This document shows, piece by piece, positions 1-64,000 of a stretch of 64,000 bases of DNA. Below the pieces are notes generated by a model. That model had not been told where the DNA came from. It did not search any database and saw nothing but the letters and a program-made list of their open reading frames with translations. The position numbers and the translations under genes are program-made. The DNA lies in the NCBI RefSeq assembly GCF_016900375.1, contig NZ_JACJKB010000005.1, forward strand, positions 1-64,000, in the 5' to 3' direction. Origin of the DNA: Collinsella tanakaei (GTDB lineage Bacteria > Actinomycetota > Coriobacteriia > Coriobacteriales > Coriobacteriaceae). How positions within the stretch are numbered: the stretch's first letter is position 1; each line of letters begins with the position of its first letter.

Positions 1-11
1 CGTCCGCGGCC

Positions 12-242
12 GGTACCGAGGCGGAATACCGGCGGTATCGAACGGGAATATCGGCGTGGGCGCGAGGCGGTATCGATTCGCGCTGCACCCGGTACCGAGA
101 AGGACGATTACTCACTCACCCCCTTCAGCAGCTGACGCACGATCTCCTTCTTAGTGGCCATACGGGCCTCCTTCCAACGGGCGAGGGCGCCCGGATGGTG
201 CCCTCCTCGCTGAAAGGTTATCGGGTTCACCGGCCGGTACCG
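12..242. repeat. Iterated GGTAYCG motifs near the left edge
   Basis: GGTAYCG occurs at 12-18, 34-40, 69-75, 91-97 and 236-242. Start-to-start spacing of the first four is 22, 35 and 22 bases. The related blocks GAATACCGGC and GAATATCGGC lie between them. The 452 bases before the helicase stop codon hold no other convincing gene except the 17-codon ORF at 108-161. Iterons of this sort can be binding sites for a replication or transfer protein, but no function is shown here. Confidence 0.45.
108..161 (-). CDS. Possible 17-residue peptide with a strong ribosome-binding site
   Basis: The minus strand encodes MATKKEIVRQLLKGVSE followed by TAA. A near-ideal Shine-Dalgarno (GGAAGGAGG) ends five bases before the ATG. 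The peptide is basic and amphipathic and matches no family I recognise. It lies about 290 bases downstream of the RecQ-like helicase on the same strand, so it could be its last cistron. It could also be a leader peptide for a gene left of the window. It is too short for homology to decide; the ribosome-binding site is the only real support. Confidence 0.35.
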   Translation of the reverse strand: MATKKEIVRQLLKGVSE

Positions 243-452
243 CATATGCGGAACGGCGGTGCCGCCCTTGTGGAGCGCCGGTACTAACTAGGTGCAGTAC
301 TCACTCTCCGCAAAGGCAGTGGGGCGGCTTTTTGTCCCAAGTGATTCTGCCTTTGCGTTTTCCATGCTGGCCTTTTGGCGATTTGCGCCACCGGCTGGAT
401 TAGATAGTGCGGCGGCGCTGGCCCGCCGGGTGCGCGGGCTCGCGTTGCCGTC

Positions 453-3400
453 CTACCGATCTCCGCGCGAGCCCCCATGTGGTCTGGTGGCTATGTCTTC
501 GGCGAGGCCTGCGATAGAGTCTCCTTGTCCAAGCAGGTATGGCTTCCAGTCCGTTTGCTTCGCCAGGTCGTATTCGGCGGCAGAGCGCTGCTTGAAGAGC
601 AGGACCTTCCGTTCTTTCCATGCAAGCAGGGGATGGAGTATCTCACCGGTGCTTTCGATCGCGATTTCCGGCTTCAGCGTCGGGAGCTCGTAGTAGGAGC
701 CCCGCGTCGCGCCTCTCAGGCTCTCAAAGTCGCGGCGCTCCTCCAGCGTGTCCGCTTCCCTCTCTAGACCTCGCCAGATCCTGAAGTAGGGCTGCGGGGC
801 GAAGTCGGTCCCTTCGGTCTTCAGCAGCGTCCGGAGCCTTGTGCGGATCTCGTCCCTCCCTCTATATTTCACTTTCCGCTGCGCCTCGTGCTCGACCTGC
901 ACTTGCGCGATGTTCGATAGGCCGAGTCGTCCCGCCACGTAGTCGTCGTTGCCGAGGAAATACTCCTCGATGAGGTCCCAGCGCTCCTCCGTGCCCATGG
1001 TTGTCATGAAGAACCCCGTTATGACTCGCTCGGCATAGTCGTGCCTCTCGTTCTGTTCCTTTAAAACCGCATTGCTGTACCTCGGATTGTCCGAGAGGGC
1101 CTTCAGCTTGTTGGGATCGTTGAGACGGATGAAAATCTCAGGGTTCTCGCCCCCTCGCGCCTCGTACGTGGCGAGGTCGAGCGCCTGGAGCAGCTCGGCG
1201 AGGTCATAGCGCGCTCCTAGCGCATTGGGATCGAGATATCGCGTGCATGCCTTCGATTCGCCGGGGTTGAGGAGGTGGAGGGCCCGCATGGCCTCGTTGT
1301 AGAAGACGGATGCGTGCTTCGCATTGACCTGATAGCTATGGCGGGCTGTCGCGCTGCTCCCGCTCGGGGAGGTTTTCCGAAAGACGAATTTGAGGATCCC
1401 CTTCCGGTTGCTTTGCGTTGTTCCCGATGGCTTTACGAAAAGGTCCAGGAGCGCCTCGGCGCTCCTGATTTTGGGCGTTGATGCGTCGAGGCGCTCCTCA
1501 AATGCACGCGAGAAATCCCGTTTGCTGAACTCTCCGTCTCTGGCGAGAGAGAGCAAGGCGTCCCTGATGGCTGTCAGATAGGCGGCGAACCGCTTTTCCA
1601 CCGTTGTGAAATCTTCGGTGTAAGTAACTTTCAGCACGAGGCGCGGGGACAGGGTGGGCACCCCCTCCATCGGGCTGATGTTTCCGGAAAACAGGTCGTG
1701 TTTGAACATGCCGAACGTCCTGTCGGAGAATTCCTCCTCCCACATCTTGTCAGCATGCAGGAGGTAGATGCTGCCGAGGTCTTGGATCCTGACGGCGTTC
1801 TGATTCGGGACGGTCTCGTATCGGACATGGGCGTCGTCAAGTTTCCTAACGTATTTCCCGTATCTTGAGAGGAACCAGCTCTCAGTCTCTGAGTTGATGC
1901 AGACATACGCTGTCGTGTAGGTCGGCTTTGGCCGAACGACCATGACCGGGAAATTGTAGGTCTCCTTGAGGTCTTGGGCGATCATCATGAGCGCCGCCTT
2001 GATCTTGTTGGGCTTGACCTCTTCCCGTTCATGCGCGAACAGGTAGGAGAAGGAGTCGGGGGACACCAAGATGTTCAGGCTGCGGTTGCCGCGCGGCTTT
2101 GACGCGTAGATCGAGTACAGCTTGCCCATGATTTCCCGAAGCTGCCATTGCGCAAAACGGGACATGGCGTAGAGGCGCCTGGCGTAAGAGCTGTCGTTTT
2201 TGAAGAAATCAATGGCGGCTATGCCGCGTAGCTTCTTGTCACGTGCTGCTCGTCCGATCTCCTGCACGTAATCGGCGAGGTTTCCGGTCGGAGCAAAGTG
2301 GTAGATCTTCGTGATGTCGCCTATGTCGACGCCCATTCCGAAAGCCTTGGTTGCAACCAGGACCCTACAGGATCCTTTTCTGAATGCAGAAGTCACAAGA
2401 TTGCGGTACTCCCTGTCTTTGTCGCCGTGGAAGCCGAGGACCCGTCCGTCCTCTTTGCCGACGGCGTCCATGATCCTGTCCACATGGGATTTGTAGGGAC
2501 AGTAGACAATCGCCTTGTCTCCGTTCGCCACCGCATCGTTGATCCAGTTGACGGCAAGCTCGCACTTCACCTCGTCCGTCAACCCCCGGAAATTGGCCTT
2601 GTTGCGAATTTGGATGGAGAAGGAGATGTTCTCGCGACGGGGATTTCCGAGGAAGGGCTTGCACGACCCAAGCTCCAGGTCCCCGATCGTCCGATTGACC
2701 ATATCGTCTCTTCCGCCGTAGACGGCTGTGGCCGTGAGGCAGAAAACCGGGAAGAGCATCCCGTGCCGGCGCAACTTTGAAAGGTAGGGGCCTAGATACC
2801 AGTAGTCGGGCCTGAAATCTCTGCCCCAAGAGGTGACGGTGTGGACCTCGTCGATAACGACGAGCCCGAGTTTCCTGCCGCCCAAGATATCATCGATGTT
2901 CGAGGAGAGCAGAAGCTCCGGCGACAGGTAGATGATGGACACCTCGCCACGCCTTACGCGGTCGAGCTCGTGGCGGCGCTCATCGAAGGAGATGTCCGAA
3001 TTTATCGCCGCGACAGATTTGACCCCCTTTGCCCTAAGGCCGCTCACCTGGTCGTCCATGAGCGCCTTGAGGGGCTCGATGACCAACGTGGCTACGCCAT
3101 AGGTCTCTGCCAGGTAGAGGGCGGCGAGCTGGAATAGCAGTGATTTCCCGGCACCGGTGGGCGCCGTCACGAGGACGTTCGTGAAGTTCTCCGAGCCTTG
3201 GATTGCCAGCTCGGCCTGCTTGACCACATACTCGGAAATCAGGCCTTGGGAGACCTCCGTCATCTCGTTGTTCTTATCAGGGTTCTTGTAGAGGCTCAGC
3301 ATGCGGAAAGACGCCCCGTCGCCCCAATAGCGCTCGAGGAGGGGGAGGAGCCTTTCGCCTCCATGGGGATCTTGCTCTCGGGTGCTTGGGCTAACGATGC

Positions 3401-4154
3401 TGCAGTCGGCTCCGCAATCCAAGAGCACGCCGGCAAGCGCCAGCAGCGTCTCCCCATCGGGGCCGAGCTCCCCCATGGATGCGTCCCCCAGATCGAAGGA
3501 CATGCTCTCGATCGTTCTGTGTGAGACCGCGAGGCGGGCCGCGAGGTACTGGGGTCCGGGAACGCTAACGGGATCCGTGAGCGCTTCTCCGCCGTAGATG
3601 TCATCCACGCCCTCGATGAGGTCGATGGATTCGCAGGGAATCTCATCTTCGAAACGGATGGGGGACACGAGATAGTGCCCTCCGACCTCAGACACCTGGC
3701 CGTAGCATTGAGCGGAAGGGGGCTCTTCGCCTTGACCGCCGTCAAGATGGGACATGAGTTCCTCCATGTCCTGTCTGCCGCCCGGGCAAGGGTATCCTTC
3801 CGAGTCAAGGAACAGGTTGTTTCTGACGATGACAACTTTACCGTCATAAAGTTCGGCAAGCGAACCCCTGATGCCCCCCAGCTGCTCGTAAAGCAGAAGC
3901 TGGGGCCCGTCTGTCAGATTGAGCGAGCGGAAGGTGCGTTTTCTAGTTGAGGAGAGAGCGCGATAGTCAAGGTGCCCCTCGTCGTCGAGAAGTTCACGGA
4001 CGGTTTCTACCGTTTGGTCGCATCCTGCTAGGAGCTTGGCTTGAGGTGCGCTCAAGCCAAGGAAAAAGATTGCAGCGTCTTCTTCCTCATATTTCCGGAC
4101 GATGCTGCGGATCCTGTCCAGAAGCCAGATATCGAAAGGGCGGGGATTTGTCAT
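453..4154 (-). CDS. Very large RecQ-like superfamily 2 DNA helicase
   Basis: The 1233-residue protein has a RecQ-type helicase core between an N-terminal extension of about 330 residues and a C-terminal extension of over 500. Visible motifs are Walker A (APTGAGKS, near residue 335), the DEVH box (near 438), LTATA motif III, and motifs V/VI (ATKAFGMGVDIGD, EIGRAARD, near 640). The canonical RecQ zinc and RQC region is not evident. The internal ATG at 4154 follows GAGGTG and is preferred over the ATG at 4169. Housekeeping RecQ is usually 600-700 residues. The size, the long unique flanks and the position as cargo of a mobile element suggest a role in defence or element maintenance. The DpdF-like and other defence RecQ helicases are possible relatives; that is inference. 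The helicase call is secure, the role is not. Confidence 0.85.
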   Translation of the reverse strand: MTNPRPFDIWLLDRIRSIVRKYEEEDAAIFFLGLSAPQAKLLAGCDQTVETVRELLDDEGHLDYRALSSTRKRTFRSLNLTDGPQLLLYEQLGGIRGSLAELYDGKVVIVRNNLFLDSEGYPCPGGRQDMEELMSHLDGGQGEEPPSAQCYGQVSEVGGHYLVSPIRFEDEIPCESIDLIEGVDDIYGGEALTDPVSVPGPQYLAARLAVSHRTIESMSFDLGDASMGELGPDGETLLALAGVLLDCGADCSIVSPSTREQDPHGGERLLPLLERYWGDGASFRMLSLYKNPDKNNEMTEVSQGLISEYVVKQAELAIQGSENFTNVLVTAPTGAGKSLLFQLAALYLAETYGVATLVIEPLKALMDDQVSGLRAKGVKSVAAINSDISFDERRHELDRVRRGEVSIIYLSPELLLSSNIDDILGGRKLGLVVIDEVHTVTSWGRDFRPDYWYLGPYLSKLRRHGMLFPVFCLTATAVYGGRDDMVNRTIGDLELGSCKPFLGNPRRENISFSIQIRNKANFRGLTDEVKCELAVNWINDAVANGDKAIVYCPYKSHVDRIMDAVGKEDGRVLGFHGDKDREYRNLVTSAFRKGSCRVLVATKAFGMGVDIGDITKIYHFAPTGNLADYVQEIGRAARDKKLRGIAAIDFFKNDSSYARRLYAMSRFAQWQLREIMGKLYSIYASKPRGNRSLNILVSPDSFSYLFAHEREEVKPNKIKAALMMIAQDLKETYNFPVMVVRPKPTYTTAYVCINSETESWFLSRYGKYVRKLDDAHVRYETVPNQNAVRIQDLGSIYLLHADKMWEEEFSDRTFGMFKHDLFSGNISPMEGVPTLSPRLVLKVTYTEDFTTVEKRFAAYLTAIRDALLSLARDGEFSKRDFSRAFEERLDASTPKIRSAEALLDLFVKPSGTTQSNRKGILKFVFRKTSPSGSSATARHSYQVNAKHASVFYNEAMRALHLLNPGESKACTRYLDPNALGARYDLAELLQALDLATYEARGGENPEIFIRLNDPNKLKALSDNPRYSNAVLKEQNERHDYAERVITGFFMTTMGTEERWDLIEEYFLGNDDYVAGRLGLSNIAQVQVEHEAQRKVKYRGRDEIRTRLRTLLKTEGTDFAPQPYFRIWRGLEREADTLEERRDFESLRGATRGSYYELPTLKPEIAIESTGEILHPLLAWKERKVLLFKQRSAAEYDLAKQTDWKPYLLGQGDSIAGLAEDIATRPHGGSRGDR

Positions 4155-4615
4155 GGCGCACCTCATCATTGTCGATTGGGACGAAATAAAGTCTACACCC
4201 CAGAACCCATAGAGCCGATGTGCCGCCCATATGGGGCTCTGAATCGCCTAGCGGAATTACCGGCATACGGAAGGGTGCGCATCGTCTAGTCGCAAATTGG
4301 GGGACGAGGGATTCGAAAGCGGCGGGGCAGACAGAAAAGCCCTGCAAAAACTGCATTATGTTCGGCATTCGCCGGAAGCTACCTCCCCCCGCAACCGGGT
4401 GGCCCCTCCGCTGCGCGGCGTCAAGGGGGCCCACGAGACCTCGCACAAATCTCCGCTGCGCTCCGATTGGTGGAGGTCGTCGCGGACTTCCCTTGACCCC
4501 GCTTCGCTCCGGGGCGGCTTTGCAGAGAGCAAAGCCAAGGCGGCGCGGGGCGTCGCCTAGGGCTTTGCCCGCAAGGGCGAGATGATGGACCGAGAGGCCC
4601 GGAAGGGAGACGGAG
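4155..4615. other. Gene-free interval between divergent helicase and DUF2958 genes
   Basis: No coding region is convincing here. The interval must contain both divergent promoters. It holds GC-rich partial palindromes at about 4400-4560 (for example CCGCTGCGCGGCG) and, near 4303-4320, a TTCGAA-containing stretch that resembles a tRNA T-arm on the minus strand but has no matching stem. Confidence 0.4.
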
Positions 4616-4912
4616 ATGCACGAGCTGATGCCGAGGGAGATCGCGGAGACGGTGCCGGCACTGTACGCTACCGAGGAGGAGGACGACCCCATCGCGCGCG
4701 CGAGGCTGTTCTCGTGCCTCGGCGGGTGGACGTGGCTCGTCACCGAGTACGACCCCGAGAGCGGCGAAGCGTTCGGCCTCGTGAGAGGGTTCGAGGAGGA
4801 GTGGGGCTACTTCTCCATCCGCGAGATGGAGGAGCTGAACCGCTCGAGGGGATTCAACGTCATCGAGCGCGATTTCCACTTCGAGCCCGTGCCGGTGAGC
4901 GAGGCGAGGTAG
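4616..4912 (+). CDS. DUF2958 family protein
   Basis: This 98-residue acidic protein matches the DUF2958 pattern. It opens with the LMPREI...PALYATEEEDDP block, followed by an aromatic core (GGWTWLVTEYDP), a GLVRGFEEEWGYFS block and a C-terminal IERDFHFEP. The family is common in conjugative and mobilizable elements and has no established biochemical function. The start follows a GGGAGACGGAG ribosome-binding site. It is followed by a DUF4313 gene on the same strand, a pairing that fits element accessory genes. Confidence 0.85.
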   Translation: MHELMPREIAETVPALYATEEEDDPIARARLFSCLGGWTWLVTEYDPESGEAFGLVRGFEEEWGYFSIREMEELNRSRGFNVIERDFHFEPVPVSEAR

Positions 4913-4998
4913 GCGCGGAAGGCGGGCGCCCCGGCCGGTTGGGGGCCGGAGCCGGGGCGCCCGCCTTCCCCATGGTAGACCAGAGAGAGGAGCAGAGG

Positions 4999-5478
4999 AT
5001 GGCGACGTTCGGTGAACATGGCAGGCTGACGGAAGGCGGCGCGCCCGAGTGCGCGGGCGAGATGCCCGTCGTCGAGTACGTGACGGGCTGGGGCGAGCGC
5101 GTAATGCTGGCGGTGTGCGCGGACGGGTACGAGCGCGGAGGCGGGCTGGCGCTCGTCGCCCTGAACGTGACAGACCCGGACGACGAGGAGGGGTATCTGG
5201 AGATCTGGAACGTCGTCACCGTGAACCTGCCGGGCGACTCCGTTGCCGCCGCATGGTGCTCGCGGCCCGGGCACGTGGTCGTGGACGCCAACAACGTCCC
5301 TGCCGCGCTCGTCGATGCCCTCGTCGATGCGGGTGTCCTCGAGCTTTCGGGGCGCTCGGTGCGTTCGGGGTTCTGCTCGTATCCCCTCGCGGCTGTACCA
5401 TCCCGCGTTTTCGGGAGATTGGTTCCCCTCTCCGCCGCTATGGCGTTATCCGAGCGGGTGTGGGCTTGGTCCGCATAA
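4999..5478 (+). CDS. DUF4313 domain protein
   Basis: The 159-residue product contains the DUF4313 signature: an LALVALNV strand, VVTVNLPG, VVVDANNVP, then the closing SGRSVRSGFCSYPL. I chose the ATG at 4999, which follows GAGAGGAG. The reading frame is open further upstream, but that stretch overlaps the DUF2958 gene and looks like out-of-frame translation. The family is carried by conjugative elements; its function is unknown. The last 25 or so residues after the domain are not recognisable. A perfect hairpin follows the stop codon. Confidence 0.78.
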   Translation: MATFGEHGRLTEGGAPECAGEMPVVEYVTGWGERVMLAVCADGYERGGGLALVALNVTDPDDEEGYLEIWNVVTVNLPGDSVAAAWCSRPGHVVVDANNVPAALVDALVDAGVLELSGRSVRSGFCSYPLAAVPSRVFGRLVPLSAAMALSERVWAWSA

Positions 5479-5480
5479 AG

Positions 5481-5532
5481 GACGCACAAGGAAGGCGCCC
5501 GGCCGCATGGCCGGGCGCCTTCCTTGTGCGTC
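5481..5532. terminator. Perfect 24-bp hairpin between convergent genes
   Basis: Bases 5481-5504 are the exact reverse complement of 5509-5532, with a four-base GCAT loop. The hairpin starts two bases after the DUF4313 stop codon and lies just before the stop of the convergent small gene. It is probably a bidirectional transcription barrier. No long T-tract follows on either strand. Confidence 0.7.
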
Positions 5533-5553
5533 GGCATCCAAATCGTTTGCCCG

Positions 5554-5727
5554 CTAGTTTCCCTCCACTCGCGGGGGCTGCGCGCCGGGTTCGTCTTGGT
5601 CCAGAACGATCAATGCGCTCTCGATGAGGCCGTCGATGTAGCCGGCGTCCCACATGCCGTTCATCCCCGCCTCGATGTGCCTTTGCGCCTCCTCCAGAAG
5701 CCTGATCGCCACTGCCTTCTCGTTCAC
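5554..5727 (-). CDS. Small hypothetical protein of a mobile element
   Basis: The 57-residue product is an alpha-helical acidic protein (VNEKAVAIRLLEEAQRHIE at the start). I chose the GTG at 5727 because AGAGGAG lies about seven bases before it; an ATG at 5757 in the same frame has no such site. No family is recognised. It is the last visible gene of the leftward block that begins with the mobilization genes. Confidence 0.5.
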   Translation of the reverse strand: MNEKAVAIRLLEEAQRHIEAGMNGMWDAGYIDGLIESALIVLDQDEPGAQPPRVEGN

Positions 5728-5781
5728 GGGACTCTCCTCTCTCGCTTGTTTCCCCACGGCGCTCGTTGCCGTCGGGCCATT

Positions 5782-6159
5782 CTAGCTAGGGTAGCGGAGG
5801 CCCCGGTCCTTCGGCTTGACGCGGTACAGGTCGAGTTCGACCCCCTTCTCATGCAAGAGGTCGCGGATGCACGACCGGTGCCGCCCGTCGGCGGCACCGA
5901 CGATGTGCAAGTATCCGTCAACGCCCTCACGTCCGTTTTCGCGCTCGCGCAGCAGGGCTGCGGCGAGTCCAAGACAGTACGCGGGCCTCGCCCTCGGGCC
6001 GCCGAGGTCTGGAATCTGCATCCTCTCGAGGTCGCGCGGGAGGTACTCCTCCAGCGGGCAGTACCCGTAATCGACTTTGCAGCACTCCCTCGGCCCGAAG
6101 GGCCCATGCTGCACTGCGCGCCTCCTGACGGGTGGAACGATTTTCTTGCGAATCTTCAT
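5782..6159 (-). CDS. Hypothetical protein with a DGRHR-like motif
   Basis: The product has 125 residues if it starts at the ATG at 6159 (MKIRKKIVPPV), which follows GAAAGGAAACTGAAG. The middle carries two close cysteines (RECCKVDYGYCPLEEYLP) and an AYCLGLAAALL segment. It ends with VGAADGRHRSCIRDLLHEKG. DGRHR followed by a helix resembles the nucleotide-binding loop of ParB/Srx-like proteins, where a D/N-G-x-H-R motif is typical. That relationship is a hint only; the rest is not recognisable. It lies between the coupling-protein gene and a small gene on the same strand. Confidence 0.5.
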   Translation of the reverse strand: MKIRKKIVPPVRRRAVQHGPFGPRECCKVDYGYCPLEEYLPRDLERMQIPDLGGPRARPAYCLGLAAALLRERENGREGVDGYLHIVGAADGRHRSCIRDLLHEKGVELDLYRVKPKDRGLRYPS

Positions 6160-6375
6160 CTTCAGTTTCCTTTCGATAGCTTGCCTATGCTGCATGCGGC
6201 TGATGGGTGGGACATGCGAAGTGGCTTAGAGGAGGAGAGCAGGATAAGGCGCGACTACGCCGCGCCGGGGATACGGTGCAACCCGGCGGGCCGGGTTCGG
6301 GTCCGCGCAGGCGGCGGGCGGTGCCGCCGCCTGCGCGGCGGTGCCCGGTGCCGTAAACGCTCGGGGCCGGGGCGA

Positions 6376-8442
6376 CTACGGATCGGTCTTTCCTGCAGAT
6401 AGCGGGCGCTTACGGGGCGCCTTGAAGCCCTCCGGCACCCTGCCGCGCGGCGCTTCCCTGTCTTCTGGGGTAGGCACCTGTCCGGTGTCCTTCCCCTTTT
6501 CCGGGGCACGCCCTGCCCCTTTCTTCTTGGGCTTCGGTTTCGGCTCGGGCTCCGGCGGCTGCCACAGTTCGGGCGGCTCCCCGTTGCGGTCGGGGCGGTC
6601 GGCGAGGGTGCTCACCATCATCGCTCGCTCGGCTTCCGGCGACGTCATGCCGAGCATGCGCCCGACGAACGTCTCTGAGACGTCGGCGCTGGGCACCGCG
6701 ATCACGCGCGAGCCGGCGATGCAGAGCGCGCCGACCGTTCTGCCGGTCCAGCGCATGAGCTCGGCGGGCGCGATGAGCGGGCGGCGGATCAGGCTCTCGC
6801 CGGTGTTGGTCGACCCGGAGTTCGCCCCTCGGGTGACGCTTCTCGACTCGGCGACGGCGGTGTAGTCGCCCATGGCTGCCGACAGCATGCGGGCGGTGTC
6901 GGCGTTGGAGCAAGAGAGGACGATCTTATCTTTGAGGAGGTCCAGAATCGTGCTCGCCTCGTCCCTCGAGTAGCCCGCGACCGACTGTAGCTGTAATAAC
7001 GACTGGCATACCAAGAGCAGATGGAGGCCCTCGCTCCTCATCTCACCGAGATCCTGGACGAGGCGCTCCGATCGACCGAGGGAGGCCGCCTCGTCGAGCA
7101 CGAGGACGGTCTCGACAGGGAGCCTGCCTGCGTTGCGCGCCGCACACGACCGCAGCGCCGAGAGCGACTGGGACACGAACGTCTGCACGAGCCGGGCATA
7201 TGAACCGGTGGCGGAGCTCGAGGAGACGAAGACCGCGGTCGGCACCTCGCCGACCGAGTCTAGGTCAACTTCGTCGTCCCGCAGCATGCGGCAGACGTTG
7301 CGGTCGGCGTACTCGACGAGGTACGTCGCCAGCGTCGTGATGACGCTGGCCCCGCCGCCGCCCTCCGTGGTGGACGCAAGGAACTCGAGCGCGGGGTCGC
7401 CCGCCGGAATCGTCTCCGCGAGCGCGGAGACGCGCGCTGCCGGCCCCTTGCCCCCGCGTGCCGCGAGGAGGCCCATCACCGTCGACACTGTCCGCTGACC
7501 GTCGGGGACCTCGGGGCTCGAGATCACGAACAAGCACAAGCCGACCAGCAGGTTCCGGGCGGCGTCGGCGAAGAAGGGCTGGGATTCGTTGGTGCCCTCG
7601 GGCACGACGCAGCGGGCGAGCTCGCGCAGCTCCCTCGTGGCGCCGCCGGCGCCCTCGGAGGCGTACGCGGCCCTCGCCCTCGCGAGCGGGTCGAAGCGGA
7701 TCGAAGCGGCGGGGGCGTCGAAGCTCACGCGGACGACGCGGTGGGTCCCGAGGGACTCGATCCACGGGCCGGTGAACGCGTAGAGCTCGCCCTTGATGTC
7801 GTTGACGACCAGAGAGCGGCCCTGCAACGCGTTGGCGCAGATCGTGGGGATGGCGACGCGCCGGCTCTTGCCCTCGCCCGATTCGGCCAGCACGACGGCG
7901 TGCACCGAGTCGAGGAGCCTGACCGAGCCCCCGAGGACCCCGACGGCGACGGTGCCGCCCTCGGGGGCGGCGCTCTCCTCCCAGCCGCGGGTGAGCGCCC
8001 GGACGCGGGCGGGCGATGCCTCGAGGCGGGCGTCGCCGTGGACCGGCCGCCCGGGAGCGCGCGAGCCGCCCACCCACGTCCCGTCGTACAGCGAGGCACG
8101 CCACCTCAGGTGCGTGACCGCGGCGGCGACGAGGCAGGCGACAAGGGCGGCGACGCACCATGTGGCGAGCTCGGCGGCCCTGCCCTCGGAAACGGCGCCA
8201 GCGACCGCCTCCCAAGGCGTCTCGAAGGCCGCGGCGGGCTCCGGGCCGGGGTTCGGCGGTGCCGGGAGCCCCAGCCCCTCGAAGGCGGCGGATATCGACC
8301 AGGCCGTGTCCGCCAGCCACCACGAGGCGCTCCGCCAGACGGCTGGGACCGCCACGGCTGATGCGGCCGCGCCCCAGACTGCCCCCGCGGCGAGGTCTGA
8401 CCTCAGCCGCTCATCGGGTTCGATGTTGAACGACTTCTCCAT
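6376..8442 (-). CDS. VirD4/TraG-type conjugative coupling ATPase
   Basis: This 688-residue inner-membrane ATPase would link the relaxase-DNA complex to a secretion channel. Two hydrophobic segments lie in the first 140 residues. They are followed by Walker A (AESGEGKS, near residue 188), the VVNDIKGELY block typical of VirD4/TraG proteins, FFADAARNLLVGL, and Walker B (VLVLDEAA, near 447) with the LLLVCQSLLQL sensor region. The C-terminus is proline- and lysine-rich and low complexity. The start follows AAAGGAG and overlaps the 3' end of the relaxase gene by 32 bases, which implies translational coupling. Presence of a coupling protein without visible mating-pair genes is common in mobilizable elements. 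Confidence 0.9.
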   Translation of the reverse strand: MEKSFNIEPDERLRSDLAAGAVWGAAASAVAVPAVWRSASWWLADTAWSISAAFEGLGLPAPPNPGPEPAAAFETPWEAVAGAVSEGRAAELATWCVAALVACLVAAAVTHLRWRASLYDGTWVGGSRAPGRPVHGDARLEASPARVRALTRGWEESAAPEGGTVAVGVLGGSVRLLDSVHAVVLAESGEGKSRRVAIPTICANALQGRSLVVNDIKGELYAFTGPWIESLGTHRVVRVSFDAPAASIRFDPLARARAAYASEGAGGATRELRELARCVVPEGTNESQPFFADAARNLLVGLCLFVISSPEVPDGQRTVSTVMGLLAARGGKGPAARVSALAETIPAGDPALEFLASTTEGGGGASVITTLATYLVEYADRNVCRMLRDDEVDLDSVGEVPTAVFVSSSSATGSYARLVQTFVSQSLSALRSCAARNAGRLPVETVLVLDEAASLGRSERLVQDLGEMRSEGLHLLLVCQSLLQLQSVAGYSRDEASTILDLLKDKIVLSCSNADTARMLSAAMGDYTAVAESRSVTRGANSGSTNTGESLIRRPLIAPAELMRWTGRTVGALCIAGSRVIAVPSADVSETFVGRMLGMTSPEAERAMMVSTLADRPDRNGEPPELWQPPEPEPKPKPKKKGAGRAPEKGKDTGQVPTPEDREAPRGRVPEGFKAPRKRPLSAGKTDP

Positions 8443-9715
8443 CTCCGATGCTCCTTTCGGTTGAGTGCTTGCTTTTGACTGGATGCTCTAGTGCCTCTTC
8501 GGGCCGACGGGATCTCCGCTCGATCGCCGCTGCGAGTGCGGACCCGCCGACCGCGGCGATGAGCCTGAGCGTCTCGCGGCCGACCTCGTCCGAGAGCTGT
8601 CTCGATTCGTCTGAGGCGGCGGTGAGCGCTCTTGCCGCCTTCCGAAGTGCGGCAGATGCATACCCGCTACGCCCATGCGTATCCCCCGGTCCGCTTTCTC
8701 GGGGCATTGGCGCGGGAATCCTCATCCTGAGCGACCCCGGGCCGTGATCCGGCGCGGGCTCCAAGCGCCGTTGCGGGGCGCCTCCCTCCCGCGGCAGCCT
8801 CGTCCTGTCGGGCGCGACGACACGGAGGAGTGCGTTGGCGAGCCTCGCGTCGAGGTCGCGAGCGGCCTTCTCCGCGACCCGCTCGGCGGCATCGCCCTCG
8901 AGGCCTCGGAGCCACGCGCATCGCAGCACGGCCTCCCGGAACGACGACCTGACATCCTCGATCTCCGGGCGGGCAGCGGACAGCCGGTCGAGCTCGGAGG
9001 CGACTCTGGCTGCCGCGTCCGGGTGCCAGCGTCTCAGGTGCCCGTACGAGATCCTGCCGTCTGGCGGCAGGCCGAGGTCCCGGACATCCGCCGCGGTGAC
9101 CTCGCGCATCGCGGCGATCGCGGCGTCGCGGGCGGCGTCACGGTCCGCCAGCGCCGCGGGCATCGCGGGCGCGAGCGCCGCGGCGGCGAGTGCGCGTCTG
9201 CCCTCGGCAAGATCGCGCCGGCCGACGAGGGCGGCGAAGCGGCCGGACGCCGACCACGCGATGACGTGCACGTGCTCGCCCGCGGTGAGGTCCCCGCCGG
9301 CGCCCCTCTGGCCGCCGTGCTCGGCAGCGACCCACCGGACGTCCGACTCGGGGACGCCCATCATCCGCGCGAGCGCCGGGTCGAGCTCGCTGCGGAGGTA
9401 GCGCTCCCAGTCGCGCTTGCACGCGAGTCGGAGCTCATCTGCCTCCTCGCGCCTCACGCTCATGACGAGCGTGAGCAGCGCCCCGTCCGCCTGCGCGACG
9501 GCGCGTTCGGCTGCGGCGACCGCTACCGCGCCGTCGCGGTCGAACAGCGCGGTGGACCCGGGCCGAGCGCCCGCGTAGCCAGCGAGGCCGGCGCGGGCCT
9601 CGTCCTCGGGCGTCGGCCCGCGGTCGGCTCCCTCGCGCGTCGCGATGTAGCCGACGCCGCCCGCCGAGGCTGAGGCGCGGCCGGGAGAGCCCGGGAGGTG
9701 CACCCGGGCGCTCAT
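8411..9715 (-). CDS. MobP/MobL-like relaxase
   Basis: The product has 434 residues from the ATG at 9715; a GTG at 9742 would add nine and overlap the upstream gene. Near the N-terminus it has the GYIATREGA block seen in MobP3/MobL relaxases. About residue 160 it has EHVHVIAWSASGRF, whose H-x-H pattern fits the metal-binding motif III. The C-terminal 150 residues are Arg/Ala-rich and low complexity. Its role would be to nick oriT and pilot the strand. Neighbours support this: an RHH accessory gene lies just upstream and the coupling ATPase downstream. The extreme GC content makes precise subfamily assignment by eye uncertain. Confidence 0.78.
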   Translation of the reverse strand: MSARVHLPGSPGRASASAGGVGYIATREGADRGPTPEDEARAGLAGYAGARPGSTALFDRDGAVAVAAAERAVAQADGALLTLVMSVRREEADELRLACKRDWERYLRSELDPALARMMGVPESDVRWVAAEHGGQRGAGGDLTAGEHVHVIAWSASGRFAALVGRRDLAEGRRALAAAALAPAMPAALADRDAARDAAIAAMREVTAADVRDLGLPPDGRISYGHLRRWHPDAAARVASELDRLSAARPEIEDVRSSFREAVLRCAWLRGLEGDAAERVAEKAARDLDARLANALLRVVAPDRTRLPREGGAPQRRLEPAPDHGPGSLRMRIPAPMPRESGPGDTHGRSGYASAALRKAARALTAASDESRQLSDEVGRETLRLIAAVGGSALAAAIERRSRRPEEALEHPVKSKHSTERSIGDGEVVQHRTR

Positions 9716-9728
9716 GAAGAAGCTGCCC

Positions 9729-10175
9729 CTACCCGGACGCACGCTCGATCGCCTCCTCGAGTGTCATGCCCGCCTGCACCATGCGCGCCCGCTCGTCGTA
9801 GGCGGCGTACACGTCCGCGAGCGGCACGTCCGCGAGGCCGGGGTACGCCTCCTTGAGCAGCTCACAGGATGCGATCGCCGCTGCGACCGAGCCGCGCGTC
9901 GCGCGGTGCACGACGCGCGCGATCCTGTCTTCCTGCTCGGCGTTGCGCCGCTCGAGCGACCCGTCGATCTCCTCGATCAGGGGGCGCATCACGCCACGCA
10001 GGTAGGCACCGAGTTCGGTGGAGTAGAGCTCGAGCCCGTCGCGGGCTAGGCCCGCTGACAGCAGTTCGCGCGCGGCGGCGCTATCGGCGATTCCCCTCGA
10101 CGAGGCGTATGCGCGCAGGCGGCGGTGGGCGTCCTCGTCGAGCCTCAGGCTCATGACGCGCTTCTTGGTTCCCAT
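9729..10175 (-). CDS. Ribbon-helix-helix mobilization accessory protein (MobC-like)
   Basis: The 148-residue protein begins with a ribbon-helix-helix fold: a basic strand (KKRVMSLRLDEDAHRRLRA), then two helices ending SAAARELLSAGL by residue 43. The remainder is a helical region. RHH proteins next to relaxases bind oriT and help the relaxase open it, and often repress their own operon. The stop codon lies 13 bases before the relaxase ATG, so the two genes form one unit. The start follows GAAAGGAGTTCG. Confidence 0.75.
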   Translation of the reverse strand: MGTKKRVMSLRLDEDAHRRLRAYASSRGIADSAAARELLSAGLARDGLELYSTELGAYLRGVMRPLIEEIDGSLERRNAEQEDRIARVVHRATRGSVAAAIASCELLKEAYPGLADVPLADVYAAYDERARMVQAGMTLEEAIERASG

Positions 10176-10222
10176 AACGAACTCCTTTCATGTAAAGGGT
10201 TCTAGCGGTAGGTCGCCCGCCG

Positions 10223-10711
10223 CTAGAAGGGAATGTCGTCGAATACGATGGGATAGCCCTCCGGTGCCGCGTCTGCGGGCAGCGCCCGAATCACCTCGAA
10301 GGAGTTCGTGTTGCGCTCGATTTCCGAGCCGAACGCGGCGAGGTACTTGTCCGGTTGCTCTTCCGCGCCGTAAGCCGTGCGGGCGAGCTTCGTGAACTTG
10401 TCAAGCAGGAAGGGGACGAGCTCCGCGTCGGGAATGCGGAGGTGACTCGTGATCCGTCGCAGCAGACCGCTGTCGACCGTCCCGTGCCAGTTGTCGCCGG
10501 GGTCGATGAGCATCACGACCGCGCCGGGACCGCTCGAGAGCGGCCGGACCGGGCGGATCATTACCGCTCGGTTCGGCGTGTACTTAGAGTTCTCGGGGTC
10601 GTATTCGATCACCTTTGCATCGCCCTTGGCGACATATGTGCGAATGGCGTCGCCTACGGTGAGCGTGATCTCGGTATTGCTGTCGCCGGTAATGTGAACC
10701 TTGTAATCCAT
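10223..10711 (-). CDS. Hypothetical protein upstream of the mobilization genes
   Basis: The product has 162 residues from the ATG at 10711, which follows GAAAGGATATACGCT. The N-terminal half is beta-rich (ITLTVGDAIRTYVAKGD). The C-terminal half is helical and ends in EGYPIVFDDIPF; the DDIPF tail recalls the acidic C-termini of single-strand DNA-binding proteins, which recruit partners. That resemblance is short and may be chance. No domain is recognised. It is co-directional with the RHH protein, 47 bases upstream of it. Confidence 0.6.
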   Translation of the reverse strand: MDYKVHITGDSNTEITLTVGDAIRTYVAKGDAKVIEYDPENSKYTPNRAVMIRPVRPLSSGPGAVVMLIDPGDNWHGTVDSGLLRRITSHLRIPDAELVPFLLDKFTKLARTAYGAEEQPDKYLAAFGSEIERNTNSFEVIRALPADAAPEGYPIVFDDIPF

Positions 10712-10843
10712 AGCGTATATCCTTTCAATCTGAGACAAGGGATGCTTGGTTGGAGCTGTGGTGGCTTGGTTTGGTGAAAGGAGCCGGATGCCTGCCTACT
10801 TTTTTGCCGGCTCAGATCGCCGAAAGCCGATTGGGCAACGAAT

Positions 10844-11076
10844 GGGTGCCGGTTGGGTGCCGATGTCGGGCCCTGCGGCTCCCCGTCTTCACCTGCTTTC
10901 GTGCGCTGTTTTTCCGGGTGCCCATGGTGCCGATGTTTTTCGAGGAGTTGGATACGTTGCTCCTTGCTGAGATGCGAGGAAAAGACCGGCGCTATCGGCA
11001 CCCTGATGAAAGGCGCCTGATAAAAGGGGCTACGAGGGTGCCGCACGGACAGCCGAGCGGCACCCTCTGCGGCACC
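10844..11076. repeat. GGTGCC repeat cluster with 11-bp hairpin; candidate oriT or replication origin
   Basis: GGTGCC or its complement occurs eight times: at 10845, 10856, 10917, 10926, 10997, 11037, 11059 and 11071. Bases 11034-11044 (GAGGGTGCCGC) pair perfectly with 11057-11067 around a 12-base loop. The interval 10712-11075 has no credible gene. It sits between the replication-type gene and the mobilization operon, which is the usual place for oriT or a replication origin. The last repeat overlaps the stop codon of the VapE gene. Confidence 0.45.
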
Positions 11077-12290
11077 TAATCCCTATCTTGATGTTGATGG
11101 GACCAGCACCTTTGCTTTCCGTAGCCGAGGCAGAGCCTCTTGCCGCTCGCGACCCATCCCGGGGCGTCGTTGGTGAGGATCCGTGCAACGTGCTTGCACA
11201 GCGCCAAGGTCGGTGTTGTTTTCAGCCCTCGCTCGATGACCTCTCGAGTGCAGATCGGATGGTCTGTATTTCGCGCGAGGTACCCCAAGACGGGGTGTAC
11301 GAGTGGGTCTTCCTCCCGGAAATTATCGCGCTGCCTGGCCGCCTCCATCTCCATTTTTGGAGATAGGGTCAATCGAAAGCGCTCGTCGCCCGATTTCATC
11401 CAGTACACGACCTCGGCCCACACCTGCTCGGCGACATGGTGGGAGTTGGGCGCGAACAAAGAAGAGGTCGGACGGTTGATTCCGCATGCGACCGGTAGGA
11501 ACCTTCGTGCTCCGCTGGTTTTGTCGCTGATGAAATCGATATCATTGGTCGTTGCGAGAAAAACCGCTCGACGCGGGAAGATGTTCGTACGACGGCAGTA
11601 TGCGCCACGATACTCATCCGCCTGCCGGGTCAGTCCGGCTTTCACGCCTTCGAGAGCCCGCCCGGAGATTCCAGAGAGCTCGGCGAGCTCGACGATCCAC
11701 TTGCTTCTGATCAGCTCCCCGCAGCGTTTGACGTCGCTGAGATCGTTAACCGAGTCACAGTAGAGTTGGTCCTCAAGAGCCATCAGCCGAGCGAAAGTGC
11801 TTTTCCCGATTCCACCGGGTCCTGCGAGGACTGGCGTGTAGTCGCATTTCGCACCGGGATGGTATGCGCGCGCAACTGCTTCGCATAGCCATAGCCGCTC
11901 AACTTCCACATTGTATTCTGACTCATGAGCGCCAAGGTACATTGAAAAAAGGGAGCCTGCGCGCTCCGCCCCATCCCAGTGCAGCGAGTCTAAAAGATTG
12001 ACGAGTGGGTCATAGCTTCGATTGTCCGCGTAGATTCGGACGGCGTGCTCGTAGTTCCGGTCTGAGCGAAGGCCGATGTCGGACTGAAGCGCTGCGTACA
12101 GACGGGAATCGTCTGTGTCGGTCCAGGGCCTCTGTAGATTGCTTGGGGCCCATGGCAGCGGACCTGTCTTGAACGGCTCCCGGACCAGCATGTTGAATCC
12201 GAGTTCGATGCCCATGTCCTCAAGGTGGCCGACGATGTCAATGATTGAGGGATTGCGGCTTGGGCCCATCTCGTCGTCCTGCCGCTTCAT
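11076..12290 (-). CDS. VapE-type (virulence-associated E) replication ATPase
   Basis: The 404-residue protein belongs to the VapE family, which supplies helicase/primase-like ATPase activity to phages and integrative elements. Visible features are LLDSLHWDGAERAGSLF, the P-loop (AGPGGIGKSTF, about residue 160), KWIVELAELSG, and the TRQADEYRGAYCR block with the FLATTNDIDFI Walker-B/sensor region. It is shorter than many VapE proteins, as it lacks an obvious N-terminal primase domain. The start overlaps the stop of the preceding small gene as ATGA, so the two are coupled. Confidence 0.85.
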   Translation of the reverse strand: MKRQDDEMGPSRNPSIIDIVGHLEDMGIELGFNMLVREPFKTGPLPWAPSNLQRPWTDTDDSRLYAALQSDIGLRSDRNYEHAVRIYADNRSYDPLVNLLDSLHWDGAERAGSLFSMYLGAHESEYNVEVERLWLCEAVARAYHPGAKCDYTPVLAGPGGIGKSTFARLMALEDQLYCDSVNDLSDVKRCGELIRSKWIVELAELSGISGRALEGVKAGLTRQADEYRGAYCRRTNIFPRRAVFLATTNDIDFISDKTSGARRFLPVACGINRPTSSLFAPNSHHVAEQVWAEVVYWMKSGDERFRLTLSPKMEMEAARQRDNFREEDPLVHPVLGYLARNTDHPICTREVIERGLKTTPTLALCKHVARILTNDAPGWVASGKRLCLGYGKQRCWSHQHQDRD

Positions 12291-12472
12291 TGCAGAGCTC
12301 CTGACGCTTGATGCTGCATAACTGCGCGCTTCTCGAGCTCCTCGATTCGAAGTTCCAGGACGAGGAGCTTGAGGGCCAACTCCCTCCCATGGACTTGCGC
12401 GTCGTCCGCAAGTCCATGCTCCTTCAGGACGCTCTCGAGATGTAGCCGGTTGATAGTGGTAATATCAATCAT
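12287..12472 (-). CDS. Small hypothetical helical protein
   Basis: The 61-residue product starts at the ATG at 12472, preceded by GGGAG. It is predicted helical, with a leucine-rich stretch (ELALKLLVLELRIEELEKR) that could form a coiled coil. No family is recognised. It lies between the excisionase-like gene and the VapE gene, overlapping the latter by four bases, so it is probably part of the element's early operon. Confidence 0.6.
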   Translation of the reverse strand: MIDITTINRLHLESVLKEHGLADDAQVHGRELALKLLVLELRIEELEKRAVMQHQASGALQ

Positions 12473-12550
12473 GGCGTCTCCCATCTATATATTCGTTTGT
12501 CAACAATTGGGTGGCGATTGCCGGGCCGCTAAGTCCCTGCCAGGAGATCG

Positions 12551-12742
12551 CTAGCGGCCCTTCTCTGCGCCTGCCGCGGTCGGCTTGAGTCCAAGCGCTT
12601 CGCAAAGCTTGGACTCGGAAATCATCCAAGTCGAGCCGACCTTCAGAAACGGCAGCTCCCCGCTGCGTGCAAGCCGATACATTTTTGCCGGCGAGCAACG
12701 GGCGATAGGTGCGGATTCACCGAGAGTAAGCATCTTGTCCAT
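12551..12742 (-). CDS. Excisionase-like helix-turn-helix protein
   Basis: This 63-residue protein has the MerR/Xis-type winged HTH pattern: an initial helix, then SPAKMYRLARSGELPFLKVGSTWMISESKL, in which the LPF-KVG-W-I wing is typical of the helix_turn_helix_17 (excisionase) family. I chose the ATG at 12742 because AGGAGG sits eight bases before it; a GTG at 12751 is too close to that site. It would act as the directionality factor for the nearby integrase or as a regulator of the leftward operon. It is the first gene after a recognisable promoter. Confidence 0.75.
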   Translation of the reverse strand: MDKMLTLGESAPIARCSPAKMYRLARSGELPFLKVGSTWMISESKLCEALGLKPTAAGAEKGR

Positions 12743-12791
12743 ACATATCACCTCCTGACTATGTTTAAAGTAATCTCATAAGACTAAGAAC

Positions 12792-12821
12792 ATTATAGGC
12801 ATACTTGATCCATAAAGGCAA
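12792..12821 (-). promoter_or_regulatory. Sigma-70-like promoter of the leftward element operon
   Basis: Read on the minus strand, TTGCCT (12821-12816) is followed after 18 bases by a consensus TATAAT (12797-12792). It lies about 50 bases upstream of the excisionase-like start codon. On the plus strand another TATAAT at 12865-12870 could serve the rightward gene, but its -35 region is poor. Confidence 0.55.
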
Positions 12822-12903
12822 GAAATGTTCAAAGTCATAGTACAGCTCCATAAACATAAGCAGCTATAATACTAGTAGTACGAAATCGATAAGGGAGGAT
12901 CCA

Positions 12904-14148
12904 ATGAGTTTGGCGGCAATCGCTACCAATGAGATTGGTATGCACGTGCTCGTGCGGGCATGGCCAAAGGGCGAGGAGTGGTCGGCGGGCAACGCCCCGC
13001 TGACCATGAATGCAATCAACAGCTTGCTCGCCGCGAAGAAGCCGCGTGAGCTCGCTGCCGCGGTGTCTGCATTCCCGCCGCTGCTTCCAATGGGGGTCAA
13101 TCTCGAGGGCGGTCGAGGGCCGAGGTGCGCTTCCATAAGCGACGCCCTGTCGGAGCCGGGGTCTCTCAGGCTGGGCCCCGTTAATCCAGAGCTTCTCCAG
13201 TATGAGTCCCATTTCGATGTTGGCGCGACACCGAAGAACGGGTTGTCTGCGGCGAGGAACGCGCAAAAGGCGTGTTCGTTTGGCTCTGAATGGCTGCGCT
13301 CGATATCCGATTCGCGCGAGGTCAATGGGTGTGAATTGGTGATTGAGCCTTTTGCTGATTGGGCCTTTGTAAGGAACGTTGCAGGCTTGGTCTCCAAACT
13401 GCTCGCTCTGATTTCTTCGGGCAGCGATTCTCCGATGATCTCGGCGGGGTTTACGAAGAGGGACAACGAAACGTTTGGCGGCGAGGTATGGATGATCCCC
13501 TTTGCCTACAACCCATTCTTTGCACCTTTGAAGGCCAATCTCTCGTCTCTTGCCGCGAAGCTCGGCGACTATTCCGATTATCAAGTTCTGATGTCTGCGA
13601 TTACGCGAGGGGAGAGGGTGGCGGCTCGTTCAAGCTGGATTGCTCAGATTGCAGAAAAGGTAATCGCGAGGTGCTTTGGACCTGAGTGCCTCGACGGCGG
13701 TAAAGCGGTGTTTCTCCTGACGGCTCCGGTGGCATCAGGAGACTATATCTCACTTCTCGGCGGATGGAGAACCGCAGACGAGAGGAGGTACATGCTCTGC
13801 ACCATGGCGAATGAGGGGGAGGAGGCCGTCGCGAAACGAGTGGCATCCGCTTTGGTTGATGCCGTGGCGGGGTGTCGCCTGCAATCAGAGGATGGGGCCA
13901 TAGCGAATCTTGGATGGTCTGAATGTGCTGAGACAAGATTCGATATTCCTCCGACCCTATCCATGCAGAGGCATTCCGTTTTTGCTGATATCGTTTATCA
14001 AATCGTTTATCGAGGAAGCAACAGGATTGCGATTTGCGCGAATTGCGGCTGTGCGGTTATCCAGTCAAACATGGGTCCATTGAAAGAGTGGTGCGGCCCG
14101 GCATGTCGGATGAGCATGATCAGGCGAGCGGAAAAAGCTTCGAGATAA
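12904..14148 (+). CDS. Unknown protein with C-terminal zinc-finger-like Cys cluster
   Basis: The 414-residue protein starts after a strong AAGGGAGGATCC site. Most of it matches nothing I recognise. Near the C-terminus (about residues 378-400) is CANCGC, then a spacer, then EWCGPACRMS, a C-x2-C plus C-x3-C arrangement like the zinc finger of CGNR-type and related DNA-binding proteins. It ends one base before the GTG that could start the integrase frame, so the two are one transcription unit. A role in element regulation or immunity is inference. Base composition is less GC-rich than in the relaxase genes. Confidence 0.65.
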   Translation: MSLAAIATNEIGMHVLVRAWPKGEEWSAGNAPLTMNAINSLLAAKKPRELAAAVSAFPPLLPMGVNLEGGRGPRCASISDALSEPGSLRLGPVNPELLQYESHFDVGATPKNGLSAARNAQKACSFGSEWLRSISDSREVNGCELVIEPFADWAFVRNVAGLVSKLLALISSGSDSPMISAGFTKRDNETFGGEVWMIPFAYNPFFAPLKANLSSLAAKLGDYSDYQVLMSAITRGERVAARSSWIAQIAEKVIARCFGPECLDGGKAVFLLTAPVASGDYISLLGGWRTADERRYMLCTMANEGEEAVAKRVASALVDAVAGCRLQSEDGAIANLGWSECAETRFDIPPTLSMQRHSVFADIVYQIVYRGSNRIAICANCGCAVIQSNMGPLKEWCGPACRMSMIRRAEKASR

Positions 14149-14164
14149 GGTGGCGAAGGAAGCC

Positions 14165-15526
14165 ATGACGCGTGTTCCGAATTGCAAGGGCTCCTACTAC
14201 CGAAGAAAAGATGGAAGCTGTCAGATAAAGTACCCTTTGGGGTACAGCGAGAGTCTGCACAGATATGACAGCCATATCGAGACGTTTGGAACGGAAGCCG
14301 AGGCCATCGCCGCGATCAAAGAGATCAACGCGTTCGTCTATCACGGCGGAGCGATCTCCGAGATTCGGGAGCACCGTAAAACAGTTACCGGAAGAGACTC
14401 GGCTTCAACGATGACGTTTGCGGAGTTTGCCGAGAAGTTTGTCGCGGACAGGGCGGCTCAGGGCAACGTTGCCAACCGTACGCTTGAAGACTATCGCGTC
14501 CATATCAAAAGAATCAGCCCTTATTTTGGGGATGTGGCCGTATCTTCCATCGATCCGATGCTCGTGAACGAGCTCTATACGGGACTTAGGAGCAACGACT
14601 CTCGCAACGGAGGGGCTGCCCCCATCGGCGGAACGTATCTCCAGCATATCCACAGCACCCTCTCGCTTATCCTCGACCGTGCGGTTGCATACGGCATGCT
14701 CAAGGCAAATCCGTGCAATAAGGTGGATAAGCCAAAGAGGGATACGAAAGAGCGTGAGGCGCTGACTGTGGCCCAGTGCAGGAACTTTCTCGAATGGGTG
14801 CTCGCTGATGAGCTCGAGGCGAAAACCGTAGGCTTGCTCATCTGCTTGTTTACCGCTTCGCGTTTGTCGGAGATGCTGGCGCTGACGTGGGCGGATGTCC
14901 GTGACGAGGGGCTGTATATCACGAAGTCGATGGTGAAAGATACGCAACAGGTCAAGTCGACCAAAACCTGCGACGAACGTGTAGAACCGTGCCCCGCCAT
15001 CTTGATTGAGGCCTTAGGGAAGTGGAAGGCAATTCAGCGAAAGGAATTCGCGGAGAAGGGTCTCAAATGGGGGCCCGATACCCCGATCGTGAGTAATCGC
15101 AAAGGGACCCATACCCTGAAGACAACGTATGAGAAGTGGTTTAGGAGGAGTAAAGCTAAATACGGCCTACCTGCCGACTTCACGATCCATGGCTTTCGTC
15201 ATACGGTAACGACGATACTGCAGAAGGACGTCGGCACGGACATCGCCACAACCATGAGCATCACCGGTCACAAGACGATGCAGATGCTCAAGCGATATTC
15301 CCATACGGATCATCAGGCTAGGCGCGAGGCCCTTGATGCGCTCGGCAGGCTTTTGTCCCCTGACGACGAGGAGATGAGGTGCCGCAATTGCGCTCTCTGG
15401 TCTGCATCCCCGAGCAATGGCGCCATTGGAGCTTGCTGGGCCAGGATGGATGAGGGGTTTGTGGCGGTCGTCTCAGGGGCATCGAGATGCGAGACGAACG
15501 AGTTTAGGGCTAAAAACGGTGGGTGA
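14165..15526 (+). CDS. Tyrosine recombinase integrase
   Basis: The protein has 453 residues from the ATG at 14165, which follows GAAGGA; a GTG at 14150 would add five. It has an N-terminal arm-binding region, a SAM-like core-binding domain (MTFAEFAEKFVADRAAQGN onward) and a catalytic domain. Catalytic residues are visible: Arg in LFTASRLSEML, HGFRHT (H-x-x-R), the TGHKTM histidine and the tyrosine in LKRYSH. After the usual end it has an extra tail with four cysteines (CRNCALW, GACW, SRCETNEF), which may bind a metal. The att site lies about 150 bases downstream, as expected for the enzyme that inserts this element. Confidence 0.93.
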   Translation: MTRVPNCKGSYYRRKDGSCQIKYPLGYSESLHRYDSHIETFGTEAEAIAAIKEINAFVYHGGAISEIREHRKTVTGRDSASTMTFAEFAEKFVADRAAQGNVANRTLEDYRVHIKRISPYFGDVAVSSIDPMLVNELYTGLRSNDSRNGGAAPIGGTYLQHIHSTLSLILDRAVAYGMLKANPCNKVDKPKRDTKEREALTVAQCRNFLEWVLADELEAKTVGLLICLFTASRLSEMLALTWADVRDEGLYITKSMVKDTQQVKSTKTCDERVEPCPAILIEALGKWKAIQRKEFAEKGLKWGPDTPIVSNRKGTHTLKTTYEKWFRRSKAKYGLPADFTIHGFRHTVTTILQKDVGTDIATTMSITGHKTMQMLKRYSHTDHQARREALDALGRLLSPDDEEMRCRNCALWSASPSNGAIGACWARMDEGFVAVVSGASRCETNEFRAKNGG

Positions 15527-15680
15527 GAGGTCGAAAGGACTGCGAAGAAACCGCGATGAATCTTCCGTCAAGGGCGGTGCGACGAATTCGCGATGAAGAA
15601 TCTGAGCGAAGTTTATCAGCGTCTGCCTTGGATAACTTGCTATACCCACCATCGATTATGCTAGGCAAACCCGGGAGCAG

Positions 15681-15727
15681 GGCTCATAACCCGGAGGTCG
15701 TAGGTTCAAATCCTGCCCCCGCGACCA
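15681..15727 (+). other. Right attachment site (attR): 3' half of an initiator tRNA-fMet
   Basis: The sequence covers the anticodon loop (CTCATAA, CAT at 15685-15687), most of the anticodon stem with its run of G:C pairs, the variable loop, a complete T-arm with TTCAAAT, the 3' acceptor strand CCCCGCG, discriminator A and CCA. The matching 5' acceptor strand CGCGGGG and a D-arm are missing upstream. The last anticodon-stem pairs also break at its outer edge. This is the expected product of integration into the 3' half of a tRNA gene, so the intact tRNA should lie left of the window. Confidence 0.8.
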
Positions 15728-15736
15728 AGAACTTGC

Positions 15737-15773
15737 AGCTCGGAGGTCTTACGGCCTCTGAGCTTTTTCTTTG
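15737..15773 (+). terminator. Rho-independent terminator of the tRNA locus
   Basis: AGCTCGGAGG at 15737-15746 pairs with CCTCTGAGCT ending at 15764, with one G:U pair. It is followed by TTTTCTTTG. It was probably the native terminator of the tRNA-fMet gene before the element inserted. Confidence 0.75.
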
Positions 15774-15804
15774 TGAAAGTTCGGGGACAGGCACCAAACT
15801 TTCA
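15774..15804. repeat. REP-like hairpin, 31-nt TGAAAGTT family
   Basis: TGAAAGTT at the left pairs with AACTTTCA at the right around a CGGGGACAGGCACCA core. It follows the tRNA terminator directly and is the first copy after the end of the mobile element. Confidence 0.75.
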
Positions 15805-15838
15805 TCGAGCGAGCTCCGGGATGCGCGGCAAGGGGGGC

Positions 15839-16022
15839 GGTACCAAAAACGCGACTTTTGAGAGGGTTATCAACTAAGCAACGCAGTGTAACTTAACTGA
15901 ATGGATAAGCAAGTAGCTTTACCTGCTGCGATGCTGTTCGTCGTGCATAAAAACAGCCCGATTCAGCTTCCGATAAACCCACTAATATGATGAGATATCT
16001 CAAAAGTCGCGTATTTGGTCCC
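15839..16022. repeat. MITE-like element A, 184 bp, with 24-bp terminal inverted repeats
   Basis: The left end (GGTACCAAAAACGCGAC plus TTTTGAG) and the right end are reverse complements over 24 bases with two mismatches. The interior is AT-rich compared with its surroundings and has no gene. A second copy of nearly the same length with the same ends is at 61446-61630. Confidence 0.7.
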
Positions 16023-16063
16023 GAGCTATCTGCAATGGGCGGGAAAGCCGAAAGCCCTATACA

Positions 16064-16094
16064 TGAAAGCCCGGGGACAGGCCCCAAACTTTCA
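16064..16094. repeat. REP-like hairpin, 31-nt TGAAAGTT family
   Basis: This copy has TGAAAGCC on the left and AACTTTCA on the right around GGGGACAGGCCCC. It ends one base before the stop codon of the leftward nuclease gene. The left arm has lost two stem pairs. Confidence 0.7.
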
Positions 16095-17255
16095 TTAGGG
16101 GTGGCAGCGCCCACAGGGATCGTACCCAAGGGCGATGGCTTCGTCTCGGGTGCCAGTGAACTCCTGCTTGTTGTGGTCGGCCATCTGGTCCACCGATGAG
16201 CATGACGGCAGGTGGAACTTGCCGGTATTGGTGTTGAGGATGTATGTGACGCTCGGGCTTTCGGGTTCCGTCGTGCCGGCGTCCCGTGCGGGCGTCTGCT
16301 CCTGCACGGGTTCTGCCGGCGCCGCCTTGACGGTCGTCGAGCTGTAGCCGACGGCCGATGCGCCCGTATAGTCAATTTGGTACCCATTCGCCGCATTGAA
16401 CACGAAAACGCGCTGGTCGATCGACGCGTCATCGGAGCGCATGTCGATCCAAAGACCGCGGCAGATGGGTTCTGACCCCTCGTATGCGGGCGTGACCGCG
16501 TAGTACAGCCAGCCGTTCGGATGGCTGTCGAGGTAATCGCGTGCCCGGGACTCGCAGTACGCCATGCCGCCCCGATTATCGCGCTGGCCGACGTTCATGC
16601 ATCGCGTGCCGGCGACGATGTTCTCCCGGGCGGCGTTTCCGCCGAGGGAGTGGGCGAGCAGATGCGAGCGGTTCCACAGGTATCCCTTGTAATCTCGCTC
16701 GGTGATGCCGGGAACCACGGCGATCAGATTGTCCTGCGGCCAGCCGACGGGGTCATCTTCCACGGCGTCGTCATCGTCGCGAGTGTCGTCGCGGGCGGCA
16801 GCACGCTGGGCGCCCGTGATGCAGGCGACAACGCCGGCGGCGCGACCCAAACGATCGAGCGGCAGGTAGGCCACGGTTCCAGGTACGACTGCGGGATCAT
16901 AGGCGGCCGCACCGGTGACGGTGTAGTAGTCGGGGTACTGCGCTGCATCCCACGTAAGGTATGCGACGCCCTGTGGCTGCGGTTGCTCTTCTTGAGGCTG
17001 CTCGGAAGCAGGTTCGGGCAAGGGTTCTTGCGGTTCAGGGCCCGATTCGGAGATCTCGGGCGGTTGCTCGACAGCGTCAGTCTCCTCGACTACCTCCGCG
17101 CCGTCCGATTCTTCGACAGGCGTTTCCTCAGGCTCAGCTACCTGCGCGCTTTCATACGAAATCTCAGGAGCGGCATCTTTGTCCGAGTCGCCACAGCCGG
17201 TAAGCGCAAGCGCCAGGGCAAGCGCAAGCATGGCTATGAGTCGGGCGCACAACAT
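16095..17255 (-). CDS. Secreted DNA/RNA non-specific endonuclease lipoprotein
   Basis: The 386-residue protein opens with a lipoprotein signal peptide ending in LTGC, followed by an acidic and proline-rich linker to about residue 95. The nuclease domain has the features of DNA-entry nucleases: RLGRAAGVVACI, then YLWNRSHLLAHSLGGN with the likely catalytic His, NIVAGTRCMN and an EGSEPICRGLWIDM strand. A separate C-terminal module (FHLPSC...GYDPCGRCHP) has a Cys/His pattern like a small metal-binding domain. It probably degrades extracellular DNA at the cell surface. It stands alone, facing the att site. Confidence 0.85.
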   Translation of the reverse strand: MLCARLIAMLALALALALTGCGDSDKDAAPEISYESAQVAEPEETPVEESDGAEVVEETDAVEQPPEISESGPEPQEPLPEPASEQPQEEQPQPQGVAYLTWDAAQYPDYYTVTGAAAYDPAVVPGTVAYLPLDRLGRAAGVVACITGAQRAAARDDTRDDDDAVEDDPVGWPQDNLIAVVPGITERDYKGYLWNRSHLLAHSLGGNAARENIVAGTRCMNVGQRDNRGGMAYCESRARDYLDSHPNGWLYYAVTPAYEGSEPICRGLWIDMRSDDASIDQRVFVFNAANGYQIDYTGASAVGYSSTTVKAAPAEPVQEQTPARDAGTTEPESPSVTYILNTNTGKFHLPSCSSVDQMADHNKQEFTGTRDEAIALGYDPCGRCHP

Positions 17256-17391
17256 GGGGCTCTCCTGAGGAGTGACGTCTTACCGAAAGCTTACACCCCA
17301 GGTTGTATATCGTGGCGCGCGGGTCCTTTTCGGAACGCGAACGGTCGATCGGCTGCCGGCCAAGGTTCTCGCGCGCTGTGCCGGAGGCGAC

Positions 17392-17874
17392 CTAAAACAG
17401 CGGCAACTCGCCGGTCAGCGGATCGGCCTGCTCGGGGTAGAGCGGCTCCAGAGCCAGGCAGGTGTAGGTGGGCTCGCCGTGGAACTCGGTGTAGCCGGCG
17501 TCGCGCACGAGCGCCGAGATGAAGCCGGCCTCGCGGGCGCGACGGTCGAGATCGAGCAGCTCCTCCTCGGAGTCGACGTACACGCACACCTTCGCGACGC
17601 CCGCAGAAAACCACGCCTCGAGCGGCGATATAGCGGCCGCCGGCGCACCGATCTCGCCTGTCGTGGCGTCGAACACGGCATCTTCCATAGCCATGGGCGT
17701 CGGCGCGAGCTCGATCCAGTCGTCGCCCGCAATGCGGATGTCGTCGAGCCGCCCATCGCGCACGAGCGCCAGCAGCACTGCCTCCACGCAGGCATGACCC
17801 GCCTGAGCAGCAATCTTGCCCTTGCGCATCTTGAGGTCGCGGCGCATCACGATCATCTGCTTCGCTTTGTACAT
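17392..17874 (-). CDS. Peptidyl-tRNA hydrolase, Pth2 family
   Basis: The 160-residue protein contains the Pth2 hallmark near its N-terminus: MRRDLKMRKGKIAAQAGHA, followed by a helix. It ends with the typical DAGYTEFHGEPTYTCLALEP block. The enzyme recycles peptidyl-tRNA. Pth2 is standard in archaea and eukaryotes and less common in bacteria; it is often longer there, as here, through an insertion around residues 50-85. It is a single gene with its own promoter region. Confidence 0.85.
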   Translation of the reverse strand: MYKAKQMIVMRRDLKMRKGKIAAQAGHACVEAVLLALVRDGRLDDIRIAGDDWIELAPTPMAMEDAVFDATTGEIGAPAAAISPLEAWFSAGVAKVCVYVDSEEELLDLDRRAREAGFISALVRDAGYTEFHGEPTYTCLALEPLYPEQADPLTGELPLF

Positions 17875-18185
17875 AGCGGGTCTCCTCGGGACTCGATCTT
17901 GCGCGCGGCGGCTGCCGCGCAGGGTCGCATTCTAGCGCATCTGCTCGACGAGCGCGTCAATTCTGGATAAGTCAGATTGCGCCTCCGGTTCTGCAATCGC
18001 TCGAAGCCAGAATATATCCGGCAAGGGATGAAGGGCCCCGCTTCTGCCGGCCGTTCATCCTCCAGGGTGTTCAACCGGCGCGACGCGCATGATACCCTGA
18101 GGGATGACCTTATGTTTTATTGTATGAGGGGAGGCAGGCGGACTTTTGGCCCTAAAGGGCTGGGCGACAGTTCCGTCTGAGGGAA
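17875..18185. other. Intergenic region, divergent promoters
   Basis: The interval lies between the divergent Pth2 and DUF3089 genes and must hold both promoters. I see no RNA gene or repeat of the intergenic families in it. A short inverted repeat, GCCCTAAAGGGC, lies at about 18149-18160. Confidence 0.4.
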
Positions 18186-19289
18186 ATGCGTAGCGCTGCA
18201 TATCGAATCGCCATGGCTTTCATCACGGTGTGGATGGGCGCGCTCCTATCCGCCTGCGCCCAAAGCGCCCCGCAAGCGGATGGCTCAACTGCTCCCGGCG
18301 CGGATTCCGCGCAGCCATCGCCGACGGCGGCCGCCTCTGCTGTCGCCGACTACGCGCAGTCCGCCAACTGGGCGTATCTCGAGGCCGATGCGCCTGCGAC
18401 CGACGCCAACGTCGACATCTTCTTCGTTTGTCCTTCGGCATACGATGCTCAGGACGGTGCCCTCAACATGCCGCTCGACAAGGAGGAAACCAAGGACCGC
18501 TTCCTCGGCGCGGTCAACATGGAGAAGGGCATCTACGATCAGGACGCCGCCGAGAGCGACAATCGCTTCTTTGCGCCGTACTACCAGCAGATCAGCTTCC
18601 AGGTGTACGAGATGCCCGAGGCCGAGCGCGAGCCGTATCTCCAGATCGCCTACGCGGATGTCGAGGCAGCCTTCGAGTACTACCTGGCGCACTACAACGA
18701 CGGCCGTCCCTTCATCTTGGCAGGCTTCTCGCAGGGTGCCGATATGCTCTTGCGCCTTATGAAGGAGCATTTCGACGATCCGGCGCTCCAGGAGCAGCTC
18801 GTCGCCTGCTACGCCATCGGCTGGCGCATAACGCAGGACGACATCGACGCATATCCGCAGCTCAAGATGGCGCAGAGCGAGAGCGACACGGGCACGATCA
18901 TCTCGTTTAACAGCGAGTCGCCCGAAACAACCGGCTCGCTGCTTGTGCCCGAGGGTGTGAAGACATTCGCCATCAACCCGCTCAATTGGAAAACGGACAG
19001 CACCCCGGCCAACAGGAGCGAGAACAAGGGGGCGTGCTTCACCGACCGCACCGGGGCGATCACCGAGGAGATTCCCGGACTCACCGGCGGCTACATCGAC
19101 GAAGTCCGCGGCACGCTCAAGGTGACCGACGTCACGTCCGACGAGTACACGCCAGGCCTATCCATCTTCCAGGACGGCGTGTTCCACCGCTTCGACTTCC
19201 AGTTCTTCTACCGCAACCTGCAGGAGAACGTGGCGGTGCGCACCGAGGCCTACATGGAGGAGCGAGCCACTCTGGCCGAAGCGGCGTAA
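18186..19289 (+). CDS. DUF3089 lipoprotein, first of a tandem pair
   Basis: The 367-residue protein has an N-terminal signal ending in LLSACAQ (lipobox) and a short Ala/Pro linker. It then has a DUF3089 alpha/beta-hydrolase-like domain: VDIFFVCPSAYD, AESDNRFFAPYYQQ, and the nucleophile elbow in ILAGFSQGAD. The family's substrate is unknown; an extracellular esterase or lipase role is plausible. The next gene encodes a close paralogue, so the pair arose by tandem duplication. Confidence 0.82.
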   Translation: MRSAAYRIAMAFITVWMGALLSACAQSAPQADGSTAPGADSAQPSPTAAASAVADYAQSANWAYLEADAPATDANVDIFFVCPSAYDAQDGALNMPLDKEETKDRFLGAVNMEKGIYDQDAAESDNRFFAPYYQQISFQVYEMPEAEREPYLQIAYADVEAAFEYYLAHYNDGRPFILAGFSQGADMLLRLMKEHFDDPALQEQLVACYAIGWRITQDDIDAYPQLKMAQSESDTGTIISFNSESPETTGSLLVPEGVKTFAINPLNWKTDSTPANRSENKGACFTDRTGAITEEIPGLTGGYIDEVRGTLKVTDVTSDEYTPGLSIFQDGVFHRFDFQFFYRNLQENVAVRTEAYMEERATLAEAA

Positions 19290-19467
19290 ATCCTGCGTGC
19301 GGCCATCCGCGCTCCAATCTCGCGATTCGTGCCGACGTTTTCGCGCGCGGCGGCATATCCGCTACCCTGTGAAGCGGTTCAGCTGTTGCTGTGTTGTCGC
19401 GCGAAAGGAGCGGGGCAGCTGCAGGCCTGCTATCGCGGGGCCCGTGGTCGCCCAAACGGATATGTGC

Positions 19468-20553
19468 ATGAAAGTTCGTCGTCTGGCATCGACCCTAATC
19501 GTCCTCTGCCTGGGGCTTGCTCTTTGCGGATGCGCGCAGGAGCAAGACGGCCCGCAGGCCTCCGGCTCGGCCATCGCGTCGGCCGTGGGCTCCGCGTCGC
19601 CAGAGCCGCCCGCAGCCCCCGCCGCTACCGACTACGCGCAGACCGCGAGCTGGGCGTACCTCGAAACGGACGCCCCGGCAACCGACACCAACGCCGACGT
19701 CTTCTTCATCTGCCCCTCCGTCTACGGCGGTACGGACGACGCCTGCAACATGTCGCTTGCCGACGAGGAAACCAAGGAGAGCTTCGTCGGGGCCATCAAC
19801 ATGGAGAAGGGCATCTACGACCAGGACGCCGCCGAGAGCGACAACCGGTTCTTCGCGCCGTACTACCAGCAGATTGGCCTGAATGTCTACGAGCTGCCCG
19901 AGGCCGAGCGCGAGCCGTATCTCAAGATCGCTTACGCCGACGTCAAAGCCGCCTTCGAGTACTACCTGGCGTGCTACAACGACGGCCGGCCTATCATCCT
20001 GGCCGGTTTCTCGCAGGGCGCCGACCTGTGCATCCGCCTCATGAAAGACCTGTTCGACGACCCGGTGCTGCAGGAGCGGCTCGTCGCCTGCTACGCCATC
20101 GGCTGGCGCGTCACGGCCGACGAGGTCGAGCAGCATCCGCAGCTCAAGATGGCGCAGGGCGAGAGCGACGCCGGCGTGATCGTGTCCTTTAACAGCGAGT
20201 CGCCCGACACGGACGATTCCCTGGTCGTGCCCGAGGGCGAAAAGACCCTCGCCATCAACCCGCTCAATTGGAAGACCGACGATACCCCGGCCGACAGGAG
20301 CGAAAACGAGGGCGCGTGCTTCACGGATTACAGCGGTAGCATCACGAGCGAAATCCCCGAGCTCACCGGCGCCTACATCGATGACGCCCGCGGCACGCTC
20401 AAGGCGTCCGATGTCACGCCCGATGACTACCCGGCCGGCCTCTCCATCTTCGAGGACGGCGTCTACCACCTGTACGACTACCAGTTCTTCTACCGCAACC
20501 TGCAGGAGAACGTGCAGGTGCGCCTCGATACCTATCTGGACGAGGCGGCCTAA
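19468..20553 (+). CDS. DUF3089 lipoprotein, second of a tandem pair
   Basis: The 361-residue protein resembles its upstream neighbour along its whole length, including VFFICPSVYG, AESDNRFFAPYYQQ and GFSQGAD. The signal peptide ends in LCGCAQ. The frame is open upstream, but the signal sequence fixes the start at 19468 or the ATG at 19462; neither has a good ribosome-binding site. The divergent N-terminal linkers and conserved catalytic domains fit duplication followed by selection on the enzyme. Confidence 0.8.
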   Translation: MKVRRLASTLIVLCLGLALCGCAQEQDGPQASGSAIASAVGSASPEPPAAPAATDYAQTASWAYLETDAPATDTNADVFFICPSVYGGTDDACNMSLADEETKESFVGAINMEKGIYDQDAAESDNRFFAPYYQQIGLNVYELPEAEREPYLKIAYADVKAAFEYYLACYNDGRPIILAGFSQGADLCIRLMKDLFDDPVLQERLVACYAIGWRVTADEVEQHPQLKMAQGESDAGVIVSFNSESPDTDDSLVVPEGEKTLAINPLNWKTDDTPADRSENEGACFTDYSGSITSEIPELTGAYIDDARGTLKASDVTPDDYPAGLSIFEDGVYHLYDYQFFYRNLQENVQVRLDTYLDEAA

Positions 20554-20602
20554 GACGCCCCGGGGCGAGCCGGACGGTCTTACGCCGCCAGCCGCCGACC
20601 CC

Positions 20603-21235
20603 CTATGCGCTCACATCCGGGCACACGGCGCCCACGATATCGAGCGTCCACGTGGGGCTGTCGATGCCCTCCGCTGACACGCTGCCCCAGGTCGCATAGG
20701 CAAAATCCATGCCCGCATTGCGCGCCGCTTCGTAATCGGAGCGCGCATCGCCAACGTACAGGGCGTCGCCCGGCGCGATGTCCAGCTGGTCTGCGCACAT
20801 GAGCAGGGGAGTCGGATCGGGCTTGTGGCGGTCGGTGTCATCGGCGAGCACGGCGGCGGCCATGTAGCGGTCGAGGCCTTTCGCCACCATGTCCAGCTCA
20901 TACTGGCGGCGCGTCTTGGCCGACACGACTGCCTGCAGCACGTCCCGCTCCCGCAGCGCCTCGAACACGCGGTCAAAGCCCTTGTAGAGCGTGGCGCCTT
21001 CCTCGTATTCGTTGGCGTAGCGCACCCAGCGCGCGTAGGTGCCCTGCGGGTCGGCCACGCCGAGCTCCTCCATGACCTTCATGCCCGGATAGGCGGCAAA
21101 TCGCAGCACCTGCTCGAAGGCCCAGTCCTCGCCGGTCTCCTCCTTGATGATGCGCATCAGGGGATACATATTCATGTTCAGCGTGTTCAGCACGGTGCCG
21201 TCGATATCGTAGATGACGGCGCGGTAGCGGTTCAT
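20603..21235 (-). CDS. HAD-superfamily phosphatase
   Basis: The protein has 210 residues from the ATG at 21235, which follows GGAGG; the open frame upstream is spurious. Motif I is YDIDGTVLNT, motif II is VVSAKT, motif III is KPDPTPLL and motif IV is YVGDARSDYEAARNAG. The alpha-helical cap of about 80 residues after motif I matches phosphoglycolate-phosphatase-like members. The substrate cannot be told from sequence. It converges with the DUF3089 genes. Confidence 0.85.
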   Translation of the reverse strand: MNRYRAVIYDIDGTVLNTLNMNMYPLMRIIKEETGEDWAFEQVLRFAAYPGMKVMEELGVADPQGTYARWVRYANEYEEGATLYKGFDRVFEALRERDVLQAVVSAKTRRQYELDMVAKGLDRYMAAAVLADDTDRHKPDPTPLLMCADQLDIAPGDALYVGDARSDYEAARNAGMDFAYATWGSVSAEGIDSPTWTLDIVGAVCPDVSA

Positions 21236-21248
21236 GGGCGCCTCCGAG

Positions 21249-21279
21249 TGAAAGTTTGGGACCTGTCCCCTAACTTTCA
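21249..21279. repeat. REP-like hairpin, 31-nt TGAAAGTT family, inverted copy
   Basis: TGAAAGTT at the left and AACTTTCA at the right flank TGGGACCTGTCCCCT, the core in the opposite orientation to the copy at 15774. It lies 14 bases upstream of the HAD phosphatase start codon, so it would be in that gene's 5' leader or promoter. Confidence 0.7.
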
Positions 21280-21530
21280 TGGTCTCATGGTGCGTGTGGG
21301 GCAGCACGGTGGTTTTACTGCCGGCTGTGTCAATCCCGGGGCTAGGACGTCTTGATGCGTTAACCGATGACATGTCACCGATTGCCGGAAAATGATGTCC
21401 TAATATGCCTGCGGAAACACACCTGTCACACAATTTCAGTACGCTTTTATGCACGCGTCGGTCTTGGCGCAAAGGGAAAGGGCCTGTAGCGTGAAGCTGC
21501 AGGTAAATCGGTATACAAATAGGAGGGCTT

Positions 21531-22973
21531 ATGGCTGCAACCGAGAAAGCTGCGGCAACGGCAACGCCTGCGGGCGGCGCCGAAACCAAGAAGCGCAAAT
21601 TCAAGGTTCCGCACACCTTCGTGATCATCACTGTCATCATCCTGGCGGTCACGGCGCTGACGTGGATCGTCCCGGCCGGTCAGTACGTGCGCTACGAGGA
21701 CCCCGTGAGCGGCCAGATGCTGGTCGACCCCGAGCAGTTCTCGTATATCGAGCAGACGCCGGTCAACCCGCTGCTCATCCCGCTCTACATCGTCGACGCC
21801 ATGTGCAGCCGCATCGACCTGATGCTGCTCATCATGTTCTCGGGCGGCGCGTTCATCTTCATCACGAAGTCCGGCGCGCTCCAGTCGCTCGTCGCAAAGG
21901 TCGCGAAGGCGTTCCAGAACCGCCTGTTCCTGTTCATTCCCATCATGACCACCGTGTTCGCGCTCATCTGCACGACGCAGGGCGTCAACCAGTTCATCGC
22001 GTTCGCGCCGATCGTCGTCATGATCGCGATGGCGATGGGCCTGGACTCCATCACGGGCGTGGCGATCATCCTGCTCGGAGGCTCTGTGGGCTTCTCAACC
22101 GGTACGTTCAACCCGTCGACGACCCTCATCGCACAGGAGATCGCCGGCCTCGCGCCGTACTCCGGCCTGTGGTACCGCGCCATCAACCTCGTGGTGTTCC
22201 TGGTCGTCGTCAACGTCTACCTCGTGCACTATGCGAACAAGATCCGCAAGGACCCCACGAAGAGCCCCATGTACGAGCTCGATAAGGACAACGAGTTCAA
22301 GCACCTCGACATCGAGTCGTTCGGCTCGATGACGCTCCGCAAAACGCTCATCATCCTCGCGCTCGTGGCAGCGCTCGCCGCCATGGTCGTCGGCAGCGTG
22401 AGCTTCGGTTGGGATACCCCTGAGCTCGCCGCGGTGTTCCTCGCGCTCGCTGTTGTCGAGGGCTTCCTTGCGGGCGAGACCCCTTCGTCGCTGTCCTCCG
22501 AGTTCCTGACCGGCTGCAAGGGCATGCTCTCCGCCGCCATGGTCATCGGTCTGGCGACGTCCATCTCCTCGATCATGACCGCCGGCAACATCACCGACAC
22601 GGTCATCCATTTCATGGCCGGCGTCATGGAGGGCACGCCTTCCTTCCTCATCGGCCCGGTCATGTTCCTGGCCAACGTGCTCGTCAGCTTCGTCATCGTG
22701 TCCGGTTCCGGCATGGCCTCGGCCGTCATCCCGATCACCGCGCCGCTGGGCGACCTGCTCGGGCTCACGCGCCAGTCCACCGTCCTCGCGTTCAACTTCT
22801 CCGACGGCTTCTCCAACTACGTGCAGCCGCACTCCACGGCCCTCATGGGCATGCTCGGCGCGGTCAACATCCCGTACGACCGCTGGATGGCCTTCATGTG
22901 GAAGCTGTATCTCATCATCCTTGCGGTCAGCTGCGTGATGATGGTGATCGCCCAGGCCATCGGCTACGTGTAA
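21531..22973 (+). CDS. YfcC family (DcuC-like) membrane transporter
   Basis: The 480-residue protein has about 12 hydrophobic segments and the features of the YfcC/DcuC superfamily: TWIVPAGQYVRYED after the first helix, LLIMFSGGAFIFITKSGAL, and GGSVGFSTGTFNPSTT. Members carry dicarboxylates, amino acids or small peptides. The M20 amidohydrolase that follows suggests uptake of an acylated or peptide-like compound that is hydrolysed inside. The start follows AGGAGGGCTT. A REP hairpin begins on the base after the stop codon. Confidence 0.88.
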   Translation: MAATEKAAATATPAGGAETKKRKFKVPHTFVIITVIILAVTALTWIVPAGQYVRYEDPVSGQMLVDPEQFSYIEQTPVNPLLIPLYIVDAMCSRIDLMLLIMFSGGAFIFITKSGALQSLVAKVAKAFQNRLFLFIPIMTTVFALICTTQGVNQFIAFAPIVVMIAMAMGLDSITGVAIILLGGSVGFSTGTFNPSTTLIAQEIAGLAPYSGLWYRAINLVVFLVVVNVYLVHYANKIRKDPTKSPMYELDKDNEFKHLDIESFGSMTLRKTLIILALVAALAAMVVGSVSFGWDTPELAAVFLALAVVEGFLAGETPSSLSSEFLTGCKGMLSAAMVIGLATSISSIMTAGNITDTVIHFMAGVMEGTPSFLIGPVMFLANVLVSFVIVSGSGMASAVIPITAPLGDLLGLTRQSTVLAFNFSDGFSNYVQPHSTALMGMLGAVNIPYDRWMAFMWKLYLIILAVSCVMMVIAQAIGYV

Positions 22974-23004
22974 TGAAAGTTTGGGGACAGGTCCCAAACT
23001 TTCA
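22974..23004. repeat. REP-like hairpin, 31-nt TGAAAGTT family
   Basis: TGAAAGTT and AACTTTCA pair fully around TGGGGACAGGTCCCA. It starts directly after the transporter stop codon and lies inside the transporter-amidohydrolase operon, so it would be in the mRNA. Confidence 0.78.
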
Positions 23005-23030
23005 CCGTTGACATCGGAAAGGAGTTTCAC

Positions 23031-24215
23031 ATGGCTATCACCAAAGACGAGCTGTTCTCGTATGTGGACGACCAGCGCGATGGCCTTGTTGCCATGGCCG
23101 ATCACATCTTCGACAACCCCGAGTACGACGGTAAGGAGTACGAGGCTTCCGCGCTGATTTCCGGCGAGCTCGAGCGCCACGGCTTTACTGTGGAGCGCGG
23201 GATCGGCGGGTTCGAGACGGCCTTCCGCGCGGTTTACACCGTGGGCGAGGGCGGGCCTTCGATCGGCCTTCTGTGCGAGTACGACGCGCTGATCGGCCTG
23301 GGGCACGGCTGCGGCCACCACATGCAGGGCCCCGCGATCCTGGGCGCCGCGTTTGCGGTCCAGCGCGCGCTGACCGATGGCGCGCAGCCCTACAAGCTCG
23401 TGGTGTACGGCACGCCTGCCGAGGAGACGCAGGGCGCCAAGGCGACCATGATCAAGAACGGCTGCTTCCACGACATCGACGTGGCACTCATGATGCACGG
23501 CTCGCCCACGACCTGCACCGATGTGCGCTGCCTGGCCGACCAGACCTTCGTGGCGCGCTTCCATGGCCACCGTGCGCATGCCGCGCTCGCTCCCGACCAA
23601 GGCCGCAGCGCCTTCGACGCGCTGCTCGTGGCCTTCAACGGCATCGAGTTTTTGCGCGAGCACGTGAGCGACGACACGCGCATGCACTACACGGTGAGCA
23701 AACTGCCCGGACCGTCCAACGTGGTTCCCGCCGAGGCGGAGGGCGTGTTCTCGCTGCGTTCGTTCTCGAAGGAGAACCTCGAGGGCGTCGTCGCGCGCTT
23801 CAAGGACATCGTGAAGGGCGCCGCGCTCATCGCGGGCGTCGATTACGATGTCGAGCTCAAGCACGACTTCTATAACAAGATCCCCGTGCTCAAGCTGAAC
23901 GAGCTGCTGATGGAGAACGCCAAGCTCGCGGGCGCACCGCGCCTATCCGCCCCGCGCGAGAAGACCGGTTCGACCGACTTCGGCAACGTCATGTACGAGG
24001 TTCCGGGTTCGTGCATCCGCGTGGCATTCGTGCCCGTGGGCACGTCGTCGCACTCGCAGGAGTTCATCGACGCAGGCAAGACCGAGGATGCGCACAACGC
24101 CGTGATCTACGGCGCCAAGGCGATTGCCGGCACCGCCTATGACCTCGTGACCACGCCCGAGCTCATGGACGCCGTGCGCGAGGAGTTCGCCCAGAACAAG
24201 AAGACGAACGCATAG
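23031..24215 (+). CDS. M20 family metallo-amidohydrolase
   Basis: The 394-residue protein matches the M20/AbgB-like amidohydrolase family. Metal-site motifs are CEYDALIGLGHGCGHHMQG, GTPAEETQGAK and ALMMHGSP. The dimerisation insert lies in the middle (FHGHRAHAALAPDQGRSA). Such enzymes remove acyl or amino-acid groups, for example from p-aminobenzoyl-glutamate or N-acyl amino acids. It lies 57 bases after the YfcC transporter, separated by a REP hairpin, and most likely acts on its substrate. Confidence 0.88.
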   Translation: MAITKDELFSYVDDQRDGLVAMADHIFDNPEYDGKEYEASALISGELERHGFTVERGIGGFETAFRAVYTVGEGGPSIGLLCEYDALIGLGHGCGHHMQGPAILGAAFAVQRALTDGAQPYKLVVYGTPAEETQGAKATMIKNGCFHDIDVALMMHGSPTTCTDVRCLADQTFVARFHGHRAHAALAPDQGRSAFDALLVAFNGIEFLREHVSDDTRMHYTVSKLPGPSNVVPAEAEGVFSLRSFSKENLEGVVARFKDIVKGAALIAGVDYDVELKHDFYNKIPVLKLNELLMENAKLAGAPRLSAPREKTGSTDFGNVMYEVPGSCIRVAFVPVGTSSHSQEFIDAGKTEDAHNAVIYGAKAIAGTAYDLVTTPELMDAVREEFAQNKKTNA

Positions 24216-24332
24216 GGATCGCCGCTGCATTCGATGCGCGAACTGCCCGGTCTCGGCCCTCCGCCGAGACCGGGCAGTACATATTCTGGGATGCAATTCC
24301 GGGGGCGGTGCAGCCCTCCGGGGCGAGGCCCG

Positions 24333-24434
24333 TGCAAATTCGGGGACAGGCCCCAAACTTTCATTGCTAGGCTCCCTTGCTCCAAGCTTGAACCCACCAG
24401 CAATGAAAGTTTGGGGCCTGTCCCCGAATTTGCA
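24333..24434. repeat. REPIN-like pair: two 31-nt hairpins in inverted orientation
   Basis: Copies at 24333-24363 and 24404-24434 are exact reverse complements of each other, and the identity extends into GTGCAAATT on one side and CATTGCT on the other, about 37 bases in all. The spacer is about 33 bases. One arm of each copy is GCAAATT instead of TGAAAGTT. It lies between the convergent amidohydrolase and carbonic anhydrase genes. Confidence 0.82.
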
Positions 24435-24436
24435 CC

Positions 24437-24931
24437 TCACAGCTGGGCGCGGGCCTCTTCTACGTAGAGCTGGGCGTTTGCCAGGTTGTGCTCGCGCTCC
24501 TCGGGGGTGACGGCGCGCACTGTCCGCGCCGGGCTGCCGATGACGAGCGTCCCCGCCGGGATGTGCTTGCCCTGCGTGACGAGGGCGCCTGCGCCCACGA
24601 TGCAGCCCTCGCCGATGACGGCGCCGTTCAGGATGATGGCGCCCATGCCGACGAGCGTGCCGTCGCCGATCGTGCAGCCGTGTACGATGGCGCCGTGGCC
24701 CACGGTCACGTTCCTGCCGATACGTACCGGGCAGCCGTGGTCGACATGCACCACGCAGCCGTCCTGGATGTTCGAGCCTTCGCCGACGGCGATGCTGTCG
24801 ACATCGCCGCGCAGAACCGCGTTGTACCAGATGCTCGCGTTGCGCTCGATGCGCACGTCGCCGCGGACGACGGCTCCCTCGGCGATGAAGGCTTCGGGAT
24901 CGATGGCGGGCTGCGTGTTCTCGGCGCTCAT
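24437..24931 (-). CDS. Gamma-type carbonic anhydrase family protein
   Basis: The 164-residue protein is a left-handed beta-helix with hexapeptide repeats. The conserved histidines of the gamma-carbonic anhydrase/YrdA family are visible: VHVDHG, then TVGHGAIVHGC. The opening (AVVRGDVRIERNASIWYNAVLRGD) is characteristic. Carbonic anhydrase activity is not certain; many family members have only a structural metal site. The start at 24931 follows GGAGCC; the longer open frame crosses a hairpin and is not used. Confidence 0.87.
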   Translation of the reverse strand: MSAENTQPAIDPEAFIAEGAVVRGDVRIERNASIWYNAVLRGDVDSIAVGEGSNIQDGCVVHVDHGCPVRIGRNVTVGHGAIVHGCTIGDGTLVGMGAIILNGAVIGEGCIVGAGALVTQGKHIPAGTLVIGSPARTVRAVTPEEREHNLANAQLYVEEARAQL

Positions 24932-24992
24932 GGCGGCTCCTTTCGACGGTAAGGGTATTATCGCCCAGCCGGGGCGCACGGCGTTGCCAACA

Positions 24993-25030
24993 AACGAGGG
25001 CCTGTCACCGCGTGGCGACAGGCCCTCGTT
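24993..25030. terminator. 14-bp hairpin terminator
   Basis: AACGAGGGCCTGTC at 24993-25006 pairs perfectly with 25017-25030. It lies downstream of the leftward carbonic anhydrase promoter side and just after the stop of the leftward NlpC/P60 gene at 25057, so it ends that transcript. Confidence 0.65.
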
Positions 25031-25056
25031 GTCATGTGAGATAAGGTCGACAGCCC

Positions 25057-26145
25057 TTAGAACTGGCCGCCACCCAGGAACGGGGCGAACCACTCCAGCT
25101 GGCCGACGGATGCGGGCACGCCCTCGCGGCGTGCGCCGAAGACCTGGCCGTTGCCCACGTAGAACGCCACGTGGCCCTCGAAGAACACGAGGTCGCCGTA
25201 CTGCAGGTCGGCCACGTTCGTCACGAAGCGGCCGCCTGACTGCTGGAGCACCTTCATCTGCTCGCCGGCGCTGTGCGGCAGCGAGATGCCGAGCTGGCTA
25301 TACACGTACATAACAAGGCCGGAGCAGTCGAAGCCGGTCTCGGGGGACGCGCCGCCGTACTTGTAGGGATAACCCTCGTAGCGCAGAGCGATCTCGACCG
25401 CAGCCGAGCCAATGCCGCCGACGACGCCATCGTTGCTGCTGTTGCCGCCATTCGACCCGCCGTTCGACCCGCCGTCGCTCGCACCATCGCCCACCATGTC
25501 GTTGAACACGACGAGCATCTTGGCCGCCTCGGCGCGCGTGGCGGGAGCGCCGGGCGAAAGAACGGTGTTGCCGCCCATGATCTCGCTCGCGACCGCCCAT
25601 GCCATCGCGGGACGCGCCCAGCTCGAGATGAGGATGTTGTCAGGATACGCGGCAAGCAGCGAGTCATCGCCCGTTGCCTGCAGGCTGAGGACGTTCGACA
25701 GGTAGTTCGTCAGCATGACCGCGAGCTCCTCGCGGGTCAGGACATCCTCGGGGCGCACACGGCCGTTGCTGCCGTTCATGATGCCCGCCTCATAGGCCCA
25801 GTTGATGGCCTCGACGTACCACACGCCGTCGGCAACGTCGACGAACGGGGTCTCGTTGGTCCAGGTCTCAGCGGAGCCATCGGCGACGTTCATAAGCATT
25901 TGTGCTGCCTCAGCGCGGGTTACGTGGTGGTCGGGACGGAAGCTAAACGTACCGTCCGCATTCTGGCTGCCCCCGACGATCCCCGCCGCGACCGCGCGGT
26001 CGATGATGCCGGAGGTCTCGGCCCAATGGCCTGAGACATCGATGAAATTGCTCGCCCACGCGGGCAGGGCGCAGGCGCTGCCGAGGGCGATTGCGAAAGC
26101 GGCAGCCGTCGAGAAGATGGCGGCGTGCCGACGAAGTGACGTCAT
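25057..26145 (-). CDS. NlpC/P60 peptidoglycan endopeptidase with SLH domains
   Basis: The protein has 362 residues from the ATG at 26145, which follows AAAGGAG. It starts with a signal peptide, then three S-layer-homology repeats (FIDVSGHWAE..., FVDVADGVWY..., and a third ending near residue 215). A Gly/Ser/Asn linker leads to an NlpC/P60 domain with the catalytic Cys in GFDCSGLVMYVY, the His in FFEGHVAFYVG and a third polar residue after it. The SLH part would hold it to secondary cell-wall polymer while the enzyme cuts stem peptides, a cell-separation or remodelling role. Confidence 0.9.
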   Translation of the reverse strand: MTSLRRHAAIFSTAAAFAIALGSACALPAWASNFIDVSGHWAETSGIIDRAVAAGIVGGSQNADGTFSFRPDHHVTRAEAAQMLMNVADGSAETWTNETPFVDVADGVWYVEAINWAYEAGIMNGSNGRVRPEDVLTREELAVMLTNYLSNVLSLQATGDDSLLAAYPDNILISSWARPAMAWAVASEIMGGNTVLSPGAPATRAEAAKMLVVFNDMVGDGASDGGSNGGSNGGNSSNDGVVGGIGSAAVEIALRYEGYPYKYGGASPETGFDCSGLVMYVYSQLGISLPHSAGEQMKVLQQSGGRFVTNVADLQYGDLVFFEGHVAFYVGNGQVFGARREGVPASVGQLEWFAPFLGGGQF

Positions 26146-26294
26146 ACGGGTGCTCCTTTCAGTCTCGGCAACTCTACCACGGCATACACGCAATCCATCG
26201 CGTTTCCAGACCGCTTCCAAGGATGGCTGAGGCGGCGCGGCGCCTCTCAGCGGGCTTGTTCGGCGGAGGGCAGCTTGCGCGCGCAGCTCCGAAC

Positions 26295-26377
26295 CAAATG
26301 GCCATCCAGTACCAAATGACCATCTTGGCTCCCTGTCGGGACCCGATTCCGGACACTTGGTACCGGATGGCCATTTG
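26295..26377. repeat. 21-bp inverted repeat
   Basis: CAAATGGCCATCCAGTACCAA at 26295-26315 and its partner at 26357-26377 are reverse complements with one mismatch, separated by 41 bases. It lies in a 750-base gene-free interval (26146-26898) that also contains MITE-like element C1. I see no gene in that interval. Confidence 0.6.
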
Positions 26378-26526
26378 ATCCGGCAAGCCGGTATCGGTTA
26401 GCTGCCCAAATGCCGCCAATCAGCGCAGCTCTGGCGTGCAGGCGCAGCGGGCGAGGGATTGGCGGAATCGTTCGGGAGGTCATCGGAAAAGCAGCGTTTG
26501 AGCGGACAGGGGGTCAATGCGCGATG

Positions 26527-26696
26527 CCCCTGGCAACTTTTGTAACTTGAGCATTGTTGAGAGCCCGATTTCGGGTGTTTCAACCCTCTAATTCGCTTGC
26601 GTAGGGCGAATTCCGGCCCCGATCGGAGCGGATAGGGCCCGAAACGCCAAATGAACGGGTCTACAAAAAAGCTCAAGTTACAAAAGTTGCCAGGGG
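26527..26696. repeat. MITE-like element C1, about 170 bp
   Basis: The ends CCCCTGGCAAC...GTAACTTGAGC are inverted repeats of about 26 bases with near-perfect pairing; right partner 26671-26696. The interior shows further palindromes. The related element C2 is at 50476-50659; both share GGCAA-N4-TGTAACTTGAGC at their ends, but the four variable bases differ and still pair within each element. Confidence 0.7.
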
Positions 26697-26898
26697 GATG
26701 CGTTTTCGCGCCGCTGCACCCCAATTCCGACCCGGGCGCGGGCGCCGCCGCCTGAAGTTTCAGCCTGCGACCGCGCCCGTTCGCGCCAAATCGCCCCCAT
26801 CCGCTCCCATGCGTCCAACCCTGGCGCGGCGTCGTGCATGCTGAATCGTGTGTTCAACCGCTCGGCAAGGGAAGACGCGCGGAAGAAAGGGGGTTCCC

Positions 26899-29114
26899 AT
26901 GGGTCTGAACAACCGTACCTGGCGCAACCGCACGAGGGCACTCATCCGCCGCGGCGCGGTCGCGCTCGGCATCGCCACGACGGCGATCGGCGCGGCGGCG
27001 TCGCCCGCGCTCGCCCTCGAGGCGAGCGATATCGGCAGCGCCAAGGCATGCGCCGCCTACAACTTCTCGTCCGAGGGCGACGCCGTTCGCCTGCAGACGG
27101 CCTCCGAGGTTCTGCCCGCGCAGTACGACCTGCGCGACAGCGGCGTCGTGACGCCGGTCAAGTTCCAGAACCCCTGGGGCACCTGCTGGGGCTTCTCGGC
27201 CATCGCCGCCAGCGAGTCGAGCATTCTCTCCGAGAAGGGCCAGACCTACGCCGAGACCGGTCTGGACCTCTCCGAGCGTCAGCTCGCCTACTTCGCGGCC
27301 AGGCACCTGCCGTTCGGCGAGGAGGGCGACTCCTACAACAACCAGGCAGGCGAGGGGTCTACAACGCCCTGACCGAGACCGACTGCCTCGAAGATCCCGA
27401 GATTTCCGAGGACCTGCTCGGTTATCCGCTCGAGAACGCCATCTTCAACCAGGGCGGCCTGCCGTCCTATGCGACCTCGGTCTTCTCCGACGGCATCGGC
27501 CCCCTGCCGGAGTCCATGGCGCTCTACCAGAACGACGAGGGCTATCTCGGGGAGGACGGAACGTACTGGTCGCCCGACGGCACGTGGTCGCTATCCGAGG
27601 AGCTGCGCGCCAAGTCGACGGCTGCGCTCGAGGAGTCGTTCGTCCTGCCCACGCCTGCGACGTTCGACGAGGACGGCAGCTACGTGTATAACGAGCTCGC
27701 GACGGCTGCTATGAAGGAGCAGATCTACCAGGGTCGCGCCCTGTCGATCGCGTTCTGTGCGGACCAGTCGATGCCGGGCCAGCTTTCCGAGAACGCCTAC
27801 ATGAATCCCGACACGTGGTCGCACTATACCTACGAGCCGGCGTCGGCCAACCATGCCGTGACCATCGTAGGTTGGGACGACAGCTATCCCAAGGAGAACT
27901 TCAACAGCGAGCACCAGCCGCCGGCCGACGGCGCCTGGATCGTGAAGAACAGCTGGGGCGCCGCGAGCAACGAGTTCCCCAACCAGCGGGATTGGGGCGA
28001 TGAGGGCTACTTCTATATGTCGTATTACGACCAGTCGCTCGTTATCGTCGAGGCCTTCGACTACGACATCAATGGTCGCGAGACCGACAAGAACGGCGAG
28101 TTCATCGCCAACCAGTACGACTACATGACCATCGATTATTCCACCTGCGACGCGTACGATGAGCTCGCGAGCGCGGCGAACGTCTTCGTTGCCGAGGACG
28201 CCCAGGAGCTCACGAGCCTGTCCTGCGAGACCTCCCAGCCGGGTACGACGGTGACCTACGAGGTCTACCGCCTGGCCGACGACGCCGCGAGCCCGACCGA
28301 CGGCGAGCTCGTGACCTCGATCGAGGAGACCTACGAGTACGGCGGCTACCACCTGGTGAGCATCCCCGAGGCCGACCGCGCGAAGGCGCAGTTTGCGAAG
28401 GGCGAGCGCCTCTCGGTCGTCGTGACGCAGCAGGGTGCCTCGGGTGAGTATCTCGTTCTTGCCCAGGGCGGAACCAATGAGGCCTACCATGAGTGGGCGA
28501 TCGGCGTTCTCACCGAGTCCGAGAACGAAAACCACAATGTGGAGGCCGCGATTATCGAGGGGCTTCGCACCCGGTACCGCAACGAGAATCTCGATGCGAC
28601 CGATGAAGAGGTCGACGCGTACATCGCGTCGCAGGCGGACCTCATCGAGAAGATGGTCGAGACCTATATCCAGGTTGCCCTGCCGCTGTTCGGGCGCTCG
28701 GTCGTGAACCCCGGCGAGAGCTTCCTGCTGGCCGATGGCGCGTGGACCGACTGGTCCGATGTCATCGCTTCCGGCACGCTGCCCGACGCTGAGCTCATCG
28801 ACGACGGCGCCTTCGGCCCGGCCGACGGGCTCACCCGCGAGCAGTTCTGCGCCGTGATCGCCAACGCCGCCGGCGCCGGCCTCGAGGGGCAGGACGAGTC
28901 CGCGCTCGGCGCCTTCGCGGACGCTCCGGGCATCTCGGCCTGGGCGCGCCCGGCCGTGGCCTGGGCCGTCAAGCGCGGCGTCATCAGCGGCGTCGAGCAG
29001 GCGGACGGCAGCCGCACCCTGGACGCGACCCGCGTCCTCACCCGCGCCGAGATGGCGGCCATGATGGTCAACGCCGTCGACGCCGTCGACGCCGGCGTGA
29101 TCTCCTTCGGCTAG
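26899..29114 (+). pseudogene. Papain-family (C1) cysteine protease with SLH domain, split by a frameshift
   Basis: The first part (26899 to about 27360) encodes a signal peptide and the start of a C1 peptidase with the catalytic cysteine in WGTCWGFSA. It then runs into a stop at 27370-27372. The rest is in the -1 frame: VYNALTETDC, the catalytic His in NHAVTIVGWDD, the Asn in IVKNSWGAASNE, and a C-terminal SLH region with the repeat ISAWARPAVAWAV. Adding one G to the GGGG at about 27354-27357 would give an unbroken protein of about 738 residues. This is either a real frameshift, a phase-variable G run or a sequencing error. The intact ancestor would be a cell-wall-anchored protease. Confidence 0.82.
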
Positions 29115-29177
29115 CGGCGGCTGCCCGGAAAGGTCGGGCACGCTTCGAAACCGTGGCCGATGCCAGCGCGCAAACAA

Positions 29178-29215
29178 AAGCGGCCGGGATGGAAACCTTT
29201 CCATCCCGGCCGCTT
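29178..29215. terminator. Bidirectional 15-bp hairpin terminator
   Basis: AAGCGGCCGGGATGG at 29178-29192 pairs perfectly with 29201-29215. It lies between the convergent protease and CorA genes and could serve both. Confidence 0.75.
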
Positions 29216-29246
29216 GCCATGCCGATATTCGTGCGAGTCCGCGCAG

Positions 29247-30218
29247 CTAGCGCCACAGGCCCTTGCGCTTGAAGATATACGCCGCGACGATGCAGGCGAC
29301 GGCCGCCAGCAGGGTCGGGAACACCCAGGTGCCCACGAACGGTAGTCCCTCGAACGGCAGGCTCACGTTCATGCCGTAGAAGCCGAACACGATGTTGGGG
29401 ATGGCCATGACGATGGTGATCACCGTCAGCACCTTCATGACGATGTTCAGGTTGTTCGAGATTACGCTGGCGTAGGCGTCCATGGTGCCGGAAAGGATGT
29501 TGCTGTAGATGTTGCACATCTCCTGCGCCTGATGGACCTCGACCATGACGTCCTCCATAAGGTCCTGATCCTCCTCGTAGAGGGTGATCATATGGCCGTG
29601 CATGATCTTGTTGAGCGTCATCTCGGCGCTCTTGAGCGACGTCGAGAAGTACACGAGCGACTTTTCGAGCGAGAGCATCTGCAGCAGCTCCTCGTTGCGC
29701 ATGGAGCCGTACAGACGCTGCTCGGTCTTGGTGGACAGCCGGTCGATGCGGCGCAGGCACACCAGGTAGCTCTGGGATATCCGCAGCAGCATCTGCAGCA
29801 AAAAGCGCGTGCGCATGCGCGTGTTCACCTGGCGCACGCGGCCGCTCGCCATGTCCTGCACGATGGGGCTCTCCTGCAGGCTCACCGTGACGATGATGTT
29901 GCGGTCGCGCAAGAAGATGATGGAGATGGGCAGCGTCGTGTACTGCAGCATGGAGGGGTCCTGCATGTCCTCCACGTCCTCGGCGCTCGGGTAGTCGACG
30001 ATGACGAGGGTCTGGTTGACGTCCTCGTCGTAGTCGATATGAGAGGTCTCCTCCTCGTCGAGGGCGGAGCGCACGAACTCCGGGGCGATGCCCACGGTCT
30101 GTTCGAGCCAGGTACTCTCTTCTCTTGTGGGTTCAACGACGTTGATCCAGCATCCGGCTTCAGGCGCGTCGATCTTCGACATGGTGCCATCGAGCCCGGT
30201 CATGTAGCACTCGACCAT
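29247..30218 (-). CDS. CorA family divalent cation transporter
   Basis: The 323-residue protein has the CorA layout: an acidic cytoplasmic domain (residues 1-250) with long helices, then two transmembrane helices. The signature YGMN follows the first of these (near residue 282, IVFGFYGMNVSLPFEG) and forms the pore entrance. The periplasmic loop between the two helices is short. It probably imports Mg2+ or other divalent metals. It is a single gene with its own terminator. Confidence 0.88.
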   Translation of the reverse strand: MVECYMTGLDGTMSKIDAPEAGCWINVVEPTREESTWLEQTVGIAPEFVRSALDEEETSHIDYDEDVNQTLVIVDYPSAEDVEDMQDPSMLQYTTLPISIIFLRDRNIIVTVSLQESPIVQDMASGRVRQVNTRMRTRFLLQMLLRISQSYLVCLRRIDRLSTKTEQRLYGSMRNEELLQMLSLEKSLVYFSTSLKSAEMTLNKIMHGHMITLYEEDQDLMEDVMVEVHQAQEMCNIYSNILSGTMDAYASVISNNLNIVMKVLTVITIVMAIPNIVFGFYGMNVSLPFEGLPFVGTWVFPTLLAAVACIVAAYIFKRKGLWR

Positions 30219-30377
30219 GGGTGCCCCCTTTCGATTTCGCGTACCGGTGCGCGCCGGCGCCCCGGGGCGGCAGTCCGTCTGCAGCCGGGGTCACGATACC
30301 CTATGGGCAGGGGTCGCGGGCGCGTGGCCCCCGAGTATCAGGAAGACCTTACGCGACCTTCACAGCCCTCAAACAAG

Positions 30378-30446
30378 AGGTGAAAACAAGACAGAGGTTT
30401 TTTCACCTGTCAAGCGTGTGAAAAAACCTCTGTCCTTTTTTCACCT
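30378..30446. repeat. 69-bp inverted repeat overlapping the 3' end of larE
   Basis: The arms (AGGTGAAAA... through ...GGTTTTTTCAC) are 29 bases long with two mismatches; the innermost 17 bases (GACAGAGGTTTTTTCAC, 30391-30407) pair perfectly with 30421-30437. T-runs inside the arms make it a likely terminator for leftward transcription. The larE stop codon lies in its loop, so the last LarE residues are encoded by the repeat. Confidence 0.72.
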
Positions 30447-31270
30447 ACGCTTAGGGCGCCATGGATGTAGGGCGTGGCACACTCGTCGACCTCGTGGGCG
30501 CCGCGGTTCTTTAGCACATCGAGCAGCTTGGGGGAGAGCTCGACGCCCTGCCCGTCGGGCGTGCGACGGCAACCATCGATGCGCGCGAGCCGGCAAAGGT
30601 CCTCGGGTGCCGCCGACACGCGGGCGCGGCCCTCCTCCAGACGCACGCGGACCTGCTCGAGTCCCAGCCCGCGCAGGTAGTCCTCGCAGGCGCGCACGAC
30701 CTCGAGCTTCTTGGCAGAAAGCCGCTCGCCGTTAGGAATGCGCGTGGCAAGGCAGGCGCCGGCGGGCATGCTCCACACGTCGAAGCCCCACAAGCGCAGC
30801 AGTTCCCGCTCCTCTTGCTTGGAGAAGCCGGCCTCCATGAGCGGCGATCGCACGCCGAGCTCCGCGAGCGCCCGCATGCCGGGCCGGTAGTCATCCTGGT
30901 CGTCGGCATTGCTGCCATCGACCACGGCGTCGCACCCGCGCTCGCGCGCCGCATCGACAAGCAGCCTGAAGCCCGCGCACTTGCAGTAGTAGCAGCGGTC
31001 GGGCGGGTTCGCGGCGACCTCCGGCTCGCCAAGCGCATCGAAGGGGATGCGCACGACGGGCAGGCCGAAGCGCTCGGCATCGCGCGCGAACGCCTCGCGC
31101 TCGGGTGTCGTTGCAAGCGGGTTCTCGAGATGCAGAAGCACGGCGCGGCCGCGCAGATGGCGGGCGCATGCCGCGGCGAGAAACGTGCTGTCCACACCGC
31201 CCGAGTAGCCGATGCCGACGGCGCCCATCGAGTTGAGCAGCTTCATCAGCGCTGCGAGCCTGCTATCCAT
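30410..31270 (-). CDS. larE: ATP-dependent sacrificial sulfur transferase LarE
   Basis: The 286-residue protein is an adenine-nucleotide alpha-hydrolase of the LarE type. It has the PP-loop GIGYSGGVDSTF near residue 20 and PPDRCYYCKCAG near residue 100. MPAGACLATRIPNGERLS contains the cysteine that donates sulfur in the Lactobacillus enzyme. LarE makes the nickel-pincer cofactor of lactate racemase, but no larA, larB or larC is near; lone larE genes are common and may serve other enzymes. The final residues (EKRTEVFSHA) come from an inverted repeat. The next gene downstream in the same direction is corA. Confidence 0.85.
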   Translation of the reverse strand: MDSRLAALMKLLNSMGAVGIGYSGGVDSTFLAAACARHLRGRAVLLHLENPLATTPEREAFARDAERFGLPVVRIPFDALGEPEVAANPPDRCYYCKCAGFRLLVDAARERGCDAVVDGSNADDQDDYRPGMRALAELGVRSPLMEAGFSKQEERELLRLWGFDVWSMPAGACLATRIPNGERLSAKKLEVVRACEDYLRGLGLEQVRVRLEEGRARVSAAPEDLCRLARIDGCRRTPDGQGVELSPKLLDVLKNRGAHEVDECATPYIHGALSVGEKRTEVFSHA

Positions 31271-31288
31271 TATCAGGCCGCCAATCGC

Positions 31289-32368
31289 TTACAGGAAGGT
31301 GCCCAGGTTGAGCGAGATAGCGTCGGTTGCCTGCAGCGGGGCGGCGCCAACGGTGCTTGCGCGCGTGAGCATGAAGGGGCGCACCAGCTCCTGATGGTTC
31401 TCGCCGACGAGCTCCGCACGGCTCGTGCCCGCCTTGATCGCCTCGATCTGGGTGATGAGGCACTGCACACCGCGGCGGCCGATCTCGTAGCCGATCGGTG
31501 CGCAGGTGGTGAGCGGCACGTCGCCGCCCCAGGCCAGCGGGTTGCCGTCGCAGCCCGCCACGGCGATGTCGCCGGGCACGGAGAGGCCCTCCTGGGTAAT
31601 GCCCGCGATGGCGCCCACCGCGAGCACGTCAGTAAGCCCGATGACGGCGTCCGCGCGCTCGCTATCGGGCTGGGCGGCGATGCGTCGGCCGATCTCGAAG
31701 CCCTCTGCCGCAAGGTCGGGTGTGCCCTCGTCGATCACGGTGAGCTCGATTTCGGGATGCAGCTCCATCACGGAGCGGATGCCGGCGAGGCGCGCCGCCT
31801 CGCGCGGGCCGGCGGTGCTGCCGATGACGGTCAGGCACTCGATGCCGAGGGAGGCCAGGTGGGTGGCGATGAGTCCGCCCTGGGCATGCGCGTCGGCAGC
31901 CACGAAGAAGCCGGGGGCGTCGCTTGCGGTGTCGAGATAGGCCACGGGGATGCGGCCCGTCTGGGCGGGGCGCGACATGTCGGCTGCTGCCGTCACCTGC
32001 ACCAGGATGCCCGCGACCTGCGTGCCGGCGAAGTACCTGAGGTAGCGCGCCTCGGTGTCGGCGTCGTTGTTGGCGGCGGCGATGAGCATGCCGTAGCCCT
32101 GTCGGTTGGCCTCAACGCTGGCACCGCTTGCAACCTGCAGGCTGAGACCATGGTTGAGCTGCGGCACCACGAGGCCGAACGTGGGGTTCGACCCTCCGGC
32201 GAGCAGGCGCGCGCTCTGGTTGGGCGCGTATCCCAGCTTGCGGATGGCCTCGTTGACGACGGCGAGCGTCTCGGCGCGCACCTTCTCGGGATGGTTGAGC
32301 GCATTCGACACCGTGCCGAGGGCCACGCCCGCCTCGCGCGCCACATCGCCGATCGTCACCTTGCCCAT
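31289..32368 (-). CDS. LacI family transcriptional repressor
   Basis: The 359-residue protein has an N-terminal LacI HTH (TIGDVAREAGVALGTVSNALN) and hinge helix (NQSARLLAGG). The periplasmic-binding-protein-like effector domain follows from residue 60. Its ligand is presumably a sugar but cannot be read from sequence. It ends 18 bases before larE starts, so larE may be in its operon. It is divergent from glmS, which suggests a link to amino-sugar or central sugar control; that is inference. Confidence 0.88.
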   Translation of the reverse strand: MGKVTIGDVAREAGVALGTVSNALNHPEKVRAETLAVVNEAIRKLGYAPNQSARLLAGGSNPTFGLVVPQLNHGLSLQVASGASVEANRQGYGMLIAAANNDADTEARYLRYFAGTQVAGILVQVTAAADMSRPAQTGRIPVAYLDTASDAPGFFVAADAHAQGGLIATHLASLGIECLTVIGSTAGPREAARLAGIRSVMELHPEIELTVIDEGTPDLAAEGFEIGRRIAAQPDSERADAVIGLTDVLAVGAIAGITQEGLSVPGDIAVAGCDGNPLAWGGDVPLTTCAPIGYEIGRRGVQCLITQIEAIKAGTSRAELVGENHQELVRPFMLTRASTVGAAPLQATDAISLNLGTFL

Positions 32369-32616
32369 CGTGCCTCCTCGCTGCGGGGATGCGTATCTGA
32401 TGGCTATTGTACCGTTTCAATTGCGCTCAGCGCGGCAGGGGCTGCGGCTTCGGCCCAAAAGCCGAATGTTTCGAGTTCCTTACATAGTTTTGGGCATCAT
32501 GTGGTATCGCAAATCGCATACCAGTTTGGAGAGCGGTCAAGTACAATGGGCAATCGTCGGCGCGGCGTCCGCGCCCGTGCCGCACAGCGTTACCACTTAA
32601 GCGAAAGGAGGCGCCT

Positions 32617-34467
32617 ATGTGCGGAATTGTCGGCTACACGGGAGCCGATACTGCGAAGCGCATCCTTATCGAAGGTCTGAAGCGCCTGGAATACCGCGGC
32701 TACGACTCGGCGGGCGTCGCGCTCGAGCGCACCTCCGCCGCAGGCTCCTGCGAGCTCGACATCGTGCGCCGTACCGGCAAGGTCGCGGGGCTCGAAAGCG
32801 AGCTTGCGCACATGGACCCCGACAGCACCTGCGGCATCGGTCACACCCGCTGGGCGACCCACGGCCGCCCCTCGCAGGCGAACGCGCATCCCCATGTGAG
32901 CTGCGACGGGCGCATCGCCGTGGTGCACAACGGCATCATCGAGAATTTCGCCGAGCTCCGCACGGAGCTCGAGGGCCGCGGGCACCGCTTTGCGAGCGAG
33001 ACGGACACCGAGGTCCTCGCCCATCTGATCGAGGAGGCCTATGCCGAGGCGGGCGACCTCATGGCTGCCGTCCGCGTGGCCTGCACGCAGGTGGTCGGCG
33101 CCTACGGCATCGCTGCGGTCTGCGCCGACGAGCCGGGTGTGATCGCCGTCGCGCGCAAGGACAGCCCCATCGTCGTGGGCACGGGCGCAAGCGGCAGCTA
33201 CGTGGCCTCCGACGTCATCGCCCTCATCGATGCCACGCGCGATGTCGTCGTGCTCGAGGACGGTCAGTTCGCGCGCCTCGCGCCCGAGGGCATCACCTAT
33301 ACGGATGCCGACGGCGCGCCGATCGAGCCCGCCATCACCCATATCGACTGGGATATCGACACCGCCGAGAAGGGCGGCTACCCCGACTTCATGCTCAAGG
33401 AGATCTGCGAGCAGCCGCGCGTCGTGCGCGACACGCTGGTAGGCCGCCTCGGCCCGAACGGCGAGCTCGACATCGACGAGCTCGGCCTGACGTTCGAGGA
33501 GCTGAACCTCATCGACCGCGTCTACGTGATCGCCTGCGGCACGAGCTACCACGCGGGGCTGATCGCCAAGAACCTCATCGAGGCCTGGGCGCGCATCCCA
33601 TGCGAGGTGGAGGCGGCCAGCGAGTTCCGCTACCGCAACCCCATCATCACCCCGTCCACGCTCGTGGTCGCCGTCTCGCAGTCCGGAGAGACGGCCGATA
33701 CGCTCGCCGCCATCCGCGACGCGCGCATCAAGGGCGCCAAGGTGTTCGGCATCACGAACGTGGTGGGATCGCCCGTCGCGCGCGAGTCGGACGGCGTCAT
33801 CTACACCAAGGCCAACAAGGAGATCGCCGTCGCCTCCACCAAGAGCTTCATCGGGCAGATCGTGAGCCTCACGCTGCTGGCGATGCTCCTCGGCCAGGCG
33901 AAGGGCAAGCTCACGACCGGGCAGATTCGCATGCTCTTCCACGAGCTCGGCGACACCGCGGCGCAGATCCAGTGGATCCTCGACACCCAGCGCGAGGCCG
34001 TGCATCGGGCGGCGCTCGCGTGCAAGGACGCGCAGTCGGCCCTGTTCGTGGGGCGCGGCATGGGCGCCGCCATCAGCTACGAGGGCGCACTCAAGCTCAA
34101 AGAGGTCAGCTACCTGCACGCCGAGGCCTATGCTGCCGGCGAGATGAAGCACGGGCCCATCGCGCTGATCGACCCGGGCTTCCCGGTGATCGCCGTCACC
34201 ACGAAGAGCCCCACCTACGACAAGGTCGTGTCGAACCTGAAGGAGTGCGAGGCGCGCGGGGCGATGATCGTGGCCATCGCCACCGAGGGTGACGAAGACA
34301 TCAAGCAGATCGCTGACCACGTGGTGTACATCCCGCCGGTGCGCGACGCGTTCTCGGCCATCACGGCGAGCGTGCCGCTGCAGCTGCTGGCGCGCGAGGT
34401 CGCCGTGATGCGCGGGTGCGATGTCGACCAGCCGCGCAACCTCGCGAAGAGCGTGACGGTCGAGTAA
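32617..34467 (+). CDS. glmS: Glutamine-fructose-6-phosphate aminotransferase (isomerizing)
   Basis: The 616-residue protein is the full-length enzyme. Met is followed by the catalytic Cys (MCGIVGYTG) of the N-terminal glutaminase domain, with GIGHTRWATHG and NGIIENF. Two SIS sugar-isomerase domains follow: CGTSYHAG and SQSGETADT in the first, SYLHAEAYAAGEMKHGPIALI in the second. The C-terminus is DQPRNLAKSVTVE. It makes glucosamine 6-phosphate for peptidoglycan. The start follows AAAGGAGG. I see no glmS ribozyme in the 248-base leader. A terminator follows. Confidence 0.96.
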   Translation: MCGIVGYTGADTAKRILIEGLKRLEYRGYDSAGVALERTSAAGSCELDIVRRTGKVAGLESELAHMDPDSTCGIGHTRWATHGRPSQANAHPHVSCDGRIAVVHNGIIENFAELRTELEGRGHRFASETDTEVLAHLIEEAYAEAGDLMAAVRVACTQVVGAYGIAAVCADEPGVIAVARKDSPIVVGTGASGSYVASDVIALIDATRDVVVLEDGQFARLAPEGITYTDADGAPIEPAITHIDWDIDTAEKGGYPDFMLKEICEQPRVVRDTLVGRLGPNGELDIDELGLTFEELNLIDRVYVIACGTSYHAGLIAKNLIEAWARIPCEVEAASEFRYRNPIITPSTLVVAVSQSGETADTLAAIRDARIKGAKVFGITNVVGSPVARESDGVIYTKANKEIAVASTKSFIGQIVSLTLLAMLLGQAKGKLTTGQIRMLFHELGDTAAQIQWILDTQREAVHRAALACKDAQSALFVGRGMGAAISYEGALKLKEVSYLHAEAYAAGEMKHGPIALIDPGFPVIAVTTKSPTYDKVVSNLKECEARGAMIVAIATEGDEDIKQIADHVVYIPPVRDAFSAITASVPLQLLAREVAVMRGCDVDQPRNLAKSVTVE

Positions 34468-34532
34468 ACCTGCCGGGGTTGTCCCCGGATTACAGGTTCT
34501 ACCTGTGTCGGAGCTCCCGACATGTGCAGATT

Positions 34533-34577
34533 GGGGCGCGGAAGAGCTTGCAACCCTCTTTCGCGCCCCGCTTTTTT
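34533..34577 (+). terminator. Rho-independent terminator of glmS
   Basis: GGGGCGCG at 34533-34540 pairs with CGCGCCCC at 34562-34569; the pairing extends inward through GAAGAG and CTCTTT. TTTTTT follows at 34572-34577. Confidence 0.8.
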
Positions 34578-34594
34578 GCGATGCCGGTATCCGC

Positions 34595-35611
34595 CTACGC
34601 CAGCGAGCGGACGCTCTCGCGCTCGACGAAGGTCGTGCTCATGTGCGTGACGCAGGTGTAGGGCATGGGGTGCTCCACCTGCTCGATGAGCTTGCGCACG
34701 GCGATGCGGCCCAGGTCGGTACGCGGCACGTGCACGGTGGTGAGCGCCGGGTGCACGATGCTCGCGAACTCGACGTCGTCGAAGCCCACCATGGAGACGT
34801 CGCCCGGGATATCGAAGCCCGCCTCGGCCAGCGCCTTCATGGCGCCGACGGCCAAGGCGTCGTTTTCGGCGAAGAACGCCGTGGGCATCTCCGGATCGGC
34901 TTTCAGCCATGCGAGCATATCGCGGTAGGCGCTCTCCATCTTGTCGGTGCCGAGCGACACGTGGAACTTCGGCTGCGGGCGCACGCCGACCTCGGCCAGG
35001 GCGCGCTCGTAGCCGCGCTCGCGCAGCGGGAAGTTGCGGATGCGCAGCTTGCCGGCCAGGTAGCCGATGTCACGGTGGCCCTGGCGCACCAGATGGCGCA
35101 CGGCGCGGTAGGCGGAGCCCTCGTTGGAGAAAAGGATCGACTCGAAGAAGTGGTTGTCGCTCTGGCCGTCGACGAGCACGAGCGGCACGGGGCACTTGGC
35201 GAACAGGTCGTAGTCGCGTTGGGTCATCTCGGTGCCCAGCAGGATTATGCCGGCCGACGGGTCGCTCATGATGGCGGCGAGCTCACGCTGGCAGGTCTCG
35301 CTGTCGGACAGCTCGACGGTTATATAGGATACGGTGAGCCCGTTGGCGCGGGCCTCCTCCTCGACGCCGTTGACCACGGCCAGGCGGAACGAGCCCTCGT
35401 CCAGCATGCGGCCGGAGTTGCGGCCCATGACGAACTGGACCTGTCGGAGCTTGTTGGACCGCCTGTAGCCCATGTCCGCGGCAACGCGGCGGATCTCGTT
35501 GGCGGTCTCGTCACTTACGCCCCGCTTGTTGTTGAGGGCGTTGGATACGGTTGCGGGGGAGTAGCCGGTGCGCCTGCTGATCTCGCGAACGCTCACCTTG
35601 GAGTTCGGCAT
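34595..35611 (-). CDS. LacI family repressor, probable regulator of the arabinose operon
   Basis: The 338-residue protein starts at the ATG at 35611, after GGAGGGG. It has a LacI-type HTH (SVREISRRTGYSPATVSNALN) and a ligand-binding domain from about residue 65. It is divergent from the sugar ABC operon with araA and araD, so L-arabinose or a derivative is the likely inducer. TAAAC-N6-TAAAC motifs lie just upstream of its start and upstream of the operon, as expected for an autoregulated repressor. This regulatory link is inference from position and motif sharing. Confidence 0.86.
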   Translation of the reverse strand: MPNSKVSVREISRRTGYSPATVSNALNNKRGVSDETANEIRRVAADMGYRRSNKLRQVQFVMGRNSGRMLDEGSFRLAVVNGVEEEARANGLTVSYITVELSDSETCQRELAAIMSDPSAGIILLGTEMTQRDYDLFAKCPVPLVLVDGQSDNHFFESILFSNEGSAYRAVRHLVRQGHRDIGYLAGKLRIRNFPLRERGYERALAEVGVRPQPKFHVSLGTDKMESAYRDMLAWLKADPEMPTAFFAENDALAVGAMKALAEAGFDIPGDVSMVGFDDVEFASIVHPALTTVHVPRTDLGRIAVRKLIEQVEHPMPYTCVTHMSTTFVERESVRSLA

Positions 35612-35627
35612 GGTCCCCTCCAATCAC

Positions 35628-35643
35628 TAAACATTTACTAAAC
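35628..35643. promoter_or_regulatory. Candidate repressor site TAAAC-N6-TAAAC
   Basis: The sequence is TAAACATTTACTAAAC, 16 bases before the repressor start codon. The central TTTACTAAA is nearly palindromic, so the site can be read as a direct repeat with an 11-base period or as a short palindrome. A copy differing at one base lies in opposite orientation at 35909-35924. Confidence 0.55.
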
Positions 35644-35710
35644 AATTGAAGTGTAGCGTGGATTTTCTTTGTTCGGCGGAAAATCAGCTGAACAATCCAT
35701 GAACGGTAGC

Positions 35711-35726
35711 TAAACGCAATGTAAAC
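35711..35726. promoter_or_regulatory. Weaker TAAAC-N6-TAAAC site
   Basis: TAAACGCAATGTAAAC keeps both TAAAC blocks at the same spacing, with a different spacer from the other copies. It lies between the repressor and the operon, in the 424-base divergent control region 35612-36035, where I see no gene. Confidence 0.4.
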
Positions 35727-35885
35727 GAAAAACGTGCTGGTAGATGCTATGGGCATATCTAGCTGGGACTTTTACGGATAAATAATGCAACTGAAATGGT
35801 GGTAAAAAATAACCGACCGTTCGCCAGCGAATTGCTGCCGTTCATGGTTTGGAACACCACAGGACACCCATATCGTCATATAAAT

Positions 35886-35924
35886 GTTTTGTCGATGTTT
35901 GGCGAAGTGTTTAGTGAATGTTTA
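35886..35924. promoter_or_regulatory. Two adjacent operator-like sites upstream of the sugar operon
   Basis: GTTTTGTCGATGTTTG at 35886-35901 and GTTTAGTGAATGTTTA at 35909-35924 are, as reverse complements, two versions of the TAAAC-N6-TAAAC motif. They start 23 bases apart, about two helical turns. They lie 110-150 bases upstream of the binding-protein gene, where a repressor could block transcription. Confidence 0.5.
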
Positions 35925-36035
35925 CACGGCTGCCAGACAAAAGCGTGGATGTTCGCATCCACACCGCAAGGGCTTATCGGCCTTAAGGTTTTCGGGGAGC
36001 GGGAGAGCTCCCCGGGAGTATGGAAGGGGTATCCC

Positions 36036-37250
36036 ATGAAAGAGGTATCGAGGCGCAATTTCGTTAAGCTGAGCGCTGCGACCGCCGGTCTCGGTCTGAC
36101 CGCCGGTGCGCTCGCCGGCTGCAGCGACGGCGGTGCCGGCGGCGGCTCCGGTGCTGCTGGCGGTTCGGGCGAGAAGATCAAGATCGGCGTCTCCATCTGG
36201 AGCTCCACCGACGCCCTCGGCTCCCTGTCCAAGAACATTCTGGACAAGGCCGCTGGCATCCTCGGCATCGAGCTGTCCTACGTCGACCAGGGCCACGTCT
36301 CCGAGCAGGTTACCGCCTCCATCGAGACCCTCTGCGCCGCTAGCTGCCAGGGCATCGTCGTCTGCAACTCCGCTGACTCCGAGATGCAGGCCGCTATCTC
36401 CACCTGCGATCAGAACCAGGTCTACCTGGCCCAGTTCTACCGCATCATCAGCGAGGAGAACAGCCCCGAGGTCTACGCCACCGCTGAGAACTCCCAGTAC
36501 TACGTCGGCGCTGTCCACGAGGACGAGGTCGGCAACGGCGAGAAGCTCATCGAGCTCCTCACCATGGACAACCCCGATGCCTTCGAGGGCATCCAGAAGG
36601 GCGCCCGCAACATCTGCCTCGAGGCTTGGACCGTCGGCGACGCCACCTTCCAGCAGCGCTGGATCGGCTACCAGAACGGCGTTGACGCCTGGAACGAGGC
36701 TCACCCCGATGATCCCGTGACCATGACCGAGCCGGTTTACGCCAACACCTCCTCCTCCGAGGGTGCTAAGGTCACGCAGCAGTTCGTGAACAACAACCCC
36801 GACATGGACGCCCTGATCGTCGCCGGCGGCGGCGGCGACCCGCTGGTCGGCTCCATCGGCCAGCTCGCCAACATGGGCCTCACCGGCACCATCCGCGTCG
36901 CCTCCACCGACTTCCTCGAGGACCTCAAGGAGCAGCTCGAGACCGGCGGTATGTACTGCGAGTCCGGCGGTCACTTCTGCGACCCGCTGTACGCGCTGCT
37001 GCTTGTCTACAACGCGATCCGCGGCAAGGAGGACTACGTCCCCAAGCAGGGCGAGTTCGGCAAGGACATCCAGTTCCCGTACGTCTTCGTGTCCTCCGTG
37101 GCCGAGTACGAGAACTACGAGAAGTACTTCGTCGACGACGACCCGTACAACGACGACGAGATCAAGGAGCTCGCTGACATGAGCTACGACGACCTCAACG
37201 CCGCCGCCACTTCGCTGTCCATCGAGGACGTTATGGAGCGTCACGGCTAA
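36036..37250 (+). CDS. Sugar-binding lipoprotein of an ABC importer
   Basis: The protein has 404 residues from the ATG at 36036, which follows GGAAGGGG. The signal peptide has a twin-arginine-like SRRNFVKL motif, with a lipobox LAGC before a Gly/Ser linker. The mature part is a ribose/galactose-type periplasmic binding domain (KIKIGVSIWSSTDALG, then two lobes). With the adjacent permeases, ATPase and arabinose genes, L-arabinose is the likely ligand. Codon use is strongly biased towards C-ending codons, as in highly expressed genes. Confidence 0.9.
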   Translation: MKEVSRRNFVKLSAATAGLGLTAGALAGCSDGGAGGGSGAAGGSGEKIKIGVSIWSSTDALGSLSKNILDKAAGILGIELSYVDQGHVSEQVTASIETLCAASCQGIVVCNSADSEMQAAISTCDQNQVYLAQFYRIISEENSPEVYATAENSQYYVGAVHEDEVGNGEKLIELLTMDNPDAFEGIQKGARNICLEAWTVGDATFQQRWIGYQNGVDAWNEAHPDDPVTMTEPVYANTSSSEGAKVTQQFVNNNPDMDALIVAGGGGDPLVGSIGQLANMGLTGTIRVASTDFLEDLKEQLETGGMYCESGGHFCDPLYALLLVYNAIRGKEDYVPKQGEFGKDIQFPYVFVSSVAEYENYEKYFVDDDPYNDDEIKELADMSYDDLNAAATSLSIEDVMERHG

Positions 37251-37349
37251 TAGCACACCGTGCCATCTTCCTGAAGCGGGGGGCAAGTTCCCTTACCGGA
37301 GCTTGTCCTCCGTTTTCTAGCTAGCCATCACCATTGGAAGGAGAGGTGT

Positions 37350-38297
37350 ATGGACGCAATCAAAAAGCTTCAGCAAAGCCAGTGGTTCGGCGTGGGCTTC
37401 CTCGTTATCCTGACGGTCATTTGCTGGGCCATCTTCAAGGTGCTGCGCCCCGATACTTTCGGCTCGCCTGAGCAGATCCTGACGTATCTGCAGAGCGCGC
37501 TGATCTACGCCGTCGGCGGCTGCGGCATGTACTTCATCGTCACCCAGGGCCTGTGGGACTTCTCGATCGGCTCCGTGCTGGTCCTGTCCTGCCTGCTCTC
37601 CATCGGCTTCAGCCAGATGTTCGGCTTCGTTGGCCTCGTCGCTGCCCCGATCATCTGCGGTATCCTGCTCGGTTTCTTCAACGGTCTCGCCTACACGGTC
37701 CTGCGCATTCCGTCGCTGATCGTCACCACGGGCCTGTCGCTCATCTACGAGAGCTTCAGCGTCTTCGCCTCCAACTGGGCGGGCACCCGTCTGGACTCCG
37801 ACTTCAACATGTTCGGCTCCTATCCGTACAACCTGATCCTCGCGCTCATCGCGTTCTTCCTGTGCGGTTTCATCCTCAAGTACACCAAGGTCGGCACCTA
37901 CATCAACGCCATCGGCACCAACGAGCTGACCGCTAAGAACATGGGTGTGGACGTCGACAAGTACAAGTTCATCGCGTTCATCCTGTGCTCCGGCTTCGTG
38001 GGCATCATGGCCGTGCTCTACATCGGCTACGGCACCGCCCAGACGCCCATGACCAACATGCTGTCCCAGTCCCTGAACTTCACCCCGCTCATGGGCGCGT
38101 TCTTCGGCCTGGCCTTCAAGAAGTACGGTCACCCCGTCGTCGCCATCGTCATCGGCGAGCTCATCATCTCCATGATGTTCGCCGGCTTCGTTGCGCTCGG
38201 CATGCCCACGACCATCAACAACGTCGTCACCGGCGCTACGCTGCTGATCGTCGTCACCCTGACCGTCAAGCGCGTCAAGGGCGCTGTCGTCAAGTAA
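37350..38297 (+). CDS. Sugar ABC transporter permease (first)
   Basis: The 315-residue protein has 8-10 hydrophobic segments and matches the RbsC/AraH branched permease family: a GLWDFSIGSVLVLSC block and an NGLAYTVLRIPSLIVTTG segment. It forms the membrane channel together with the second permease two genes on. The start follows AAGGAGAGG, about 100 bases after the binding-protein gene. Confidence 0.9.
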   Translation: MDAIKKLQQSQWFGVGFLVILTVICWAIFKVLRPDTFGSPEQILTYLQSALIYAVGGCGMYFIVTQGLWDFSIGSVLVLSCLLSIGFSQMFGFVGLVAAPIICGILLGFFNGLAYTVLRIPSLIVTTGLSLIYESFSVFASNWAGTRLDSDFNMFGSYPYNLILALIAFFLCGFILKYTKVGTYINAIGTNELTAKNMGVDVDKYKFIAFILCSGFVGIMAVLYIGYGTAQTPMTNMLSQSLNFTPLMGAFFGLAFKKYGHPVVAIVIGELIISMMFAGFVALGMPTTINNVVTGATLLIVVTLTVKRVKGAVVK

Positions 38298-38312
38298 AGG
38301 AGGGATACGCAA

Positions 38313-39815
38313 ATGTCAGATAAACTGTTGCTTCACGCTGAGAAGATCGACAAGAAGTTCGGTCCCACGCACGCAGTCAAAGAGGTGTCCCTCGACTTCT
38401 ATGCCGGTGAGATCCACGCCCTGATCGGCGAGAACGGCTCCGGTAAGTCCACGTTCACCAACATGCTCACGGGCATCCTGCCCATCGGCAGCGGCACGTT
38501 CACCCTGGACGGCGAGCAGATCGCCCCGAAGAACCAGGTCGACGGCAACCACCATGGCGTCGCCGTCATCGTTCAGGAGCTCGGCACCCTGAACGGCCTG
38601 ACCGTGGCCGAGAACCTGTTCCTCGGCGACGAGGGCCGCTTCATGAAGCACGGCATCAAGAACACCGCCGCCATGAACAAGAAGGCCCAGGAGCTGCTCG
38701 ACGGCTTCGGCCTCGAGAAGGTCCGCGCCACCGCGCCCATCGAGAACTACAACTTCGAGGAGCGCAAGATCATCGAGATCCTGAAGTCCACGTGGTTCGA
38801 TCCGAAGATCCTCGTCGTCGACGAGACCACGACCGCCCTTTCGCAGGACGGCCGCGACAAGCTCTTCGAGGTCATGCGCGACGTGCGCGCCAAGGGCCAC
38901 TGCGTGATCTTCATCAGCCACGACATGGCTGAGGTCCTGAGCATGTCCGACCGCATCTCTATTTTGCGCGACGGTGACTTCATCACCACCATCAACGCCG
39001 CCGACGTGGACGAGGATCGTCTGAAGACCCTCATGGTCGGCCGTGAGATGGGCGATAACTACTATCGTACCGACTACCCGAACTACGCGACCGAGCCGCA
39101 GGGCGAGATCGCCATCATGATGCAGAACGTCTCGGTCCCCGGCTCGCTGAACGATGTTTCGCTCGAGCTCCACAAGGGCGAGATCCTCGGCATCGGCGGC
39201 CTGTCCGAGTGCGGTATGCACGAGGTCGGCAAGGCTTTGTTCGGCGCCTCCTACGATCGCAAGGGCACGGTGAAGCTGGGCGACGGCACCCCGATCGACG
39301 ACATCAACGCCGCCATCAACAACTCCATCGCCTACGCCTCCAAGGACCGCGATAACGAGAGCCTGCTCATCAACGACACCATCCAGGACAACATCACGCT
39401 GCCCTCGATGCGCGACATGGGCTTCATCCTGAAGCAGAAGGACCTCAAGGCCTTCGCCAAGAAGTACGCCGACATCATGTCGACCAAGATGGTCGGTGTC
39501 GACCAGTACGTCTCGGCGCTGTCCGGCGGTAACAAGCAGAAGGTCGTTCTGGCCCGCTGGCTGGGCAAGCAGTCCAACATCCTGCTGCTCGACTCCCCGA
39601 CCCGTGGTATTGACATCGGCGTCAAGGCCGACATCTACCAGCTGCTCGCGGAGATGCGCAACCAGGGCAAGGCGATCCTCATCATCTCCGAGGAGATCAT
39701 GGAGCTCATCGGTATGTGCGACCGCATTCTGGTCATGAAGGACGGCAAGATCAACGGGCAGCTGTTCCGCAGCCCCGAGCTTACCGAGCAAGACATCATC
39801 GCGAAGATGATTTAA
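38313..39815 (+). CDS. Sugar ABC transporter ATPase with two ATP-binding domains
   Basis: The 500-residue protein is of the RbsA/AraG/MglA type, with two fused nucleotide-binding domains. The first has Walker A GENGSGKST and Walker B ILVVDETTT. The second has a degenerate Walker A region (ILGIGGLSECGMHE) as is usual for this family, an intact signature YVSALSGGNKQKV, and Walker B ILLLDSPTRG. It powers arabinose uptake. It sits 15 bases after the first permease and 13 before the second. Confidence 0.93.
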   Translation: MSDKLLLHAEKIDKKFGPTHAVKEVSLDFYAGEIHALIGENGSGKSTFTNMLTGILPIGSGTFTLDGEQIAPKNQVDGNHHGVAVIVQELGTLNGLTVAENLFLGDEGRFMKHGIKNTAAMNKKAQELLDGFGLEKVRATAPIENYNFEERKIIEILKSTWFDPKILVVDETTTALSQDGRDKLFEVMRDVRAKGHCVIFISHDMAEVLSMSDRISILRDGDFITTINAADVDEDRLKTLMVGREMGDNYYRTDYPNYATEPQGEIAIMMQNVSVPGSLNDVSLELHKGEILGIGGLSECGMHEVGKALFGASYDRKGTVKLGDGTPIDDINAAINNSIAYASKDRDNESLLINDTIQDNITLPSMRDMGFILKQKDLKAFAKKYADIMSTKMVGVDQYVSALSGGNKQKVVLARWLGKQSNILLLDSPTRGIDIGVKADIYQLLAEMRNQGKAILIISEEIMELIGMCDRILVMKDGKINGQLFRSPELTEQDIIAKMI

Positions 39816-39828
39816 GGAGGCGAAACAG

Positions 39829-40800
39829 ATGGCTTCTAGTAATACGAAGGCTGCGGCCGAGGTCCAGGAGAAGAAATTCGACTGGCACCAGATCAAGAGC
39901 TACTTGCCCATTATCAGCTTCGTGGCGATCGTCGCGATCTTCGCCATCCTGACGGGCGGTGCGCTGATCACGCCGCGTAACATCACCCTGATCATCTCCG
40001 GTGGCTTCACCCTCATGATCGCCACCGTGGGCGTCTACATGATCATGTCCATGGGCTGCCTGGACTTCTCCCAGGGTTCCATGATGGGTCTGTCCTGCGC
40101 CGTGGTCTGCTTCCTGTCGCAGTACAACCCGATCCTCGCCATCGTCGGCGGCATGGCCACCGGCGCGGCCATCGGCCTGATCAACGCGATTTTCCACGTC
40201 AAGGGCCAGGTTCAGTCGTTCGTGGTCACGATGTGCATGATGTTCCTGCTTCGCGGCATCATCGCCTACATCACCACCTCGAGCCCGGTGTACGCCGCCA
40301 CCTACCTGACGGCGCTCGCCACCAACACCCCGCTGCTGATCGGTATCGTCGTCGTGGTGCTCGTCATCGCCTACCTGGTGCTGCACTTCACGGCGCTCGG
40401 CTCGAACCTCAAGGCTATCGGCGCCTCTGAGACCGGTGCCCGCTTCGCCGGCATCAACGTCCAGCGCACCAAGATCATCATCTATGTCGTCGCTGGCGCC
40501 ATCACCGGCTTTGCCGCGCTCATCAACGCCATCCGCATCGGTTCGGTTACATCGCAGGCCGGCAACATGCTCGAGACCCAGATCCTTATCGCCCTGGTTC
40601 TCGGCGGCATGCCCATCAACGGCGGCGCCCGCTCCCGCTTCTCCAGCGTGGTCACCGGCGTCCTGTCCTACCTCGTGCTCCAGCGCGGCCTGGTCATGCT
40701 TGGCTTCACCACCGAGATCCAGCAGCTGATCCTCGGTATCGTGTTCGTCATCATGGTCGCCGTCTTCTCCGAGCGCGCGGCTAACCAAGTCATCAAATAG
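39829..40800 (+). CDS. Sugar ABC transporter permease (second)
   Basis: The 323-residue protein is a further RbsC-type permease with GGFTLMIATVGVYMIMSMGCLDFSQGSMMG and GGMPINGGARSRF, the coupling region facing the ATPase. Two different permeases in one operon imply a heterodimeric channel. The start follows AAGGAGG. Confidence 0.9.
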   Translation: MASSNTKAAAEVQEKKFDWHQIKSYLPIISFVAIVAIFAILTGGALITPRNITLIISGGFTLMIATVGVYMIMSMGCLDFSQGSMMGLSCAVVCFLSQYNPILAIVGGMATGAAIGLINAIFHVKGQVQSFVVTMCMMFLLRGIIAYITTSSPVYAATYLTALATNTPLLIGIVVVVLVIAYLVLHFTALGSNLKAIGASETGARFAGINVQRTKIIIYVVAGAITGFAALINAIRIGSVTSQAGNMLETQILIALVLGGMPINGGARSRFSSVVTGVLSYLVLQRGLVMLGFTTEIQQLILGIVFVIMVAVFSERAANQVIK

Positions 40801-40807
40801 CGTCGTG

Positions 40808-40835
40808 GCGGGGGCCGGGCACGCCCGGCTCCCGC
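40808..40835 (+). terminator. GC-rich hairpin after the ABC genes
   Basis: GCGGGGGCCGGGC at 40808-40820 pairs with 40823-40835 with one mismatch. It lacks a T-tract, so it may stabilise or attenuate the transcript between the transporter and the enzyme genes instead of ending it. Confidence 0.5.
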
Positions 40836-40850
40836 TTCCCTCGCCGAGCA

Positions 40851-40971
40851 TGACAGTTAGGACGGGGTCCACTGTCATACTTTGGCGGCAGCGCCCCGCG
40901 GCATAGCCGCTGTTGCGCGCTGCCGCACACCAGGCGGGGAATTGTGACAGCTGGAACCGTCCTAACTGTCA
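40851..40971. repeat. REPIN-like pair: two 27-nt TGACAG hairpins, inverted
   Basis: Copies at 40851-40877 and 40945-40971 have the ends TGACAG and CTGTCA around a TTAGGACGG core, in opposite orientation. Together they bracket 67 bases in the gap between the second permease and araA, upstream of the araA ribosome-binding site. Confidence 0.75.
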
Positions 40972-41013
40972 CGATCTGTTCTATACATCTCTAGAGCAAG
41001 GAGAACCAACACT

Positions 41014-42510
41014 ATGCTCGAGATCAAGAAGTACAAGTTCTATTTCTGCCCCTGCACCCAGGACCTGTACGGTGACGAGGTTCTGCAGCACGTTGCCGAG
41101 CACTCCGCCGAGGTCGTCGCCGCGCTGAACGCCAGCCCGCTCATCCCCTTCGAGGTCGTGCTCAAGCCCAACCTGCTGACCGCCGACGTCATCCAGGCCA
41201 CCTTCAACGAGGCCAACATGGATCCCGAGTGCGCCGGTATCATCACCTGGGCCCACACCTTCTCGCCCTCCAAGAACTACATCGCCGGCCTGCGTGACCT
41301 CCGCAAGCCGCTGTGCCAGTTCGCGACGCAGTACAACGAGGAGATCCCGTACGACACCATCGACATGGACTTCATGAACGAGAATCAGGCAGCCCATGGC
41401 GAGCGTGAGTTCGGCCACATCTTCGCCCGTATGCGCTGGGACCACAAGGTCGTCTTCGGCTACTGGAAGGACGAGGCCGCCCTGGCCGAGCTCGGTCAGT
41501 GGCAGCGCGTCGCGGTCGGCATCAACGAGAGCCGCAACATCCGCGTGTGCCGCTTCGCCGACACCATGCGCAACGTTGCCGTGACCGACGGCGACAAGAT
41601 CGAGGCCCAGCAGGTCTTCGGCTGGACCGTCGACGCTTGGCCCATCAACGACCTGGTGCCCTACGTCGAGGCCGTCACGCCCGACGAGGTCCGTGCCCTC
41701 ACCGACGAGTACTACGACACTTACGAGCTCGTTCTCGACGGCCGTGACCCGGAGGAGTTCCGTCGTCACGTCGAGGTCCAGGCCCAGCAGGAGATCGGTA
41801 TCGAGCGCTTCCTGGTCGACCACAACTACAACGCCTTCTCCGATCACTTCGGCGATCTGGGCGGCCTGAAGCAGCTTCCGTCGCTCGCCATCCAGCGCCT
41901 CATGCAGAAGGGCTACGGCTTCGGCCCCGAGGGCGACTGGAAGACCCCGGCTATGGTCCGCCTCATGAAGGTCATGACCGCCGGCGACCCCAACGCCAAG
42001 GGTTCCGCCCTCATGGAGGACTACACCTACAACTTGGTTCCGGGCAAGGAGGGCATCCTCGAGTCCCACATGTCCGAGGTCGATCCGTCCGTGGCCGAGG
42101 GCCCCATCGCCATCCGCGCCACGCCGCTGTCCATGGGCGACCGCGAGGATCCGGCGCGCCTGATCTTCACCGCCAAGACCGGCCCGGCCATCGCCACCTC
42201 CCTTGTCGACCTGGGCAACCGCTTCCGCCTGATTATCCAGGACGTCGACTGCAAGAAGGTCGAGAAGCCCATGCCGATGCTCCCCACCGGCACCGTGTTC
42301 TGGACCCCGCGCCCCAACCTCAAGGTTGGCACCGAGGCCTGGATCTACGCGGGCGGCGCGCATCACACCGCGTTCTCCTATGACCTCACCGCCGATCAGA
42401 TGATCGACTGGGCCGACGCCATGGGCATCGAGAGCGTGGTCATCGACGCCAACACCAACATCCGTGACTTCAAGCGCGACCTGAAGCTCGGCGAGGTGTA
42501 TTACCGCTAA
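41014..42510 (+). CDS. araA: L-arabinose isomerase
   Basis: The 498-residue protein has the length and motifs of AraA: CPCTQDLYGDEVL at the start, FATQYNEEIPYDTIDMDFMN, NQAAHGEREFGHIFARMR, and the C-terminal YAGGAHHTAFSYDL with metal-binding histidines. It converts L-arabinose to L-ribulose. The start follows AAGGAGAACC. It lies between the arabinose importer and an FGGY kinase, which confirms the pathway. Confidence 0.95.
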   Translation: MLEIKKYKFYFCPCTQDLYGDEVLQHVAEHSAEVVAALNASPLIPFEVVLKPNLLTADVIQATFNEANMDPECAGIITWAHTFSPSKNYIAGLRDLRKPLCQFATQYNEEIPYDTIDMDFMNENQAAHGEREFGHIFARMRWDHKVVFGYWKDEAALAELGQWQRVAVGINESRNIRVCRFADTMRNVAVTDGDKIEAQQVFGWTVDAWPINDLVPYVEAVTPDEVRALTDEYYDTYELVLDGRDPEEFRRHVEVQAQQEIGIERFLVDHNYNAFSDHFGDLGGLKQLPSLAIQRLMQKGYGFGPEGDWKTPAMVRLMKVMTAGDPNAKGSALMEDYTYNLVPGKEGILESHMSEVDPSVAEGPIAIRATPLSMGDREDPARLIFTAKTGPAIATSLVDLGNRFRLIIQDVDCKKVEKPMPMLPTGTVFWTPRPNLKVGTEAWIYAGGAHHTAFSYDLTADQMIDWADAMGIESVVIDANTNIRDFKRDLKLGEVYYR

Positions 42511-42529
42511 TCGCAAGCTCGTACCGCCC

Positions 42530-42558
42530 GACAACTTGGGGCCAGGTACAAACTTGTC
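42530..42558. repeat. REP-like hairpin, 29-nt GACAAG family
   Basis: GACAACTT at the left faces AACTTGTC at the right around GGGGCCAGGTACA. This copy has a mismatch in the stem. It lies just after araA. Confidence 0.65.
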
Positions 42559-42568
42559 AGGTATCATC

Positions 42569-42606
42569 GGCCGCGTCCCGCCCCGTCGGGGCGCGGCCTT
42601 CTTCTT
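42569..42606 (+). terminator. Hairpin with T-rich tail between araA and the kinase
   Basis: GGCCGCG pairs with CGCGGCC, with an inner GCCCC/GGGGC stem, and is followed by TTCTTCTT. It could reduce read-through from araA into the kinase gene. Confidence 0.6.
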
Positions 42607-42621
42607 AAAAAGGAGAGGCTC

Positions 42622-44229
42622 ATGGCCATGACGAAAGAACAGATCGTAGCCGACATCGAATCCGGTGCTACCGCGCTGGGCATCGAGTACGGTTCGACCC
42701 GCATCAAGGCGGTGCTCGTGGCGTCCGACAACGAGCCCATCGCCATCGGTGCGTTCGATTGGGAGAACTCCCTGGTCGACGGCTACTGGACCTACAGCGA
42801 GGACGAGATCTTCGCCGGTCTCGCCGCTGCCTACGCCGCGTGCAAGGCCGATGTGGCCGAGAAGTACGGCGTGACGCTGACCAAGGTCGGCGCGCTGGGC
42901 ATCTCTGCCATGATGCACGGCTACCTGCCGTTCGACGCCGAGGGCAACCTGCTCGTGCCGTTCCGCACCTGGCGCAACACCACCACGACCGAGGCCGCTC
43001 ACGAGCTGTCCGACCTCTTCGCGTTCCACACCCCGGAGCGCTGGAGCGTCTCCCACATCTACCAGGCCGTGCTCGGCGGCGAGGAGCATGTGGACAAGAT
43101 CGACTTCTTCACCACGCTCGCCGGCTTCGCGCACTGGCGCCTCACGGGCGAGAAGGTGCTCTCGATCGGCGACGCCTCCGGCATGTTCCCCATCGACTCC
43201 GAGACGCACGACTACGACGCCGCCATGCTCGCCAAGTTCGACGAGCTCGTGGCTTCCAAGGGCGTTGCCTGGAAGGTCGAGGACCTGCTGCCCAGAATTC
43301 TGGTCGCGGGCGAGTGCGCCGGCCATCTGACCGCTGAGGGCGCCAAGCTCCTCGACCCCGATGGCGACCTCGAGCCCGGCTGCCCCGTCTGCCCGCCCGA
43401 GGGCGACGCCGGCACCGGCATGATCGCCACCAACTCCATCGCGCCGCGCACCGGTAACGTGTCCGCCGGCACCTCGGTGTTCTCGATGATCGTCCTCGAG
43501 CATGCGCTCAAGGACGCCACGGCTCCCGAGATCGACCTCGTGACCACCCCGGTGGGCGACCCCGTCGCCATGGTGCACTGCAACAACTGCACCTCCGACA
43601 TCAACGGCTGGGTCAACCTGCTGTGCGACTTCGCGTCGCTCATGGGTGCCGACGTGGACAAGGGCGACGCCTTCGTGAAGCTCTTCAACGCCGCGCTCGA
43701 GGGCGATAAGGACGCGGGCGGCCTCGTGTCCATCCCGTTCATCTCCGGCGAGACCGTCATGGGCGTCCAGACCGGCTACCCCATGGTCCTGCGCGGCCAG
43801 AATTCCAAGTTCAGCATCGCCAACTTCATGCGTATGAACATCATGGCCGCCTTCGGCGCGCTGGCCGCCGGCAACGAGGCGCTGCGCGCTGAGGACGTCA
43901 AGATCGACAAGCTCTACGGCCACGGCGGCATCTTCAAGACCCCGAAGGTCGCCCAGAGCCTGCTTGCCGCCGCACTCGAGGCCCCGGTGACCGTTATGGC
44001 CACCGCTGGCGAGGGCGGCGCCTGGGGCCAGGCCGTCGCCGCCGCCTACATGGCGTGGCACGAGGATGGCGAGAGCCTTGCCGACTACCTGAACAACAAG
44101 GTGTTCGCCGATATGGAGGGCACGACGCTCGAGCCCGATCCGGCCGACGTCGAGGGCTACCGCGCGTTCCTCGCGACCTTCAAGAAGGCCAACGAGGCCG
44201 AGAAGGCTGCCGAGAAGGCGTTCGCGTAA
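42622..44229 (+). CDS. FGGY family sugar kinase, probable L-ribulokinase
   Basis: The 535-residue protein has an FGGY-type actin fold. The N-terminal phosphate loop reads LGIEYGSTRIKAVL, with Glu where most members have Asp, and the C-terminal motif has GHGGIFKTPKVAQ. The region that usually reads W-x-D-x-R is FRTWRNTTT, so the usual catalytic Asp is replaced by Asn, a known feature of a divergent subfamily. Position between araA and araD makes ribulokinase the best call; xylulokinase is the alternative. The start follows AAAGGAGAGG. Confidence 0.85.
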   Translation: MAMTKEQIVADIESGATALGIEYGSTRIKAVLVASDNEPIAIGAFDWENSLVDGYWTYSEDEIFAGLAAAYAACKADVAEKYGVTLTKVGALGISAMMHGYLPFDAEGNLLVPFRTWRNTTTTEAAHELSDLFAFHTPERWSVSHIYQAVLGGEEHVDKIDFFTTLAGFAHWRLTGEKVLSIGDASGMFPIDSETHDYDAAMLAKFDELVASKGVAWKVEDLLPRILVAGECAGHLTAEGAKLLDPDGDLEPGCPVCPPEGDAGTGMIATNSIAPRTGNVSAGTSVFSMIVLEHALKDATAPEIDLVTTPVGDPVAMVHCNNCTSDINGWVNLLCDFASLMGADVDKGDAFVKLFNAALEGDKDAGGLVSIPFISGETVMGVQTGYPMVLRGQNSKFSIANFMRMNIMAAFGALAAGNEALRAEDVKIDKLYGHGGIFKTPKVAQSLLAAALEAPVTVMATAGEGGAWGQAVAAAYMAWHEDGESLADYLNNKVFADMEGTTLEPDPADVEGYRAFLATFKKANEAEKAAEKAFA

Positions 44230-44246
44230 GCGCTGCCACCCCTTCC

Positions 44247-44293
44247 GCGGCCGCCGGGCGCCTATACTAGACGCTTTCCCGCCCGGCGGCCGC
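44247..44293. terminator. 14-bp perfect GC hairpin with a TATACT loop
   Basis: GCGGCCGCCGGGCG at 44247-44260 pairs exactly with 44280-44293. The loop contains TATACT, which looks like a -10 element. The structure may partly end the kinase transcript or set the araD level. Confidence 0.55.
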
Positions 44294-44303
44294 CTCACTA
44301 TCC

Positions 44304-44332
44304 GACAAGATGGTGCCAGGTACAAACTTGTC
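44304..44332. repeat. REP-like hairpin, 29-nt GACAAG family
   Basis: The copy is GACAAGATGGTGCCAGG followed by TACAAACTTGTC. It is identical to the one at 55767-55795. It ends 20 bases before the araD start codon. Confidence 0.72.
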
Positions 44333-44352
44333 GCCAGAAAGGATTTCCGCTC

Positions 44353-45063
44353 ATGATGCTGAAAGAGCTTCGCGAGAAGGTATACGAGGCCAATATGGAC
44401 CTTCCCAAGCACGGCCTCGTCGTGTTCACCTGGGGCAATGCCTCTGAGTTCGATCGCGAGAGCGGCCTGTTCGTCATCAAGCCGTCCGGCGTCGATTACG
44501 ACGAGCTGTCGCCCGAGAACATGGTCGTGTGCGACCTCGAGGGCAAGGTCGTCGAGGGCGATCTCAATCCTTCTTCCGATACCGCAACCCACGCCTACCT
44601 CTATCAGAAGTGGGGCGATAAGATCGGCGGCGTGGTGCACACGCACTCCTCGTGGGCCGTTTCGTGGGCCCAGGCCGGCCGCGACGTGCCCGCCTACGGC
44701 ACCACCCATGCCGACTACTTCTACGGCCCCATCCCGTGTATGCGCGGCCTGACCGAGGCCGAGATCGAGGAGGCCTACGAGCTCAACACCGGCAAGGTGA
44801 TCTATGAGGGCTTCACCGAGCGCGACATCGACCCGGTCGCCGTGCCCGCGGTGCTCGTGCGCAACCATGGCCCCTTCAGCTGGGGTAAGGACGCCGCGCA
44901 GGCCGTCTACCACGCGGTCGTGCTCGACGAGGTCTGCAAGATGGCCACCCGCACCGAGATGCTCAAGCCCGGCGTGGAGCCCGCTCCGCAGTACCTGCAG
45001 GACAAGCACTACATGCGCAAGCATGGCCCCAACGCCTACTACGGCCAGGGCGGCGCCCACTAG
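44353..45063 (+). CDS. araD: L-ribulose-5-phosphate 4-epimerase
   Basis: The 236-residue protein is a class II aldolase-fold epimerase. It starts ELREKVYEANMDLPKHGLVVFTWGN. The zinc site is visible in VVHTHSSWAVSWAQAG and YGTTHADYFYG, with a third His in LVRNHGPFSWG. It converts ribulose 5-phosphate to D-xylulose 5-phosphate, closing the arabinose pathway. The start follows GAAAGGATTTCC. Confidence 0.94.
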   Translation: MMLKELREKVYEANMDLPKHGLVVFTWGNASEFDRESGLFVIKPSGVDYDELSPENMVVCDLEGKVVEGDLNPSSDTATHAYLYQKWGDKIGGVVHTHSSWAVSWAQAGRDVPAYGTTHADYFYGPIPCMRGLTEAEIEEAYELNTGKVIYEGFTERDIDPVAVPAVLVRNHGPFSWGKDAAQAVYHAVVLDEVCKMATRTEMLKPGVEPAPQYLQDKHYMRKHGPNAYYGQGGAH

Positions 45064-45180
45064 TGAAAGTTAGGGGACAGGCCCCAAACTTTCATCGATA
45101 GCCTTTAGCGCCCCGCCTCGCTCGTTTTGCGAGGCGGGGCGTATCTGTGCGAAAGTTTGGAACCTGTCCCCTAACTTTCA
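45064..45180. repeat. REPIN-like pair enclosing a hairpin terminator
   Basis: Hairpins at 45064-45094 and 45150-45180 are inverted copies of the 31-nt TGAAAGTT family. Between them is a perfect 12-bp hairpin (CGCCCCGCCTCG at 45109-45120 with 45130-45141) whose loop contains TTTT. The pair begins directly after the araD stop and ends one base before the stop of the convergent redox-like gene, so it separates the two converging genes. Confidence 0.8.
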
Positions 45181-45633
45181 TTAGGCTTCGAGCTGGATGC
45201 TGAGTTCGCGGCAGAGGATGCGGGCCGCCTCGGTGGCCGCGAACGCGCAGTGGTCCTGGCATTGGGCGATGCGCTCGGGACTCGTCCACTCCATGCCGCG
45301 GGTGAGGACGCGGCAGCACGGCGTGCGCCTGCCGGTGCCGGCGCAAAACGCGTCGTGCAGCTCGGCGGCGACGGGCTTGGTGCGCTCTTTGGTCTCCAAC
45401 ATGAGGCCGAGGAAGGCCACGCCCCCGGCAAGCGCGCCGCAGATGCAGCCCGAGCCTCCGATGCCCGCGCCCATGCCGGCGCCCGCGGCCACGACGGCGC
45501 GCGGGAAGTCGGGCTCGAAGGCATCCCACAGGGCGGCGATGACCGACTCGCCGCAGTTCATGTGATTCGGCCCCGGTTGGTTGTTATGGCGCGCCGCGCT
45601 CTCGATGGCGCTGATGCTTACCTGGTCGCGCAT
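45181..45633 (-). CDS. C-GCAxxG-C-C family redox-like protein
   Basis: The protein has 150 residues from the ATG at 45633, which follows AGGAG. It has the family's cysteines: NCGESV, then GGSGCICGALAGGVAFLGL, CCRVL and a late Cys pair. The family is a small Cys-rich protein of unknown function, often near redox enzymes. The longer open frame upstream lacks a ribosome-binding site. Confidence 0.75.
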   Translation of the reverse strand: MRDQVSISAIESAARHNNQPGPNHMNCGESVIAALWDAFEPDFPRAVVAAGAGMGAGIGGSGCICGALAGGVAFLGLMLETKERTKPVAAELHDAFCAGTGRRTPCCRVLTRGMEWTSPERIAQCQDHCAFAATEAARILCRELSIQLEA

Positions 45634-45746
45634 TGGTTCTCCTATTCTGAGCTGTATGCCTGCAGGTGATGTCTGTAGTACACGATACCTGTTTGGCGGC
45701 GAATCGGCAGGCGACATACGCTCGCGGGTTTGCGACGCCGCGGCGC

Positions 45747-46634
45747 TTAAGCCTTCCAAGCGCGCAGGAGGGCGCGATGGCGCTCGGCGTAGCGGCTTCC
45801 GCGCTGCCAGATGAGGGCGAAGTCGTGCTCGATCGCAAAGTCCTCAGGCGTGATGTCGACGAGCTCTCCTGCGGCGAGCTCTTGCTCGACGGCGGCGCGA
45901 TAGAGGAAGCTGATGCCCGCTCCTGCGGCGACGCATGCCTTGATGGCGGGGATGCTTGCAAGCTCGATGGTGCCGGCGAAGTCGCTCGTCAGAAGGTCGC
46001 GTGCGGCCAGGTGCTTCTCGAGGATCTCACGGGTTCCGGAGCCTGGCTCGCGCAGGATGAGCCGCCGTCCGAGCAGGTCGCGAATGGTCGCAGGCCGTTC
46101 AGGGGGCGTCGCGGCGGGTGCCATCACGGCGATATATGGCTCGCGTGAAAAGACCGCGCTGTCGAACGCCTTCCGGTCAAACGACCCCTCCACCAGCGCG
46201 AAATCGATGGTCCCGCGATCGATGAGCGACACGAGCTCCGCTGTGTTGCCCGTGTGCATGAGGATGTGCTCATCGGGATGGCGGCCCAGATGCGTGGCCA
46301 GAAGGCGGGGCGCGACGAAGTCGGCCACCGTACGCGTGCAGCCGAAGCGCAGGGGCGGCCGCGCGGCACCGGCAGAGGCGAGTGCATCAAGCTCGGCTTG
46401 CAGCCGCGTCCCGTCGTTTTCCATGGCGTCGAGCGCCCGATAGAGGGTCTCGCCTGCGGCTGTCGGCTCGACGCCGCGGCCCGTCTTGGCAAACAGCGTG
46501 CAGCCGTAGTGCCGCTCGAGCTGCCGCACATGCTGCGAGACTGCGGGTTGCGTGATGTGGAGCGCCCCCGCTGCGCGCGTGTAGCTGCGCTGCCGGTAAA
46601 CCTCCAGAAACGTATGCGCCCGAAAGTCCAGCAT
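45747..46634 (-). CDS. LysR family regulator
   Basis: The 295-residue protein has the LysR winged HTH (YTRAAGALHITQPAVSQHVRQLE) and a two-lobed effector domain (residues 90-290). It is divergent from a YeiH transporter gene, the usual arrangement of a LysR regulator with its target. An ACTTAT-N6-ATAAGT palindrome lies in the shared promoter region. Confidence 0.9.
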   Translation of the reverse strand: MLDFRAHTFLEVYRQRSYTRAAGALHITQPAVSQHVRQLERHYGCTLFAKTGRGVEPTAAGETLYRALDAMENDGTRLQAELDALASAGAARPPLRFGCTRTVADFVAPRLLATHLGRHPDEHILMHTGNTAELVSLIDRGTIDFALVEGSFDRKAFDSAVFSREPYIAVMAPAATPPERPATIRDLLGRRLILREPGSGTREILEKHLAARDLLTSDFAGTIELASIPAIKACVAAGAGISFLYRAAVEQELAAGELVDITPEDFAIEHDFALIWQRGSRYAERHRALLRAWKA

Positions 46635-46680
46635 CCCGCCTCCCGTGAAATAAGGCTCGAGGTTTTTTCACATCACGAAT

Positions 46681-46698
46681 ACTTATCAGTCTATAAGT
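46681..46698. promoter_or_regulatory. LysR-type operator candidate
   Basis: ACTTATCAGTCTATAAGT is a perfect 6-bp inverted repeat with a 6-base spacer and fits the T-N11-A pattern of LysR sites. It lies between the divergent LysR and YeiH genes. Confidence 0.5.
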
Positions 46699-46775
46699 AA
46701 ACGGTTAGGAATCATTATAACCACAGCGTATAGCATATGGGCAGCAGATACGTCGCCAACGAAAGGATGCGCGAT

Positions 46776-47828
46776 ATGGAATTGGTCAAAAACTTCGGCT
46801 CGATGTGGAAGGGTGTGCTGTTTGCGCTGGTCATCGCGGTGCCGGCGTGGCTGCTCGGCAAGCAGTTCGAGGTGATCGGCGGCCCGGTGTTCGCCATCCT
46901 CATCGGCATGGTGCTTGCGCTCGTGGTGCCCGAGCGCGCCGGCGCGCCGCTTCAGTCGGGCATCAAGTTCACGTCGAAGAAGGTCCTCCAGTACGCGGTG
47001 ATCCTGCTCGGCTTCGGCCTCAACCTGGCGCAGATCGCCCAGGTCGGCACAATGTCGCTGCCGATCATCATCTCGACCATCACCACGTCGCTCGTCGTGT
47101 CGTTCGTCTTGTGCCGCGCGCTCAACATCCCGAGCAAGATCTCGACGCTCATCGGCGTGGGCTCCTCCATCTGCGGCGGCTCGGCCATCGCGGCGACGGC
47201 TCCGGTCATCGACGCCGACGACGAGGAGATCGCGCAGGCCATCAGCGTCATCTTCCTGTTCAACGTCATCGCGGCGCTCGTCTTCCCGACGCTCGGCGGC
47301 ATGCTCGGTCTATCCAACGAGGGCTTCGGCCTGTTCGCGGGCACGGCGGTGAACGACACCTCTTCGGTGACGGCGGCCGCCGCTGCGTGGGACGGCATGC
47401 ACGCCGGTGCCAACACGCTCGACTCCGCGACCATCGTCAAGCTTACGCGCACGTTGGCCATCATCCCCATCACGCTTGCGCTCGCCTTCTGGCAGGTGCG
47501 CCAGGCCAAGCGCGCAGCGGAGGCAGGGAAGGGCAGCGGCCAGGCGGCCGGTACCTTCGACCTCAAGAAGATCTTCCCGTTCTTCATCATCTTCTTCGTG
47601 CTGGCGAGCGTCATCACCACGGTGTTCGCCCTGCCGTCCGCGGTGACCGCGCCCATCAAGGAGCTCTCGAAGTTCTTCATCATCATGGCCATGGCCGCCA
47701 TCGGTTTCAACACGAACATCGTGAAGCTTGTGCGCACGGGCGGCAAGCCGATCCTCATGGGCCTCATCTGCTGGGTGGCCATCACGCTCGTGAGCCTGGG
47801 CATGCAGCACGTCCTGGGAATCTGGTAG
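46776..47828 (+). CDS. YeiH family (UPF0324) putative sulfate exporter
   Basis: The protein has 350 residues from the ATG at 46776, which follows GAAAGGATG. It has about 10 hydrophobic segments. Family blocks are visible: [40 protein letters not shown] and [13 protein letters not shown]. Members are putative sulfate or cysteine-linked exporters, but the substrate is not well proven. A LysR gene next to it is its likely regulator. Confidence 0.87.
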
Positions 47829-47883
47829 GGCTCGCCAACGAGGAAGCCACATCTGCGCACAGTCGTATGACTCAATTGATACA

Positions 47884-47921
47884 CGACGCCCGGCGCCTCG
47901 CGATCGAGGTTCCGGGCGTCG
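47884..47921 (+). terminator. Two-step hairpin terminator of the YeiH gene
   Basis: CGACGCCCGG pairs with CCGGGCGTCG, enclosing an inner CCTCG/CGAGG hairpin. It lies 55 bases after the stop codon. A long T-tract is not seen. Confidence 0.6.
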
Positions 47922-47970
47922 GTCTAACTGGGGGAGTTTCTGCTGGTCATACGGTATGCGTTGACTTTTA

Positions 47971-48005
47971 GGAAAAAAAGGAAAGAATAGGAAAAAAAGG
48001 AAAAG
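47971..48005. repeat. Direct repeat of A-rich 15-mer
   Basis: AGGAAAAAAAGGAAA occurs twice with a GAAT spacer, directly upstream of the AAA ATPase start. Both the composition and the repeat are unlike the surrounding GC-rich sequence. It may be a purine-rich translation enhancer or bent promoter DNA. Confidence 0.5.
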
Positions 48006-48020
48006 CGAGAGGAGTTGGAT

Positions 48021-49118
48021 ATGCGAGATACGGTCTTTTCTCCATCGTTTGGCAACCGGCCTACCTATCTTGTGGGTCGTGAGGACACAGTCAGGGAACT
48101 TCTTGAAGGCTTGGAGAGCAGACCGGGGAGCAGGGAGCGCTCTGTTGTCCTGTTGGGCCAGCGAGGAAGTGGAAAGACGGTCTTGCTTTGGGAGCTTGCA
48201 GGGCGAGCGACGGAGCTTGGATACGCCGTGGCATCGCCAACGATCGCCTCGGAAGCTATGCTCGGCCGTATCGTAGAGAAAATCCAGGACAGCGGGAAGC
48301 GGTTCGTGCCGAGTGCTTCCGCAAAAATCACCGGTGGAAGCATCGGTGCGCTTGGGTTTTCGGTCGGCCTGGAGTTCACGCGTGAGGTTCAGGAAGGCAA
48401 ATCGTTTCAATACAAACTGACGCAACTGGCTCGCAGGTTAACGCAACAAGGTCACGGAACGCTCATTCTGGTCGACGAGCTTCAAGCCAACTCGCCCGAA
48501 GTGCGTCAGCTCGTTGCCGTGTATCAGGAAATGATCGGGGAGGGCCTCAATGTGTCGCTGGTTTTGGCGGGCTTGCCAGGGGCAGTTTCCGAGACGTTGA
48601 ATGACAAGGTCCTGACGTTTCTCAACCGTGCGCAGCGCTTGCACCTTGGTCCGCTTCATCTGAGCGATGTGGATTCGTATTTCGCGCGGGTGTTTAGCCA
48701 GCTTGGCATCAGCATAGACGGCGACACAAGGCACCTGCTTGCCGAAAAGACAGGCGGATCTCCTTATATGCTCCAGCTTGTAGGTCATAACGTAGTGACA
48801 AGGGCTGATGAGGACGGCGCCATCGACGACGATTCCGTAAGGGATGCCCTCGAAATGGCGCAGCGGGATTACGAGTGTGACGTGTGTTCAACGACGCTTT
48901 CCGCGCTGTCGGATCGCGATCGGGATTTTCTGGAGTGCATGGTGGATGATGAAGGCGAGAGCAGGATCGCAAACATCGCTGCGCGCATGGGCGTGACGCA
49001 GGATTATGCCCAAAAATACCGTCGTCGCCTGTTGGACGCGGGAGTAATAGAGCAGGTTCGACGTGGATACGTACGGTATGCGGTCCCGTATCTCGATTCG
49101 TATCTCCGGCGCGGATGA
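48021..49118 (+). CDS. AAA family ATPase with C-terminal winged helix
   Basis: The 365-residue protein starts at the ATG at 48021, after GAGAGGAG. It has a P-loop ATPase (LLGQRGSGKTVLL near residue 50, ILVDELQANS near 155) of the ORC/Cdc6-like or archaeal-type AAA class. A C-terminal wHTH follows (IANIAARMGVTQDYAQKYRRRLLDAG). Such proteins often belong to mobile or defence contexts. Codon use is visibly less GC-rich at third positions than in the genes on either side, which suggests transfer. It stands alone, so no partner suggests a function. Confidence 0.75.
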   Translation: MRDTVFSPSFGNRPTYLVGREDTVRELLEGLESRPGSRERSVVLLGQRGSGKTVLLWELAGRATELGYAVASPTIASEAMLGRIVEKIQDSGKRFVPSASAKITGGSIGALGFSVGLEFTREVQEGKSFQYKLTQLARRLTQQGHGTLILVDELQANSPEVRQLVAVYQEMIGEGLNVSLVLAGLPGAVSETLNDKVLTFLNRAQRLHLGPLHLSDVDSYFARVFSQLGISIDGDTRHLLAEKTGGSPYMLQLVGHNVVTRADEDGAIDDDSVRDALEMAQRDYECDVCSTTLSALSDRDRDFLECMVDDEGESRIANIAARMGVTQDYAQKYRRRLLDAGVIEQVRRGYVRYAVPYLDSYLRRG

Positions 49119-49330
49119 TGCTCGCACGCGGTGTACGGTAAGGCGCGTCTCCGAAATGGCCCCGCCGTCTGTAACAGCTATGTCTACCTGCGAAAAGCAA
49201 CCATCAGGCGCCTGGCGGTTGCCTGCGTTTTGCCCCAAATTGCAGCCCTGCGGTTGGTAGAATGAGGTTCGCGGCGCCCGCATACTGGAGGTGCCGGCAA
49301 GCAAGACAGCACCAACCGAAAGGCCTCGCC

Positions 49331-50362
49331 ATGAGCTTCCGCGATAACCTCCAGCACCTGCGCGCCACGCGCAACATGACGCAAGAGCAGCTTGCCATGC
49401 TGCTCGGCGTGTCCCGCCAGTCCGTAACCAAGTGGGAGGCCGAGAAGAGCTATCCCGAGATGGACAAGCTCCTCAAGCTCTGCCAGATCTTCGAGTGCAC
49501 GCTCGACGACCTCGTGCAGGGCGACCTGACCGGCCGCGCGCCCGAGCCCGAGGCGGCGTCTATCCCCGCCGGTCCGCCGACCGACGTCTGCGGCTACGAC
49601 GAGCACCAGCGCATGATGGCGTGGAAGGTTCCCACGGGTGTGGCGATCATCCTTCTGGGCATTGCGATCGGCCTGTTCTTCGAGGGCGCCATCGAGCTCG
49701 CGTCCTGGAACGGACGCGACGGCCTGTTCGTCATCATCGTGCTCGCGAGCATCCTCGGCGGCCTTGCGTTTCTGATCCCCGCCGGGATGGAGCACGCCGC
49801 CTTTCAGAAAGCACACCCGTTCATCGAGGATTTCTACACCGACGACGACCGCCTGCGCGCACGCAAGTCGTTTTCGGGCGGCGTCATAGCGGGAATCGCG
49901 TGCATCTTCGCGGGCATCGGCTGCATGCTCATGCTTGAAAAGACGGCGGAAAACATTGCCCTGTTCTTCCTGCTGTTCTTCATCGCGCTCGGCGTGTGGA
50001 ACATCGTGCACTACGGTATGCTGCTCGGCCGCGTGAACGTGGCGGAATACAACCGCTCGGTCGCAGAGGAGCTCGAGGTCGAGGATATCGCCAACGCGCA
50101 GTTGGACGACGAGCACCGTGAGGCTCTGCTTGCCGCCAAGAGCCGCGACCAGAAGATCGGCGCGGTGTGTGGCGCCATCATGATCGTGGCGACCATCGTC
50201 GCCTTCGTCCTGCTGTTCGCCCCGGTGCTCGCATCGCCGAATCCGGATGAGTTCAACCCGCTGGGCACCTCGTCGGCGTGGTTCTGGGTCGCGTGGCCCA
50301 TCGGCGGCATGCTCTGCGGCATCGTTTCCATTCTCATGAAGGCATTCGGCGGGCAGGAGTAG
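49331..50362 (+). CDS. XRE-type HTH protein with a membrane domain
   Basis: The 343-residue protein starts at the ATG at 49331. An N-terminal Cro/XRE HTH (SFRDNLQHLRATRNMTQEQLAMLLGVSRQSVTKWE, residues 2-60) is followed by a linker and a membrane part with five or six hydrophobic segments. Membrane-bound XRE proteins of this kind are common in Firmicutes and Coriobacteriia and are thought to sense envelope signals; none is well defined. No target gene is obvious nearby. Confidence 0.82.
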   Translation: MSFRDNLQHLRATRNMTQEQLAMLLGVSRQSVTKWEAEKSYPEMDKLLKLCQIFECTLDDLVQGDLTGRAPEPEAASIPAGPPTDVCGYDEHQRMMAWKVPTGVAIILLGIAIGLFFEGAIELASWNGRDGLFVIIVLASILGGLAFLIPAGMEHAAFQKAHPFIEDFYTDDDRLRARKSFSGGVIAGIACIFAGIGCMLMLEKTAENIALFFLLFFIALGVWNIVHYGMLLGRVNVAEYNRSVAEELEVEDIANAQLDDEHREALLAAKSRDQKIGAVCGAIMIVATIVAFVLLFAPVLASPNPDEFNPLGTSSAWFWVAWPIGGMLCGIVSILMKAFGGQE

Positions 50363-50475
50363 GCCGCTTCGCCTCGGGGCGCCCGCATGGTGTGGCGCCC
50401 CGGGGCGCGAGGATGCCGTTTTCCCGCGTCGTTCCCTGTTTCGACGCTGGTACCCGGCAGCTTTTGAGCACCGCT

Positions 50476-50659
50476 TGGCAAGAAATGTAACTTGAGCATT
50501 TTTGAGGGGCGCCAATCTGGGCGGATTCAGGCGCGGAGAGCTTCCGAGGGGCTGACTGAGACTGTCGTTTTGACCGTATGGTAAGAAATCTGTCGAAAAT
50601 GGCCGCTTTAGAGGGTCAGTAAACTGCTCCCAAAAATGCTCAAGTTACATTTCTTGCCA
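50476..50659. repeat. MITE-like element C2, 184 bp, perfect 29-bp terminal inverted repeats
   Basis: TGGCAAGAAATGTAACTTGAG and the following CATTTTTG at the left are the exact reverse complement of the right end at 50631-50659. The interior is not coding. It is related to C1 at 26527-26696 through the ends. It lies in the 590-base gene-free interval 50363-50953, where I see no gene. Confidence 0.78.
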
Positions 50660-50953
50660 CGACCAAGATCGAATTGCCCAAATGGCGCGCGGGCGAGGCT
50701 TGCGCGAGGCGTCGCGAGGTCTTTCGCGCGGGATGGCAGGGGGCGGGCGCCCACCTGCGGTGCCGAAGTAGCTCGGCGGGCAGTCGACCGCCGCGGCACA
50801 TCGGCGTGTGCGCAAAACGTGCAGAACGGCCGCTGCTCCAAAGTTCTCCACCGCCTACCTATTTCATCGTATAGATATGCACGAGTGCGGGTTTACTGGT
50901 TGTAACGGTAAGTAAACCGCGCCGATAAGGCGCCCGACAGCTAGGAGGCCATC

Positions 50954-51259
50954 ATGGGACTGAAGGCTGACGAGACGATATCCCTGAGCTTCGAGGAGCT
51001 CCTCGGTTACCTGCGCTCCAAGACTCGTGTGTTTATGGATATTGACGGCGATCAGTACTATATCACGCACACCGATGGTTATTGGCGCGTACAGGACTGC
51101 TCGAAGCTGAACGAGAAGGGTCGCTTCACCGACTGCTCTGAGCTGGTTACCACCCTGTCCGAGCTCGTGGAGCTTCCTTGGCGCGACGGCAAGAGCCTGC
51201 ACGACCTGTGCGACTCCGCCGTGTTCTACGAGTCCATCCAGGAGGGATGGCAGCAGTAG
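50954..51259 (+). CDS. Conserved-looking hypothetical protein
   Basis: The 101-residue acidic protein starts after AGGAGGCC. It has alternating strands (VFMDIDGDQYYITHTDGYWRV) and a helical C-terminus (SLHDLCDSAVFYESIQEGW). I do not recognise a family. A strong ribosome-binding site and a terminator after the stop support a real gene. Confidence 0.65.
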   Translation: MGLKADETISLSFEELLGYLRSKTRVFMDIDGDQYYITHTDGYWRVQDCSKLNEKGRFTDCSELVTTLSELVELPWRDGKSLHDLCDSAVFYESIQEGWQQ

Positions 51260-51297
51260 CGAACGACGCACGAGCGTCTGATATCGCCTTTCCCCCA

Positions 51298-51336
51298 AGC
51301 ACCCGCCGGATCTATCGCGCCGGCGGGTGCTTTCTT
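51298..51336 (+). terminator. Rho-independent terminator
   Basis: AGCACCCGCCGG at 51298-51309 pairs perfectly with 51320-51331, followed by TTTCTT. It ends the hypothetical gene upstream. Confidence 0.8.
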
Positions 51337-51436
51337 GTCTCGAGCAGTCGGCGGATTAGCCCCACGTTGACCTTTATCCGAAATCGGACTAACATAGCCT
51401 GCTGATACACGGAAGTGCAAGGTTTCGGGAGGTGTC

Positions 51437-52021
51437 ATGGGGGAGATGTCCAGCGGCGGCAACGCGTCCGAGTGCGCGAATGCGCCAGAGGCTATGCTGC
51501 TCGATTCGAATGCGGTGCCCGATGACCCGCGGGAGTTCGACTACCTCTACAAGCAGGCAGATCGCATCTACTACGAGTTCGCGCGGCGCTGCGGCCTTTC
51601 GAGCTGCGCGTACTGGATGATGTACGACATCGAGCGCGCGGGTGGCTCGCTGGCCCTGCGCGCGCTCACCGATTCGTGGGCCTACAGCAAGCAGACGATC
51701 AACTCGGCCATCAAGTCGCTCGAGGCGCGCGGCCTGATCGTGCTCGCCTTTGCCGAGGGTAGCCGGAAGAACAAGGTGGTGCACCTCACCGAAGCCGGCA
51801 GGGCCTTTACAGATTGCTATATCAGGCCCGGGCAGGAGGCGGAGCGCCGCGCGTTCTGCACGCTGGCGCCGAACGACCGCGCCATGTTGCTCAACCTGGC
51901 GCGCGCCTACACCGATGCGCTCGTCGCCGAGCTGGGCAATCTTGAGGGCGAGTTCGCGCAGGCGGGTCACGTGCTGGCCGATACGGAAATCGCGGAGAAC
52001 GGGAAAGGGGAGATGGCATGA
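51437..52021 (+). CDS. MarR family regulator of an ABC exporter operon
   Basis: The 194-residue protein has a MarR winged HTH (LRALTDSWAYSKQTINSAIKSLEARGLI, then the wing GSRKNKVVHLTEAGRAF). The N-terminal extension of about 35 residues is unstructured. The stop overlaps the start of the first exporter gene as ATGA, so it is coupled to and probably represses the operon. The inducer is likely a compound the exporter removes. Confidence 0.87.
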   Translation: MGEMSSGGNASECANAPEAMLLDSNAVPDDPREFDYLYKQADRIYYEFARRCGLSSCAYWMMYDIERAGGSLALRALTDSWAYSKQTINSAIKSLEARGLIVLAFAEGSRKNKVVHLTEAGRAFTDCYIRPGQEAERRAFCTLAPNDRAMLLNLARAYTDALVAELGNLEGEFAQAGHVLADTEIAENGKGEMA

Positions 52022-53775
52022 GGTTGCTGCTGAGGTTCTTGGCGCCCCATAAGGCGCTGGTCGCGGTAACGCTTCTGGTGCTTCTGCTCGACAACACGGG
52101 CACGCTGCTTGTGCCGACCATGCTGGCCAATATGGTCAACGAGGGCATCGGTTCCGGCAGCATGGACCACATCGTGAGCGGAGGCCTGTTCATGCTGGGC
52201 GCCTCGGTGCTTGCGAGCGGCGGCGCGCTGACTGGCGCGTACCTGGCCGCCCGTCTGGCGAGCACCGTGGGCCGCGACATCCGAAACGCGATCTACGACA
52301 GCTCGCTCAAGTTCTCGAGCAGCGATTTCGAGCGGTTCGGCACCGGCTCGATGATCACGCGCTCGCTGAACGACATCAACGTGGTGCAGCAATCGATCAT
52401 CGCGACGATCCAGATGGTGCTGCCGCTGCCGTTTTTGTGCGTGGTGGGCATCATCATGGCCTGCATGATCGACTGGCAGATGGGCCTGCTGCTCGCTGCG
52501 GTCACCGCGGTCGTTTTGGTTATCGCGGGCATCACCATCAAGAACGCCGCTCCCATCTTCATGCGCCTGCAGGAGCTGATCGACCGCATGAACGTCGTGT
52601 TGCGCGAGAGCATCATCGGCGTGCGCGTGATCCGCGCCTTCACGAAGGAGCGCCACGAGGAGCGCCGCCTGGACGAGGTGTTTTCCGATTACGCGTCGTC
52701 GGCCATCAAGGTGAACATGATGTTCGCGGGCGTGGACGCGGCGAGCTTCTTTCTCATGAACATCACCGAGGTCGCCGTGTTGTGGCTCGGCGGCGACCGC
52801 GTGGGCGTTCACGCCATGGAGATCGCGAGCATCTCGGCGGTGCTCGAGTACGCCATGCTCATCCTGTTTTACATCATGGCGGCGCAGATGGTGGCGCTCA
52901 CCCTGCCGCGCGCCAAGGCATGCCTGGACCGCGCGGCCGAGGTCATCAACCTGACGCCCGAGATCGCCGACCCGGAGGGCCGGGCGGCGCGCGCGGACGC
53001 CGCACAAGCCGAGGGCGCCGACGCATCCGACATCGTGGCAGCCTTCGACCACGCGTCGTTTCGCTTCTCCGATGCCGATGAGGACACCCTGCACGACCTC
53101 GACTTCGTGTGCCGCCGCGGTCAGACCACGGCCATCATCGGCTCCACGGGATCGGGCAAGTCGACCGTGGCCAAGCTGCTGCTGCGCTTCCACGACGTCA
53201 CGCAGGGATCGGTTCGCTTCTGCGGGCGCGACGTACGCGACATGACCCAGGCGGAGCTGCGCGGGCGCATCGCCTACGTGCCGCAGAAGGCCTGGCTGTT
53301 CAGCGGCACCATCGCGAGCAACCTGCGCTTTGGTAACGAGGACGCCACCGAGGTCGAGATGCGTCATGCCCTGGACGTCGCTCAGGCCGAGTTCGTCTAC
53401 GAGCAGACCGATCGCCTCGATGCCAAGGTGGCGCAGGGCGGCACGAACTTCTCGGGCGGCCAGCGCCAGCGCCTGTCGATCGCGCGTGCCATCATGAAGC
53501 GCGCCGACCTGTATATCTTCGACGACAGCTTCTCGGCGCTCGACTTCAAGACCGATGCGGCGCTGCGCCGCGCGCTCAAGCCCGAGACGCGCAACGCCGC
53601 GGTGCTCATCATCGCGCAGCGCATCTCCACCATCCTGCACGCCGGCCAGATTGTCGTGCTCAAAGACGGCGTGATCCAGGGCCTCGGCACGCACGAGGAG
53701 CTCATGGAGACGTGCGAGGTGTACCGCGCCATCGCGGATTCGCAGATGAAGGGAGGCGAGAACGATGGCCGATAA
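52018..53775 (+). CDS. ABC exporter, fused membrane and ATPase domains (first subunit)
   Basis: The 585-residue protein has six transmembrane helices (residues 1-310) and an ATP-binding domain with Walker A (GSTGSGKST), the Q-loop (YVPQKAWLFSGT), signature NFSGGQRQR and Walker B YIFDDSFSALD. In Walker B the usual catalytic Glu after Asp is replaced (DDS), the mark of the degenerate subunit in a heterodimeric exporter. It overlaps the next gene by 11 bases. Confidence 0.92.
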   Translation: MRLLLRFLAPHKALVAVTLLVLLLDNTGTLLVPTMLANMVNEGIGSGSMDHIVSGGLFMLGASVLASGGALTGAYLAARLASTVGRDIRNAIYDSSLKFSSSDFERFGTGSMITRSLNDINVVQQSIIATIQMVLPLPFLCVVGIIMACMIDWQMGLLLAAVTAVVLVIAGITIKNAAPIFMRLQELIDRMNVVLRESIIGVRVIRAFTKERHEERRLDEVFSDYASSAIKVNMMFAGVDAASFFLMNITEVAVLWLGGDRVGVHAMEIASISAVLEYAMLILFYIMAAQMVALTLPRAKACLDRAAEVINLTPEIADPEGRAARADAAQAEGADASDIVAAFDHASFRFSDADEDTLHDLDFVCRRGQTTAIIGSTGSGKSTVAKLLLRFHDVTQGSVRFCGRDVRDMTQAELRGRIAYVPQKAWLFSGTIASNLRFGNEDATEVEMRHALDVAQAEFVYEQTDRLDAKVAQGGTNFSGGQRQRLSIARAIMKRADLYIFDDSFSALDFKTDAALRRALKPETRNAAVLIIAQRISTILHAGQIVVLKDGVIQGLGTHEELMETCEVYRAIADSQMKGGENDGR

Positions 53776-55705
53776 CAAGCTCGATGCCAACAAGATGGAT
53801 GCCCCCGAGGCCCCCGAGGCCGCCGGCATGTCGGAGTTCGACGAGAACGACCGCCTCGAGGCCGAGCACGAGGCCCGTGCCCGCGAGGCGCTGGGCCTGG
53901 GCGGCGATGACGACGATCAGCCTGAGGTCCCGCGCGACACGGTCGCGACCGTGCGGCGCCTGTGGGCCGAGGCCGCCGGTCAGCGCTGGCGCTTCGCCAT
54001 CGTGCTCGTGTCGGTGGTGTGCTACACCGTGTTCAGCGTGGCGGCGCCGGCGTTCTCGGCGCACGTGATCGACGCGCTGTGGACCGAGATCCAGGCGGCC
54101 TTCGCGCAGGGTCGCGATTTCGCGGTGACCTGGGAGCACGGCGGGTACGAGATCGCCGTGTACCTGGGCGTGTGGACGGCTGCTTTCGCCTTCTACGCCA
54201 CGCAGACCTTCACGATGGCCGGCTTCGCCGAAAAGCTGAACCTCGCGCTGCGCAACCGCATCGCAAGCAAGCTCAACCGCCTGCCGCTGGCGTTTTTCGA
54301 CGCCCATAAGCCGGGCGAGATCGTGAGCCGCGCCACGAACGACCTCGACAAGATGTCCGAGGTTCTCCAGACCGGCCTTCTGCGCCTGTTCACGGCGGTT
54401 GGCAGCATCATCGGCGCCATCATCATGATGTTCGTGTACAGCCCGCTGCTCGCCTGCATCTTCCTGGTGTTCTCGGCCGTGGCCATCGGCCTTACGCGCT
54501 TTGCCGCCGGCAAGAACCTCAAGCTTGCGGCCGAGCGCCAGATGTGGGTCGGTCATCTCACCGGCGCGGTGGAGGAGGCCTACAGCGGCCGCATCATCAT
54601 TCGCTCGTTCAACCGCGAACAGGCGAGCTCGGCCGACATCCACCGGCTTTCCGACAAGCTGGCCGACGCGAGCCGCAAGGCGGACTTCTTCACGAACGCC
54701 GCCGGTCCGGGCATCCGCTTCGTCGGGCGCGTGGCCCAGGTGGTCATCGCCATGATCGGCTGCGCCATGCTCATCGGCGGGCGTCTGACGGTCGGCACGT
54801 TCCAGGCGTTCTTCCAGTACATCATGCAGGCGTCCGAGCCCATGACGCAGATGTCGATGACGGTGAACACGCTGCAGAGCGCGCTGGCCTCGGTGGAGCG
54901 CGTGTTCGACATCCTGGATGAGCCCGAGATCGAGTCCGATCCGTCGCCCGAGCTCGCACAGCATGTGATTCAGCCCGTGCACGGCCGCGTCGCGTTCGAG
55001 CACGTGCGCTTCGGTTACACGACCGAAAAGCCGCTCATGTACGACGTGTCGTTCAAGGCGGAGCCCGGTCAGAAGATCGCCATCGTGGGCGCGACGGGCG
55101 CCGGCAAGACGACGCTCATCAACCTGCTCATGCGCTTCTACGAGATCGATGGCGGGCGCATCACGCTCGACGGCGTGGACACGCATGCGATGAGCCGCGC
55201 CGAGCTGCGCCAGAACTTCGGCATGGTGCTGCAGGATGCCTGGCTGTTCGACGGCACGATCGCCGAGAACATCGCCTATGGCAAGCCCGACGCCACGCGC
55301 GAGGAGATCATCGAGGCGGCCAAGATGGCCCACGTGGACTTCTTCGTGCGCACCATGCCGGCGGGCTATGACACGCATGTGGCAAACGATGCGGAGAACA
55401 TCAGCCAGGGTCAGCGGCAGTTGCTCACCATCGCGCGCACGATTCTGACCGACCCCAAGATCCTCATCTTGGACGAGGCGACCTCGAGCGTCGACACGCG
55501 CACCGAGCACGCCATCGTGCACGCGATGGAAAACCTCATGGCCGGCCGCACGAGTTTCGTGATCGCGCATCGCCTGTCGACGATCGTCGACGCCGACCTC
55601 ATCCTGGTGATGAATGCGGGCACGATCATCGAGCAGGGCACGCACGCGGAGCTGCTCGCCGAGGGCGGTGCCTACGCCACCCTCTACAACTCCCAGTTCA
55701 TGTGA
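53765..55705 (+). CDS. ABC exporter, fused membrane and ATPase domains (second subunit)
   Basis: The 646-residue protein has a 70-residue acidic N-terminal extension, six transmembrane helices and an ATPase domain. Motifs are Walker A GATGAGKTT, Q-loop MVLQDAWLFDGT, signature NISQGQRQL and Walker B ILILDEATS with the intact catalytic Glu. It is the active partner of the upstream subunit. The pair probably exports a drug, lipid or peptide; the substrate cannot be told from sequence. Confidence 0.92.
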   Translation: MADNKLDANKMDAPEAPEAAGMSEFDENDRLEAEHEARAREALGLGGDDDDQPEVPRDTVATVRRLWAEAAGQRWRFAIVLVSVVCYTVFSVAAPAFSAHVIDALWTEIQAAFAQGRDFAVTWEHGGYEIAVYLGVWTAAFAFYATQTFTMAGFAEKLNLALRNRIASKLNRLPLAFFDAHKPGEIVSRATNDLDKMSEVLQTGLLRLFTAVGSIIGAIIMMFVYSPLLACIFLVFSAVAIGLTRFAAGKNLKLAAERQMWVGHLTGAVEEAYSGRIIIRSFNREQASSADIHRLSDKLADASRKADFFTNAAGPGIRFVGRVAQVVIAMIGCAMLIGGRLTVGTFQAFFQYIMQASEPMTQMSMTVNTLQSALASVERVFDILDEPEIESDPSPELAQHVIQPVHGRVAFEHVRFGYTTEKPLMYDVSFKAEPGQKIAIVGATGAGKTTLINLLMRFYEIDGGRITLDGVDTHAMSRAELRQNFGMVLQDAWLFDGTIAENIAYGKPDATREEIIEAAKMAHVDFFVRTMPAGYDTHVANDAENISQGQRQLLTIARTILTDPKILILDEATSSVDTRTEHAIVHAMENLMAGRTSFVIAHRLSTIVDADLILVMNAGTIIEQGTHAELLAEGGAYATLYNSQFM

Positions 55706-55805
55706 CATCTAGGACGGTTCCCACTGGCATGAAAACGGCCGCCCCGCGGGGCGGCCGTTTTCATGCGACAAGATGGTGCCAGGTACAAACTTGTCCTAGA
55801 TGTCA
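55703..55805. repeat. Nested repeat: outer TGACATCTAGGAC pair, inner palindrome, and a GACAAG hairpin
   Basis: TGACATCTAGGAC at 55703-55715 is the exact reverse complement of 55793-55805. Between them are a perfect 40-bp palindrome (55727-55766, probable terminator) and a 29-nt GACAAG-family hairpin at 55767-55795. It starts inside the stop codon of the second exporter subunit and ends inside the stop region of the convergent oxidoreductase. Confidence 0.8.
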
Positions 55806-56372
55806 CAGTGCACGCAGCCACTCCACATAGGCCGTCGTGTTCGCCTCGAGCTCCTCGTCGGTCAAGCCGTTTTCGGTGCCGGAGAGCACGAACGGCTCGG
55901 GGTCGCAGGTGGCGCCCACGTAGTTGGCCGTGGCGCGGAAGGGGATGATGATCTGGCTGTAGGTGAAGCCCACGGTGCCCGCCTCGCAATAGTTGGCCTC
56001 GATATCGCCTGCACTTAGCGCGAGGGCGAAGTGCTTACCCGCGAGCTTGCGCCCCAGCTCGCCCGGAGCCGCCTGATCGCCACCGTAGGCCCAGCCGAAG
56101 CCGTAGACCGCATCGGTCCAGGTGCGCAGCAGCGCCGGCGAGCTGTACCAGTACACGGGGAACTGGAACACGATGGTGTCGTGCTCGTCCAGCAGGGCGT
56201 GCTCCGCCTCGATGGCCGCCTCGTCGAGCGTGCCGTCGGGGTAGAGAGCGTACAGGTCGCGCACCACGAACTCGTCGGGGTGCTTCGCGAGCTCGGCGAC
56301 CCAGCGCTTGTGCACGCGGCTCGTGCCGGCAAGATCGGGGTGGGCGACGATTACGAGAACGCGGTTGTCCAT
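55803..56372 (-). CDS. Flavodoxin-like NAD(P)H-dependent oxidoreductase
   Basis: The protein has 189 residues from the ATG at 56372, which follows AAAGGAG. It belongs to the NAD(P)H quinone oxidoreductase/KefF-like family: VLVIVAHPDLAGTSRVHKRW, VFQFPVYWYSSPALLRTWTD, YGFGWAYGG. It binds FMN and reduces quinones or similar acceptors. It converges with the exporter operon. Confidence 0.88.
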   Translation of the reverse strand: MDNRVLVIVAHPDLAGTSRVHKRWVAELAKHPDEFVVRDLYALYPDGTLDEAAIEAEHALLDEHDTIVFQFPVYWYSSPALLRTWTDAVYGFGWAYGGDQAAPGELGRKLAGKHFALALSAGDIEANYCEAGTVGFTYSQIIIPFRATANYVGATCDPEPFVLSGTENGLTDEELEANTTAYVEWLRAL

Positions 56373-56518
56373 GGGTTGCTCCTTTGCGGGCGATGCGGGG
56401 CGTGTCGAAGGTGGGCTACAGTTTATCAGCGCGTTGGCCCCGCCGGCATCCAATGCCCAGCGGCAACCGTTCCGTTAACAGCGCGCCGCGCCGCTTGCCC
56501 GCGACAGCTCCAAAGCAA

Positions 56519-56544
56519 AAGGGCGACCCCGTAGGGCCGCCCTT
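56519..56544 (-). terminator. Hairpin terminator of the esterase gene
   Basis: AAGGGCG and CGCCCTT pair with a further CCC/GGG block and one mismatch. Read on the minus strand it is followed by TTGCTTTG. It lies just after the stop of the leftward esterase. Confidence 0.6.
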
Positions 56545-56548
56545 GTCG

Positions 56549-57436
56549 CTACTCTTCGTCCTTCAGCACGAACGTGCCCTCATCGGGTGGACGCAGGGTC
56601 GTGAGCCCCGAGTAGTCCACATCCGCCGAGCTCGGCTTCATCTCGCCGGGCGCGTACCAATCGAGCGCGCAGTCGATCCACGCGTTCCAGAACGGCCACT
56701 CGTGGCTGCCGATCTCGGGCTCCCAGTACGTCACGTCGAAGTCGGCCTCCTTCAGCAGCTCGACGACCTCGCGGTTGTTTTCGCACAGGTTGTCGTGCTC
56801 GCCGCACGCGCCGTAGAACTTGGGCTTGGGCAGGCTCGGGTCCTCCTTGAAGCGGTCGATCAACGCGACGTAATCCTTCTCGCTGCCGATGACCGTGTCG
56901 AGGTCGCCAAACCAGCGCGCGTAGTACTTGCGCTTGCGGGGGCTATGAGACTCGACGGCGTCCATGATGCGGTCGCGCATGAACGCGCCGGACAGCGCCA
57001 CGATGCTGCCGAAGCGGTCCGGGCGCAAAAGGCCGTTCACGAGCGCGGTGTACGCGCCGATGGAGATGCCGGCCAGGCAGGTGTCCTCGCGCTTGCGCGA
57101 AAGCGGGAACAGATGGCGCGTCACGTCCACGAGCTCCTCGCTGATGAACTTGCCGTGCCACTCGTTGATCTCGGGCTTGTCGAGGTACAGGCCGTCCTCG
57201 CCGGAAGGCATGATGACCACGACGTCGCGCGCCTCGGCGGTCTCCACGACATGGGTCTTGTCGATCCAGTCGTAGTCGCGGCCGAACAGGCCGTGCAGCA
57301 GGTACATGGTGCGGTACGGCCCCTGACGGCGCTTGGCACGCTTGTTGCCGTCCATCTTGTCGACCGGGACGACGGCAGTGAGCAGAACGTTACGCTGGAG
57401 GTAGTTGGAGTAGAAATCGACTTTGAGCAAGGCCAT
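56549..57436 (-). CDS. Esterase of the S-formylglutathione hydrolase/EstA-like family (first of two)
   Basis: The protein has 295 residues from the ATG at 57436, after GAGGGAGAG. It is an alpha/beta hydrolase of the putative-esterase family: YLLHGLFGRDYDWI (oxyanion region), the nucleophile in CLAGISIGAYTAL and the late His in GSHEWPFWNAWID. The family includes tributyrin esterases and acetyl esterases. The next gene upstream encodes a paralogue with the same layout. No signal peptide is seen, so it is cytoplasmic. Confidence 0.84.
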   Translation of the reverse strand: MALLKVDFYSNYLQRNVLLTAVVPVDKMDGNKRAKRRQGPYRTMYLLHGLFGRDYDWIDKTHVVETAEARDVVVIMPSGEDGLYLDKPEINEWHGKFISEELVDVTRHLFPLSRKREDTCLAGISIGAYTALVNGLLRPDRFGSIVALSGAFMRDRIMDAVESHSPRKRKYYARWFGDLDTVIGSEKDYVALIDRFKEDPSLPKPKFYGACGEHDNLCENNREVVELLKEADFDVTYWEPEIGSHEWPFWNAWIDCALDWYAPGEMKPSSADVDYSGLTTLRPPDEGTFVLKDEE

Positions 57437-57527
57437 TACAGATCTCTCCCTCACAGACAGCTCGTGGAGTCGAACATTCCCTTTTATACCCGATGATGTT
57501 CTCGCGGTGCGCGGCGTTTCGGCGAAG

Positions 57528-58367
57528 CTACCCCCTCGGCAGCCAATCGAGCGCTTGGGGTAGCGCCTGGTTCCAGAAGTCCCAGTCGTGGCCGCCGGCG
57601 AACTCGCGCTGCTCGACCTCGATGCCCGTGCCGCGCAGGCGCGCCGCCAGCACGCGGTTGGGCTGCGCCAGCGGGTCCTGGTTGCCCCAGGCCATGAAGA
57701 CGCGTGGGCGCGGGCGGTCGCAGTACACGACGTCGGCGGCCAGGCGCGCCGGGTCCTTATCGGAGTCGATGACCTGGTTGAGGTCGCCGAACGTGGACTC
57801 CAGGAAGGGGCGCGACAGGAAGAACGGCTCGTCGCGGATGAGCGCGTCGAAGTTGTCGATGATCATGGCGCTGGACAGGGCGATGATCGCGCCGAAGTTC
57901 TCGGCGTACTTGAAGCCGTTGCGCAGCGCGCCGTAGGCACCCATGGAGATGCCGCCGATGAACATGTCCTCGCGGCGCTCAGACAGCGGGAACATGCGGC
58001 GCACGACGTTGGGCAGCTCGAGGCCCACGAAGCGGCCGAAGTAGTTGTGCGTCTCGGGGCTGTCGACGTAGAACGCGTTATAGCCCGAGGGCATGACGAC
58101 GGCGATCTGGTGGTCGGTGGCCCACTTGGTGATGCGGGTCTCCGAGATGATGTCGGTGTGGTTGCCGTTGATGCCGTGCAGGAGGATGAGCGTGCGGAAC
58201 GGCGCCTTCTTCGGCGGGTAGGGCGCGGCGTCCCAGTTGTTCGGGTCACGGCGCAGGTTGGCGTCGACCGCCCAGGCGTCGTTCGGGTTGTCGAACGGCA
58301 GGATGACGTTCAGCGTGGTCGTGCGCATGAGCGAAGAGGAATAGTAGTCGACGCTGATGCTAGCCAT
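57528..58367 (-). CDS. Esterase of the same family (second of two)
   Basis: The 279-residue protein shares layout with its downstream neighbour: ILLHGINGNHTDII, the nucleophile in FIGGISMGAYGAL, and a late GGHDWDFWNQAL with the catalytic His. The pair probably arose by duplication and then diverged. They are co-directional, about 90 bases apart. Confidence 0.84.
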   Translation of the reverse strand: MASISVDYYSSSLMRTTTLNVILPFDNPNDAWAVDANLRRDPNNWDAAPYPPKKAPFRTLILLHGINGNHTDIISETRITKWATDHQIAVVMPSGYNAFYVDSPETHNYFGRFVGLELPNVVRRMFPLSERREDMFIGGISMGAYGALRNGFKYAENFGAIIALSSAMIIDNFDALIRDEPFFLSRPFLESTFGDLNQVIDSDKDPARLAADVVYCDRPRPRVFMAWGNQDPLAQPNRVLAARLRGTGIEVEQREFAGGHDWDFWNQALPQALDWLPRG

Positions 58368-58540
58368 GGGGCCCCCTTATCCGTAGTCGTTTACAAACCC
58401 AACCAGTATAGGTTAAGCGATGCCCGGAACCATCTCCGTCCTGAAAGTGGGCATATCTGCGTTTCCGATGCATAACGCGGTGTGGCGAGCGGCAGCGATT
58501 ATCATCTACCCTGCAATGACGACGATGCGGAAAGGCGTTC

Positions 58541-59179
58541 ATGGAAGACGCATTCTTTTCCTTTATCAGCCAGTTCGGCTATCTCGCGGTGTTCGGCCTC
58601 ATCTTTTTCGAGAACGTGTTCCCGCCCATCCCCAGCGAGCTCATCCTTCCCCTTTCGGGATTCCTGGTCATCCAGACCAGTATGCAGCTGCCGCTTGTGA
58701 TCGTGTCGGCCACCATCGGCTCGGTCGTGGGCGCGTTCGTCCTCTACGGCGTCGGTCGCCTGCTGTCGCAGGACCGCCTCGAGACGTTCTTCGACACCAA
58801 GGCCATGCGCCTGCTCGGCTTCAAGTCCGATGACGTGTCCAAGGCCATCGGCTGGTTCGACCGCCGCGGCCAGATCACCGTGCTGCTGTGCCGCTGCATC
58901 CCGGTTGTGCGCAGCCTTATCTCCATCCCGGCGGGTACGGCCAAGATGAACGTCGTGCGCTTCACGCTGTACACGCTGGTCGGCTCGGCAGTGTGGAACA
59001 CCGTGCTGTGCAGCCTGGGCTATGCCGCGGGCGGTGCCTGGGAGACCGTGACCGCGCAGGTCGAGGGCTTCTCGGACATCGTGAAGATCGTGATCATCGT
59101 CATCGCGGTCATCGTGGTCGCGTTCTGGGTCGTCAAGCGCATCATCCCCAACCTGCGCGAGGGAAAGACGCAGCGGTAG
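58541..59179 (+). CDS. DedA family membrane protein
   Basis: The 212-residue protein has four or five hydrophobic segments and the DedA signatures: an N-terminal GLIFFENVFPPIPSELILPLSGF (the E-x-P-x-P-E motif) and CRCIPVVRSLISIPAGTAKM. DedA proteins are lipid scramblases or transporters linked to undecaprenyl phosphate recycling. The protein ends with a basic tail. Confidence 0.9.
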   Translation: MEDAFFSFISQFGYLAVFGLIFFENVFPPIPSELILPLSGFLVIQTSMQLPLVIVSATIGSVVGAFVLYGVGRLLSQDRLETFFDTKAMRLLGFKSDDVSKAIGWFDRRGQITVLLCRCIPVVRSLISIPAGTAKMNVVRFTLYTLVGSAVWNTVLCSLGYAAGGAWETVTAQVEGFSDIVKIVIIVIAVIVVAFWVVKRIIPNLREGKTQR

Positions 59180-59211
59180 GCGCTGCGTTTCCGCAGGATT
59201 CAAGATGCTTT

Positions 59212-59239
59212 CGGGCGGGCCGAACGGTCCGCCCTTTTT
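59212..59239 (+). terminator. Rho-independent terminator of the DedA gene
   Basis: GGGCGGGCC at 59212-59220 pairs with GGTCCGCCC at 59225-59233 with one G:T pair, followed by TTTTTT. Confidence 0.78.
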
Positions 59240-59958
59240 TATGCGTTGGTCGCGCCGCTCTTGTCGGCGAGCTCGCGTACCAGAGCCGTGAGCTCGCTTA
59301 CCTGCTGCTCAAGCTCGCGGATGCGCCGGGCGTTGCCCACGATGCCCTCGCGGTTCATGCGCGACGCCTCCTCGACCGGGTCGGGCATGTTCTCGCGGTG
59401 CCGCTTGGCGTCGAAGCTCTCCGTCATGACGCGGCACCCGTTGCGCCGCACGACGCGTCCCGGCACGCCGACGACGGTCGAGTCGGACGGCACGTCCTTG
59501 ACCACGACGGAATTGCCGCCGATGCGCACGTTGTCGCCGATCGTGATGTTGCCGAGCACCTTGGCGCCGCTGCCCACGGTGACGTTGTTGCCGAGCGTCG
59601 GGTGGCGCTTGCCCACCTCGTTGCCCGTGCCGCCGAGCGTGACGCCCTGGTAGAGGGTGCAGTCGTCGCCCACGATGGTGGTCTCGCCGATGACGACGCC
59701 CATGGCGTGGTCGATGAAGAACCGGCGTCCGAGCTGTGCGGCCGGGTGGATCTCGACACCGGTCATGAAGCGCGTGATCTGCGAGAGGATGCGCGCCAGG
59801 CTGCGCGCGCCGTGGTTCCACAGCCAGTGCTCGGGCGTGTGCGCCCACTTGGCGTGCAACCCGGGGTAGGACAGAAAGATGACGAAACCGTTCTGCGCGG
59901 CGGGGTCGTTGCGCTTGACGGTTGCGATGTCCTCTTTGATGGTGGTGATGAAGCCCAT
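59239..59958 (-). CDS. cysE: Serine O-acetyltransferase
   Basis: The protein has 239 residues from the ATG at 59958, after AGAGGAG; the longer open frame upstream is not used. The short N-terminal domain (EDIATVKRNDPAAQNG...PGLHAKWAHTPEHWLW) and hexapeptide-repeat beta-helix (GRRFFIDHAMGVVIGETTIVGDD, GKRHPTLGNN) are those of EpsC-type CysE. A 60-residue C-terminal coiled coil (RRIRELEQQVSELTALV) extends beyond most members. It makes O-acetylserine for cysteine synthesis. No cysK is adjacent. Confidence 0.9.
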   Translation of the reverse strand: MGFITTIKEDIATVKRNDPAAQNGFVIFLSYPGLHAKWAHTPEHWLWNHGARSLARILSQITRFMTGVEIHPAAQLGRRFFIDHAMGVVIGETTIVGDDCTLYQGVTLGGTGNEVGKRHPTLGNNVTVGSGAKVLGNITIGDNVRIGGNSVVVKDVPSDSTVVGVPGRVVRRNGCRVMTESFDAKRHRENMPDPVEEASRMNREGIVGNARRIRELEQQVSELTALVRELADKSGATNA

Positions 59959-60229
59959 GGCGGCTCTCCTCTGTCGTCGAATGCGACCAGTATAGCGAAA
60001 CCTGAGCGAAACGCTAGGATTAACACGACGGCAACGGAGAGGCCGGAAGGCGGGCAAGCGTGCGCGGCTGCCCTGCGTGCCGCTGTGTATCAAAACGGAA
60101 AACTCTGTCGGGCACTCCACCGTAGGGGAGTAGAATCGTTCAGAAATCGTAAGAGCGGGGCCCGTTGCGGGCAACTCCGCTTTTTGCCGGCGCACGGACC
60201 GGCAGACCTATCGGGCAAGGAGGATCCCC

Positions 60230-61273
60230 ATGGCAGTGGAGAAGAAGGATATCGACTGGGGCAACATCGGCTTCGCGTACCGTCCCACCGATTACAGCTA
60301 CGTCTGCAACTACAAGGACGGCGCTTGGGAGGAGGGCGGTCTCACCACCAACCACAGCCTCACGCTTTCCGAGTGCGCGGGCATCTTCCACTACTGCCAG
60401 GAGGTCTTCGAGGGCCTCAAGGCCTACACCACCAAGGACGGCAAGATCGTCTGCTTCCGCCCCGACCTCAACGCCAGCCGCATGGCCGACTCCGCGCGCC
60501 GCATCGTCATGCCCCCGTTCCCCGAGGACAAGTTCCTCGAGGCCGTGAAGATGGTCGTCAAGGCGAACGAGGCATGGGTGCCGCCGTTCGGCTCGGGCGC
60601 CACGCTCTACATCCGCCCGTTCATGGTCGCGACCGGTGAGGTCATCGGCGTCGCACCTGCCGACGAGTACCAGTTCCGCATCCTCGTGACGCCCGTCGGT
60701 CCGTACTACTCCGGCGGCGTCAAGCCCGTGGCCGTCAAGGTTCCCGAGTACGATCGCGCTGCGCCCCACGGCACCGGTGCCATCAAGGCGGGCCTCAACT
60801 ACGCCATGTCCCTGTACCCGAGCGTGCAGGCGCACGCCGAGGGCTTCGCGGACAACATGTTCCTCGACCCGCAGACCCATACGTTCGTCGAGGAGTCCGG
60901 TGGCGCGAACTTCCTGTTCGTCGACAAGGACGGCACGCTCGTGGTTCCGCAGTCCGCGACGAACTCCATCCTGCCCTCCATCACGCGCCGCAGCCTCGTG
61001 CAGGTTGCCAAGGATATGCTCGGCATGACCGTCGTCGAGCGCCCGGTGAAGTTCACCGAGGTCGAGGCCGGCGACTTCGTCGAGTGCGGCATGTGCGGCA
61101 CCGCGGCCGTCATCAGCCCGGTCGGCAAGGTCGTCAACGGCGACGAGGAGATCGTCTTCGCGAGCGGCATGGAGGAGGTCGGCCCCGTGATGAAGAAGCT
61201 CCGCGAGACGCTGACCGCCATCCAGGCCGGCGAGATCGAGGGTCCCGAGGGCTGGGTCGTCGAGATCTGCTAG
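60230..61273 (+). CDS. ilvE: Branched-chain amino acid aminotransferase
   Basis: The 347-residue protein is a fold-type IV PLP enzyme of the eukaryote-like BCAT group. It has YCQEVFEGLKAY, RPDLNASRMADSARRI, and the PLP lysine region GTGAIKAGLNYAMS. SGGANFLFV and CGTAAVISPVG bind the phosphate. It transaminates leucine, isoleucine and valine. The start follows AAGGAGG. A perfect hairpin follows. Confidence 0.94.
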   Translation: MAVEKKDIDWGNIGFAYRPTDYSYVCNYKDGAWEEGGLTTNHSLTLSECAGIFHYCQEVFEGLKAYTTKDGKIVCFRPDLNASRMADSARRIVMPPFPEDKFLEAVKMVVKANEAWVPPFGSGATLYIRPFMVATGEVIGVAPADEYQFRILVTPVGPYYSGGVKPVAVKVPEYDRAAPHGTGAIKAGLNYAMSLYPSVQAHAEGFADNMFLDPQTHTFVEESGGANFLFVDKDGTLVVPQSATNSILPSITRRSLVQVAKDMLGMTVVERPVKFTEVEAGDFVECGMCGTAAVISPVGKVVNGDEEIVFASGMEEVGPVMKKLRETLTAIQAGEIEGPEGWVVEIC

Positions 61274-61309
61274 CCAAAGCGGGCTTTCTAAACATATGAA
61301 TGTGCTTTG

Positions 61310-61347
61310 GGGCCCGGGCGGCCGGTTTGAACCGGCCGCCCGGGCCC
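61310..61347 (+). terminator. 18-bp perfect hairpin after ilvE
   Basis: GGGCCCGGGCGGCCGGTT at 61310-61327 pairs with 61330-61347 with a short loop, followed by TTT. Confidence 0.7.
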
Positions 61348-61445
61348 TTTGCGATGGCCGCGCAATCCATCTATACGGGATGCGGGCACGTTGGGCGAGT
61401 TTTATGCAGACGGCTTGCCCTCCGAAAACGGTGCAGCATAGGGCA

Positions 61446-61630
61446 GGGATCAAATCCGCGACTTTTGAGACCTCCTATCGAGATGGTAGGATTAAGAAGC
61501 TAGGAAAAGCCTCGAATTCTATACATGCTTGGTGCAATAAGCGCAGGTAGACCGGTTCCCGCTATACATTTAATAAGTAACGTCCTGTAATTTATAATGT
61601 AACCCTCTCAAAAGTCGCGTTTTTGATCCC
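61446..61630. repeat. MITE-like element B, 185 bp, with 24-bp terminal inverted repeats
   Basis: GGGATCAAATCCGCGAC plus TTTTGAG at the left is the reverse complement of the right end with two mismatches. The right end, read as minus strand, shares AAAAACGCGACTTTTGAG and the next bases with element A (15839-16022). Element B is almost the same length but its interior has diverged. It lies in the 635-base gene-free interval 61274-61908. Confidence 0.72.
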
Positions 61631-61796
61631 GACTGTTTCCCGCCGGTGCTGCAAGGGCGTTTTCATCCGGTTTGCGGGTCATGCGGTCGGCCTCAGCGCC
61701 GCGCTCGCGCCTTGGCGCTGAGGCGGGCCGGGCCGGCGCCCCGCCCTGCACGCCGGCCCGCCAGCAGCGCATAGCTTGGAATTCCCTGTGAATCCG

Positions 61797-61825
61797 TTGT
61801 CTGCGCAGGTTGCGCACGGCATAAT
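61797..61825 (+). promoter_or_regulatory. Possible promoter of the SLH protein gene
   Basis: TTGTCT at 61797-61802 and CATAAT at 61820-61825 are 17 bases apart and lie about 85 bases upstream of the GTG start. Both hexamers are imperfect, so this is tentative. Confidence 0.3.
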
Positions 61826-61908
61826 CTCATACAGCCTCTTGCGCTCTGGCGCATATGTACTCGAATCGCACCTTCCCTGATCAGGGACGCAGAACCTTGG
61901 AGGAACCC

Positions 61909-63378
61909 GTGACCCTACAACATCGTGCTTTCGTTGCCGGACTGACCCTTGCCTGCTCTGCCGCGCTGCTCGCGCCGGCGGCCGTTTTTGCAGACGAGGC
62001 GCCCGCAGCGGCAACCGAGCAGGCCGCCGCCCTTCCCGCGCCGGGCGACTACGATCGCGCTCTCGATTACGAGGAGGCGCCCGCCGACGACCCGGCTATC
62101 TCGATGTTGTCTGCGCGCTCGGCCCGCTTGGCGCCCCAGGCGCTTTCCAGCGAGATGAAGTATTTTGCCGAAAACGAGAGCGGCTCCAACTACAACCAGG
62201 GCTTCAGCTATGGCGACGGCTACAACGCCATGGGCTTCTACCAGTTCGACCGCCGTTACTCCCTCGTGTCGTTCATGGAGGAGGTCTACGCGTACAACCC
62301 GACGAAGTACGCCATGTTCGGGCCGGTGATCGCGCGCGGCGACGAGCTCATGAATGCCGCCATCTACGACAGCGCGACACAGCGGCTGACCGAGATCGGC
62401 CAGCTGGCGGAAAACGCCTGGCACGCCGCGTACCAAGCGGATCCCAACGAGTTTTCCGCGCTTCAGGATGCCTATGCCTACCAGGAGTATTACCTGCCCG
62501 TGCAGAACATCCTGAAGAACACGTTCGGTATCGATATCTCCGGTCGCGCCGACTGCGTGAAGGGCCTCGCTTGGGGCTTGTGCAACCTGTTCGGCTCGGG
62601 CGGCTGCCAGAAGTTCTTCCGCGACGCCAACCTGTCGAACTCCATGACCGACCGCCAGTTCGTGAACGCCCTGTGCGATTCGGTGGTGCGCGGCGTCTAC
62701 ACCTACGACTACACGTACGCGTCGAGCTACGCGAGCCGCTACGAGCGCGAGCGCGCCACCTGCCTCGCCTACATCGCCGAGGACGAGGCGGCGTCGGGTT
62801 CGCTGCCGTTCGCCGATGTGGTTAAGGGGCTGTGGTACTACGATGCCGTCGAGTACATGTACGAGCACGGCTACATGCGCGGCTACTCCGGCACCAACTT
62901 CTTCGGCACGAACGATGCCATCCGCCGCGAGGACGCTGCCGTCGTTCTGTATAACATCCTGGGCAACGGGAGCAAGGCGCCTGGCTGCAGCTTTGCCGAT
63001 GTCAATCAGGGTGCGTACTACGCCGACGCCGTAAACTGGGCGGTCTCGAAGGGCTATATGAAGGGCTATCAGAACGCGGCTGGCGTGTACGTGCGCTTCG
63101 GCGTGGGCGAGTACGTGACGCGCGAGCAGCTGGCGAGCGTCGTTGCGAATATCGCGCGCACGCCGGGCAGCTCGGTGGACACCTCGAAGTTCTACAGCAT
63201 GCGCGACTGGGCGCTGACGAGCTCTTGGGCTGTCGACAACATGCAGTGGGCTATCGACCAGGGTGTGATCAACGGCTCTGAGCAGCAGGGGGCTCGTTAT
63301 GCGCTGCCGACGACGCCGACGACGCGCGCGCAGATGGCTGTGATCATGAAGAACTGTCTTGACGAGGATCTGATCTAG
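61909..63378 (+). CDS. Lysozyme-like protein with SLH domains
   Basis: The protein has 489 residues from the GTG at 61909, which follows GGAGG by five bases. It has a signal peptide, an Ala/Pro linker and then a domain with AENESGSNYNQGFSYGDGY followed by AMGFYQFDRR. The E-S-G and G-x-x-Q pattern recalls lytic transglycosylase and lysozyme folds; this is a resemblance, not a proven match. From about residue 300 there are three SLH repeats. It probably acts on peptidoglycan at the cell surface. Confidence 0.75.
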   Translation: MTLQHRAFVAGLTLACSAALLAPAAVFADEAPAAATEQAAALPAPGDYDRALDYEEAPADDPAISMLSARSARLAPQALSSEMKYFAENESGSNYNQGFSYGDGYNAMGFYQFDRRYSLVSFMEEVYAYNPTKYAMFGPVIARGDELMNAAIYDSATQRLTEIGQLAENAWHAAYQADPNEFSALQDAYAYQEYYLPVQNILKNTFGIDISGRADCVKGLAWGLCNLFGSGGCQKFFRDANLSNSMTDRQFVNALCDSVVRGVYTYDYTYASSYASRYERERATCLAYIAEDEAASGSLPFADVVKGLWYYDAVEYMYEHGYMRGYSGTNFFGTNDAIRREDAAVVLYNILGNGSKAPGCSFADVNQGAYYADAVNWAVSKGYMKGYQNAAGVYVRFGVGEYVTREQLASVVANIARTPGSSVDTSKFYSMRDWALTSSWAVDNMQWAIDQGVINGSEQQGARYALPTTPTTRAQMAVIMKNCLDEDLI

Positions 63379-63396
63379 GCGAGCGATGCGGTGGAG

Positions 63397-63414
63397 CGGG
63401 CGCGCAAGCGCCCG
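63397..63414 (+). terminator. Short hairpin after the SLH protein gene
   Basis: CGGGCGC at 63397-63403 pairs with GCGCCCG at 63408-63414 around GCAA, followed by TTCT. Confidence 0.5.
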
Positions 63415-63535
63415 TTCTGCACAAAATGAGACTTGCCGAGAATACTCCACCATAGTAAAGTGGATGCCGTTGCAAAGGAGCGCCTCGTTGCCATGTGCGG
63501 CAGCGAGGCGTGGAACGTGATAGGGAAGGTTGACC

Positions 63536-64000
63536 ATGAAGAAGAATCGCCTGTTCGCGCCAGTTGCCGCGACGTTTGCCCTCGTGGGCGCGCTGGCGCT
63601 TGCCGCGTGCGGCGGCAGCCCTGCTGCCGATGACCCCGCCGATACCGATACCGTCGCGGAGGATACCTCCGCCGACATCACGACGTTTACCGTTGGTTTC
63701 GACCAGTCCTACCCGCCCTACGGCTTCGTGGGCGATGACGGTGAGTTCACCGGTTTCGACCTCGACCTTGCCGCCGAGGTCGCCGAGCGCAACGGCTGGG
63801 AGGTCGAGCTCGAGCCCATCGACTGGGACGCCAAGGACACTCTGCTCGATTCCGGTGCCATCACCTGCATCTGGAACGGCTTCACCATGGAGGGCCGCGA
63901 GGACGACTACACCTTCTCGAGCCCCTATATGCTCAACGGCCAGGTCATCGTCGTGAAGGCCGATAGCGGCATCAAGAGCTTCGACGACCTCGCCGGCAAG
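63536..64000 (+). CDS. Amino-acid ABC transporter substrate-binding lipoprotein (partial)
   Basis: The frame is open from the ATG at 63536 to the window edge (155 codons; the 3' end is missing). A lipoprotein signal ends in LAACGG. The start of a type-3 periplasmic binding domain follows: TFTVGFDQSYPPYGFVGDDGEFTGFDLDLA, then AITCIWNGFTMEGREDDYTFSSPY. This is the polar amino acid family (SBP_bac_3). Permease and ATPase genes are expected downstream. The ribosome-binding site is GGGAAGG. Confidence 0.9.
   Translation, partial: MKKNRLFAPVAATFALVGALALAACGGSPAADDPADTDTVAEDTSADITTFTVGFDQSYPPYGFVGDDGEFTGFDLDLAAEVAERNGWEVELEPIDWDAKDTLLDSGAITCIWNGFTMEGREDDYTFSSPYMLNGQVIVVKADSGIKSFDDLAGK

Follow-up and report, generated by a model that had tools for sequence, protein, structure and literature searches.

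Conserved head-to-tail TAAAC sites between an arabinose operon and the gene of a LacI-family regulator predicted to lack the hinge helix in Collinsella

A core part of the mechanism taught for LacI-type repressors is a hinge helix, which places a leucine in the minor groove at the CG in the middle of the site. This helix is marked by an NxxARxL-type motif. It is typical of the LacI/GalR family and is not decisive for membership. The nearest precedent for the sites described here is CytR of Escherichia coli, a LacI-family protein which, in the excerpted text of PMC3454398, uses half-sites in either orientation and at variable spacing. In the same excerpt, SELEX with CytR yielded inverted repeats with spacers of 10-13 bp and direct repeats with a spacer of 1 bp. 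It also describes the cytR and cdd operators as having conserved direct repeats. As far as that excerpt goes, the CytR operators indicate that a LacI fold is capable of reading direct repeats. Half-sites at variable spacing are also described for a second LacI-family protein, CcpA of clostridia (crevar sites, TGTAAA-Yx-TTTACA; excerpt of PMC5263246). The crevar sites are inverted repeats (PMC5263246), unlike the direct repeats of the Collinsella locus, and CcpA is a global regulator.

Locus, paired TAAAC sites and promoter region

The window (the whole 64 000-nucleotide stretch of Collinsella tanakaei DNA that was analysed) carries a lacI-family gene divergent from an operon for a sugar ABC transporter, AraA, an FGGY kinase and AraD. 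The two are separated by 424 bases. The genes are as follows.

34595 to 35611, minus strand: LacI-family regulator gene (lacI), 338 aa, product predicted to be without a hinge helix
36036 to 37250, plus strand: ABC transporter substrate-binding protein (SBP), first gene of the operon; weak NCBIfam sugar-SBP match and no Pfam match
37350 to 40800, plus strand: sugar ABC permease, ATPase and permease (PF02653, PF00005, PF02653)
41014 to 42510, plus strand: araA, L-arabinose isomerase (NCBIfam PRK02929, 697 bits, cutoff 622)
42622 to 44229, plus strand: FGGY kinase, presumably ribulokinase (PF02782 and PF00370)
44353 to 45063, plus strand: araD, L-ribulose-5-phosphate 4-epimerase (NCBIfam PRK13145, 416 bits, cutoff 369)

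For the FGGY kinase, none of the NCBIfam kinase models listed reached its own cutoff. The nearest named regulators were those of Collinsella sp., C. tanakaei and C. ihumii (87-92% identity). A second LacI-family gene is present at 31289-32368, divergent from glmS; its hinge is ordinary-looking (YAPNQSARLLAGG), and no TAAAC or GTTTA was found within the 240 bases 5' of it.

The pattern TAAACN6TAAAC occurred exactly at 35628-35643 (plus strand), 35711-35726 (plus strand) and 35909-35924 (minus strand). A fourth site, at 35886-35901 (minus strand), reads CAAACATCGACAAAAC and has one change in each block. The copies at 35628 and 35909 differ at one base of 16. A preliminary description of this DNA had reported these pairs at 11-base spacing, three exact and one altered in each block, together with the 16-base near-match, and all of this was recovered. 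With up to two mismatches, the window had 24 matches (6.6 expected), a count not attained in any of 100 shuffles; six of the 24 lay within the 424-bp intergenic region. Exact copies numbered five in the 2.48-Mb Collinsella genome, three of them in this intergenic region; the reversed control of the exact pattern gave none in the whole genome. Of the two remaining copies, one is upstream of xfp (XFP_N domain) and the other in a short gap beside a mraW gene.

The four sites are not equivalent. Those at 35909 and 35886 make one array, and the one at 35628 is solitary. The intergenic features are listed below.

35628 to 35643, plus strand: putative operator A (autoregulation), 11-bp direct repeat TAAACATTTACTAAAC just 5' of lacI, with AAAC in both units in nine of nine genomes
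35650 to 35655, minus strand: presumed -10-like element of lacI, TACACT, found in five of nine orthologous regions
35689 to 35726, plus strand: block B, with GAACGGTAG at 35701-35709; it takes in the 35711 site and is probably bound by a second regulator
35817 to 35843, minus strand: block C, GAACGG-N15-GAACGG (CCGTTC on the plus strand), a 21-bp direct repeat located 35 bp before the -10-like element of the arabinose operon
35879 to 35885, plus strand: presumed -10-like element TATAAAT of the arabinose operon, ATATAAA in nine of nine regions, with the -35 consensus absent
35886 to 35924, minus strand: putative operator D, an array of four half-sites, TAAAC-11-TAAAC-12-CAAAC-11-AAAAC, that adjoins the -10-like element on its downstream side
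35945 to 36014, plus strand: 5' leader of the operon, with possible hairpins at 35945-35962 and 35993-36014

Operator A thus adjoins lacI and the D array begins right after the TATAAAT at 35879, which agrees with the earlier proposal that repressor gene and operon have these sites in common. A scan of the intergenic region for sigma-70 consensus promoters found none; this absence fits, without proving, dependence on an activator. In place of TACACT, the lacI -10-like element reads TACAGT, TACGGT and TAGAGT in one region each, and none is evident in genome G016. The leader hairpins differ in sequence between species. The one at 35945-35962 was read from the sequence (its complement is predicted as a stem) and is missing from the consensus fold. 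The one at 35993-36014 is part of the RNAalifold structure, with two-sided changes at four of 19 predicted pairs and a covariation term of only -0.28. In an Rfam search of the leader, the best match reached 15.2 bits, far below the gathering score of 70.

Conservation among Collinsella genomes

A close ortholog of the regulator was found in nine of 43 Collinsella genomes (77-100% identity, the window's own genome included), and 15 further genomes had a homolog at 48-52%. SBP and AraA were present in the same nine genomes. Since regulator and operon always occurred together in the genomes searched, co-occurrence cannot tell them apart.

At site A, all 72 of the 72 AAAC bases were kept across the nine genomes. 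At D1 and D2, 69 and 68 of 72 were kept with locus L009 realigned by one base (67 and 64 without realignment). The spacings of the D array were 11-12-11 in eight of nine genomes and 10-12-11 in the other (G014, locus L009); in G039 (L007) the fourth D unit has lost its C. The preliminary description would have fallen had the motif been missing upstream of orthologous operons with an orthologous regulator. It survived this comparison, A being found in all nine genomes and D in eight, with one spacer base fewer in the ninth. A 37-base D pattern, built from the very sites that it matched, was found (two mismatches at most) in eight of the nine genomes with the regulator and in none of the 34 others, and its reversed control gave no match.

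Pairs of AAAC were then counted in the nine intergenic regions, which are related in descent and so are not nine independent tests: 22 direct pairs at 11 bp were observed where 0.36 were expected, a total reached in 0 of 1000 first-order Markov simulations. Direct pairs at 12, 21, 23, 33 and 34, convergent pairs at 5 and divergent pairs at 29 were likewise matched in 0 of 1000 simulations. The convergent pairs at 5 are AAAC-N-GTTT inverted pairs, six against 0.19 expected, at scattered places in five of the nine regions.

A first alternative is that the repressor binds a conventional or degenerate palindrome, either TTTA-C-TAAA or a wider inverted repeat, and that overlap between sites gives rise to the direct repeat incidentally. 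The palindrome TTTACTAAA is indeed perfect at site A in this genome. Its left arm TTTA is intact there in four of nine genomes, and at D1 in none of nine in fixed register (one with L009 shifted by one base) and at D2 in none of nine; the AAAC units, by contrast, are retained almost throughout. In the same nine regions, convergent pairs at 16 bp occurred twice, against the 22 direct repeats at 11 bp. On these grounds TTTACTAAA was rejected as the functional core, and the suggestion that the palindromic centre is what counts was given up. A canonical LacI operator is an even palindrome with a central CG; A, D1 and D2 are direct repeats whose palindrome arm is poorly kept, and the view that they depart from the standard LacI form holds. 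A survey of 2014 described LacI motifs as palindromes, 1251 of 1303 even, in the portion of PMC4052901 available; by the same text it looked for palindromes alone, and direct repeats could therefore not appear in it (PMC4052901).

The spacing of the units, 11 bp, is near the helical repeat, as it would be if the repeats acted as short, phased A-tracts to bend the promoter DNA, with no dedicated protein involved. Runs of three A make poor A-tracts. Moreover, the terminal C of AAAC is kept in every unit of site A and in all D units but one, which argues for base-specific reading, and we consider curvature a very improbable explanation.

The 35711 site behaved differently. Its TAAAC units vary among orthologous regions (TAAAC, TAGAC, TAAAT, TGAAC, CGAAC), whereas GAACGGTAG, in the same block B, is kept in eight of nine. 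Its place as an equal member of the set, claimed earlier, was therefore rejected. The site probably belongs to another motif, a 21-bp direct repeat of GAACGG. In G016 (L096), the position of block B carries GAACGG-N15-GAACGG, and in block C both CCGTTC copies are exact at 21 bp in four of nine regions. Searched with two mismatches, the GAACGG box was not above its reversed control. A stricter pattern, RAACGGT-N13-YRAACGG, chosen after inspection of the matches of the looser search, gave 58 matches in the nine genomes against four for the reversed control. Seven of the 58 lay at the arabinose locus (in seven of nine genomes); block C of this window, one base off, and that of G040 were unmatched. 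Among 30 loci of the looser search that were inspected, 24 lay outside those reading frames that passed a crude filter. Their neighbours, judged by eye, include PTS components, other transporters and an arginine deiminase, several being transport or energy genes. The box looks like that of a global carbon regulator, and blocks B and C are probably recognized by a regulator of wider scope, separate from the LacI protein. Upstream of arabinose operons of other genera, blocks resembling CCGTTC or CGTTTAC were seen by eye, without a control, at the same 21-bp spacing (L185, L188, L191, L194).

OmpR/PhoB-like or AraC-like proteins classically bind direct repeats with an 11-bp period. A protein of this kind might bind the TAAAC repeats head to tail, with the LacI protein binding elsewhere or acting on other genes. 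The geometry suits such a protein, a second regulator is likely in view of the distinct 21-bp direct repeat found in this region, and the regulator and the operon are inseparable in the genomes searched. One repeat is located just 5' of lacI in all nine genomes, which speaks against it, as does the LacI-like half-site AAAC(G), which precedes the genes of the regulator's relatives in LacI-like layouts, AAACGTTT among them. Taken together, this explanation is judged distinctly unlikely.

A search at two mismatches gave 20 matches, 17 of them at the arabinose locus, against 10 in the reversed control. Upstream of the phosphoketolase gene xfp, TAAAC pairs were found in three of eight aligned genomes (L001, L045, L058), and five of the eight had no AAAC pair at 11 bp; this alignment took eight of nine loci, L067 being left out by the start filter. 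An exact TAAACATTCACTAAACA precedes xfp in G029, and one of the pairs is identical to the 17-base arabinose site. The TAAAC pair of G000 and that of G039 overlap a GAACGG box. As xfp serves pentose catabolism, its membership of the regulon is plausible.

The regulator and its relatives

The regulator belongs to the LacI/GalR family by its N-terminal HTH domain (PF00356, 34 bits, cutoff 27) and its periplasmic-binding-protein-like core (PF13377, 129.3 bits, cutoff 26.5), and LacI-family structures came top in the fold comparison. It is not a CytR ortholog (NCBIfam PRK11041, 136.4 bits, cutoff 436). Two AF2 models, both single chains without DNA, were built from 9 sequences (mean pLDDT 79) and 34 sequences (mean pLDDT 91). 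In both, helix 3 ends at residue 46 and strand 1 starts at residue 57, and the linker of 10 residues between them (47-56) is predicted to be non-helical, so that the hinge helix is absent from the models. The NxxARxL-type hinge motif is likewise absent from the protein. By structural alignment, the linker is about 8 residues shorter than that of LacI (first aligned residues 4 to 2 in 1efa and 56 to 62 in 1jye) and 9 residues shorter than that of CcpA (4 to 1 in 1rzr and 55 to 61 in 2fep). In a plain sequence alignment the only gap is one of 2 residues past the linker, which means that the linker deletion rests on the models. It seems to be balanced by extra residues after strand 1. Judged from these predictions, the regulator appears to have lost the short helix by which its relatives grip symmetrical DNA sites.

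A profile search of 296 genomes drawn from the class found relatives in 57 of them and in 19 of 125 genera, a distant branch with a YKKHG motif included. Among 43 readable relatives (of 46 loci), 35 have the same 8-residue linker, L157 being counted after correction of the parse by eye. The other eight, of the YKKHG branch (L158-L165), have a linker of 13 residues. Sequences like CTAAATATTTAGTACTAAA were seen upstream of lacI at four loci of this branch (L159, L162, L164, L165).

Outside Collinsella, 15 of 40 loci are near arabinose genes, 15 beside a set of a fucose-isomerase-like protein and a two-part transketolase, and 10 near neither. The L-fucose-isomerase-like protein (below the Pfam cutoff) and the two-part transketolase, often with an FGGY kinase, adjoin relatives of the regulator at L099, L100, L101, L126-L128, L131, L146, L152, L153 and L158-L165.

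Upstream of SBP in the arabinose loci of other genera (nine of 13 loci; the stretch of the other four lacked an SBP gene), eight AAAC direct repeats with 11-bp spacing were counted against 0.26 expected (0 of 1000), two of the pairs, in L194, and one in L186 looking weak. Direct pairs at 10 bp (five against 0.27) and 12 bp (three against 0.32) were also counted in these nine regions, as were convergent pairs at 15 and 16 (three each, against 0.14 and 0.15). Examples of the repeats are CTAAACGTAAAGTAAACAG (L186) and GTAAACGGACACTAAACGTTTAC (L191). Some of the direct pairs elsewhere overlap TATAAAC and may simply be a -10 box, which counts against the direct-repeat reading.

The regions upstream of lacI in other genera gave another picture. 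This set (n = 25) leaves out L133, L136 and L143 (truncated N-termini), the distant L154-L165 and Collinsella L098-L103. No AAAC direct repeat at 11 bp was found in it (0.29 expected), and a fixed 11-bp direct repeat for the whole subfamily was rejected for this reason. Abutted AAACGTTT occurred as 11 pairs against 0.19 expected, in five genera, and inverted pairs at start distances of 16 and 17 occurred four and nine times (0.14 and 0.12 expected). Direct pairs at 12 numbered five against 0.31, in two genera; inverted pairs at 28-29 and direct pairs at 24 came mainly from one genus, with those at 28 and at 24 confined to it. The richness in AAACGTTT and in inverted pairs at 16 and 17, together with the lack of 11-bp direct repeats, favours palindrome binding. 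Weighed against the conservation within Collinsella, we regard a palindromic operator as unlikely at the arabinose locus. The mixed arrangements in relatives make direct repeats one of several forms in the subfamily, dominant in the Collinsella arabinose branch.

Proposed mode of action and related systems

Conserved head-to-tail sites one DNA turn apart, together with the apparent loss of the helix, suggest a repressor that reads DNA unusually flexibly. We infer, and hold to be reasonably probable, that a hinge-less, flexibly tethered and arabinose-responsive LacI repressor reads tandem half-sites on one helical face and represses its own gene and the arabinose operon. Without the hinge helix, short non-helical linkers would join the two headpieces to the sugar-binding core, and the two-fold arrangement of a palindrome would not be required. 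Each headpiece would read one TAAAC half-site, and the dimer would cover two half-sites in tandem, whose 11-bp spacing puts them on the same helical face. Pair A would be occupied just 5' of lacI, and two further pairs (D), 23 bp apart, would be occupied from the operon -10-like element onwards. Repressor bound at A and D might then obstruct the start regions of lacI and of the operon. It would be released by arabinose or by one of its products, as the adjacent araA and araD suggest. The GAACGG box farther upstream of each start would probably be bound by the separate, more global regulator. A flexible hinge-less dimer would account for the direct repeats at A and D, their position at both starts and the variety in relatives.

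A wider proposal is put forward tentatively, as possible. By loss of the hinge helix, a LacI subfamily of the Coriobacteriia may have been freed from fixed palindromes and may use the AAAC half-site either way round, whole helical turns apart (direct 10-12 bp, inverted 4 and 16-17 bp). The Collinsella arabinose branch would then have settled on head-to-tail arrays, the headpieces of the dimer breaking two-fold symmetry.

LacI, PurR and RbsR have the same domains as the Collinsella regulator, and AAAC is a LacI-type half-site (AAACGTTT). In contrast to these proteins, the Collinsella models have no hinge helix, and the sites have no central CG and no conserved palindrome. AraC of E. coli is an arabinose regulator whose flexible linkers permit binding to direct repeats; the fold of its DNA-binding domain is unrelated to that of the LacI-type regulator of Collinsella. 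AraR of Bacillus subtilis has a GntR-type DNA-binding domain. The Collinsella protein is not of the AraR type, its DNA-binding domain being LacI-type; the AraR effector domain was among many distant matches. AraQ of Bifidobacterium resembles the Collinsella protein in belonging to the LacI family and in regulating the arabinose genes of an actinobacterium (excerpt of PMC5928203). It is a global regulator, and its motifs were sought as palindromes; the comparison drawn here is one of description.

Among the titles and abstract openings listed from open-licence papers, none described such operators or LacI proteins of a subfamily without the hinge. If the proposal is true, a natural hinge-less subfamily with non-palindromic operators would test how far LacI specificity and allostery depend on the hinge, and operator searches based on palindromes may miss such regulators in gut actinobacteria. 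CytR offers the most direct comparison. It works with CRP, and the octamers of its direct repeats are separated by a 1-bp spacer; the Collinsella sites have a period of 11 bp, with the non-palindromic GAACGG box upstream.
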